A stretch of 28,896 nt of DNA, taken from positions 1 through 28,896 of IMG/VR virus record IMGVR_UViG_3300023442_000019. One strand, written 5' to 3'. The notes beneath the pieces are model-generated. The model made no database searches. It worked only from the letters and a program-made list of their open reading frames with translations, and had not been told where the DNA came from. This DNA comes from a virus. Positions 1 to 28,896 of this stretch are shown here, one piece after another (the stretch's first letter is position 1; the number at the start of each line of letters is the position of its first letter). The position numbers and the translations under genes are program-made.

Positions 1-100
1 ACGGTCTTCCCGCAGGGCAGAGTTTTTCACATGAAACGCTATTTGAGCCGAGACCAGACTTCGGGAAATACAGTATCAAAATTGTAGATGCTGAGTTCAG
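1..100. other. window edge, no complete gene
   Basis: No complete gene is visible here. On the minus strand a frame stays open to the window edge directly after the stop of the next feature, but it has no ATG or Shine-Dalgarno site. The following tail gene probably begins beyond the window. Confidence 0.4.
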
Positions 101-886
101 TTAAACCATCACCACAGCCAGCAGGTCAACTGAAATTGTATTCGCTGTGGTTGTTGATTTCTCAGCATCAAACCAAATAATGTCCCCCACATCATCACTA
201 TCCAGCGAAAAATCCAAGCCATACCACAGATAGCTGCTTGTAAGTGTTACAGTACTGCTTGATATAGTTATTGCATCAGTCGAGTTTTTTGCTGAAAATT
301 TAAAATCATTAGCTACATTATTGCTATCTTTCGCTCTCACAAACAGCTTGTAATCGCCCTCTGGAAGCTCCCAGACAGACTGTGTTATATAAAAATAAAC
401 ACCACTATATTGATTAGTAAGTTGCATAGTAGTGTTATTACTTGCATTTGAATCTGATACTGCTGTGGCACCTGATAATATATTACAATCCTCCGCTTCC
501 CGCATATGCCCCAGCACCGTCCCTCTTACAACAAAATCGAACGTGAGAGGCATCACCAGCGCAGCCCTTGCAGTTCTCGGCATGTTTACCCTCTCAAGCC
601 CCCCATAAACAGCCTCTTGCTCACTGCCCAGTATCAGCAGCAGGTCTTTCCCGCTCATCTCCAGATATGATAGCTTGCGTTTATAATCCTCAAACTGACT
701 GCTATCGCTTAGCTTGCACTGCACCCTCAACACGTTTGGCTGTGGCTCTTCTAAAAGAATATTTGGTTTGTTGGTAGCCTGAGACGCATAGCGTTTTATT
801 CTTCTACTCGTGAGTGTTGTGATGCTCTCAATCCTGTCCAGCCTTACCTCAACATTGTTTTCAGGTTCAACAAGCCATGTTGTCAT
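101..886 (-). CDS. probable distal tail / tail-tip protein
   Basis: This 261-residue protein has no motif I recognise with certainty. It is encoded two genes downstream of the tape measure gene, where siphoviruses usually encode distal tail (Dit-like) and tail-tip proteins. The N-terminal third is mixed in charge, and the second half is rich in Ser, Thr, Asn and Asp with beta-strand character, like a carbohydrate-binding or beta-sandwich domain. No signal peptide or membrane segment is seen. The ATG start has a GAGGT ribosome site a few bases upstream, and the gene follows its neighbour after 6 bases, so it is the same operon. The tail-tip role rests on position only. Confidence 0.6.
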   Translation of the reverse strand: MTTWLVEPENNVEVRLDRIESITTLTSRRIKRYASQATNKPNILLEEPQPNVLRVQCKLSDSSQFEDYKRKLSYLEMSGKDLLLILGSEQEAVYGGLERVNMPRTARAALVMPLTFDFVVRGTVLGHMREAEDCNILSGATAVSDSNASNNTTMQLTNQYSGVYFYITQSVWELPEGDYKLFVRAKDSNNVANDFKFSAKNSTDAITISSSTVTLTSSYLWYGLDFSLDSDDVGDIIWFDAEKSTTTANTISVDLLAVVMV

Positions 887-892
887 GTTACC

Positions 893-1540
893 TCACGGAA
901 CAATCGGAATTTCTATGAAGAGGTCATCCGTATTAAGTCGTGTATAGAATTTGACATCCCCCCATGTACGTACGCCCTCTGACCAATAACCACGTTCTCG
1001 ACAGTAATATATATCGCATTGTAACACTATGCGTTCTGTCTCATTTATCACAGCGTTGTCGATAGTGATGAAAAACGGTAGATCAGCAGTTAAATAGGCA
1101 TGACCGTTGTTGTGGCTTGCGGATAGGGGAGATGCCGTAGGCGGTGCTTGGGAAGAACCTAATATTCTTTTAGAACCGTTTACATCAATTGCAACTATGC
1201 TCAACACTGTGTAGGATTTCACTGTACAGTGAACGTAACCACCAGCTGCACCAGCGTGTACTTGCAGTCTTATATTTCCGTATGCAACCCCATCCAGTAT
1301 AGTTTTGTATCTATATTTGTGAGGAAATATAAAATAATATGACTTATTACCCCATGTGCATGATACTGCTTTACTTTCTGTTAGATTGAAACTCCAGACA
1401 GTGGTCTCCTCAGTTCTTCTGACATCAGCATTGAGATCTTTGCGCATTAAAATATGGTTGTATGTAGCATCCCATGTATATTCGTAATCGGTGAGAATCT
1501 GTGCCCTCAATTTCTCAAGCAACCGCATCTCAGCCATCAT
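893..1540 (-). CDS. tail-associated protein downstream of tape measure
   Basis: This 215-residue protein is not recognised by family. It starts with a helical, charged segment of about 20 residues, then continues as a mostly beta protein with many aromatic residues and a few cysteines. Its start ATG overlaps the tape measure stop in an ATGA arrangement behind a strong GGGGGTGAG ribosome site, which implies translational coupling. The position right after the tape measure gene suggests a distal tail or baseplate component. It could equally be the Dit homologue, with the following gene acting as tip protein. Confidence 0.6.
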   Translation of the reverse strand: MMAEMRLLEKLRAQILTDYEYTWDATYNHILMRKDLNADVRRTEETTVWSFNLTESKAVSCTWGNKSYYFIFPHKYRYKTILDGVAYGNIRLQVHAGAAGGYVHCTVKSYTVLSIVAIDVNGSKRILGSSQAPPTASPLSASHNNGHAYLTADLPFFITIDNAVINETERIVLQCDIYYCRERGYWSEGVRTWGDVKFYTRLNTDDLFIEIPIVP

Positions 1541-3150
1541 CTCACCCCCATACTGCTCGGTCCCGCACCCATAGCTATTGCTGCTGCAACCTTTTTGCTC
1601 ACTGAGGTGTAATCCTCTTCAGAAACGATTTTATCAATATGCACGTTAATATTAATCCGCTTCGGCTCTTTTTTGATAACCTCTAACTCTTTTGTGATCG
1701 TGGAGAGCGTATTCTTAAGCCCGCAGAACAGCTCCTCTTTTGCAGCAGACCTGACAGGAGCAGAAGGCATAGAAGGCATGGCAGGAACGGATGGAACAGG
1801 TGCAGGAGCTGCTACAGGAGGTGGTGCTGGCGCAGGGGTCGGAGCTGTAACGGTAGCAACAGGAAACACAAGCTCACTTGGTTTAGCTTTTCTGATACCT
1901 TTTCTTGATTCTGGAGTGATTACCTCCTCACGTTTCACAAATCTGCCACCCTCTCCCAGAAAGCCTCCAGCCGCAAGCCATTCTCTCTGGATTTTAGTTA
2001 AAGAGCCAAGCCTTCCCTCAAGCTCCTTCAAAGCATTTGCAGAAGTTTTAACCGCATTCGGGTCAATAGGCGGCTTAGTGCCTGCTTCATGCAGTTTTTT
2101 TGTCCCGTTTATAAGAACCTGCTCAGCCTCCCAGATTCTTCTATAAGCTTCGTTCAGATCTCTTGCATCTTCCTCTGCACTCTCCCTGATTTCACTTATT
2201 AGCTTATGTTCTTCTTCAAGAATTTTATTTGCTTTCTCGATCTCCTTCGCATTACCTGTGATCGTGCCTTTGATTTTGTGATATACATATCTTACATCAT
2301 GCTCAAGCCCCACAAACCCAGCTTTGATAACCTTGAACATGAACGTAAAACTGTTCACAACCACTTTTGCAGTACCCACCAGCATACGCATGACTGCTGC
2401 GAACTTTGCTGGCGAGTCGCTCTCAGCAAGTGCCGCCATATCGCCTGCAAGCTCTCTCAGTAGCTGTAGCAGCTCCGTACCACCCGCTTCAACCACATTA
2501 TGAAACTGATTGTTCAGGTTATCAATTGCACCCTGCAGGCTTTCCCCCCTTGCTGTACTATCCGCCATCATCTCGTTCAGCAGAGGTAGAATATTTGCCC
2601 AGGTCCTCTGCTCTTCGTTGAGCTTGCGGATGGCAGGAATATATCTTGCAAGCATGTTGGCATCGCCCTCTATCGCCCTGCCAACGTACATCGCAGCAGT
2701 CCTCAGGTCAAGGTTGGTGCTGTATGCCACCCTTGTAACCATGATGAGATTTTCAAGCGCAGTGTTATAATCAACACCCGTAACGATAAGCTGATTGAAT
2801 GCTTCCTGGACCTCAGTATCGTTATACGTTGTGATTTTCTCGATGTGTTTGAAATAAGCATCAAGCGACTTAGAAACTTTGTTCCACTCTATCCCCTGCT
2901 GTCTGAGCAGAGCTGCTGTTCTCACGCTCACTGCCTCTTCCTCTGCTGCCCATTTCACCATTACTCCAATCGCCCCCGCTGCAGCCCCAACAGCAACAGC
3001 ATACGCTTTCCAGTGTTTTTTAAGATTTGCAAGCACATTTTGCTGCGTAGAAGCCATCTTTTTAGTATTAGCCTCTACCTGCTTCAACCCATCAATCGCA
3101 TTCCTTACATCGCTCTTGATTTTTATAACAAGCTCTTCTATCGTTGTCAT
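1537..3150 (-). CDS. tail tape measure protein
   Basis: This 537-residue protein sets tail length during assembly and lies in the tail lumen. The N-terminus is helical, followed by an Ala/Gly/Val-rich hydrophobic stretch at about residues 49-67. Long helical segments with heptad-like character follow to about residue 390. A Pro/Ala/Val-rich linker lies around residues 425-465, and a charged C-terminus ends the protein. The order (major tail protein, frameshifted chaperone, coiled-coil protein, this gene) is the classical siphovirus order. It is short for the family, so a short tail is expected: at the usual 1.5 angstrom per residue, roughly 80 nm. The start ATG lies 2 bases from the upstream stop. 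Confidence 0.85.
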   Translation of the reverse strand: MTTIEELVIKIKSDVRNAIDGLKQVEANTKKMASTQQNVLANLKKHWKAYAVAVGAAAGAIGVMVKWAAEEEAVSVRTAALLRQQGIEWNKVSKSLDAYFKHIEKITTYNDTEVQEAFNQLIVTGVDYNTALENLIMVTRVAYSTNLDLRTAAMYVGRAIEGDANMLARYIPAIRKLNEEQRTWANILPLLNEMMADSTARGESLQGAIDNLNNQFHNVVEAGGTELLQLLRELAGDMAALAESDSPAKFAAVMRMLVGTAKVVVNSFTFMFKVIKAGFVGLEHDVRYVYHKIKGTITGNAKEIEKANKILEEEHKLISEIRESAEEDARDLNEAYRRIWEAEQVLINGTKKLHEAGTKPPIDPNAVKTSANALKELEGRLGSLTKIQREWLAAGGFLGEGGRFVKREEVITPESRKGIRKAKPSELVFPVATVTAPTPAPAPPPVAAPAPVPSVPAMPSMPSAPVRSAAKEELFCGLKNTLSTITKELEVIKKEPKRININVHIDKIVSEEDYTSVSKKVAAAIAMGAGPSSMGVR

Positions 3151-3151
3151 A

Positions 3152-3448
3152 TCACAGTTTAGCTCTCAAATCTTTGAGTTTCGTAAGCTCAGCATCTATC
3201 TCATTCACTTTATTTTTCAGCCCATCTGTCAGTATTGCCCTCTCAAGCTCGCTCAATCCTCCTCGTTTGGGTAGCTCCTGCATCTTTCGCATCAGCTCGG
3301 TTTTATCCTCCTGAAGCTTCCTGATTTTAGTATCTAAAATAACAGGAGTATCAACATCAGCCTTCAGCGCCTCTATCTCCGCATCCCTTTTCTGGAGTTC
3401 GGCTATCAGCTCAGCTTTTGTCATGTTGTTGTAATCTACTACCGCCAC
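3152..3448 (-). CDS. small coiled-coil protein between tail chaperone and tape measure
   Basis: This 98-residue, highly charged and almost entirely helical protein has heptad-like Leu/Ile spacing. The listed start is a GTG. An in-frame ATG eight codons later is an alternative. It lies tightly packed between the chaperone frames and the tape measure gene. No family is recognised. A role as tape-measure partner or extra assembly chaperone is inferred from position and coiled-coil character. Confidence 0.7.
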   Translation of the reverse strand: MAVVDYNNMTKAELIAELQKRDAEIEALKADVDTPVILDTKIRKLQEDKTELMRKMQELPKRGGLSELERAILTDGLKNKVNEIDAELTKLKDLRAKL

Positions 3449-3450
3449 TA

Positions 3451-3696
3451 TTACACCCCCTTTTTCATGTTTATGTTGTACTCAATCATCGCATTCTCAA
3501 TCTGCATGATGATTGCGGTGCGATACACAACTTCATAAGGCGTTTTCATAAGCTCATTCCAGCTCCAGCCCATGTTTTTCATGAGATAATGATACAGTAT
3601 CCTGCGGTCTCCGCCACCCCTGCCTCTTAACGCCTGCTCAACACGATAATGAAATTCCTCTCCATCCTCTATGAAGTCTTTTAGCCCCATTCTCAT
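3451..3696 (-). CDS. second frame of tail assembly chaperone (T-like domain)
   Basis: This 81-residue reading frame follows the first chaperone gene in the -1 frame. The frame stays open upstream of its ATG for 32 more codons, exactly to the slippery site at 3792-3798. A ribosome slipping there would make a 228-residue fusion: 115 residues of the upstream protein, a Gly/Asp/Ala-rich linker of 32 residues, then this domain. The layout matches the lambda gpG/gpGT arrangement, in which the T domain recruits major tail protein to the tape measure. No good ribosome site precedes the internal ATG, which favours expression by frameshift only. Confidence 0.75.
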   Translation of the reverse strand: MRMGLKDFIEDGEEFHYRVEQALRGRGGGDRRILYHYLMKNMGWSWNELMKTPYEVVYRTAIIMQIENAMIEYNINMKKGV

Positions 3697-3713
3697 TTTG
3701 CTTTTTCCTGCAT

Positions 3714-4136
3714 CTATCCCTTCTTCTCCATCTCTTCCGTCTGCTCCTGCTGTTCCTGCGCCATTATAGTCGTACTTATCCCTAAGTCCCTGAAAAAATC
3801 AGCAGCAGTTCCCCCAAGAAACTCTCTGCATTTTTTATATAGAGGGCGCAGAGGTGCATGTTTAAGCTCTTCTGCTGTTGCACCAGTACAGAGCATCACG
3901 GTTTTTATCGGCTCTGCAAGTCTCTGATGCAGCAGATATTTCTTCAGTTTCTCAGGGTTGTTCACGAGCTGCTCAGTGATAAGCTCCATTATGTCCCTGT
4001 TCTTATCTTCATGTTTGATACGCTTCAGATCAAGCACGTCCCAGAGCACTTTGTTATCGTACTCTATTACTCTCTCAACATCTTCAGTCAGAGGCTCACG
4101 TAGCTCGTAGGTCTTACCGTTAAGTTCCAGCTTCAT
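3714..4136 (-). CDS. tail assembly chaperone (G-like)
   Basis: This 140-residue, acidic and helical protein lies directly after the major tail protein gene and before the tape measure gene. That is the position of siphovirus tail assembly chaperones, which coat the tape measure protein during tail building. The N-terminus (residues 1-20) looks like a beta hairpin, followed by helices. The ATG lies 9 bases after the upstream stop, with a GGTGATAG ribosome site. Residues 113-115 contain the phased slippery site, so a fraction of product should continue into the next frame. Sequence families here are poorly conserved, so the call depends on position and the frameshift. Confidence 0.8.
   Translation of the reverse strand: MKLELNGKTYELREPLTEDVERVIEYDNKVLWDVLDLKRIKHEDKNRDIMELITEQLVNNPEKLKKYLLHQRLAEPIKTVMLCTGATAEELKHAPLRPLYKKCREFLGGTAADFFRDLGISTTIMAQEQQEQTEEMEKKG
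3792..3798 (-). promoter_or_regulatory. -1 ribosomal frameshift site T-TTT-TTC
   Basis: On the minus strand the heptamer TTTTTTC lies in the phase X-XXY-YYZ relative to the chaperone start: the Asp113 codon ends in T, followed by TTT (Phe114) and TTC (Phe115). A -1 slip re-reads the last C and continues as CAG. It then runs through 32 sense codons into the ATG of the downstream frame. A -1 frame stop just before the heptamer limits the window in which slippage can occur. The mechanism is known for tail chaperone genes; its use here is inferred. Confidence 0.75.
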
Positions 4137-4145
4137 GCTATCACC

Positions 4146-5060
4146 TTATGCTATCGTCATGTTTGTGATGCCCACGAAATCAACATCAAGTGTAACAAGG
4201 TCTGTTGGTGCAAGCTCAACAGCATCCTCTGGTATCCTCGCATTAGCAAAAGTGAACGTGGTCGCTCCCACTGTTATCACTAAATCGTTTGCACCAAACC
4301 CAACCGCCTTATCCGCAATTGCATCTATCGTTTTCTTTTTGACTGTCAGCGAAGCTTTAAAATCACGTTTGGCTGGCTCTATCGCTCCTATTTTTGTTGC
4401 TAAGCTTGAGTACAGGTCATACTGTGGGTCAAGATTGTTGTTGATGCTGAACTTTATCCCGCCAAGTGCAGAGTTAGGGATTGCTGCGCCGCCAAGCGTA
4501 ACGTTGCTGACATCGTCCCATGAAACGGGTACATTGCTGTTTTTTGTTGCATGAGTCCCAAGCCCTATGTAATCTGAAGAGGACCATGGATTGTTTGTGG
4601 TGGTGTAAACATGAGCTGCAATCAGTTTCATGCTCACTTTTGCAAAACCAGCCTCTGGGATCTCAACATCCACGCTGTCTATTTTAGCACCAGACAGCTT
4701 TGCGTATTTGCTGTCTGAGCTTATCAATCCAATACTCAGTGATGCAAGGTCATCTGTTGGTGTTCCGCCACCGCTGGAAGATATCGCATATTTCAAAAAC
4801 GTCCAGTCCTGCGGCAGATACTCAAGCTCTATTTCTATCGGTTGCAACCCTCCTGTAATTTCTGCACCTTCAAGCTCAAGCTTGTTGGTTGCACCTGAGT
4901 TTTTCAGAGTGCGATACTCTTCGTATTTCGGCTTCAGCGGTGCTTTTAGAGACTGCACTAACCCTATCCACTGCATTGCTGGGTCTGTGGGAAACGTGCC
5001 GAAAGTAGATTCAACAACGTATTCAGCCGTTCCGCTTTTCAGTATTACTATATTTGCCAT
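4146..5060 (-). CDS. major tail (tube) protein
   Basis: This 304-residue, beta-rich protein has many Gly, Ser, Thr and Val residues and few cysteines. It fits the tail tube subunit that polymerises around the tape measure. It lies between the tail terminator and the chaperone, the standard place. The N-terminus begins with a short strand and an EYVVESTFGTFP-like loop, similar in style to tube proteins of gene-transfer-agent-like and archaeal siphoviruses. The C-terminal half has a second beta unit that may be an Ig-like or duplicated tube domain. The start ATG has a GAGGTGAA ribosome site. No sheath gene follows, so the tail is probably non-contractile. Confidence 0.8.
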   Translation of the reverse strand: MANIVILKSGTAEYVVESTFGTFPTDPAMQWIGLVQSLKAPLKPKYEEYRTLKNSGATNKLELEGAEITGGLQPIEIELEYLPQDWTFLKYAISSSGGGTPTDDLASLSIGLISSDSKYAKLSGAKIDSVDVEIPEAGFAKVSMKLIAAHVYTTTNNPWSSSDYIGLGTHATKNSNVPVSWDDVSNVTLGGAAIPNSALGGIKFSINNNLDPQYDLYSSLATKIGAIEPAKRDFKASLTVKKKTIDAIADKAVGFGANDLVITVGATTFTFANARIPEDAVELAPTDLVTLDVDFVGITNMTIA

Positions 5061-5083
5061 TTATTTCACCTCTTATGAACCTC

Positions 5084-5551
5084 TCAGCTATGATACAGAT
5101 TAACTGAAATGATGTAATCGTAAACACCTTCTTCAGGCTCAGATACGTTTTTTATTGGCAGGATGTCATGTTCATTCAGAATCCTGACATCATTACTCAA
5201 CGGTGTGGTCCACGTTTTGATAGCATCTATAATGGAGGAGGCGATGCCCTCTACTATCTTCGCACCGTTTACAAAAGTAGAGCCAGATTTGTAATCCACA
5301 GCAAGCACGTGGATGGTGAGAACACTCATGTAATAGAGCACGCCATTGATATCCTCTATCTTGATTGTACCCTGCTGTGGGTAATTAAGCACAATCAGAG
5401 GATAGTTAAGGTTGTTAGCAAGCTGATTATAGTAAATCTTACTGGGGTTAAACTGCACACCCTCAACTGTGTAACTGTTTGGAATAGCATCATAAACTGA
5501 TTTTTTCTGGGCTAAACTCATTATTCTCGTCATCTGGAGCACTTCCAGCAT
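5084..5551 (-). CDS. tail terminator / completion protein
   Basis: First gene of the tail operon, just upstream of the major tail protein gene, where siphoviruses encode the tail terminator that caps the tube and meets the neck. The protein has about 155 residues in mixed alpha/beta order. The frame is open up to a TTG at 5578. I prefer the ATG at 5551, because the TTG would lie only 13 bases from the promoter motif and has no ribosome site; a third ATG lies at 5533. The exact start is uncertain. Function is inferred from position and size. Confidence 0.65.
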   Translation of the reverse strand: MLEVLQMTRIMSLAQKKSVYDAIPNSYTVEGVQFNPSKIYYNQLANNLNYPLIVLNYPQQGTIKIEDINGVLYYMSVLTIHVLAVDYKSGSTFVNGAKIVEGIASSIIDAIKTWTTPLSNDVRILNEHDILPIKNVSEPEEGVYDYIISVNLYHS

Positions 5552-5591
5552 CACAAAATGCGGGGACTCCGCAAGCAAAAATAAGCGAAAA

Positions 5592-5604
5592 GACTTTTTA
5601 AACG
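5592..5604 (-). promoter_or_regulatory. late-type TATA promoter, copy 1 (tail operon)
   Basis: Minus strand GTTTAAAAAGTC, the same motif found before five other starts in this window. It serves the tail terminator and following tail genes. It is the exception in spacing: no start codon lies 19-21 bases downstream, so this transcript probably has a short leader. Confidence 0.7.
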
Positions 5605-5612
5605 CTATGCAG

Positions 5613-5632
5613 GATATTTCCTGGGAAATATC
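5613..5632. promoter_or_regulatory. perfect palindrome, operator candidate A (copy 1)
   Basis: Nine-base arms GATATTTCC and GGAAATATC are separated by TG. It lies just upstream of the tail promoter TATA box and within the divergent region facing the + strand cassette. The inner 16 bases are repeated exactly at 17349-17364. The pairing of two identical palindromes suggests a protein binding site; the protein is unknown. Confidence 0.5.
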
Positions 5633-5645
5633 ATATTGTTTTATT

Positions 5646-5698
5646 ATTACTATTAGTAATTCCGAAAACTATATATACACCTAACACTATTAGTGTTA
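5646..5698 (+). promoter_or_regulatory. TATA promoter flanked by two palindromes
   Basis: The TATA-like sequence CTATATATAC at 5669-5678 should drive the + strand cassette. A perfect palindrome with 7-base arms (ATTACTA, one base, TAGTAAT) lies upstream at 5646-5660. A second with 8-base arms (TAACACTA, one base, TAGTGTTA) lies downstream at 5682-5698, between TATA box and expected transcript start. The two share the core ACTATTAGT. This arrangement fits a dimeric repressor covering both sides of the TATA box. Confidence 0.55.
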
Positions 5699-5704
5699 TT
5701 GTGC

Positions 5705-5788
5705 ATGGGACACAAGATACATCCCCCAGCGTGGCGGCATAATAAATCCCACAGAGGGTGGATGTACCCCATACACACAAAAAAATAG
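5705..5788 (+). CDS. possible 27-residue leaderless leader peptide
   Basis: The first ATG lies about 30 bases after the TATA box, the spacing expected for a leaderless archaeal transcript. It opens a basic, His/Trp/Pro-rich 27-codon frame that stops at a TAG touching the GGAGG ribosome site of the next gene. The overlap could couple translation of the two. The frame is short and may be chance. No family is recognised. Confidence 0.3.
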   Translation: MGHKIHPPAWRHNKSHRGWMYPIHTKK

Positions 5789-5799
5789 GAGGTAAGAAG

Positions 5800-5955
5800 A
5801 TGGTATACATAGTAACGGTAGCACATTGCGGAGCCTCATATAGCTCCAGAGTATTTGTATCGTATAAACAAGCAAAAAAGTACGCAGATAGCATAAAAGC
5901 TATCTGCAACCACTGTGGGCAAGAAATAACGCCCGCAGTGGAGGAGGTGTGGTAA
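5800..5955 (+). CDS. small protein with CxxC pair
   Basis: This 51-residue protein has an ATG behind a strong AGGAGGT ribosome site. It starts with a beta strand (VYIVTVAH), continues with a Lys/Ala-rich helix and ends with a CNHCG pair, which could bind metal with the upstream Cys/His. Its frame extends upstream to an ATG at 5758, but the ribosome site decides for 5800. It opens a cassette of small, Cys-rich proteins read against the virion genes. Function unknown. Confidence 0.65.
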   Translation: MVYIVTVAHCGASYSSRVFVSYKQAKKYADSIKAICNHCGQEITPAVEEVW

Positions 5956-5960
5956 GCTCG

Positions 5961-6006
5961 GCAGGGTGGGTGCAAACCCCATCCTGTGCATCTTAAACAA
6001 AGGAGG
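5961..6006 (+). repeat. hairpin plus ribosome-site element, copy 1
   Basis: The stem GGGTGGG / CCCATCC (5964-5970 and 5978-5984) encloses the loop TGCAAAC. It is followed by GTGCATCTTAAACAAAGGAGG-like sequence ending in the ribosome site of the next gene. The stem extends by two more pairs outward. A close copy precedes the gene at 6408, with paired changes in the stem, which argues for a conserved RNA structure. Confidence 0.6.
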
Positions 6007-6016
6007 AATTTATGAA

Positions 6017-6346
6017 ATGGCATTTGGAAAGGGAAAGTGTGAGATATGCGGAAAAGAAAATACAGAAATTCTCTCAGGATTTGCACCTATCTGTAATAGA
6101 CACCCTGATATAATAAGACAATATCAAGAAGAGCTTAAAAATATACAATATGAGTTGGCTGGTAGTACTAAAACATATAAGCCTCTTTACATAGTTGAAA
6201 GGGGCTTTGGTATACGCAATTTGAGAATATGCAAGAGATGTAACAGAAGTACGTATTATGAACAGTACTTCTGCAGCAAGTGCGGGGGACCGTTCACGTA
6301 TCCCGAGGAGATAGCATTTGACAGGGTGATACAGCGCAATCCGTGA
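6017..6346 (+). CDS. double zinc-finger protein
   Basis: This 109-residue protein has CEIC near the N-terminus followed by C and H (CNRH) and, near residue 70, CKRC, then CSKCG. That makes two likely four-ligand zinc sites joined by a helix. The latter half reads like a zinc ribbon. The start is the ATG at 6017, ten bases after AGGAGG; a nearer ATG at 6012 opens a short non-conserved-looking frame. A nucleic-acid or protein binding role is plausible from the zinc sites. No specific family is recognised. Confidence 0.7.
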   Translation: MAFGKGKCEICGKENTEILSGFAPICNRHPDIIRQYQEELKNIQYELAGSTKTYKPLYIVERGFGIRNLRICKRCNRSTYYEQYFCSKCGGPFTYPEEIAFDRVIQRNP

Positions 6347-6353
6347 AAAGCGG

Positions 6354-6399
6354 GTGGGCAGGGTGCAAACCCCTGCCTGCGCATCCTAAACAAAGGAGG
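6354..6399 (+). repeat. hairpin plus ribosome-site element, copy 2
   Basis: The stem GGCAGGG / CCCTGCC (6357-6363 and 6371-6377) has the same TGCAAAC loop as copy 1 and the same downstream tract GCATCCTAAACAAAGGAGG. Compared with copy 1, one A-T pair is replaced by T-A and one C-G by G-U, so pairing is kept although bases differ. Confidence 0.6.
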
Positions 6400-6407
6400 T
6401 AGATAAA

Positions 6408-6572
6408 ATGCAAAAAATAGATGTTGTTCGGGAAGATTTGGTAAAGGCAAGAGAAGCGCTCTACAGGGCGTATCATAATACGCCCATAACGAATGATTTC
6501 ATGCACAAAATAATTTGGGAAGCCATCAAAAATGTTGAGATGGCTTTGCCCAGGGATGAGGAGGTGAAATAA
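6408..6572 (+). CDS. small helical protein
   Basis: This 54-residue protein is charged and wholly helical by appearance, with an ATG behind AGGAGGT and the hairpin element. It ends with a TAA two bases before the next ATG, and its own last codons (GAGGAGGTG) provide the ribosome site of that gene. Similar small helical proteins are common in early viral operons. No family is recognised. Confidence 0.65.
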   Translation: MQKIDVVREDLVKAREALYRAYHNTPITNDFMHKIIWEAIKNVEMALPRDEEVK

Positions 6573-6573
6573 A

Positions 6574-6870
6574 ATGATAATACGAAAGAACCTAAAAGAA
6601 AAAGAAGTGATTGTAGAGGATGGGTACAACATCCTCGGATACTATTTGTCAGACAATGGAATACGTGTGCACAACTACCGTACTAATGAAGACTATGAGC
6701 CATGTGTTGTGCCTGAGATAGTAAGAAAGAAATTTGAAATATTGGAGCATTGCTCCTGCCCTCAGTGCGGGAGCAAAAATATAAGCATGAGCAACAGTGA
6801 TACCGCAATCCTGAACGCACATTGCAATCAGTGTGCGTTCGATTTCGAGTGGAGGGGGAATGAGGAATGA
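6574..6870 (+). CDS. zinc-ribbon protein
   Basis: This 98-residue protein has a beta-rich N-terminal part (residues 1-50). At about residues 62-92 it has a clear zinc ribbon: CPQCG, a 20-residue arm, then CNQCAFDFEW. Such ribbons are typical of archaeal viral proteins that bind nucleic acid or the transcription machinery. It overlaps the next gene by an ATGA junction. The exact role is unknown. Confidence 0.7.
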   Translation: MIIRKNLKEKEVIVEDGYNILGYYLSDNGIRVHNYRTNEDYEPCVVPEIVRKKFEILEHCSCPQCGSKNISMSNSDTAILNAHCNQCAFDFEWRGNEE

Positions 6871-7094
6871 TAGATAAAGAAGGGTTGCTTGAACATTTGA
6901 ATAAGGCTTTTAGGTACATCCATGTGCCTGAAGGCTGTCAGATGAACGAAGCACAGTTGGAGCTTAGGTGGTTTTTAAATGGTGTTATTAAAACCATTGA
7001 GGAATGGGATGGCAGGGATGAATTAATACCAAAATTCCCTGCCGAGTTTGAAAGAAAAATTGTTGAAAAATTTTTACAGGCAGGAGGTAAATAA
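6867..7094 (+). CDS. small acidic helical protein
   Basis: This 75-residue protein has an ATG that overlaps the preceding stop. It is amphipathic helical, with an aromatic-rich middle (RWFLNGVIKTIEEWD). The gene's last codons carry the AGGAGGT ribosome site used by the next gene. No family is recognised. Confidence 0.65.
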   Translation: MIDKEGLLEHLNKAFRYIHVPEGCQMNEAQLELRWFLNGVIKTIEEWDGRDELIPKFPAEFERKIVEKFLQAGGK

Positions 7095-7244
7095 TTGAGA
7101 GATAATCACAGCCTAAAAAAGTTTGAGGTAGTCGGGTATGACTACCTTGAAAAAATAGTAAAAGCCCATACCCCCCACACGGGCAGGGTTTATTTACCTG
7201 CCGAGTGGGTGGGCAGGAGGGTGGCTGTTATTCTTATTGAATGA
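7095..7244 (+). CDS. DUF2080-like small protein (AbrB-type fold)
   Basis: This 49-residue protein starts with TTG six bases after GGAGGT and directly after the previous stop. The C-terminal block GRVYLPAEWVGRRVAVILIE is the hallmark of the small archaeal DUF2080 family, which resembles the swapped-hairpin DNA-binding strands of AbrB-like proteins and is common near mobile elements. The N-terminal half is a short strand and helix. A DNA-binding role is likely from fold similarity but not shown. Confidence 0.7.
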   Translation: MRDNHSLKKFEVVGYDYLEKIVKAHTPHTGRVYLPAEWVGRRVAVILIE

Positions 7245-7279
7245 CTTACCCTCTCTCCTGATCAAAACAGGTGATAAAA

Positions 7280-7834
7280 ATGAGAATTGAAGAATATGGA
7301 GGAATTCTTGCATCACCTAAAGTTCCTCAAGAGCAGAAGCTTAAAGCTATTCGCAAACTCGAAAAAGCAAAGCAATATGGTCTTTTGCCTAAATTTTGTT
7401 CAAGAGTTCAGATAACTCCACCGACTCCACTTGGCAATAAGAAATATGGACATGTGTCCATATTTCTGGATGGTAACGAAGATCACAGACTTTTCGATAT
7501 TAGACATATATTTCTTGAAATTGAAATAGAACTTACAGAGACCTTTCAGTTTGTTGCACGTCTAAAAGGATGTGATAAAGAGTATCAGTATAACCAGTAT
7601 GATGAATACAGAAAAGTAAAGCAAGGAATTAAGCAGCTTAAACAAAAAATTAAAAATGAGATAGATAAAGAAATTACTAATGTAAAGGAAGTACCGTACA
7701 GTATACCACAGCATCTGTATGAGCTAATGAAAAAAAGATACCCTGAAACTGTCATTTTAGATTGCTATGATGTTAAAGTAAATATAGACTTGCAAAGACA
7801 TGTCGATGAAAGTGAAATCAAAAGAGATATTTAA
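7280..7834 (+). CDS. unknown protein, last large gene of + cassette
   Basis: This protein of about 184 residues starts at an ATG preceded by AGGTGAT; an in-frame GTG lies three codons upstream. The N-terminal third is helical and basic, the middle is beta (GHVSIFLDG, LEIEIELTETF), and a coiled-coil-like Lys-rich helix spans about residues 115-140. Cysteines are few. It lies 35 bases after the DUF2080-like gene in the same direction. No family or catalytic motif is recognised. Confidence 0.65.
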   Translation: MRIEEYGGILASPKVPQEQKLKAIRKLEKAKQYGLLPKFCSRVQITPPTPLGNKKYGHVSIFLDGNEDHRLFDIRHIFLEIEIELTETFQFVARLKGCDKEYQYNQYDEYRKVKQGIKQLKQKIKNEIDKEITNVKEVPYSIPQHLYELMKKRYPETVILDCYDVKVNIDLQRHVDESEIKRDI

Positions 7835-8054
7835 TAAAATATTCTCTAAAAGCTGGGAAATAGAAGATGTGGATGTGCTGTATTTGCTTTTCAGCAGGGA
7901 AGTGGCAGATTTTCTTAAGCCATTTCTAATGGGTTTAGATTACAGTGATGACAGAAATCGACCAGGGCTGCGTATAGCGTTTAGTAACGATTATGGGAAT
8001 GAGCTGTATGTCATTCCCATGGAAGACCTTAATGAGGGAGCGTTATGGTTATAA
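7800..8054 (+). CDS. small unknown protein
   Basis: This 84-residue protein overlaps the preceding gene by 35 bases, with ATGs at 7800 and 7806. It has a basic helical N-terminus, then an acidic alpha/beta part. No ribosome site is clear, so translation may be coupled to the upstream gene. No family is recognised. Confidence 0.6.
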   Translation: MSMKVKSKEIFNKIFSKSWEIEDVDVLYLLFSREVADFLKPFLMGLDYSDDRNRPGLRIAFSNDYGNELYVIPMEDLNEGALWL

Positions 8055-8290
8055 AATTGTTAAAGCTCCTCAGTTATGAGGAAGGAAATAGGTCATACTA
8101 TGATAATTTCATGGCATACCAGTATCCAGTGTCTCAGTGGCGACTGTGGATGTGCAGAAACAGGGTAACAAGAATTACAGAGGGTTCCAGTGAAATATGT
8201 ATCTTGCCAACTGGAGAAAGGGTTAAGGATTGTACCGACTGTAGGTACGATCCTGTGCGGTTTGATTTAATTCAATGGGTAACAGTGTAA
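8045..8290 (+). CDS. small Cys-containing protein, end of + cassette
   Basis: This 81-residue protein overlaps the previous gene by 10 bases and has GAGGGAG before its ATG. The C-terminal third holds a C-x2-C pair (CTDC) and two more cysteines upstream, so it may bind metal. Aromatic residues are frequent. Its stop codon lies inside the hairpin that separates it from the converging neck gene. No family is recognised. Confidence 0.6.
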   Translation: MVIKLLKLLSYEEGNRSYYDNFMAYQYPVSQWRLWMCRNRVTRITEGSSEICILPTGERVKDCTDCRYDPVRFDLIQWVTV

Positions 8291-8302
8291 AAGCTGTTAC
8301 CC
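8277..8302. terminator. hairpin between converging operons
   Basis: A perfect 9-base stem GGGTAACAG / CTGTTACCC with an 8-base loop covers the stop codon of the + strand cassette. It lies 18 bases before the end of the opposing neck gene. It is not followed by a strong T run, so intrinsic termination is not certain, but its position fits a 3'-end marker or RNA stabiliser for both directions. Confidence 0.45.
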
Positions 8303-8319
8303 CTGACAGAATCATATAG

Positions 8320-8751
8320 TCATTTTAATGCAGATTTTTTGATGCTTGCTTTTAGTTCTTTATTAAATATTTCTTGAAGCTTCTTCTTTTCTTCGTTGAA
8401 CGTGGTTCTCATGAAGGAGCGTTCAGGAATATTTTTTTTAGGAGCGCCAAACTCATGCACCGCTCCGATAAGTGCTTCCTCTCCGAATAAGCCCACTTTT
8501 GCAGTATTTTTATCAATCTTATGCGTGATACTCGCTCTGAGCTTACCTGTGTCAATCAGAGGTTTGCTGCTACCCTTGCGTTTGATAGTTGCAGGTTTCA
8601 GAGGGGGCCACTCTCCTCTCCCTTCGGTGATTGTTTCCTTGATTTTACCCTCTAAATAGGATGCTGCTTTTTTTATCGCATGTGATTGTGCTTTCTCAAT
8701 CTCTTGCAGGAGCTTTTGGAGGTTGCCTTTTTTTTCTATCTCAGCATTCAT
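8320..8751 (-). CDS. neck / tail completion protein (Mu gpG or HK97 gp10-like)
   Basis: This 143-residue protein matches the pattern of the phage virion morphogenesis family. It has a helical N-terminus, then WPPLKPATIKRKG, an LIDTGKLRASI motif (residues about 65-75), a short strand, VHEFG, and the PERSFMR motif before a C-terminal helix. The family sits at the head-tail interface and completes the tail or neck. It overlaps the upstream gene by an ATGA junction and ends the virion block before the opposing cassette. Confidence 0.85.
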   Translation of the reverse strand: MNAEIEKKGNLQKLLQEIEKAQSHAIKKAASYLEGKIKETITEGRGEWPPLKPATIKRKGSSKPLIDTGKLRASITHKIDKNTAKVGLFGEEALIGAVHEFGAPKKNIPERSFMRTTFNEEKKKLQEIFNKELKASIKKSALK

Positions 8752-9077
8752 TTTTTCAATTTCAAAAGCAGCTTCATGTATGCTTGCTGCTTCTCTATTC
8801 CCTGCACAAGATAGCGGTTACCATTGTAATCGATTTCATCCCCCACGCTCACGCTCTCAGTTGCTGCAACGTAAGCTTTGAGATCCTCAGCCGTGTACCC
8901 CAGCCCCTCTAAAAATCGTAAGTCCTCAGCCTTCAGAGGCTGGATAATGGCTGTGATGGTAGTTGTTGTCTCTGCTTCAGAAACATACCCGTCTGTTATT
9001 GTTCTTGTAACTGTTATTACAGATATTGTGCTCCCGTGTGCTGATAATATGCTGTTGAAATCATCTGCAAAGCTCAT
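8748..9077 (-). CDS. head closure / stopper-like protein
   Basis: This 109-residue, beta-rich protein ends with DYNGNRYLVQGIEKQ, the pattern seen at the C-terminal strands of SPP1 gp16-like stopper and related head-tail joining proteins. The N-terminal helix and internal Thr/Val strands also fit. It lies directly upstream of the gp10-like gene and is coupled to it, as in many siphoviruses. Sequence conservation in this family is low, so position carries part of the weight. Confidence 0.7.
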   Translation of the reverse strand: MSFADDFNSILSAHGSTISVITVTRTITDGYVSEAETTTTITAIIQPLKAEDLRFLEGLGYTAEDLKAYVAATESVSVGDEIDYNGNRYLVQGIEKQQAYMKLLLKLKK

Positions 9078-9334
9078 ATCAACCCCTCTGTTCCTTTTCT
9101 CAGTAGCATCTCCAATTCCATTATTGTCTCTGCAACCTCATGATAATTCAGCCTGTTTGCTTTAAGCTCACGTATTGTCAGCCTTGCAAGAGCTTCCCGC
9201 CATTCCCAAAGCTCCTGCCTGTCAAAAGGATGAACACTTCCGCCATTGCAAGCTCTCTTCAAAAATCTGATGTGAACCCGTATCTGCCTCAGTTTGTCTG
9301 CTGTTATCGCTATCACTAACAACCCCTCAAACAC
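9074..9334 (-). CDS. small unknown protein upstream of stopper gene
   Basis: This 86-residue, helical and Arg/Leu-rich protein has a GTG start within the end of the upstream small membrane gene. It overlaps the stopper gene by 4 bases. Its place next to neck genes suggests a connector role, but no family is recognised. The first ten residues are hydrophobic and may not be translated if a later start is used. Confidence 0.55.
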   Translation of the reverse strand: MFEGLLVIAITADKLRQIRVHIRFLKRACNGGSVHPFDRQELWEWREALARLTIRELKANRLNYHEVAETIMELEMLLRKGTEGLI

Positions 9335-9462
9335 CTGAACATCGCATAATGAGCGTAAGCAGTAGCAGCTGCACAGAGTACGAATATCATGTAATACATA
9401 AACTTAGCCATCCATTCTATCGCTTTTTCTTTTATTTTTTCCGATGTTATACCACTCGTCAT
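9316..9462 (-). CDS. small single-span membrane protein
   Basis: This 48-residue frame is joined by an ATGA overlap to the gene before it. A charged helix (residues 1-20) is followed by one hydrophobic segment (about residues 22-38, MYYMIFVLCAAATAYA) and a short Arg/Cys tail. Size and topology would suit a small holin or other membrane accessory. No family is recognised. Confidence 0.5.
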   Translation of the reverse strand: MTSGITSEKIKEKAIEWMAKFMYYMIFVLCAAATAYAHYAMFRCLRGC

Positions 9463-9704
9463 ACTACTCTCGTTATCACTTTCCTGATTTGCCTGTCTAA
9501 CTTATTGTAATCATTGTTATCATAATCATTGTTAAAGATATAATCAATATCCTCTCTGATGTGGAATTCACGCATACGTTTCTGACATTCTTTCAACCCG
9601 TCTTCAAAACCACGCTGGTACATGTCCCGCTCAAGCTTTGTGTTAAAACATTTGTCCCTGTATCTCCATATTGACTTGTCTATTGAGTCAGGATATACGC
9701 TCAT
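9459..9704 (-). CDS. small charged protein
   Basis: This 81-residue protein is rich in Asp, Asn, Arg and Tyr, with a low-complexity Asn/Asp/Tyr stretch near the C-terminus. It overlaps both neighbours by ATGA junctions, so it belongs to a tightly coupled string of small genes. No family is recognised. Confidence 0.55.
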   Translation of the reverse strand: MSVYPDSIDKSIWRYRDKCFNTKLERDMYQRGFEDGLKECQKRMREFHIREDIDYIFNNDYDNNDYNKLDRQIRKVITRVV

Positions 9705-9856
9705 AACAGCCAGATTTCACCTCCTCCGCCTATTTTTAACAGCTCCAGAGCATCTGCAATTGAGCATTTGCCATCTTCTTTTTGCACCATATCCAGCGCC
9801 ACTGTCCATGCAACATCATGCAGTAGCACAGGATAGCCTTTATAAATACCTTGCAT
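9701..9856 (-). CDS. small unknown protein
   Basis: This 51-residue frame starts with an ATG sharing a base with the previous stop (TAATG) and ends in an ATGA overlap with the next gene. A strand-helix pattern (residues 8-24) is followed by a helix and a GGGG turn near the end. The perfect fit between neighbours supports it as a real gene despite the size. No family is recognised. Confidence 0.55.
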   Translation of the reverse strand: MQGIYKGYPVLLHDVAWTVALDMVQKEDGKCSIADALELLKIGGGGEIWLL

Positions 9857-10389
9857 TACATCACCCTCTCCTTGCGTTGATTAAGAAGCCATCTGTAATA
9901 CTTACGCTGGAAGTAAGGCAAGTGTTCAGGCGATTTCCTGCGATTTTTAAGAAATATGTATACCCACCGAAGCCAGAATGGCAGAAACTCATGAACATGT
10001 TTATCAAGGTCGTCTGCTGGCAAATCTTCAGCATGTAAAAACTCATGCACTATTCTGAGTTCTAATACCTCTTCCGTCTCATCTCCAAAAACGATGACTG
10101 AAGCCTTATCATTATCTAACTTCTTATTCCCATCACCCCATGCTGCTCCTGCAAAAGTTTCTATTAGATTCTTATGCTTCTTATAGTCAATGATAAACAT
10201 TGTGCCCCCGAAATACGGAAACGGGATTTTCCATCGTTTCCCGTTACTAACGTAGTCTATCTGAACATAAGGCTCATCCAGAATATTAGTAACCCATTTT
10301 ATCGCAAAAACAAAATCCCACTCGGTCAGTTTTCTGATAGCAGGATTCACTTTTTTGAATATACTCCTCTCGGCAATAATCTGCATCAT
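9856..10389 (-). CDS. putative zinc metallopeptidase (HExxH)
   Basis: This 177-residue protein contains HEFLH at residues 115-119, the zinc-binding HExxH motif of metallopeptidases. An acidic tract and further His residues (HVHE at about 131-134) follow and could give a third ligand. A beta region precedes the motif. No signal peptide is seen. It follows a holin-like gene by one base, so a role in cell envelope breakdown or virion protein maturation is possible. The motif alone can occur by chance, and the third ligand is not certain. Confidence 0.5.
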   Translation of the reverse strand: MMQIIAERSIFKKVNPAIRKLTEWDFVFAIKWVTNILDEPYVQIDYVSNGKRWKIPFPYFGGTMFIIDYKKHKNLIETFAGAAWGDGNKKLDNDKASVIVFGDETEEVLELRIVHEFLHAEDLPADDLDKHVHEFLPFWLRWVYIFLKNRRKSPEHLPYFQRKYYRWLLNQRKERVM

Positions 10390-10390
10390 G

Positions 10391-10597
10391 CTATCCCCCT
10401 CTGAAAATTAACCCCATAAGAACCGTAATTGCAAATGCGATAATCCCTATGCCTGTTTTAAACCGTGCTGTCCATATTTCTTCTTCTCTCAATCTTGTCT
10501 CATGATTTTTAAGAAGCTCCTGCTCCTCCTCAAGCTGTTCCTTTATATACCGTACATCCGTAGAAATTTGAATTAAAAGGTCATGGTCATTTGTCAT
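10391..10597 (-). CDS. XhlA-like small membrane protein
   Basis: This 68-residue protein has an acidic coiled-coil region at residues 5-40 (rich in Glu, with heptad spacing), then one C-terminal membrane span (about 48-65) ending in FRGG. That build matches hemolysin XhlA-like phage proteins, which work with holins in lysis. It is the first gene after promoter copy 2 and heads an operon running to the neck genes. Family assignment is by layout, not by a strict motif. Confidence 0.6.
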   Translation of the reverse strand: MTNDHDLLIQISTDVRYIKEQLEEEQELLKNHETRLREEEIWTARFKTGIGIIAFAITVLMGLIFRGG

Positions 10598-10618
10598 CTG
10601 TATCTTGTTTTTACAGAA

Positions 10619-10629
10619 GACTTTTTAAC
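10619..10629 (-). promoter_or_regulatory. late-type TATA promoter, copy 2
   Basis: Minus strand GTTAAAAAGTC ends 21 bases before the ATG at 10597. Spacing predicts a leaderless or nearly leaderless transcript for the XhlA-like, peptidase and neck gene operon. Confidence 0.75.
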
Positions 10630-10646
10630 AATTATAGAAGAAAGAA

Positions 10647-10922
10647 TTAAACTACAACAAACCTCGTTTCCTCAATTTCTGTGTTTCCGTTCAGGTCTGT
10701 TGCTGTTACTTTAGCCGTCCATATCCCAACAGAGGCATTGCTTGGGATTGCATAAGTGTAGCTGTAAATCCCCTCTGCATCCCTGTTCATGTTCCCTGAG
10801 CTTTTTTCCGTTCCGTCTGGTGCGATAATCGCACACGAAATCGTAGACGGATCAACAAGATTTCCGTTCTCATCTTTCACATTTACAGTTATTTTGTATG
10901 TTTCACCTTTATAATAACTCAT
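10647..10922 (-). CDS. Ig-like / BppU-type beta domain protein
   Basis: This 91-residue protein consists of one beta-sandwich: GETYKITVNVKDENG, then a DGTEK turn and a closing TRFVVV strand. It resembles bacterial-Ig-like or BppU N-terminal domains found in tail fibres and surface proteins. It overlaps the upstream gene by an ATGA junction and ends the surface-protein operon. It may bind to or extend the protein encoded just before it. Confidence 0.65.
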   Translation of the reverse strand: MSYYKGETYKITVNVKDENGNLVDPSTISCAIIAPDGTEKSSGNMNRDAEGIYSYTYAIPSNASVGIWTAKVTATDLNGNTEIEETRFVVV

Positions 10923-11683
10923 AGATTCGCCCCCTCAAGAGTGTATATTTTACTGTTGTGCATCGTAAGATCATACACTTTTTTGTTCTGCAAGATAAGC
11001 TGCTTTATCACACCCAGCCCGTGTATATCGTACTTTAATGTCAAATCGCTATCCAGTAACGCTATTACATCATATTTCAGCGTAAGAGTTTTAGAAAGAG
11101 TATTTGCACTTAAGATATTGTACTTTAACGTAATATCGCTTGTATGTGGCTGGAAAATATCGTATTTTAAAGAAATATCGTTGTTTACACTTACAAATAA
11201 ATCGTATTTTAAGGAAATATCATTGCTCAGCAGTGTGAATATGTCATATTTCAGAATGAGATCTTTAGTCAGCGTGTTTGCTGTGATAATATCGTATTTT
11301 AAAGTTAAATCATCAGTGAGAAGATAGAATATATCGTATTTTAAGGAGACCTCTTTATTAAGAATGTTGAACAGGTCATACTTTAAAGAAATGTTATTAT
11401 TCACAAGAAGAAAATCAACCTGTTTTTGTTCTGGTGTGCTTGCTGCGGTAAATGTTTTATCTGTATTAACAGCGCTGACTTTTATTGTATCTCCCGCTTG
11501 GTATCCGTTTGGCAGATTCGCTAAATCATCATAAACGTAATTCCCTGAAGAATCGGTTGTGCAGGTATCACTACCGCCTCTGGTAACGTTTGTTATTGTT
11601 ACGGTTGCTCCGCTCTGTGCTGTGCCATTTACTTTTACTGTGCCATATACCGTGTAGGGTCCGCTTAATGGGAAATCTGGCAT
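10919..11683 (-). CDS. surface-type protein with nine LKYDI repeats
   Basis: This 254-residue protein has an N-terminal carboxypeptidase-regulatory-like beta domain (residues about 10-92, with GTVKVNGTAQSGATVTI and a DSSGNYVYDDL turn). Nine tandem repeats of 14-16 residues, each built around [ILV]-x-LKYD-[ILV], occupy residues 98-221. A short basic tail ends it. Such regularly spaced strands suggest an elongated beta solenoid or a stalk. It begins directly at the stop of the large LamG protein and probably works with it in cell-surface or fibre assembly. No signal peptide is seen. Confidence 0.6.
   Translation of the reverse strand: MPDFPLSGPYTVYGTVKVNGTAQSGATVTITNVTRGGSDTCTTDSSGNYVYDDLANLPNGYQAGDTIKVSAVNTDKTFTAASTPEQKQVDFLLVNNNISLKYDLFNILNKEVSLKYDIFYLLTDDLTLKYDIITANTLTKDLILKYDIFTLLSNDISLKYDLFVSVNNDISLKYDIFQPHTSDITLKYNILSANTLSKTLTLKYDVIALLDSDLTLKYDIHGLGVIKQLILQNKKVYDLTMHNSKIYTLEGANL
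11021..11392 (-). repeat. nine coding repeats (LKYDI type)
   Basis: The DNA behind the repeats reads TTAAAATACGATAT-like on the minus strand at roughly 45-base intervals. Repeats with the insert TANTLTK or SANTLSK recur twice at a distance of about four units, hinting at growth by duplication of multi-repeat blocks. Confidence 0.75.
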
Positions 11684-14600
11684 TTACCAACTCCTCTGCC
11701 TGTCGAAAGCTTTTGTACTGTTCACCCAAAACCCTTCGCCCTGTCTTACCGCTATGCTTGCATTTCCTGTCAATCCACAGGTATATGTGTATTCTTGCTG
11801 TGTTTGTGGCTCAATATACACAATCTTATCAACATCACATACTCCATTACTGTTTATGCTTGTGTTTATCTGTTCAAGTGTCCTTGTGCCGTTATAGTCT
11901 AAGCCTAACAGATTCCAGCCTGTTTTAACAGTCCAGTTATAGTTTCCGTGTCCGTTGTCTCTTGTTACTGTATCGTTGTTTGCGAATTTGATATAAACTG
12001 CCTCTCCCTCTGGGATTGTCTGTGTTGCTCGGTAGCTCCAGCCTGCTTTGTATGTTTCCCATCTTTGAGTGCTGGAGTTCCAGCGTGCTATCCAAACGAC
12101 GTTAGAAGCATTCATGATATTTCTCATAGAGGTAAAGCTCTGGGTGGTGTTTATGAATACAGGTTGCCAGCCTGTGTTAAATACAGATTGATTGAATGAT
12201 GATGACGGAGGGATTACGTTTGTATAAACAACACCTGTTTGAGCGTATGCACCAGTTGTTGCATACGAACTTACATAATAAGTGTAGCTGTAATTCTGAA
12301 GATTGCTCATTGTTATTGACGCAGACGTGCCAATTTCATTTACCGTCATCGAAATATTATATGGTCCAGTGCTGTTAGTCCAGTGCAGTGTTGCGTTTTT
12401 AATCTCAGCTATTTCTGTTGAATTAACCTGTATTGTAAAATTATCTGAATATACTGTCTGATTAACAGGTGTTATAGGGTCATAAGCAATTCCGTACTCA
12501 AGTGATGTGAAATAAGAAGTCATACTTGAGAGACTACCAAGATATATTCTGTTTATTAAAGTTCCTGTATTTCCTTTACCACCCACTGCTAAAAATGGTT
12601 GTGGAGTTATATACTGTACAGGTGATGCGAATTCGTCATCACTATATGTTGTTGCCTTACAAAAGCCTATCCTGGGTCTCCCCCAATTCCACACACCAAC
12701 ACCATAATTTGTATCGTTCACAATAGCTGCAAAAACACCATCATACTTAACAAGACAATCATTGTTAGGTATTTCAGAGGTAATATCTATGAGCTCGCTT
12801 CCGTTATGAAATTTAAAAATTGAAAAAATCGGATTTATATATACCGCAGCATTCTCTTGATAAGCCGCACTATGATTGTCCTCTCCAAAATGAATGTAAG
12901 TATAATTTGCTATCAAAACAGGGTTTTCCCCATCAAATGTATAAGTTATTATTAATTGTAAGTCTGACTCAATACTATTGAGCCCATCAGGATTCCAAAA
13001 TGATAAATTTGTTATGAAAGTCGCAGAGTGATTTGTATAAGTATAATTAATAACTCTGCTTGGTCTTCCGTATTTACTTCCACTAAGTACAGGATTCCAT
13101 GACCAAGTCTCATAAAAATTAGTTTCATTATATCCTGAACTTGTCCAGCTTTCTGGCCAGTGATAAAAAGAGGATTGTATCTGCCGTCCAGCATCATAAT
13201 TATTAACAAGATTTGTATTATTATTTAATTCAGATAAATACGTTATAGCTCCACCATAAACAATGTCTATGCCTACTTTAATTTTTGAATTGTTAATATA
13301 TATTCTATCACTATCCCTGCCTATTACTCTTTCAGTGTATCCCAACGTTGTATCGTATACATATCCTGCTGGTGGTGTTCGGTTTACAATAGTAACGTAT
13401 GTCCCGTATGTTGTATTTTTATATCTTTCAACAGGATACAGATTAACGTTATTAACAGAGTATATATACCCTAAGTCCTCTCCTAATGAAAAACCAGCAG
13501 GGCATGTATCACTTATTGTATCCATGTAAATATTTGTAGTAGCATTTTGGCAGCGTATAAGATGTACTCTATTTGTTCCCCCGGAAGCAAGTGTACGAAA
13601 TTCGGGTTCTATGGTATTAAACCCGCCCAAGCCCTTTGTTTTTGATGAAACATATCTTCTTTCACCACCTATTCCAGCATCCCCTAAAAGATACACTAAA
13701 TTTTCCATCTGCTGGCTCAGATGTAAGCCTAAGTCAATTTCCACGTAATATGTGGGGGTTGTATAATTATTACCATTCGTGGTATTAGTTCCTACAACAT
13801 AATAATAATATTTTCCATCATATAAATCCGTAAGTGTGATTTCCCAGTCTGTTGTTGATACTTGATTCATCGGATATTGCTTAATACCCCACCATCTCGT
13901 ATCCCAATATAACGTAACATTGTCATATATTTCTGTAGTAGTAACTTTTATTGTGGTGCTTCTTGTGTTCCATGGCTCTTGCTGATTTAGTTTGGTAGGT
14001 GGCACAAATTTTATTTTTGGTGTGGTATTGTGTATATATATAGTTACATTGTATGTTGGTAGATAGTTACGGATTGTTACATTATTTTGAATTACAGAAG
14101 ACGGTACTGTAAAGTATACTGAACCAAAAACATCAGATGCATTGTAAGTTATATTAACTGGATTATCCGAAGATGTGTTCCAGTAGTTGCTCCATGTATT
14201 GTTATTAACAGTCGCCCTGATTTGTTCTGCTCTATCGTAATATATCTTCAATCTATCACTTTCATTTAATGTGCGATTGTATATGAGAACATTATCAATC
14301 GTGATATTCATATAACCTTCATAACCAGTGTAACTTCTTGCACCAAAACGCAGTGGTGTTGTAGTGGACTGCATTGTTCCTGAAAAAGAAGTATTAGTAT
14401 ATGTTAAGCTATACTGTGTACCATCTATACGTATGTATAATCTATTATCGCCTGTTTTTGAATTATCATACCCCACTTCTATCCAATGATATGACCCTTC
14501 TGGAAACACAGCATCTGTATCACCATACAGATAGTTTACATTGCTGGAGAATGTAACAACTCTTATAACTCCAGGGGAGGGCATTTCTATTCCAAACTGT

Positions 14601-15424
14601 CTTCCAGTTTCACTATCCTTCCCAAGCAAGCTTCCTGTTTTTGAGATGTTGTTTATTTTAACAAGCATTATAATAGTCCAGTTCCCACTTCCAAAATCAT
14701 ATGCTGTGTTAGAGGGAATCTCAGCGTATGTTCCTGTTGTTCCGCTGTAATGTACTGCATTGTTGTACATTCCTTCTACATGTTCATACGTACCGTACAA
14801 CGTGCCATTGTTTGCAGTAGAGGAATAGTCAATAAGCGTGTTCCCTGTTGCTTCGTCATGCCTCCACCAGCCCACAAGTCCGTTTGTAGGTATGTCGTAT
14901 GGGTCTGCTCTCGTTGATTTTGGGGTGATGTTAACCCACATATCAAGTATATCCTGTCCGTTATATGCGGCATCAAGTTGTACTGTACAATTTCCTGTAC
15001 ATGTAGCATTGATATAATGTGGGTCATAATACACCCTAAAATTTCTTACAAAAGATAAATCTCCTCCATTAGTATAACCCCATAATTCAATTCTGTCAGT
15101 GGTATTGAGTGTTATACTAATATCCTCTGATACTTGAACAAAGTAGTTACTTGTAGTACTGTGTTCTAAGCTAACCGCTACTCCGTTTTTTCTCACCTCT
15201 GTCCCTATTCCGTAGAGAGAACTACTTGATGTAGTGTTCATTTCCCATTTTACTCTTATTGTGCCTGTGATGTTTTCAGTCGGTGTTATCTCAAGTAGTT
15301 TTACATAAGTTGTGGAGGTTGTACTTGCTAAAGAGTCATTGCTCCATCTGAGGGTATTACTTGCCAAAACTTGTAAATTTGCAGAGGCTGGTGTTATTAC
15401 TGCTAAAAATAGTATTAACAGCAA
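11684..15424 (-). CDS. large secreted LamG-domain protein (adhesin or tail fibre)
   Basis: This protein of about 1,246 residues starts with a secretion signal: a hydrophobic run LLILFLAVITPASA. Mature sequence is extremely rich in Asn, Thr, Ser and Tyr, with many N-x-S/T sites. A LamG/concanavalin-like domain starts near residue 182 (GLVGWW) and ends near 400. Beta-rich surface-protein repeats and a C-terminal FQSF/GWNLLGL-type module follow. The listed start is a TTG without ribosome site; a CTG four codons upstream (giving RSK before the hydrophobic run) is possible. A strong ribosome site and ATG stand slightly upstream in another frame (see findings). The product is probably displayed on the host surface or used as receptor-binding fibre. 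Confidence 0.75.
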   Translation of the reverse strand: MLLILFLAVITPASANLQVLASNTLRWSNDSLASTTSTTYVKLLEITPTENITGTIRVKWEMNTTSSSSLYGIGTEVRKNGVAVSLEHSTTSNYFVQVSEDISITLNTTDRIELWGYTNGGDLSFVRNFRVYYDPHYINATCTGNCTVQLDAAYNGQDILDMWVNITPKSTRADPYDIPTNGLVGWWRHDEATGNTLIDYSSTANNGTLYGTYEHVEGMYNNAVHYSGTTGTYAEIPSNTAYDFGSGNWTIIMLVKINNISKTGSLLGKDSETGRQFGIEMPSPGVIRVVTFSSNVNYLYGDTDAVFPEGSYHWIEVGYDNSKTGDNRLYIRIDGTQYSLTYTNTSFSGTMQSTTTPLRFGARSYTGYEGYMNITIDNVLIYNRTLNESDRLKIYYDRAEQIRATVNNNTWSNYWNTSSDNPVNITYNASDVFGSVYFTVPSSVIQNNVTIRNYLPTYNVTIYIHNTTPKIKFVPPTKLNQQEPWNTRSTTIKVTTTEIYDNVTLYWDTRWWGIKQYPMNQVSTTDWEITLTDLYDGKYYYYVVGTNTTNGNNYTTPTYYVEIDLGLHLSQQMENLVYLLGDAGIGGERRYVSSKTKGLGGFNTIEPEFRTLASGGTNRVHLIRCQNATTNIYMDTISDTCPAGFSLGEDLGYIYSVNNVNLYPVERYKNTTYGTYVTIVNRTPPAGYVYDTTLGYTERVIGRDSDRIYINNSKIKVGIDIVYGGAITYLSELNNNTNLVNNYDAGRQIQSSFYHWPESWTSSGYNETNFYETWSWNPVLSGSKYGRPSRVINYTYTNHSATFITNLSFWNPDGLNSIESDLQLIITYTFDGENPVLIANYTYIHFGEDNHSAAYQENAAVYINPIFSIFKFHNGSELIDITSEIPNNDCLVKYDGVFAAIVNDTNYGVGVWNWGRPRIGFCKATTYSDDEFASPVQYITPQPFLAVGGKGNTGTLINRIYLGSLSSMTSYFTSLEYGIAYDPITPVNQTVYSDNFTIQVNSTEIAEIKNATLHWTNSTGPYNISMTVNEIGTSASITMSNLQNYSYTYYVSSYATTGAYAQTGVVYTNVIPPSSSFNQSVFNTGWQPVFINTTQSFTSMRNIMNASNVVWIARWNSSTQRWETYKAGWSYRATQTIPEGEAVYIKFANNDTVTRDNGHGNYNWTVKTGWNLLGLDYNGTRTLEQINTSINSNGVCDVDKIVYIEPQTQQEYTYTCGLTGNASIAVRQGEGFWVNSTKAFDRQRSW

Positions 15425-15428
15425 TATT

Positions 15429-15638
15429 TTACTTCGCAGTCATGGTCATCTCACCCCTCTCAGACCGAGAGGTATTATAAGAAGTGTTATGAGAAAAAGA
15501 TACAAGTATCGTGAATTCCACATCATCTTCTTTTTCAAGCATGAGGGCTTTTTTTAGTGTTTTATAGATACGGGTATGTTTGGCGGGCTTGTAGCTACGT
15601 AGCGTCTGAATTTCAAATGGTAGCTTACGCTCATTCAT
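15429..15638 (-). CDS. small basic protein upstream of LamG protein
   Basis: This 69-residue protein is Lys/Arg-rich, with helix then strand, and overlaps the upstream membrane gene by 8 bases. Its last codons include a strong ribosome site (GAGAGGGGTGAG) followed by ATGACCATG in frame, which looks like the start region of the next gene rather than the end of this one. No family is recognised. The C-terminus may be read differently if a frameshift exists here. Confidence 0.5.
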   Translation of the reverse strand: MNERKLPFEIQTLRSYKPAKHTRIYKTLKKALMLEKEDDVEFTILVSFSHNTSYNTSRSERGEMTMTAK

Positions 15639-16017
15639 ACTTACCGAACAGAACTTGGATAAGTGCTTTAATTTTGCCTACTGCGAGTTTAGTAATTTCT
15701 GGCAGGATTACTCTAAATACTAATCCCATCAAAAAAGCAAAAAATAGTGATTGCCAGAACGGTGGCGAAAGAGATTCAAGCAGTGCCATTGTGAGTACTG
15801 CTGAGGCTATCGCATATAACCCAACCTCTCTCCATTCGTATTCGTAATCTTTGTTTATATTAGGGTCTTGCTCTACTTTTTTATCAGCCTCCATATCCGC
15901 AATCAGCAGACCTAAGAGATTCAGGCTCACTATCACTAAAAAATAAAGAAATGTAACTGTGGTTGTCATTGTGGTCAGGATTATACCTAAATCATCGAAG
16001 GGTAATGTTGGTACCAT
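15631..16017 (-). CDS. three-span membrane protein
   Basis: This 128-residue protein has hydrophobic segments at about residues 20-41, 66-84 and 88-107, and an amphipathic C-terminal helix. An acidic loop (ADMEADKKVEQD) separates spans one and two. It has the build of a holin or of a small viral membrane protein. It follows the probable virion protein gene after 4 bases and precedes the surface-protein genes. No family is recognised. Confidence 0.6.
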   Translation of the reverse strand: MVPTLPFDDLGIILTTMTTTVTFLYFLVIVSLNLLGLLIADMEADKKVEQDPNINKDYEYEWREVGLYAIASAVLTMALLESLSPPFWQSLFFAFLMGLVFRVILPEITKLAVGKIKALIQVLFGKYE

Positions 16018-16021
16018 AATA

Positions 16022-16543
16022 TCACCCCGTGTATTCTCCCTCTATTCTTATTGTTCCAGAGTTCAGGGAATATGCTCCCGTTCCCGCTGGCACATTTCTT
16101 TTGACCCAGATTGCTTGGCATTGCCCTGGTCCAAGATTACCTATGCTCAGCCCTGTAGCTTTAGTGATTGGATGGCTGAATGTTACGCCTGTGGGTGCTG
16201 TGCTTTCATCTGCTATTGTTGTTGCTACACCTGTTGTTGAGCCATCACCAACACCTGCAGGGTCTAACCCTATATCTAAGCTATCGCCTGCTGGTGTCTC
16301 TATGTTGATCCACACAACAGCGTTCTGAAGTGTGATTGAAGTATGCGTATTTTTAACGTAAAAGCAACGATATTCAGTATCACCTGCTTGTGATTCCGCA
16401 CCTGATACGTCATCAAACAGGTTGTTATCTACGTTATCTGTTATTTCTGTGCCACTGATTGCCCCTCCAAGAGAGGCGTTTGGGTCAGTGTTTCCAGCAC
16501 CACCACTTAAATAAAATTTTATATCAGTCTGTGAGAGTGGCAT
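16022..16543 (-). CDS. probable virion structural protein
   Basis: This 173-residue protein is rich in Gly, Ala, Thr and Asp. The N-terminal block FYLSGGAGNTDPNASLGG followed by LFDDVSGAES and GDTEYRCFYVKN resembles a group of phage and viral structural proteins of unknown detail, probably capsid-surface or tail-associated beta proteins. It has its own promoter copy (19 bases before ATG), indicating high late expression. It heads the operon with the membrane and surface genes. Confidence 0.6.
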   Translation of the reverse strand: MPLSQTDIKFYLSGGAGNTDPNASLGGAISGTEITDNVDNNLFDDVSGAESQAGDTEYRCFYVKNTHTSITLQNAVVWINIETPAGDSLDIGLDPAGVGDGSTTGVATTIADESTAPTGVTFSHPITKATGLSIGNLGPGQCQAIWVKRNVPAGTGAYSLNSGTIRIEGEYTG

Positions 16544-16562
16544 AATATATACCTATTGCTGA

Positions 16563-16574
16563 GACTTTTTAAAC
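16563..16574 (-). promoter_or_regulatory. late-type TATA promoter, copy 3
   Basis: Minus strand GTTTAAAAAGTC ends 19 bases before the ATG at 16543. It overlaps the 3' end of the wHTH gene. It should give a leaderless transcript for the probable virion protein and downstream surface genes. Confidence 0.75.
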
Positions 16575-16790
16575 AGTATGGCAATAATCTCTTACTTTGC
16601 TGAGGAGGTAAATGTTTTTATAGCCATCATACATTGTAAAAATTATTTTGTGTTTTCTCAGACTCTGCACTCTGTCAGTAATTGTACTTGAACCGCTGTA
16701 GGTAATGTTAAAATACTCTTTGAGCATCTGGATTGTGGCAAAGCCACCAAACTTTTCAATTGCCTTAATGACTTCTTCCTGTGTTGCCAT
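16569..16790 (-). CDS. winged helix-turn-helix regulator
   Basis: This 73-residue protein has the wHTH pattern: a helix (EEVIKAIEKFGG), a turn, a second helix (IQMLKEYFN), a recognition helix with Ser/Thr (SSTITDRVQSLRKH) and a beta wing (IIFTMYDGYKNIYLL). Such proteins are typical archaeal and viral DNA-binding regulators. Its gene sits among virion genes, 26 bases into the end of a 48-codon frame with its own promoter. It could control the palindromic site upstream or other viral operators. Confidence 0.7.
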   Translation of the reverse strand: MATQEEVIKAIEKFGGFATIQMLKEYFNITYSGSSTITDRVQSLRKHKIIFTMYDGYKNIYLLSKVRDYCHTV

Positions 16791-16911
16791 TTTTATCCTT
16801 TACTTTAGGCGTGATTACTAACGTATATCCATGGCATTCTACTCTAAGGCAGTCAGAATAGAGGGTTTCAACAAAACGCTTTATGAATTTTAACGCCTTC
16901 GACGGTTGCAT
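16765..16911 (-). CDS. small protein preceding wHTH gene
   Basis: This 48-residue frame has a basic amphipathic helix (residues 4-18) followed by a strand pair (LRVECHGYTLVITPK). An AT-rich TATA-like element (AAAATATAA on the minus strand near 16940) and a dyad lie just upstream, so the frame appears to open a small transcription unit with the wHTH gene. There is no ribosome site, as expected for a leaderless start. No family is recognised. Confidence 0.45.
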   Translation of the reverse strand: MQPSKALKFIKRFVETLYSDCLRVECHGYTLVITPKVKDKNGNTGRSH

Positions 16912-16912
16912 G

Positions 16913-16929
16913 CTTGCAATATATGCAAG
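16913..16929. promoter_or_regulatory. dyad, operator candidate
   Basis: Perfect arms CTTGCA and TGCAAG, with spacer ATATA, lie one base upstream of the ATG at 16911 and downstream of the TATA-like element. The location is where a repressor would block a leaderless promoter. Autoregulation by the adjacent wHTH protein is the simplest guess. Confidence 0.45.
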
Positions 16930-16957
16930 ATATGATTATTATATTTTATGTAACACT

Positions 16958-17347
16958 TTAATCCTCTACATTTGTTTTGTTCTCAATGATTGTGAAAAAC
17001 AATGTTTCGTCAAATTTAGCACGGCGGATGTATTCCTGCAAGACCTGTCTGCCACGCTGTTCAAACCGCTCTATCTGCATTGAAACGTTGGATTGCCTTG
17101 AAAAATCTCCGATTTTATACTGTTCTGGTGTAGCGCCTGAAGCCCAGCCTCTCTGCAAAACAAGAGCGGAGGCAAGATATTTGCTTGCCTGAGAAATTAA
17201 AGAGGGTGTGCTGCCAGTGATTGACAGCCCCTCTCTGCTTAACGTATTGTTTATATCAGCATCAGCCTCATTGATGAGCTGTGCTATCGTTACATCATCA
17301 AGGTTCGTACCAGTCAATGCTTTAACATCGTCTATGGTGCTGTACAT
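16958..17347 (-). CDS. head-tail connector (adaptor) protein
   Basis: This 129-residue helical protein starts YSTIDDVKALTG and continues with the ADADINNTL pattern, as in gp6/gp15-like adaptors that bind below the portal. Its place after capsid genes fits, although the other neck genes are 8 kb further on. The ATG directly abuts the palindrome at 17348-17365, whose right half may also supply a weak GGGA ribosome site. Confidence 0.75.
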   Translation of the reverse strand: MYSTIDDVKALTGTNLDDVTIAQLINEADADINNTLSREGLSITGSTPSLISQASKYLASALVLQRGWASGATPEQYKIGDFSRQSNVSMQIERFEQRGRQVLQEYIRRAKFDETLFFTIIENKTNVED

Positions 17348-17365
17348 TATTTCCTGGGAAATAAC
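17348..17365. promoter_or_regulatory. perfect palindrome, operator candidate A (copy 2)
   Basis: Arms TTATTTCC and GGAAATAA are separated by TG, immediately before the connector ATG. Sixteen bases are identical to the palindrome at 5615-5630. No TATA motif of the late type is present here, so it may act inside an operon, for example as an attenuating or RNA-level site. Confidence 0.5.
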
Positions 17366-17376
17366 GAGAAGATAAG

Positions 17377-17640
17377 TTAGCGTCTGGCATCAGCTATGAC
17401 TTTCCCTGTTTCTTTTTCTCTCCCTTTCTCTGTACCCTCAGTTTTTCCTTCAGTCTTTCCTTCTGGTTTTCCTGTTTCTTCTTTTGTTGTTTCTTTCTTT
17501 TTCTCTGGTTTTACGAGCTCGTAATCGTGTGGATCGAAGCCTTTGAGATCGTTTTCGTCCACTTCGATAACGTCTCCTGCAGCATACATGTTATCATTGT
17601 AGCCTAAGCTACCGACTTTTACCCTGATCTTGACTTTCAT
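17377..17640 (-). CDS. small charged protein after capsid gene
   Basis: This 87-residue protein has a beta N-terminal domain (KIRVKVGSLGYNDNMYAAGDVIEVDENDL, then FDPHDYELV), followed by a disordered Lys/Glu/Thr/Gly tail with the repeat KTEG. The folded part resembles small capsid-associated proteins encoded next to major capsid genes in other tailed viruses (head fibre or DUF-type). The tail may be flexible on the particle surface. Specific function is unknown. Confidence 0.6.
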   Translation of the reverse strand: MKVKIRVKVGSLGYNDNMYAAGDVIEVDENDLKGFDPHDYELVKPEKKKETTKEETGKPEGKTEGKTEGTEKGREKETGKVIADARR

Positions 17641-17650
17641 GCTCTCACCT

Positions 17651-18493
17651 TTAAATGTTCGTCAGCTTGCAGATAGCGTTGCTATCATAGACAACTGGTA
17701 CTACTGCCTCAAACACATGTCCAACAATGTTTCTCTTGCGGTCAAAGTCTGTTTCAACAGTCATATCCTGTGCAACGATTAGCTCAAATTTACGCTGACC
17801 AGGGGTTGCTAACAGCATTCCTGTGCCATCTGTTAGCTGTGGTGCTACGATTATGTCTCCCTGAATTAGCTGCTTGATCCTTGCCATCTCATCTACACTA
17901 CCACCAGCAGTTGTATCAATGCTGCCAGCAAGCTCTGACCACTGTGTTGGATGCAGCACCAAGTTGTATGGTGGATAGATTTTGTCATCAAGTAACAGTT
18001 TTACCGCAGCCCTCACTTTTTTGAGAGCATTACCATAAGTGCCGAAATCAAGTGCGGTGGATTCGGTGTTGTTTGCAGCGTTATATAATCCATTAATGTC
18101 ATAGTTTGTGCCATCTGAGGAATAACCTAATACCACAAGGTCATTTTCCATTTCTGTTACTTTTTCGCCTGCAACTCTTGCGGTTTCTGTTTTCAGGTTG
18201 AGTCTGTATCTCTGTGCTGATTCTACGTCTCGTCTGTCGATTTTGAAGTCTTTGTGCAGTATCGGGATGTTTACGTTAGTACGTGTGAAGTTGAGCATAT
18301 CCTCACTGCCTGTGGTGAAGTTCCATGTTAGCTCAGCCTCACTCATGTCATTCAGGGTGTCAAAGCTCCACTGCTGAACACCCAATCCTACAGGACCTCT
18401 GACCGCAATGAGTTTCCTTGCGATGTTTTTCTCTCTTGCTACGTCCACGATTTCTCGTCTTAGTTGTCTGTACCATTCAGTTGGTATTGCCAT
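17651..18493 (-). CDS. major capsid protein, HK97 fold (encapsulin-like)
   Basis: This 280-residue protein matches the encapsulin-like HK97-fold capsid group. It has an N-terminal helix with WYRQLRREIVDVAREK, an E-loop region with GVQQWSFDTL, the long spine-helix region REVESAQRY-like to EMENDLVVLGY, and C-terminal P- and A-domain strands ending VVPVVYDSNAICKL. It is short and lacks an N-terminal delta domain, consistent with a separate scaffold gene nearby. The ATG at 18493 has a GAGGTGATT ribosome site; a TTG two codons earlier is less likely. Downstream of protease-scaffold and decoration genes, the order is standard. Confidence 0.88.
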   Translation of the reverse strand: MAIPTEWYRQLRREIVDVAREKNIARKLIAVRGPVGLGVQQWSFDTLNDMSEAELTWNFTTGSEDMLNFTRTNVNIPILHKDFKIDRRDVESAQRYRLNLKTETARVAGEKVTEMENDLVVLGYSSDGTNYDINGLYNAANNTESTALDFGTYGNALKKVRAAVKLLLDDKIYPPYNLVLHPTQWSELAGSIDTTAGGSVDEMARIKQLIQGDIIVAPQLTDGTGMLLATPGQRKFELIVAQDMTVETDFDRKRNIVGHVFEAVVPVVYDSNAICKLTNI

Positions 18494-18504
18494 CTTCAAT
18501 CACC

Positions 18505-19032
18505 TCAGATTAAACTCCTTACCATGATGTCTGCTGCACCTGCTGTGGCATTAACGCTCTCCTCTGCTATTGCCACAACTATGTTATCTCCAACTTCTCC
18601 GCTGATTATCGCACCGTTGGCAGCAGTAGATGTAACCGCTACCCCACCTGAATCAACTGTAAGAGCTGATGCTGCTTTTAGCTCTCCATTTGCTGCTGGA
18701 ACGAGCCAATCGCCTTTACTTACGTTCTCACCGTTTGCAAGTCTTGCTACTACAACGAAATTGCCACCACAAAGCACAGGTGCTCTATCGCCTGCTGAAT
18801 AAGCAGTATCTACGTTTGTTGGTCTGTATGCTGCATGGGATTGTTCATAGCCCAGGAATCCGATTGGCTTGTCTGTTGCTCCGCAAACTACAATGTCATC
18901 ATCATTTGTGCCTTTCTTGACTAATCTCCCTGGATACATGTTTGTTGCAGTCTCTACTTTGAGTTCTTGCACTAAGGGATTGCCAGCTACCACTATTTTG
19001 TTGTTCGGCTTGCGAAAACCACTATATGCCAT
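18505..19032 (-). CDS. capsid decoration protein
   Basis: This 175-residue, beta-rich protein is high in Gly, Ala and Val, with the sequence style of DUF2190-like head decoration proteins (an early PGRLVKKGT, a GDRAPVLCGG turn and GDWLVPAANGEL). It is encoded between protease-scaffold and major capsid genes. The start overlaps the previous stop as TAATG, behind GGAGGTGAA. It probably trimerises on the capsid surface to stabilise it. Confidence 0.75.
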   Translation of the reverse strand: MAYSGFRKPNNKIVVAGNPLVQELKVETATNMYPGRLVKKGTNDDDIVVCGATDKPIGFLGYEQSHAAYRPTNVDTAYSAGDRAPVLCGGNFVVVARLANGENVSKGDWLVPAANGELKAASALTVDSGGVAVTSTAANGAIISGEVGDNIVVAIAEESVNATAGAADIMVRSLI

Positions 19033-19793
19033 TATTGTTCACCTCCAATCCATTTTCCATCTTTGAACATCCCTACTGTAAGCCCAGCAGCAGCACCTGT
19101 ATCCTCTGCTGGAATGCTTACCTCTACATCCTTGGTGGCTGCTCGTAGCTCGGTGAGTTTCTCTGCCATCTTCTCAACATCAGCTTTGAGGATCTCAAGC
19201 TTAGTACCCTCAATCTCCTTAAGCAGCTTTGTTCTGTTATCAGCGTCCTCGTCTTTGATAATTCCAGCCTTAACAAGCAGTTTTGAGATTTCAGTTGCAA
19301 GCTGTTCTCTCTTCAGTTCCTCTATCGTATCTCTACGTGCCTGTTCTACAGCTGCTTTCAACAGCTCGTCTACCTGCGCCTTCGTATACACCTGCTCAGA
19401 CGCAGTTACGTCTGTTTGCAGCTCAAACTCCTCTACTTTTTCTTTATTATCCATTTCATCCTCCTTTGAGGCTTTTGTTTTATTTTTATTATCTCTATAC
19501 TTCCCTATCTCTGCCTGTTTTGCTGCTTTTTCCAGCACTGCTCTCGCCTTACGGATCATTTCCTCCCTGTTAGTATCAGGGCAGATCGGCTTTATCTGCG
19601 AAACTCTTGCCAGAGCATTCCGTAAATGTGGTAAATCTATCTTCCCGTTTTTATCTTTGTAGGGAAGATGTCTTGCGTTCTTGTTATCTGTTTTGCCCTG
19701 TTTATAGCATGGTTCTATGTAGGCGAAAGCAGAGTCAGGCAGGTCATTGATATATTGTGTGGTCCATTCAGCAGCTTCAAGGTCTTCTGTCAT
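19032..19793 (-). CDS. nested scaffold protein (internal start)
   Basis: The ATG at 19793 corresponds to residue 227 of the protease-scaffold protein and begins exactly where the protease part ends (MTEDLEAAEW). It is preceded by late promoter copy 4 at 20 bases. The product of 253 residues would contain the DUF6582-like domain and coiled-coil scaffold without protease. Nested, in-frame protease and scaffold genes are known from lambda C/Nu3; here the second product seems to come from its own leaderless transcript. Confidence 0.6.
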   Translation of the reverse strand: MTEDLEAAEWTTQYINDLPDSAFAYIEPCYKQGKTDNKNARHLPYKDKNGKIDLPHLRNALARVSQIKPICPDTNREEMIRKARAVLEKAAKQAEIGKYRDNKNKTKASKEDEMDNKEKVEEFELQTDVTASEQVYTKAQVDELLKAAVEQARRDTIEELKREQLATEISKLLVKAGIIKDEDADNRTKLLKEIEGTKLEILKADVEKMAEKLTELRAATKDVEVSIPAEDTGAAAGLTVGMFKDGKWIGGEQ

Positions 19794-20471
19794 TGTGTTT
19801 TTATAATCGTTAAGACTTTTTAAAGATAAACTAAAAGCGATTGAATCATGAGAGGCTGAAACAATGCTGAAATAAGCTTCATCCCATGCAGGGAATCTGA
19901 CCAAAGTTAGAGATTTTATGTTTATGCCATGCGCCCACCCATCTTTTATTTCTTTTGCATGACCATACACACTCCAATTATGCTCCCAGACTCCATCCTC
20001 TATTTTCTGTTTAGCCTGTCTATCTGTTATAGCAACTTTGGTTTTGACATAACCATCCTCTCTCCAGGCATCCACCACCCTTCCAATCTCCGAGAATGGA
20101 TCCTCTGTAACATCACAGGCATGCTCATCCTCTCTCGTGCATACCCTGACTACCGCTGTTTTCAGTGTTTTTATTGCGTTCTCAACCTCAGATTCTGGCA
20201 CACCCCACCCATTAGCATTTTTCTTGCCTATCGGGAATACTGGTCCTTCTATAATCAAAGGGTCTATTGCTGCTGATGTTTTCTTAACCCATTTATCACC
20301 CTCTTTTTTCCATTTCTTTTTGATTACTGACCACGCTGTTCTGAATGCTGTTTCTTCATCATAGCCTTCGTGAATTAAGCCGTAATTCACTACATTGAGA
20401 AATAGCTCCTGTGCTTCTTTTGGGAGGGCTTTAACACTATCTGGCAGGTCATCTATCGTATCATAGGGCAT
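19032..20471 (-). CDS. capsid maturation protease fused to scaffold
   Basis: This 479-residue protein has distinct parts. Residues 1-65 form a ChaB-like domain (LPDSVKALPKEAQELFLNV and a WSVIKKKW block). Residues about 75-215 look like a viral prohead protease: a beta region, WSVYGHAKE and ending KSLTLVRFPAWDEAYFSIV, close to the PA-x-A motif of capsid serine proteases. Residues about 235-330 form a DUF6582-like domain with RHLPYKDKNGKIDLPHLRNALARV. Residues about 340-440 are a charged coiled coil typical of scaffolds. A promoter copy precedes the ATG by 19 bases. The catalytic residues are not certain. An internal promoter gives a nested product. Confidence 0.72.
   Translation of the reverse strand: MPYDTIDDLPDSVKALPKEAQELFLNVVNYGLIHEGYDEETAFRTAWSVIKKKWKKEGDKWVKKTSAAIDPLIIEGPVFPIGKKNANGWGVPESEVENAIKTLKTAVVRVCTREDEHACDVTEDPFSEIGRVVDAWREDGYVKTKVAITDRQAKQKIEDGVWEHNWSVYGHAKEIKDGWAHGINIKSLTLVRFPAWDEAYFSIVSASHDSIAFSLSLKSLNDYKNTMTEDLEAAEWTTQYINDLPDSAFAYIEPCYKQGKTDNKNARHLPYKDKNGKIDLPHLRNALARVSQIKPICPDTNREEMIRKARAVLEKAAKQAEIGKYRDNKNKTKASKEDEMDNKEKVEEFELQTDVTASEQVYTKAQVDELLKAAVEQARRDTIEELKREQLATEISKLLVKAGIIKDEDADNRTKLLKEIEGTKLEILKADVEKMAEKLTELRAATKDVEVSIPAEDTGAAAGLTVGMFKDGKWIGGEQ
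19814..19825 (-). promoter_or_regulatory. late-type TATA promoter, copy 4 (internal)
   Basis: Minus strand TTTAAAAAGTC lies inside the protease reading frame, 20 bases before an in-frame ATG. It matches the other copies in motif and spacing, despite coding constraint, and should make a leaderless mRNA for scaffold, decoration and capsid genes. Confidence 0.65.
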
Positions 20472-20490
20472 GATGAAAACAACATCAAAA

Positions 20491-20502
20491 GACTTTTTAA
20501 CG
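20491..20502 (-). promoter_or_regulatory. late-type TATA promoter, copy 5
   Basis: Minus strand GTTAAAAAGTC ends 19 bases before the protease ATG at 20471. It overlaps the last codon and stop of the CysH-like gene, so the CRISPR-associated cassette ends exactly at this promoter. Confidence 0.75.
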
Positions 20503-21186
20503 TTTATATTTCCACATCAGGAATCTATCAACATTCTCTGAGCCGAATTTATCGAATTCAGGGTCAAAAAGGGTGGTGAATCTGGTACGTTCATAACCAA
20601 GAAGCTGAGCATACTTATCATAATAACTGAGGTATGGCACGTTATTTGATACGATATAAGCCCACACATCACGCCATGTAAAATCTCTTAGAGGGAAGAT
20701 GTTCGTTATGCCTCTATCATGCTCATAATAATTATTTGTCCTGAATCTGCGTTTTACTGATTCCTCTGCTCTCAGCCCTATAAATGCTGAATCATAACCC
20801 TGTTTTATCAGTCTCGGAATTTCTATGCCTATAAAATGCCTCCCCACAACGTTTTTTGCATGTCTGCCTTCTTTTTTGTAGAGTGATGAGGTAAGTACAA
20901 GAAAGTCTTTAGCTCCGCATTTTTTTGCTATCCTCAGGATTTCTCTATGCAGTTCTCGTGGAATAAAATAAGGACCATAATCCCAATGAAGAACGGTTAC
21001 GTTGCTGTTTTGCTGTAAAACTAAATGCATCATTGTTGTGGAATCCTTACCACCACTGAAAGCTATGTAGGGTTTTTTGAAATCTGAGAGGGCTTGCGTT
21101 ATCACTCTTTTAGCTGTCTTAAGTTTTTGTTGGAATTCGTATGTTTGCGACCAATGTTTGAAGTACTCAAGCCATTCAAGTTGCAT
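20497..21186 (-). CDS. cysH: CysH-like PP-loop protein of type IV-B cassette
   Basis: This 229-residue protein belongs to the PAPS reductase/adenine nucleotide alpha-hydrolase group. The PP-loop SGGKDS is at residues 44-49, within a strand-loop-helix, and RAEES is near residue 140. Its C-terminus lacks the ECGLH catalytic motif and iron-sulfur cysteines of true sulfonucleotide reductases, and only one Cys is present in the whole protein. CysH-like proteins without an assimilatory role are the known companions of type IV-B CRISPR loci. It overlaps the glycosyltransferase gene by 11 bases. The reaction is unknown; nucleotide binding or AMP transfer is likely from the PP-loop. Confidence 0.82.
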   Translation of the reverse strand: MQLEWLEYFKHWSQTYEFQQKLKTAKRVITQALSDFKKPYIAFSGGKDSTTMMHLVLQQNSNVTVLHWDYGPYFIPRELHREILRIAKKCGAKDFLVLTSSLYKKEGRHAKNVVGRHFIGIEIPRLIKQGYDSAFIGLRAEESVKRRFRTNNYYEHDRGITNIFPLRDFTWRDVWAYIVSNNVPYLSYYDKYAQLLGYERTRFTTLFDPEFDKFGSENVDRFLMWKYKR

Positions 21187-21913
21187 GACAATTTACCCTT
21201 AGATTATCCTTGTGTAATTTATGAGCGTTTCTACTAAGTTTAAACCCAAGCCATGTTCCTGTTCTTTCGACAAGCCCGTCATATACTCTATCTAATTTGC
21301 TTCGTCTTATATGATTTGCACCAGACCTCTCTCTAATTAAAGCCCGTAAACCACCATCGCTGCGGATTTTGTGTTTCGCAAAGACAAAACCACATCTGTA
21401 ATTTTGATACCCTGCAAGATATGAACGTATAAAAAGCTCCACATCATCAAGATAGTCTTCTCCATGACCGCCAAAACTTTCATACGTCTCTTTTTTAACC
21501 ATGATTCCTCCACCTGTAAATCCAAGTGCTATTTTCTTGAAATCATATTTTGATGGCTTATTATGTGCAAATTGGATCAATCCCGTCTCAACATGCTGTG
21601 ATTTTGTAAATTTAATGATTTCGTGTATTTTATTCAATGATTGATTAAAAACAACATCATCATCTGTAAAAACAATATACTCATTACTCTTAATATTATC
21701 TTCAACATTTTTGAAAAGTTCCTTACGTTTTATAGCTGGATAACCAGGTGTGCTCTCAAAATAGTAGTCTATATTTGTACTATTAATCTGTTTTGATGTC
21801 CCTTGAGCTAAAATAGCAATTGTTACTTCAATCCCAGAATTTAATAAACTTTCAACACACTCCTTAAGTAAAGCTGGTCGATTATAACTTACTATCAAAA
21901 ACCAAACTGTCAT
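21176..21913 (-). CDS. GT-A family glycosyltransferase
   Basis: This 245-residue protein has a GT-A-like Rossmann start (FLIVSYNRPALLKECVESLL). It has a TDDD metal/sugar-nucleotide motif at residues 83-86, and GGGIMVKKETYESFGGHGEDYLDDVELFIR, where the acidic ED/DD residues are likely catalytic. It resembles family-2-type and phage DNA-modification-associated transferases. The ATG at 21913 has GGGAGGTAG upstream; a GTG at 21934 is an alternative. It lies between csf3 and the CysH-like gene, an addition I do not know from standard type IV-B loci. The acceptor could be protein, glycan or modified DNA base. Confidence 0.8.
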   Translation of the reverse strand: MTVWFLIVSYNRPALLKECVESLLNSGIEVTIAILAQGTSKQINSTNIDYYFESTPGYPAIKRKELFKNVEDNIKSNEYIVFTDDDVVFNQSLNKIHEIIKFTKSQHVETGLIQFAHNKPSKYDFKKIALGFTGGGIMVKKETYESFGGHGEDYLDDVELFIRSYLAGYQNYRCGFVFAKHKIRSDGGLRALIRERSGANHIRRSKLDRVYDGLVERTGTWLGFKLSRNAHKLHKDNLRVNCHAT

Positions 21914-22613
21914 GATACCTACTACCTCCCGCACTCAAATCAAGCTTTACAGAAGCCCCAGGAGTGGCACATAAGTCAGTATTTTCTGAAGCCCAATATG
22001 GTGCTTTGTATGCAAGTCTGGCAATATCGCTTGCTGATCTTAGAAACTTGATAGGTATGGCTCTCATTGCTTTCCCGTCTTTTATGATGCTGTAATCCTT
22101 ATCTATCTCTTTTATCTCAAATGATTTTACAAAACCATAGCCTATTGCTGTTTTTTTTCCAAGTGCTGGTAGTCCCTGAAGTAGTGTTTTTATCTCATCT
22201 GCATTCCCGCAGGCATAAAACGTAACTTTCCGTGCTGGAATATAAACAAGCGAGATCATGTAGTCCTTGAAGAGCCCCCGTGATTTGTCTATCCTCTTTT
22301 TCTTTATTTTTCTAAGATTGAGATAACGCTCACAGAAGCGCTTGTAGATTGTAGTTGTGTAGGCGTCTGAGGTATCAAAAAAGGAGATAGAGGCGTGGTA
22401 GATTGAGTGATGCTTTTTCAGAGGGAGAGGGGTGTCTCCGCAGCTTTTCACAACTTTTTTAGAGGGCAAACAGCGATAGCCGAGAGGGTCTTTTCTGCGA
22501 AGGGTTAGATGAGCGAGCAGCGCATCAAAATGGATGAAAGGGTAGGTAAGACAGATAGGGGTGCGCATAAAAAATGTTATTTTTAATGGTGTGTATGCGC
22601 TCTCTGCATGCAC
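21882..22613 (-). CDS. csf3: Csf3 (Cas5-like subunit, type IV-B)
   Basis: This 243-residue RAMP-fold protein fits Csf3. The early segment reads TPICLTYPFIHFDALLAHLTLRR, the standard start of the family. The Gly-rich loop GKKTAIGYGFVKSFEI near residue 155 is the RAMP signature. In type IV complexes it caps the 5' end of the guide RNA. The GTG start is chosen because GGAGG at the end of csf2 lies nine bases upstream and no ATG gives the same frame without losing the start. It overlaps the glycosyltransferase gene. Confidence 0.85.
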   Translation of the reverse strand: MHAESAYTPLKITFFMRTPICLTYPFIHFDALLAHLTLRRKDPLGYRCLPSKKVVKSCGDTPLPLKKHHSIYHASISFFDTSDAYTTTIYKRFCERYLNLRKIKKKRIDKSRGLFKDYMISLVYIPARKVTFYACGNADEIKTLLQGLPALGKKTAIGYGFVKSFEIKEIDKDYSIIKDGKAMRAIPIKFLRSASDIARLAYKAPYWASENTDLCATPGASVKLDLSAGGSRYHDSLVFDSKL

Positions 22614-22618
22614 AGCAT

Positions 22619-23443
22619 TCAGCCTCCAAGTTGGTTTAGCAGATCAATAATTTCTTTTTTGTGGTCCTGCAGAAAGTTGAGATAGCGTTCTGAGGTTTCG
22701 CTGAGGTTATAAGTTATTTTAAGCTCCCCAAGACCTATTGCGGATTTGCCACCAATATATGGTTTGGTTTTCCACAGCTCTATCACTCGTGCAAGACAGG
22801 ATTTGTCTATCTCATCAGGGTCTTCAAGCTTGAATTCGTGATAAAACTCAGTACCTGCTGCAAATACTTCATGCTCTATCAGCATCTGAACCGCCTGCTC
22901 CCCTTTTTCCCTCTCTGCCTTCAGGTCATCCTTGCGTGTTTGGTAGTGATGTGACAACAGTTCGTAAATGCTGTGTGCAGGATGTACTGGCAAATAGGCT
23001 ATAAGCTCTGTGCAGATTGGCAGCCCCTGCCCAACTTTTAGCTTACTCTCTATTATCTGGTTGCCGATACTGAAACCGAACAGCCGAACAGGTGGAAGCG
23101 TCTCGACTATACTGCGTTTTAGGGCTAAGTCTATAACACCACTGCTTTTCTCATCAACTGTTTCAAGCACTCCGCCTGTGAACAACGCATGATATAGTTT
23201 CTGTCCTCTTGGTGTGGATACGTCAAGCTCGTATCCTACCTGCTCAAGCATATCAGACATTATCAATCTGCGTAAAACACCACGTATGGCATTTCCTGAG
23301 ATTATTGGGATTTCCTCTGCTCCATTATCTGTTATGAATTTCTGACGGTTCAATAATACTACTGACCCTGTTTTCTCATTCCCTCCATGAAATATCGGAG
23401 AGAGGGCTTTTAATGTTCCACTTACGGTTAATACTCCATACAT
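22619..23443 (-). CDS. csf2: Csf2 (Cas7-like backbone, type IV-B)
   Basis: This 274-residue RAMP protein has the typical Csf2 beginning: SGTLKALSPIFHGGNEKTGS (residues 8-27) and ISGNAIRGVLRR (48-59). The C-terminal YIGGKSAIGLGELKITY carries the Gly-rich loop. Many copies of Csf2 form the helical filament that holds guide RNA in type IV particles. The ATG lies after a GAGGTGATT ribosome site and 3 bases downstream of the cas11-like stop. No catalytic residues are expected, as Cas7-like subunits of type IV-B are not known to cut DNA. Confidence 0.88.
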   Translation of the reverse strand: MYGVLTVSGTLKALSPIFHGGNEKTGSVVLLNRQKFITDNGAEEIPIISGNAIRGVLRRLIMSDMLEQVGYELDVSTPRGQKLYHALFTGGVLETVDEKSSGVIDLALKRSIVETLPPVRLFGFSIGNQIIESKLKVGQGLPICTELIAYLPVHPAHSIYELLSHHYQTRKDDLKAEREKGEQAVQMLIEHEVFAAGTEFYHEFKLEDPDEIDKSCLARVIELWKTKPYIGGKSAIGLGELKITYNLSETSERYLNFLQDHKKEIIDLLNQLGG

Positions 23444-23446
23444 AAT

Positions 23447-23812
23447 TCAATCACCTCTCTTTTCTTTTAATTCTTCTTTCAATTCTTTAGCTCGTTTTGC
23501 TGCTTTGAGCGTGAGGAGTTTTGGCATCCGCCTCATAAGTGCGAGTGCGTGTTTTTCGTTTTCTCTGAGAAACTCTATGGTTTCAAGAGGGAGCGGTGGG
23601 GCTTGCAAGCTAAGGGTATTGCACAGTTTTTGAATTACTGAGGGTATATCACGCTCATATCTTGCAAACTCTAATCTATGCTCAAAAATATCGTATGCGG
23701 TCTTGCTTCTTGCTATCTGTTTCCAATTTACTGCTTTGTAAATATACGCAAGAAGCTCTACCCATGCAGACTCTATCTTATCATCTAATTTCTCATCATA
23801 TTGCAAATACAA
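23447..23812 (-). CDS. cas11: Cas11-like small subunit (type IV-B)
   Basis: This 121-residue, entirely helical and charged protein sits between csf1 and csf2, exactly where type IV-B loci encode the Cas11 small subunit that lines the RNP filament. It starts with TTG after GGAGGTGA, overlapping the csf1 end by 17 bases, which indicates translational coupling. The sequence itself is not distinctive; identification is from helix content, size and order. Confidence 0.72.
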   Translation of the reverse strand: MYLQYDEKLDDKIESAWVELLAYIYKAVNWKQIARSKTAYDIFEHRLEFARYERDIPSVIQKLCNTLSLQAPPLPLETIEFLRENEKHALALMRRMPKLLTLKAAKRAKELKEELKEKRGD

Positions 23813-24377
23813 TCACCTCCCACATTGGGTTTTTGTTATATTTTATAATCTGCTCACATAACTGCCTGTGTTCCCATTTGTTTGTATGCGGAGTGGTCAT
23901 AAGTTCGGTTTTTGAGAATTTTAGCTCTCGTGCCTGTTTTACTATCGTGATGAGTTTCTCAAGCATTGTGCGGTCTATGAGGATGAGTTTGTCCTCAAAA
24001 GCTATGAAATATCTATTTATGCTGTATGATGGGCGTGTTATCAGGTGCAAAAAACCCTGTTTCTTACCTGATTTTGTGAGATATATTGCAAATGGTGGGG
24101 CTGGTGGATTTAGGAGGGTAGGCAGGATTTCTGTGCGGTCCAGGAATCTAACACCGCTCTCAGAGGCTACCCATGATTTACGTCTGTAATCCTGAGACCT
24201 GCATAATGTGTAGCAATACTCACAAATACAGCTTCCTTCCTGAAGCAAGCTCCATGAGGTAAAATTGGATGAGAAATCTATGTCATTCCCAGCATCAGTT
24301 TTTGTACCACAGACTATACAAATCCCTCTCTGCTCGCCACAGAGGGGCTTGAAGAACTCGGAAATTCTTGTAATCAT
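23796..24377 (-). CDS. csf1: Csf1 (Cas8-like, four-Cys zinc finger)
   Basis: This 193-residue protein shows the Csf1 layout: CxxC at residues 20 and 23, an F-x3-F plus W-containing stretch, then C-x2-C at 52 and 55, followed by a short beta/alpha domain. Csf1 is the signature subunit of type IV systems and stands for the large subunit. Additional cysteines at 13, 50 and 59 are present. The ATG has no ribosome site, so the operon probably starts with a leaderless mRNA. It heads the set csf1-cas11-csf2-csf3. Confidence 0.82.
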   Translation of the reverse strand: MITRISEFFKPLCGEQRGICIVCGTKTDAGNDIDFSSNFTSWSLLQEGSCICEYCYTLCRSQDYRRKSWVASESGVRFLDRTEILPTLLNPPAPPFAIYLTKSGKKQGFLHLITRPSYSINRYFIAFEDKLILIDRTMLEKLITIVKQARELKFSKTELMTTPHTNKWEHRQLCEQIIKYNKNPMWEVIVFAI

Positions 24378-24439
24378 TCTATGCTATAACACTCTTTTTT
24401 TAGTATTTTTCTTTTTTTATTAGATAGTGATAGAAAAAC

Positions 24440-24467
24440 TTTTATAAATTGAAGAACCTATCATAGG
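24440..24467 (+). promoter_or_regulatory. divergent promoter and operator of RHH gene
   Basis: The TATA box TTTATAAATT at 24441-24450 lies about 25 bases before the ATG at 24473. A palindrome CCTAT-C-ATAGG at 24457-24467 is placed between TATA box and start. The TATA element also reads TTTATAAAAG on the other strand, pointing to csf1, so one site might control both directions. Confidence 0.6.
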
Positions 24468-24472
24468 CTTAT

Positions 24473-24619
24473 ATGCGTATAAAAACTGGTTTCTCGCTGT
24501 CGGAAGAGGTAATGGATCGGCTGGAGAAAGAAAGAGGGTTAATCCCACGCTCAACTTTTGTGGAGCACATTCTGAGAAAAGAGTTTGGAATGTTACCAGA
24601 AACAGAAACAGGGGAGTGA
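24473..24619 (+). CDS. ribbon-helix-helix regulator
   Basis: This 48-residue protein is read opposite to csf1. It starts with a strand (MRIKTGFSLSEE), followed by helix A (EEVMDRLEKERG), a turn (LIPRST) and helix B (STFVEHILRKEFG), the classic ribbon-helix-helix pattern of CopG/MetJ-type repressors. The strand residues at positions 2-8 would contact DNA. It lies between csf1 and the MuF gene. It is likely to repress its own promoter and possibly the csf operon. Confidence 0.75.
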   Translation: MRIKTGFSLSEEVMDRLEKERGLIPRSTFVEHILRKEFGMLPETETGE

Positions 24620-24638
24620 GCCAGTTAAAACAGAAGTA

Positions 24639-25319
24639 TCATTGGATGATCGCTACCACTGTACATCTGCAATTCGGGTGAGCTGGTGGTGGGTCATCGG
24701 TTATATTAAATGTTTTATTGTGTCTGGGACCGCAGATAGGGCAGGTGCGTTCATCCATGGCCGCTAACCATTTCCATTTTTTTATGCCTGCTTTTTTGTA
24801 TCTATCAACTGCTGCGGTGTTGAATATTCTAATGGTTTCAGTCCTTGCTATCTTCTCTGCTCTATTACGCATAGAATCTGTAATCTTTTTAATTCTCTCA
24901 GCAAGCTGTCTTGGAGATTCGCCTTTCAGTAACCCGTCTCTTAGCTGAAACGCTACCTGTTTTTTCATGTCCTCACTCAAACCTTTAACTAGGTCTAACT
25001 GAATATTTTTTAGCTGATTGAGGGTTTCCTCATCCACAACACCTAACAAAGAAGGGATTACGATTTCAAGCCCAGCTTTTTTGAGCTGTGCAATTGCAAA
25101 ATCAGAACCACGTTTCCATAACAAAAATGTGAATCTGTCTATTAAATCATCAGCATTTAGATGCCTGTCGATTATTTTTTTTACCTCATCAAGCACGCTT
25201 TCATCGATTACAGGGCTGCTTACAATAATGTCCTCTATCTCTCTTCTTGCCTCAGAGGGTAGTTTTCGCAGCGCTCTTGCGTATTCTTCTCGTGCTACGG
25301 TTGTTCTTGTGGGATCCAC
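24639..25319 (-). CDS. MuF-like minor head protein
   Basis: This 226-residue protein ends with the MuF signature. Residues about 160-219 contain ARTETIRIFNTAAVDRYKK, then CPICGPRHNKTF and HPNCRC (214-219), forming a likely metal-binding fold. MuF proteins are packaged in the head next to the portal. The N-terminal half is helical. The GTG start follows GGTGGTGGAG, 9 bases after the portal stop. It is the last virion gene before the CRISPR-associated cassette. Confidence 0.85.
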   Translation of the reverse strand: MDPTRTTVAREEYARALRKLPSEARREIEDIIVSSPVIDESVLDEVKKIIDRHLNADDLIDRFTFLLWKRGSDFAIAQLKKAGLEIVIPSLLGVVDEETLNQLKNIQLDLVKGLSEDMKKQVAFQLRDGLLKGESPRQLAERIKKITDSMRNRAEKIARTETIRIFNTAAVDRYKKAGIKKWKWLAAMDERTCPICGPRHNKTFNITDDPPPAHPNCRCTVVAIIQ

Positions 25320-25328
25320 TCCACCACC

Positions 25329-26549
25329 TCAGTCCTCGTATTCTGGTAGTGGCTCAAAACCAGCAAGCTTTCTTGCTTCGTTTGTTGTTAGCACGCCAGC
25401 TTGATATAACACTGCAATGTCTTTTGCTTCGTATTTTTCTTTATCAAGTTTCTCAAATCTGACTTTGATGTTTTCTGCGTTTGTTATTCCCCACATCTCC
25501 GCCTGTTTCCTGATGAGCTGCTCTAATTGTCTTCGGATCTGCCTCCTGTAGGATTCAAGGATGCGGATTCTCTGCTGTTCAACTACATAGGCTGATGCAT
25601 AGGTTGTTCCCTTAGCCTTCCCGCTTGCTGTTTCGGATGAGAAAAGATAAGCTGCAATATCTTTTTCCAGAGATTCCTTGATGCCCAGAATATCCAAGCC
25701 TGTATTTGTGTCAAGCTGCTGAACCTCCATCCCGATACCCACAATATCCTGGTTTTCCTCAATCTCCTCCTGCTTCGTTTTCATATCTTCAAGAACGGCT
25801 TTGGCTTCCTCATAGCGCCCTTCTTCGATCAGCCTGGCAAGCACCTCTGAGTTGATGAAAAGCCTACCATAGCCGTAGCGCTGCACGAACCTGCGATAAG
25901 ACTCAAGCAAATCAAAATAAAACTCAAGCCTCCACTCGATTTTATCTATGAGGCTACGTCCATATAATCCATAGGTTTCTCTGCCTTTGATGTCTTTGAA
26001 AAAGTTTGCATAATGGTTATAGCGGTAGAGCTGGCAGTCTTTTATATCAAACACTTCCTGCTTGAAGTCGCTCCCGTTCATCCCTTCGTTAATTATAACC
26101 TTGTCAACTTCACCCCAGATGGTGTAGGTGGGATATGCGCCTGGTTGCTCTTTCTCTGTCAGTAGCGTTACTGTGCGCATCGGGAGAAGTTTGAGGTCAG
26201 TGATTGTATCTCCCTTCTGCTCAAGTAAACAGACAGCCGTGCCCTTCTCCAGTAGCTCTCTTGCTACTGTCAGAGCATGAGCATCAAGATTGATTTCTGC
26301 TGCCCATTCTCTTAACTTATTAACATCTTCTTCCTGCGATTCGTCCTCTGAGTAGATCTCAAAACCTGCCGCCATCTCAAGCGCCGCTTTATCCAGCGGG
26401 TCGGCAACAATGTCTATGCTCCCAAGCTGCTCATATTTCTTGAAGGGATTGGTGTTATCTATCTCAAAATCACCAACCTTAAAACTCGTGAGTGTGCGTA
26501 TTGAGGATCTGCTCACGCCTGTTATGGCTGCAAATATTTTATGCTCCAT
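25329..26549 (-). CDS. portal protein
   Basis: This 406-residue protein fits a phage portal: an N-terminal acidic part, a beta-rich clip/wing section, a long central helix with LESYRRFVQRYGYGRL and the Gln/Glu-rich helix KTKQEEIEENQD, then a crown-like C-terminus. It lies directly between terminase and MuF genes. Promoter copy 6 precedes the ATG by 20 bases. At 406 residues it is on the small side for the SPP1/HK97-type portals. No frame disruption is seen. Confidence 0.82.
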   Translation of the reverse strand: MEHKIFAAITGVSRSSIRTLTSFKVGDFEIDNTNPFKKYEQLGSIDIVADPLDKAALEMAAGFEIYSEDESQEEDVNKLREWAAEINLDAHALTVARELLEKGTAVCLLEQKGDTITDLKLLPMRTVTLLTEKEQPGAYPTYTIWGEVDKVIINEGMNGSDFKQEVFDIKDCQLYRYNHYANFFKDIKGRETYGLYGRSLIDKIEWRLEFYFDLLESYRRFVQRYGYGRLFINSEVLARLIEEGRYEEAKAVLEDMKTKQEEIEENQDIVGIGMEVQQLDTNTGLDILGIKESLEKDIAAYLFSSETASGKAKGTTYASAYVVEQQRIRILESYRRQIRRQLEQLIRKQAEMWGITNAENIKVRFEKLDKEKYEAKDIAVLYQAGVLTTNEARKLAGFEPLPEYED

Positions 26550-26569
26550 GTTATTATGGAATGCTACAA

Positions 26570-26581
26570 GACTTTATAAAA
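26570..26581 (-). promoter_or_regulatory. late-type TATA promoter, copy 6
   Basis: Minus strand TTTTATAAAGTC, with 20 bases to the portal ATG at 26549. It is a variant of the other five copies, keeping AAAGTC and the spacing. It predicts a leaderless portal and MuF transcript. Confidence 0.7.
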
Positions 26582-26588
26582 TTAGTAA

Positions 26589-27815
26589 TCAGGAGTGCTT
26601 TCTCCCGCCAGTAACTAACAGGTCTGCAAGTCCTTTTGAGGGTTTCACGCTCTGCAAGCCCATAATAGCATATCTGAGGCTATCGCAGGCATGGTCATTT
26701 ATTTTTAGTGGGGTTTCTTTATCATTATCATCATAGCGATACATCTGGAATTCGTTTATCAGGTTCTGGCAGCTCCTGTGCACTAACAGTCTATCTGATT
26801 CTACAAGAGAGGTAACAGCTTTTATGCCTGGGGTTATTTCGTTGCTGGCTTTTACTGCATTCAGTCCACCCCGCTTAAATTTCTCGATTGAGGCTGGTTC
26901 TGATGGATCACAGTAAAACGTGCCAACACCCCATTTTTGCTGTAACGATTTTGCTATCTCAATAAGCTCATCATCTGTGGTTTTTGGGGAATAGTACTCC
27001 TGCAAAACATAGACCTCATCACCAAGAACCCCTAATGCCAAAATACATGCAGGATTTCTGAAACCCCAATCCACACCATATACTATTCTGTCAAATTCGG
27101 TTGGTGTGGTATTAATCACGTGTTTTGTAACATCAAACCCAGGATAGACTAAGCCCTCAAATTTTACAAACTTGCCTTCAAGCTCCTGTAAGGCAAACTG
27201 ACCCTTATACTGTTCTTGAAGGCTTTGGATGTACTCAGAGGGTAAAAAAATGTTGGATGCTGTGGAGATGCCATGCAGTATGAAGCTATCAGGGATTGGA
27301 TTTTCAACAAATAGCTCATAAACCCAGTTGAAGCCTTTTGGCGTGCCTGTGAGCCAGGCTTTGTAGTTGTAGCCAGGTTGCCTGAGCCTGCCTATCAGGA
27401 TGTCCCATACAAGCTTGGGTAATAAGGTGCATTCATCAATCCAAAACCATGTGATAGAAAGCCCTCTTAATCGCTCAATGTGGCGTGGATTGTCAGCAGA
27501 CCTGAATAGTATCTCACTGCCGTTTACCAGCCTTAACCTCTTCTTATTTTCACTGAAATCCTTGATAAGCTGTTCAGGTAGCCATTGCCCCATTTCCCAC
27601 CAGATGACATCCTTGATTAAAGTGTAGGTAGGTGCAACTATCAACCCTCTGGATCCAGGCTGTTCAGTTGCCTCTCTGATGCTGAGAATCCACCCTATGG
27701 CTGTTTTTCCTGCACCTATGCCTGAGATAAATGCCTTGAATTTTGCAGGATGGTTGAAAAAAGTCCATTGTGGCTCTGTGAGCTTAATTGTTCTAATGGT
27801 TTTCACTTGCTGCAT
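26589..27815 (-). CDS. terL: terminase large subunit
   Basis: This protein of about 408 residues packages DNA into the capsid. The ATPase part has Walker A GIGAGKT early (about residues 32-38 from the ATG at 27815) and Walker B WFWIDEC. The nuclease part has YGVDWGFRN, with the first catalytic Asp, and the late HACDSLRYAIMG. The start ATG overlaps the small subunit gene end; a TTG six codons upstream is less likely. It is close in style to terminases of archaeal siphoviruses. Confidence 0.92.
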   Translation of the reverse strand: MQQVKTIRTIKLTEPQWTFFNHPAKFKAFISGIGAGKTAIGWILSIREATEQPGSRGLIVAPTYTLIKDVIWWEMGQWLPEQLIKDFSENKKRLRLVNGSEILFRSADNPRHIERLRGLSITWFWIDECTLLPKLVWDILIGRLRQPGYNYKAWLTGTPKGFNWVYELFVENPIPDSFILHGISTASNIFLPSEYIQSLQEQYKGQFALQELEGKFVKFEGLVYPGFDVTKHVINTTPTEFDRIVYGVDWGFRNPACILALGVLGDEVYVLQEYYSPKTTDDELIEIAKSLQQKWGVGTFYCDPSEPASIEKFKRGGLNAVKASNEITPGIKAVTSLVESDRLLVHRSCQNLINEFQMYRYDDNDKETPLKINDHACDSLRYAIMGLQSVKPSKGLADLLVTGGRKHS

Positions 27816-28224
27816 GTTCGACTTTAATAACATTCCAGACTAATGTGGTGGGGGATTCCTGAATATCACCAAGCAGCTTTGCCTGTAGTTCAAGCTGTTC
27901 TCTGATTTCTTTAGCTGCTCTAAGAATAGTTGTTTTATCCCCCTGCTTTATTGCATTATTCATAAGCTCCCATATCACTCTGTTTATCTCCTTGAGCTGC
28001 TGAACCGTGTCAATCTTATCCTTGACTATATTTTTCCTCACTTCAGGGGATTCAGCGGCTAAGTCCACAGATTCAAAATAGCGTTTGATACTCATGAAGG
28101 AGATCTTAACACCATGCTGCTCCTCCAAAACCTTAGAAATAGCATGGTAGCCCAGTCCCTGATTGCGCAGTTCGTGCACTATTTTTTCCAAACCGAGCTT
28201 AACAATTTTATTGGGTTTTGACAT
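27793..28224 (-). CDS. terS: terminase small subunit
   Basis: This 143-residue protein has an N-terminal helix-turn-helix (residues about 10-48, LRNQGLGYHAISKVLEEQ and ISFMSIKRYF), a central charged helix and a C-terminal part likely involved in binding the large subunit. It recognises the packaging site on viral DNA. The ATG lies 2 bases from a large palindrome that overlaps its promoter, so it is tightly regulated. It starts the packaging operon with terL. Confidence 0.82.
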   Translation of the reverse strand: MSKPNKIVKLGLEKIVHELRNQGLGYHAISKVLEEQHGVKISFMSIKRYFESVDLAAESPEVRKNIVKDKIDTVQQLKEINRVIWELMNNAIKQGDKTTILRAAKEIREQLELQAKLLGDIQESPTTLVWNVIKVEHAASENH

Positions 28225-28225
28225 T

Positions 28226-28261
28226 TAACGTTACTATGATAGTAACGTTATATTAACGTTA
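28226..28261 (-). promoter_or_regulatory. terS promoter with overlapping palindromic operator
   Basis: A perfect palindrome with 11-base arms (TAACGTTACTA, 3 bases, then its reverse complement) covers 28226-28250. The 8-base self-palindrome TAACGTTA occurs three times, at 28226, 28243 and 28254. The TATA-like TTAATATAA on the minus strand lies between the second and third copies, about 27 bases before the ATG at 28224. A bound repressor would block transcription start. Confidence 0.65.
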
Positions 28262-28266
28262 AAACA

Positions 28267-28536
28267 TTATCCACACTTACCGCACCGCCTGCAACCATAT
28301 TTGTTACAATATTCTGGTGGATCTACTTCAAAACGAATGGTTCCACAGCCTATGCATTGCCACAATGGTCTATCCTTTAACTTGAAATGAACTGTAAGAC
28401 CTTCACAAACATGTTTTGTTGGGCAGTATAGATACTTTTGTACATAATGATAATATCCCGCCTTGTCAATTTTAATTAGTTCCCAGTCAGTATCTTTTAA
28501 CATAGAAAGAAGACAAGGTACGTTCTTTTCTTTCAC
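28267..28536 (-). CDS. Cys-rich zinc-binding protein
   Basis: This protein of up to 89 residues has two or more metal sites: C-x5-C near residue 38 and, near the C-terminus, CIGC and then CNKYGCRRCGKCG. The start is uncertain. A GTG at 28536 makes a 50-base overlap with the upstream gene, while an ATG at 28503 gives 78 residues and less overlap; neither has a strong ribosome site. It may bind nucleic acid. No family is recognised. Confidence 0.6.
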   Translation of the reverse strand: MKEKNVPCLLSMLKDTDWELIKIDKAGYYHYVQKYLYCPTKHVCEGLTVHFKLKDRPLWQCIGCGTIRFEVDPPEYCNKYGCRRCGKCG

Positions 28537-28687
28537 GTAGAGACATTAAAGATCTTGGAATCCATACTGTAGTTTTGTTCTTCAGTTCAAACAGCATGGC
28601 TTTTTCAGTAACTTTAAGAAGTTTAGCTTCTTTAAACTCTTTGATGTTTTTATCTTTAAGAAACCAGTCCTCTACACAAACAGTCAT
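28487..28687 (-). CDS. small beta protein, first gene of window
   Basis: This 66-residue protein is basic, with strand pattern AKLLKVTEKAMLFELKNKTTVWIPRSLM, similar in style to small viral proteins that end a beta sheet with WIPRS. The ATG follows a GGAGGTGTGAG ribosome site; another ATG 8 bases upstream opens only three codons. A structured leader lies just upstream. Function unknown. Confidence 0.55.
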   Translation of the reverse strand: MTVCVEDWFLKDKNIKEFKEAKLLKVTEKAMLFELKNKTTVWIPRSLMSLRERKERTLSSFYVKRY

Positions 28688-28707
28688 TCCTTCATCTCAC
28701 ACCTCCT

Positions 28708-28750
28708 GTGCGGCGGAGACCCCTTCCGAAAGGGAGGGGAGGAGCCGCAC
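28708..28750. other. two-stem hairpin in leader
   Basis: An outer 7-base stem (GTGCGGC with GCCGCAC) and an inner 8-base stem (CCCCTTCC with GGGAGGGG, one T-G wobble) are separated by a purine-rich internal loop. A GAAA tetraloop on the + strand closes the structure. On the minus strand the loop is TTTC and one pair is lost, so the fold is more stable as + strand RNA. It touches the ribosome site of the small gene to its left. Confidence 0.5.
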
Positions 28751-28896
28751 TCTCCAGCTATTATAGGTTAAGAATTTACAATCATCTGGCTTAGCGTTTT
28801 GGGTTAGCCTTTTACCGTCGATTAATGAGTGTAAGCTAATCCTCTTCTTCAGAAAACCGCCAACATAACATAATCCCCATTTGATATGCTTAACCA
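28751..28896. other. upstream region without gene
   Basis: No credible gene is seen. Several short TTAGC/TAAGC-type words repeat (for example GGCTTAGC at 28777 and GGTTAGCC at 28802). A TATA-like CCTATAATAG on the minus strand near 28760 could serve the small gene to the left. Confidence 0.35.

Follow-up and report, generated by a model that had tools for sequence, protein, structure and literature searches.

Programmed frameshifts in the tail chaperone genes of tailed phages, with lambda G/GT as the reference case, were reported by Xu, Hendrix and Duda (2004) and are covered by Atkins et al. (2016; PMC5009743). In lambda, the tape measure protein is the binding partner of G, and the tail tube subunit that of T (PMC5009743). 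A second pair, E/E+E' of phage P2, uses TTTTTTG as its slip site (PMC3091744). Among viruses of archaea, a -1 tail chaperone frameshift has been predicted for the haloviruses HVTV-1 and HCTV-1/2/5 (PMC5009743) and for Hardycor1 (PMC7911831), and the predicted sites take the form G_GGA_AAN or A_AAA_AAC (PMC5009743, PMC7911831). Documented programmed frameshifts in archaea are few, and as reviewed in 2021 they comprise a fucosidase, four haloviruses with a -1 shift, one halovirus with a +1 shift and a suspected magnesium chelatase (PMC8211752).

The DNA considered here, referred to throughout as the window, is a complete IMG/VR record of 28,896 bases. Comparison of its sequence with those of its relatives makes it very probable that the window encodes a G/GT-type tail assembly chaperone, produced via -1 programmed frameshifting, in a tailed virus of thermophilic, Archaeoglobi-type archaea. 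No report of a -1 tail chaperone frameshift in such viruses was found in the literature searched, which lay mostly outside the subscription journals.

Organization of the locus

The structural genes of the window virus are carried on the minus strand, and its terminase and portal genes are recognizable. Two overlapping frames sit between the gene for the major tail (tube) protein, located upstream of G at 4146-5060 (minus strand; Pfam Phage_tube_2, PF18906, 6e-10; also phrog_290, 'minor tail protein', 2.4e-14), and that for the tape measure protein at 1537-3150 (minus strand; 537 aa; matches to several PHROG tape measure families, the best at 1e-5). This placement is broadly shared by the relatives described below, whose genes were identified by eye and from profile matches. 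The order of tail tube, G, T and tape measure is the position of a G/GT pair. Specifically, the G-like chaperone ORF (3714-4136, minus strand) constitutes the zero frame, begins at AAGGTGATAGC-ATG with an anti-SD energy of -9.5, and encodes 140 aa before the stop codon TAG at 3716-3714. The T-like domain (3451-3696, minus strand) lies in the -1 frame and measures 81 aa from the ATG at 3696. T is separated from the tape measure gene by a small, coiled-coil-like ORF of 98 aa (3152-3448, minus strand) with a GTG start and a strong ribosome-binding site (-13.0). In an Archaeoglobi provirus (L046, 4788-6442), this same interval holds two extra ORFs that look like an inserted toxin-antitoxin-like pair: one has 382 aa and an HTH-like N-terminus, the other 167 aa.

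The slippery heptamer T_TTT_TTC is read directly on the minus strand at 3798-3792, where it forms an in-phase X_XXY_YYZ site at codons 113-115 (GAT TTT TTC), the exact phase that an earlier note on this DNA had claimed. In the -1 frame, a TGA stop is found immediately upstream of the heptamer, after which the frame is open until the TAA at 3453-3451. This open stretch includes a linker of 32 codons (3697-3792, minus strand; QGLRDKYDYNGAGTAGADGRDGEEGIDAGKSK) that is read in the -1 frame only, after the slip, and that reaches T at the ATG at 3696; in the window and relatives alike, the second ORF is the -1 frame and is open back to the slippery site. When recomputed, the fusion comes to 228 residues as compared with 140 for G alone. 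The earlier note was thus correct in every coordinate and length that it gave for the frames, heptamer, linker and fusion, to which it can be added that all of these lie on the minus strand, the strand having gone unstated.

Under the mechanism proposed, most ribosomes would complete the 140-aa G protein, while a minority would slip back by one base at T_TTT_TTC, with the P-site Phe-tRNA re-pairing on TTT and the A-site Phe-tRNA moving from TTC to TTT. Ribosomes that had slipped would then continue through the 32-codon linker and on through the T domain, yielding a GT fusion of 228 aa. If the analogy with lambda holds, the tape measure protein would be coated by G and tail tube subunits would be recruited by the T part, and for this reason the ratio of G to GT would matter for tail assembly. 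We infer the occurrence and efficiency of slippage, its SD-like stimulation and the chaperone role of the products.

Two further regions of the minus strand fall outside the tail genes. The first, at 20497-24377, is a type IV CRISPR effector operon in which PADLOC identifies Csf1/Cas8 (2.4e-38), Cas11 (3.3e-27), Csf2/Cas7 (7.5e-69) and Csf3/Cas5 (1.3e-61), accompanied by a PAPS-reductase (CysH-like) gene (PF01507, 6e-18) with a glycosyltransferase-like ORF between. Judged by its genes the operon is type IV-B-like, and the association of IV-B with CysH has already been reported for the Fuxiviridae of Bathyarchaeia (PMC10848311). The second, at 11684-15424, is an ORF of 1246 aa with a TTG start and a secreted or adhesin-like composition, which probably encodes a tail fibre or glycan-binding protein.

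Host and relatives of the window virus

The nearest TerL sequences in genomes come from Archaeoglobales assemblies, namely Geoglobus sp. (84%), Archaeoglobales B5_G16 (87%, partial) and Ca. Mnemosynella biddleae JdFR-21 (76%), and one more match, at 83%, comes from a MAG labelled only 'bacterium'. In Mnemosynella, the TerL gene belongs to a provirus, since tail genes are present on the same contig of 226 kb. These TerL neighbours in Archaeoglobales MAGs, together with the provirus in the Mnemosynella contig, support the earlier proposal of an archaeal virus, and most likely place the host in the Archaeoglobi. In an Archaeoglobales virus relative (L007, 1-1636; also L016), TerL seems to contain an intein, the insert beginning CFVAGTLITTNRG... 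and ending ...VHNC.

Scans of IMG/VR with a single protein, either G or the tail tube protein, as query returned no relatives; these were reached via TerL first and by profiles after. The tail tube protein of one relative, IMG/VR record 3300033156_001008 (L009), is 33% identical to that of the window, and the G proteins of the two are 29% identical. Profile searches led to the Mnemosynella provirus (L020), another Archaeoglobi-class genome (L025), two sequences from elsewhere in the phylum (L029 and L030), and three from the class of L029 (L034, L035 and L036), such that homologues of both G and T are found in eight archaeal viruses or proviruses. A search of the class of G170 gave no further genome, and tblastn against phages with G, the tape measure protein and the L036 GT as queries gave no matches. 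Across the nine sequences, including the window, the fusion ranges from 176 to 230 aa in length. Its identity to that of the window is 21-31% (in an alignment of six), and the window T is 31-36% identical to the T parts of its nearest relatives. In Nitrososphaera Pro-Nvie1, two ORFs with a 4-nt overlap occupy the same place, with no heptamer recognizable by inspection.

Chaperone identity and comparison with known systems

The window's own G and T have no significant family match in PHROG or Pfam, and their AlphaFold models, made from two-sequence alignments, are of low confidence (pLDDT 48 for G and 60 for T); the assignment as a chaperone consequently rests on relatives and position. Specifically, comparison of the relatives' T halves with PHROG yields matches to the 'tail assembly chaperone' family phrog_9001 (1.1e-4, 1.7e-3 and 7.9e-3), and these matches, taken with the anatomy and position of a G/GT pair, support the identification of a tail assembly chaperone made in the earlier note. 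Similarly, the suggestion that the locus follows the lambda G/GT design with another slippery sequence is supported by anatomy, by position and by the in-phase slip site in eight relatives. Lambda, the slip heptamer of which is G_GGA_AAG, differs in that heptamer, and a further difference is the 98-aa ORF that follows T in the window, ahead of the tape measure gene. P2 resembles the window virus in its U-rich T_TTT_TTN heptamer, its -1 shift and its lack of a downstream hairpin, and differs from it in being a bacterial myovirus. The haloarchaeal viruses are alike in that they, too, are archaeal head-tailed viruses with a predicted -1 chaperone pair; their hosts are halophiles, whereas the window group has T_TTT_TTN, Archaeoglobi-type hosts and conservation over nine sequences.

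The closest named homologue of T is the 'tail assembly chaperone' of Bacillus phage Riggi, which is 40% identical over 58 aa to the T of L030 (E 6e-4). Relative to the ORF before it, the T-like gene of Riggi occupies the -1 frame; that ORF ends with an in-phase A_AAA_AAG, and the -1 frame is open from this heptamer to the end of T. Riggi therefore has the same architecture, with another heptamer, in a bacterial virus. The Bacillus phages Riggi, Finn and Blastoid (Andromedavirus) share the homologous T domain, its location in the -1 frame with respect to the ORF upstream and, in the case of Riggi, the in-phase heptamer, but they differ from the window group in that the heptamer is A_AAA_AAG and each of the two ORFs is annotated as a CDS of its own, with no frameshift. 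Riggi_24/Riggi_25 (1430-2025 of the Riggi sequence, L052), two such CDSs, probably represent an unannotated chaperone frameshift.

Conservation of the slip site and the -1 frame

In-phase heptamers of the form X_XXY_YYZ number 41 in the 8274 codons of the window virus's main ORFs, six of them T_TTT_TTN, and because such sites are this common, an in-phase heptamer by itself is weak evidence and not beyond chance. At only two of the 41 does the -1 frame run at least 20 codons beyond the gene end: T_TTT_TTC at 3798-3792 and A_AAG_GGG at 3463. The latter (3457-3463, minus strand) is in phase where the T ORF ends, and from there the -1 frame continues open into the 98-aa ORF; since the heptamer falls inside the strong ribosome-binding site of that ORF it is probably just that site.

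Conservation among the nine sequences lifts the heptamer of G above chance. An in-phase T_TTT_TTN is present at the homologous place in the window and all eight relatives (TTTTTTC in six, TTTTTTG in two and TTTTTTT in one), a Gly-Gly pair precedes it in each, and from it the -1 frame is open through the homologous T domain in 9/9. The earlier note had proposed conservation of the heptamer as a check, and had named as a refutation the finding of related viruses that had lost the heptamer while keeping both frames with separate ribosome sites; the eight relatives, each with the site in phase, display the contrary pattern. When synonymous codons were shuffled within each gene with the amino acids fixed, the per-gene probability of the heptamer ranged from 0.03 to 0.45 (product ~1.5e-8) and that of the open -1 overlap from 0.02 to 0.54 (product ~1.4e-8), products that are nominal in that the relatives are treated as independent despite shared ancestry, with L009 and L020 lying close together. 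Within the 46-nt overlap of this close pair, five codons have changed in the zero frame, 5/5 nonsynonymously, as opposed to four in the -1 frame, two of them synonymously (one TCT>AGT) and two conservatively (F/Y and E/D), and all of the changes precede the first -1-frame start codon. Across eight sequences, the 12 residues past the slip reach a mean BLOSUM62 score of +0.39 when read in the -1 frame, as against -0.12 for the zero frame and -0.97 for the +1 frame, and the -1-frame residues conserved across relatives are the first 8-12 after the slip.

Candidate stimulatory signals

A G-rich, Shine-Dalgarno-like element, GGGGG, lies upstream of the slip site at 3811-3815 (minus strand; anti-SD energy -8.4 kcal/mol) and is a candidate stimulator of slippage. 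SD-like elements (GGAGG, GGGGG or GGTGAT-like) occur just upstream of the heptamer in 9/9 sequences, and the equivalent element in relatives, at -9.9 to -12.4 kcal/mol, is as strong as true ribosome-binding sites. The element coincides with the conserved Gly-Gly codons, and for that reason synonymous shuffling (P 0.15-0.69) does not distinguish selection on the RNA from constraint on the amino acids. Downstream of the heptamer, no conserved RNA structure signal was detected, with z near 0 in most and a hairpin in L036 only; P2-like phages are likewise without downstream structure (PMC3091744). Such a structure is optional in G/GT frameshifts as opposed to a defining requirement, and phages often lack it.

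Alternative explanations

Were T instead made separately, by reinitiation or coupling at a start of its own, the heptamer and open overlap would be incidental. Consistent with this idea, the ATG of the window T lies 17 nt past the stop of G and is preceded by a weak AGGA (ribosome-binding site energy -4.0), and in L009 and L020 the TGA stop of G overlaps a -1-frame GTG (GTGA). We nevertheless regard it as very unlikely, given that the first ATG, GTG or TTG of the -1 frame downstream of the heptamer comes at +165 nt in L025, +186 in L030 and +174 in L034, inside the T domain and too late to produce it separately. Anti-SD energies at the first -1 start are near random in eight of the nine sequences (0.8 to -4.0, as compared with -5.9 to -11.5 at G starts), the exception being L036, where a GTG at +99 has an energy of -9.1; in L034 and L036, moreover, there is a -1-frame ATG 33 nt upstream of the heptamer. 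Also at odds with separate production are the conservation of the -1 frame upstream of any start and the retention of the heptamer in 9/9. The T domain of most relatives has no usable start of its own; in the window (from ATG 3696) and in L036 (from GTG +99), some separate T may be made.

Harder still to credit is slippage of RNA polymerase on the T6 run, by which the addition of one U to some transcripts would give the same fusion. The site is a run of six U (seven in L036), and the protein product would be nearly identical. Transcriptional slippage usually needs longer runs, however, and eight of the nine sequences show no lengthening of the run; in addition, the strong SD-like element stands at a fixed distance upstream, as with ribosomal stimulators, and the Riggi homologue uses A_AAA_AAG, though this too is homopolymeric. 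Two sequences, furthermore, end in TTG, like the ribosomal site TTTTTTG of P2 (PMC3091744). The abundance of in-phase heptamers, 41 in this virus, could also suggest a chance site joined to a sequencing or assembly frameshift, or to a decaying gene. That account is refuted by conservation, the same in-phase site and both frames being present in eight other records, and merits virtually no credence.

Implications

With programmed -1 frameshifting by the ribosome as the preferred reading, a broader proposal can be framed tentatively, and we consider it possible though rather doubtful: that in a lineage of archaeal head-tailed viruses spanning the Archaeoglobi together with further classes in their phylum, T_TTT_TTN is coupled to an internal SD at invariant Gly-Gly codons, with slippage of tRNA-Phe and a G:GT ratio possibly set by host tRNA modification. 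The modification of the tRNA-Phe anticodon loop varies among thermophilic archaea.

As a kind, the mechanism is already known, being widespread in phages and predicted for haloviruses. What the window and its relatives would add, judged by their sequences, is a deeply conserved predicted case outside the halophiles, with a slip site of its own. With it, the part of the gene product that had been missing can be annotated, and the case may provide a test system for U-rich slippage by archaeal, perhaps hyperthermophilic, ribosomes.

What the first reader, a model, noticed from the sequence alone, without database searches (positions are those of the whole stretch)
20497..24377. Type IV-B CRISPR-Cas effector cassette inside the head-gene block of an archaeal tailed virus
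Seen in the sequence: one operon encodes a four-Cys Csf1-like protein, a small helical protein, two RAMP proteins with Csf2 and Csf3 signatures, and a CysH-like PP-loop protein. Known: this is the gene set and order of type IV-B, which usually lies on plasmids and lacks arrays, cas6, cas1/2 and a nuclease. Inferred: the virus carries a guide-RNA or RNA-binding filament as cargo, perhaps against rival elements or host defence. Its position between the MuF gene and the protease promoter, replacing nothing essential, suggests cassette insertion as a moron.
Basis: partly seen in the sequence, partly recalled or inferred. Interest (0 to 1): 0.95.

Follow-up and report, generated by a model that had tools for sequence, protein, structure and literature searches.

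The report
Type IV-B CRISPR cassette in virus
A virus of (probably) heat-loving archaea carries, beside its head genes, a complete set of CRISPR-related proteins of the puzzling array-less type IV-B plus a sugar-transferring enzyme, at a spot where related viruses carry toxin-like protein tails or nothing; this hints that such systems modify molecules rather than cut them.

Summary
On the minus strand at 20497-24377, csf1, cas11, csf2, csf3 and a CysH-like PP-loop gene are present; the four Csf/Cas11 proteins match type IV CRISPR profiles at E 1e-27 to 1e-69. No CRISPR array, cas6, cas1/2 or DinG was found. The moron reading is supported by comparison: the cassette lies between the MuF stop codon and the protease promoter, where relatives have nothing (L007/L008) or a MuF C-terminal extension, mostly with a small partner gene (L005, L006, L124-L128, L130, L131). 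Virus-borne type IV-B is not new: archaeal tailed "Fuxivirus" has one (PMC10848311). New here are the site, the glycosyltransferase (homolog in the same slot of L041) and a survey: 66 of 81 IMG/VR loci carry csf1-3+cysH, and 29 have terminase or MuF genes nearby. The csf3-cysH slot repeatedly holds glycosyltransferase-like, methylase, SPOUT, ParB or Cas6 genes. Best mechanism (unproven, about 0.38): a nuclease-free RNA-bound Csf filament working with a PP-loop enzyme and a transferase to modify its target. Rivals: guide-RNA sponge; unrelated glycosyltransferase cargo.

The parts
23796..24377 (-). csf1 (type IV large-subunit-like protein, four-Cys zinc site), 193 aa; first gene of the operon, no SD in front
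   Evidence: PADLOC Csf1_0_IV 2.4e-38; C20/C23/C52/C55 invariant in 6 sequences; upstream sequence
23447..23812 (-). cas11 (small subunit), 121 aa
   Evidence: PADLOC Cas11_0_IV 3.3e-27; overlaps csf1 by 17 nt, SD GGGAGG
22619..23443 (-). csf2 (Cas7-like backbone RAMP), 274 aa
   Evidence: PADLOC Csf2_0_IV 7.5e-69, Pfam RAMPs 7.6e-6; PDB Cas7c 11fs 3.3e-17 and type IV Csf2 7jhy 1.6e-12; 58% identical to Csf2 of a Thermococcus nautili plasmid
21882..22613 (-). csf3 (Cas5-like RAMP), 243 aa
   Evidence: PADLOC Csf3_0_IV 1.3e-61; TIGR03116 1.4e-22
   Evidence: PF00535 1.9e-4, just below cut-off; homolog at the same operon position in L041, 36% identity, E 2.5e-39, which passes the PF00535 cut-off; AF2 model unusable, pLDDT 31
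20497..21186 (-). CysH-like PP-loop protein of type IV-B (CasCysH), 229 aa, SGGKDS motif, no catalytic C-terminal Cys
   Evidence: PAPS_reduct 6e-18; 80-sequence alignment: S44, G46, K47, S49 in 80/80, C-terminal Cys motif absent in all but one by pattern; AF2 pLDDT 94.8; best folds CysH, CysD, FAD synthase, TtuA, LarE
24473..24619 (+). 48-aa ORF, ribbon-helix-helix-like by eye; divergent from csf1, possible regulator of the cassette
   Evidence: no Pfam match, no homolog in fetched loci: weak
24639..25319 (-). MuF-like minor head protein without C-terminal extension; border of the cargo site
   Evidence: Phage_Mu_F 1.8e-23; 43-55% identical relatives
20486..20508 (-). TATA-like promoter motif (TTAAAAAGTCTT) in front of the protease gene; other border of the cargo site
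   Evidence: equivalent TTTTAAAGTCT-type motif before the protease in L006, L007, L008, L124
19032..20471 (-). protein at the prohead-protease position, with ChaB domain; neighbour of the cassette
   Evidence: ChaB 1.5e-10; protease role inferred from position and from the relative L008 with Peptidase_S78

Best explanation
It is a type IV-B CRISPR-derived effector cassette (identity about 0.97), carried as cargo by a tailed virus, most likely of an archaeon, in a variable site between MuF and the protease promoter (about 0.85). Inferred mechanism: Csf2 and Cas11 build a filament on a short RNA, capped by Csf3 and Csf1; the complex has no nuclease, so it acts by binding. CasCysH keeps an intact ATP-pyrophosphatase loop but not the reductase cysteine, so it should activate (adenylate) a substrate rather than reduce sulfate. 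The glycosyltransferase translated between csf3 and cysH would supply the transferred group or a later step. Together they would covalently modify a nucleic acid (or a partner) bound by the complex, to protect the virus from host defence or to disable rival elements. Shown: gene content, operon structure, motifs, site, recurrence of modifying enzymes in this slot across the family. Inferred: the RNP, the chemistry, the target and the benefit. The confidence given is for the mechanism.
For: Profiles for all parts. PP-loop invariant and reductase Cys absent in 80 family members; confident model whose best folds are nucleotide-activating PP-loop enzymes, including CysD, FAD synthase and the tRNA thiolase TtuA. 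GT homologs in the same slot of two non-sister Csf2 lineages. The csf3-cysH slot or the cassette edge holds other modifying enzymes elsewhere: (D/S)PPW or N6/N4-type methylases (L014, L045-L047, L066, L072; L018 downstream of cysH), SPOUT/SpoU methylase-like (L002, L042, L074, L079), a second GT-like family (L014, L063), ParB-like genes in many loci, often beside a second PAPS-reductase-like gene. Cargo site: three states in relatives. A published review independently proposed CasCysH-mediated nucleic-acid modification (PMC8175902).
Against: 37 of 59 csf3-cysH gene pairs are adjacent with no slot gene, so no accessory enzyme is essential. Slot genes differ, and some are not modifying enzymes (Cas6 in L059/L098, HTH and sigma-like genes), which may just mean a tolerant insertion point. 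GT membership rests on a weak Pfam match and one homolog; its acceptor is unknown. The virus has a 1246-aa putative surface protein with 54 N-glycosylation sequons (shuffle mean 23, max 34), an equally good GT customer. The solved IV-B complex bound heterogeneous RNA without known target (PMC7937560).
Confidence: 0.38

Rival explanations
1. Guide-RNA sponge / anti-defence: the Csf filament soaks up host crRNAs or other small guide RNAs, shielding the virus; CasCysH and GT are regulatory or accessory.
For: No array in the window or near the relatives and no cas6 or nuclease found in the window; IV-B complex loads non-CRISPR RNAs of uniform length (PMC7937560); proposed in PMC8175902.
Against: Does not explain the conserved intact PP-loop of CasCysH or modifying enzymes in the slot.
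Confidence: 0.25
2. RNA-guided interference: the complex borrows processed crRNAs of the host and silences host or competing-virus genes without cutting, as type IV-A does.
For: Csf3 (Cas5-like) and Csf1 kept; IV-A represses without cleavage (PMC11656645); some IV-B loci carry Cas6; Fuxivirus IV-B has a mini-array (PMC10848311).
Against: No array found; co-expressed crRNAs were not enriched in the solved complex (PMC7937560).
Confidence: 0.15
3. The GT is unrelated cargo that merely sits in the operon: it decorates the virion adhesin or the host surface, and the Csf part works without it (compatible with either rival above).
For: 1246-aa window protein with 54 sequons; most IV-B cassettes lack a GT.
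Against: Reading frames overlap csf3 and cysH; same position in L041 from another Csf2 lineage; relatives have other nucleic-acid-type enzymes there.
Confidence: 0.3
4. Inert hitchhiker: a plasmid-derived cassette that landed in a tolerant site and gives no benefit.
For: Nearest relative is on a Thermococcus plasmid.
Against: All six frames intact and SGGKDS and the Csf1 cysteines kept; recurrence in dozens of virus contigs.
Confidence: 0.05

Closest known systems
Type IV-B CRISPR-Cas of 'Fuxivirus' (proposed Fuxiviridae, Bathyarchaeia tailed virus; PMC10848311)
   Same: csf1-cas11-csf2-csf3-cysH in an archaeal tailed virus of similar size; no adaptation module
   Different: cysH is adjacent to csf3 (no GT); has a two-repeat mini-array and a Cas4 homolog; cas genes are genes 1-5 while TerL and portal are genes 27-28, so not described as between MuF and protease
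Type IV-B of Mycobacterium sp. JS623 megaplasmid (cryo-EM, PMC7937560)
   Same: Csf1, Cas11, Csf2, Csf3 composition, no array or nuclease; a solved type IV Csf2 (7jhy) is matched at 1.6e-12
   Different: bacterial, plasmid-borne, distant sequence; no GT described
Type IV-B cassette of Thermococcus nautili plasmid THER333_p (L003)
   Same: closest sequences: Csf2 58%, Csf1 49%, Csf3 44%, CysH 42%; sister in the Csf2 tree
   Different: csf3 and cysH directly adjacent, no GT; plasmid context
MuF polymorphic-toxin modules of phages (recalled family; function not tested)
   Same: relatives of this virus carry C-terminal extensions of MuF plus a small partner gene at the place where the cassette lies
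   Different: the window has no extension; its cargo is the cas operon

Membership tests
CRISPR-Cas type IV-B | csf2 (type IV Cas7) | tested here: met
   Csf2_0_IV 7.5e-69; groups with Csf2 of cysH-bearing type IV loci of plasmids and viruses
CRISPR-Cas type IV-B | csf1 with four-Cys zinc site | tested here: met
   2.4e-38; four Cys invariant
CRISPR-Cas type IV-B | csf3 (Cas5-like) and cas11 | tested here: met
   1.3e-61 and 3.3e-27
CRISPR-Cas type IV-B | cysH-like gene with PP-motif and no catalytic Cys | tested here: met
CRISPR-Cas type IV-B | no CRISPR array | tested here: met
   no CRISPR-like repeats in the window; the contig may be incomplete
CRISPR-Cas type IV-B | no cas6, cas1/2 or nuclease; no dinG (dinG would be IV-A) | tested here: inconclusive
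   none among the window ORFs examined, but not every small ORF was profiled and the genome may be partial
CRISPR-Cas type IV-B | forms an RNA-bound Csf2/Cas11 filament | not testable with these tools
   known from PMC7937560 only
Glycosyltransferase family 2 | GT-A domain with acidic metal motif | tested here: inconclusive
   window protein below the Pfam cut-off (21.8 of 23.3 bits), homolog L041 above it (26.1); no usable model
PAPS reductase (true CysH) | catalytic C-terminal cysteine | tested here: not met
   absent in the window protein and, by motif pattern, in 79 of 80 family members
'Fuxiviridae' (proposed) | shared genome-wide similarity and gene order with Fuxivirus | not tested
   no Fuxivirus match came up in the phage collection; described gene order differs
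Viral moron / cargo | same site empty or differently filled in relatives | tested here: met
   L007/L008 empty; L005, L006, L124-L128, L130, L131 MuF extensions; exact junction not definable

The most novel reading that the evidence does not exclude
Type IV-B systems are RNA-loaded complexes that direct covalent modification of nucleic acids: CasCysH activates the site or substrate and a swappable enzyme encoded between csf3 and cysH (glycosyltransferase here; methylases or SPOUT enzymes elsewhere) sets the chemistry. Viruses would use them to mark their own genome or to alter host or rival RNA or DNA.
Probability: 0.18. Interest if true: 0.93.

Novelty: new variant of a known kind. Interest (0 to 1): 0.6.

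Why it matters
What type IV-B CRISPR systems do is an open question. Finding them in dozens of virus contigs, often near packaging genes and with exchangeable modifying enzymes between csf3 and cysH, gives a concrete and testable handle: purify the operon products and look for modified nucleotides. The comparison of the MuF-protease site also shows that these tailed viruses use one place either for toxin-like MuF extensions or for a CRISPR-derived cassette, which suggests a role in conflict.

Tried and rejected
CRISPR array or mini-array in the window: none. Rfam: nothing above chance. GT relatives: single-sequence scan of viral contigs and tblastn in phages found none; the two-sequence alignment scan returned only L041's contig again. 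GT structure: single-sequence AF2 failed and its profile found no PDB match. GT versus the GT-like protein of L014: no sequence similarity, so they are separate families; L014's is related to one in L063. RHH-like ORF: no Pfam match and no homolog. TerL in 398 Thermoproteota genomes: only distant matches, so no host assigned. Family PDLC01724 on genomes also rings on other RAMPs, so weak hits were ignored. Cas11 against PDB by sequence: no match. Papers PMC7038947 and PMC8658065, likely relevant, are not held.
Full report
Observation. The window is an IMG/VR record of 28,896 bases. On the minus strand, 24377 down to 20497, six ORFs follow each other with overlaps or gaps of a few bases. Profile searches identify csf1, cas11, csf2 and csf3 with E-values from 3e-27 to 7.5e-69 against PADLOC type IV models; NCBIfam type IV models for Csf1, Csf2 and Csf3 match below their curated cut-offs, as expected for distant members. 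The last gene is a PAPS-reductase-family PP-loop protein (Pfam 6e-18). This is far beyond chance and matches the coordinates given. Its homolog in L041, at the same operon position, is 36% identical (E 2.5e-39) and passes the cut-off.

Operon and control. csf1 has no Shine-Dalgarno sequence, while cas11, csf2, csf3 and the GT (from the ATG at 21913) do, which fits one transcript starting at csf1. A 48-aa ORF on the other strand (24473-24619) starts 95 bp from csf1 and looks like a ribbon-helix-helix protein by eye; no profile or homolog supports this. The structural genes use a TATA-like motif TTTAAAAAGTCTT; six sites within two mismatches were found where 2.3 were expected, and 4 of 100 shuffles reached six, so the count alone is weak. 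All six are on one strand and five lie just upstream of gene starts, including the protease gene. None lies at csf1.

Site. Relatives of TerL, portal and MuF were sought in viral contigs. In L007/L008 the MuF gene is followed after 36 bp by the protease, with a TTTTAAAGTCT-type motif between them and no cargo. In L005, L006, L124/L125 and L131 MuF has a C-terminal extension with an HEYGHH motif; in L126-L128 and L130 it has a different extension; in each of these except L005, whose contig ends there, a small ORF of about 84-120 codons follows. L006 shows a frame break within MuF. The window has a short MuF and the cas cassette. The place between MuF and the protease promoter is therefore a variable cargo site. 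The protease of the window does not align with those of L006-L008 by BLAST, so the junction cannot be drawn to the base. That the MuF extensions are toxins with immunity partners is recalled from the MuF toxin literature, not tested.

Family context. The nearest Csf proteins are on a Thermococcus nautili plasmid (Csf2 58%) and in a Desulfurococcales MAG; the quick Csf2 tree groups them with the window (SH-aLRT 89 and 94; the careful tree was not finished). A scan with a diverse Csf2 alignment found 115 IMG/VR stretches encoding relatives, of which 80 loci were kept. With iterated profiles, 66 of 81 virus-contig loci (window included, repeat fetches removed) carry csf1, csf2, csf3 and cysH, and 59 all five genes; 29 have TerL or MuF within the fetched flanks. 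Some of these contigs are near-identical, and IMG/VR may include plasmids, so 29 is the safer count for virus-borne cassettes. No convincing CRISPR array was seen near them. Published precedent: Fuxivirus (PMC10848311) and reviews mentioning phages and prophages (PMC11656645); Skermania phage SPI1 (L004) was also found here to hold a matching set.

The csf3-cysH slot. Among 59 loci with csf3 followed by cysH, 37 have them adjacent and 22 have an interval over 150 bp. The intervals hold a GT (window, L041), a second GT-like protein and a (D/S)PPW methylase (L014), ParB-like, methylase and an unknown 267-aa protein (L045-L047, one lineage; ParB-like and the 267-aa family also in L063), methylases (L066, L072), SPOUT-like proteins (L002, L042), Cas6 (L059, L098), and HTH or sigma-like genes in one clade (L089, L100, L102, L108, L110). 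They are scattered over the tree, so gains look repeated. Many of these are enzymes acting on nucleic acids, but no formal enrichment test against flanking genes was made.

CasCysH. In 80 family members S, G, K and S of the SGGKDS loop are invariant, as are E142 and R146, and the catalytic C-terminal cysteine of real PAPS reductases is missing, in line with PMC8175902. The model from 34 sequences is confident (pLDDT 94.8); the nearest solved folds are CysH, the ATP sulfurylase subunit CysD, FAD synthase, TtuA and LarE (TM about 0.5-0.65). This favours an enzyme that activates a substrate with ATP.

Mechanism. The Csf proteins very likely form the RNA-bound filament seen in PMC7937560 (by homology). 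I think the likeliest role is that the complex, CasCysH and the GT act together on a bound nucleic acid or partner. This step is inference. A sponge for guide RNAs, RNA-guided silencing with borrowed crRNAs, or a GT that instead decorates the virion are live rivals; the last is helped by a 1246-aa window protein with 54 N-glycosylation sequons, more than in any of 300 shuffles.

Verdict. A genuine type IV-B cassette in a tailed virus, a known kind; new in its site, its glycosyltransferase, and the pattern of exchangeable enzymes in the csf3-cysH slot.

Noticed in passing
window 5960-6015 and 6350-6410 (+): Two copies of a 39-nt element (90% identical) form hairpins whose stems differ by apparently compensating changes, followed by C(T/C)TAAACAAAGGAGG-like sequence and a start codon: a possible cis-regulatory leader RNA in the early-gene block. 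No Rfam match.
   Followed up: partly
L005 3252-4763, L006 7474-8959, L124 6941-8848, L131 6941-8828: MuF proteins with a C-terminal extension carrying an HEYGHH (zincin-like) motif, followed (where the contig continues) by a conserved partner ORF of about 110 codons; candidate MuF toxin and immunity pair.
   Followed up: partly
L126 6998-8457, L127 906-2370, L128 3119-4545, L130 6992-8444: A second, different MuF extension with its own 84-98-codon partner ORF at the same site.
   Followed up: partly
L015, L017, L018, L045-L047, L058, L063, L064, L071, L081, L093, L096: Type IV-B cassettes often sit next to a ParB-N-like gene, mostly beside a second PAPS-reductase-like gene (DUF3440 in L015 and L017): an IbrA/IbrB-like pair recurring with type IV-B.
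   Followed up: partly
L059 7569-8267, L098 7566-8264, L075 8611-9387: Cas6-like genes in or beside type IV-B cassettes without a detectable array in the fetched flanks.
   Followed up: partly
L045 7105-7908, L063 8125-8958, L018 7852-8691: A family of about 270-aa proteins with no Pfam match (tested for L045 and L063), found near ParB-like and PAPS-reductase-like genes of type IV-B loci.
   Followed up: no
window 11684-15424 (-): 1246-aa putative surface protein with 54 N-glycosylation sequons (shuffle mean 23, max 34) and no profile match.
   Followed up: partly
L020: A contig binned as a Calditrichia MAG carries an integrase, a complete type IV-B cassette and a terminase-like gene (weak profile match): probably another virus or provirus.
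   Followed up: no
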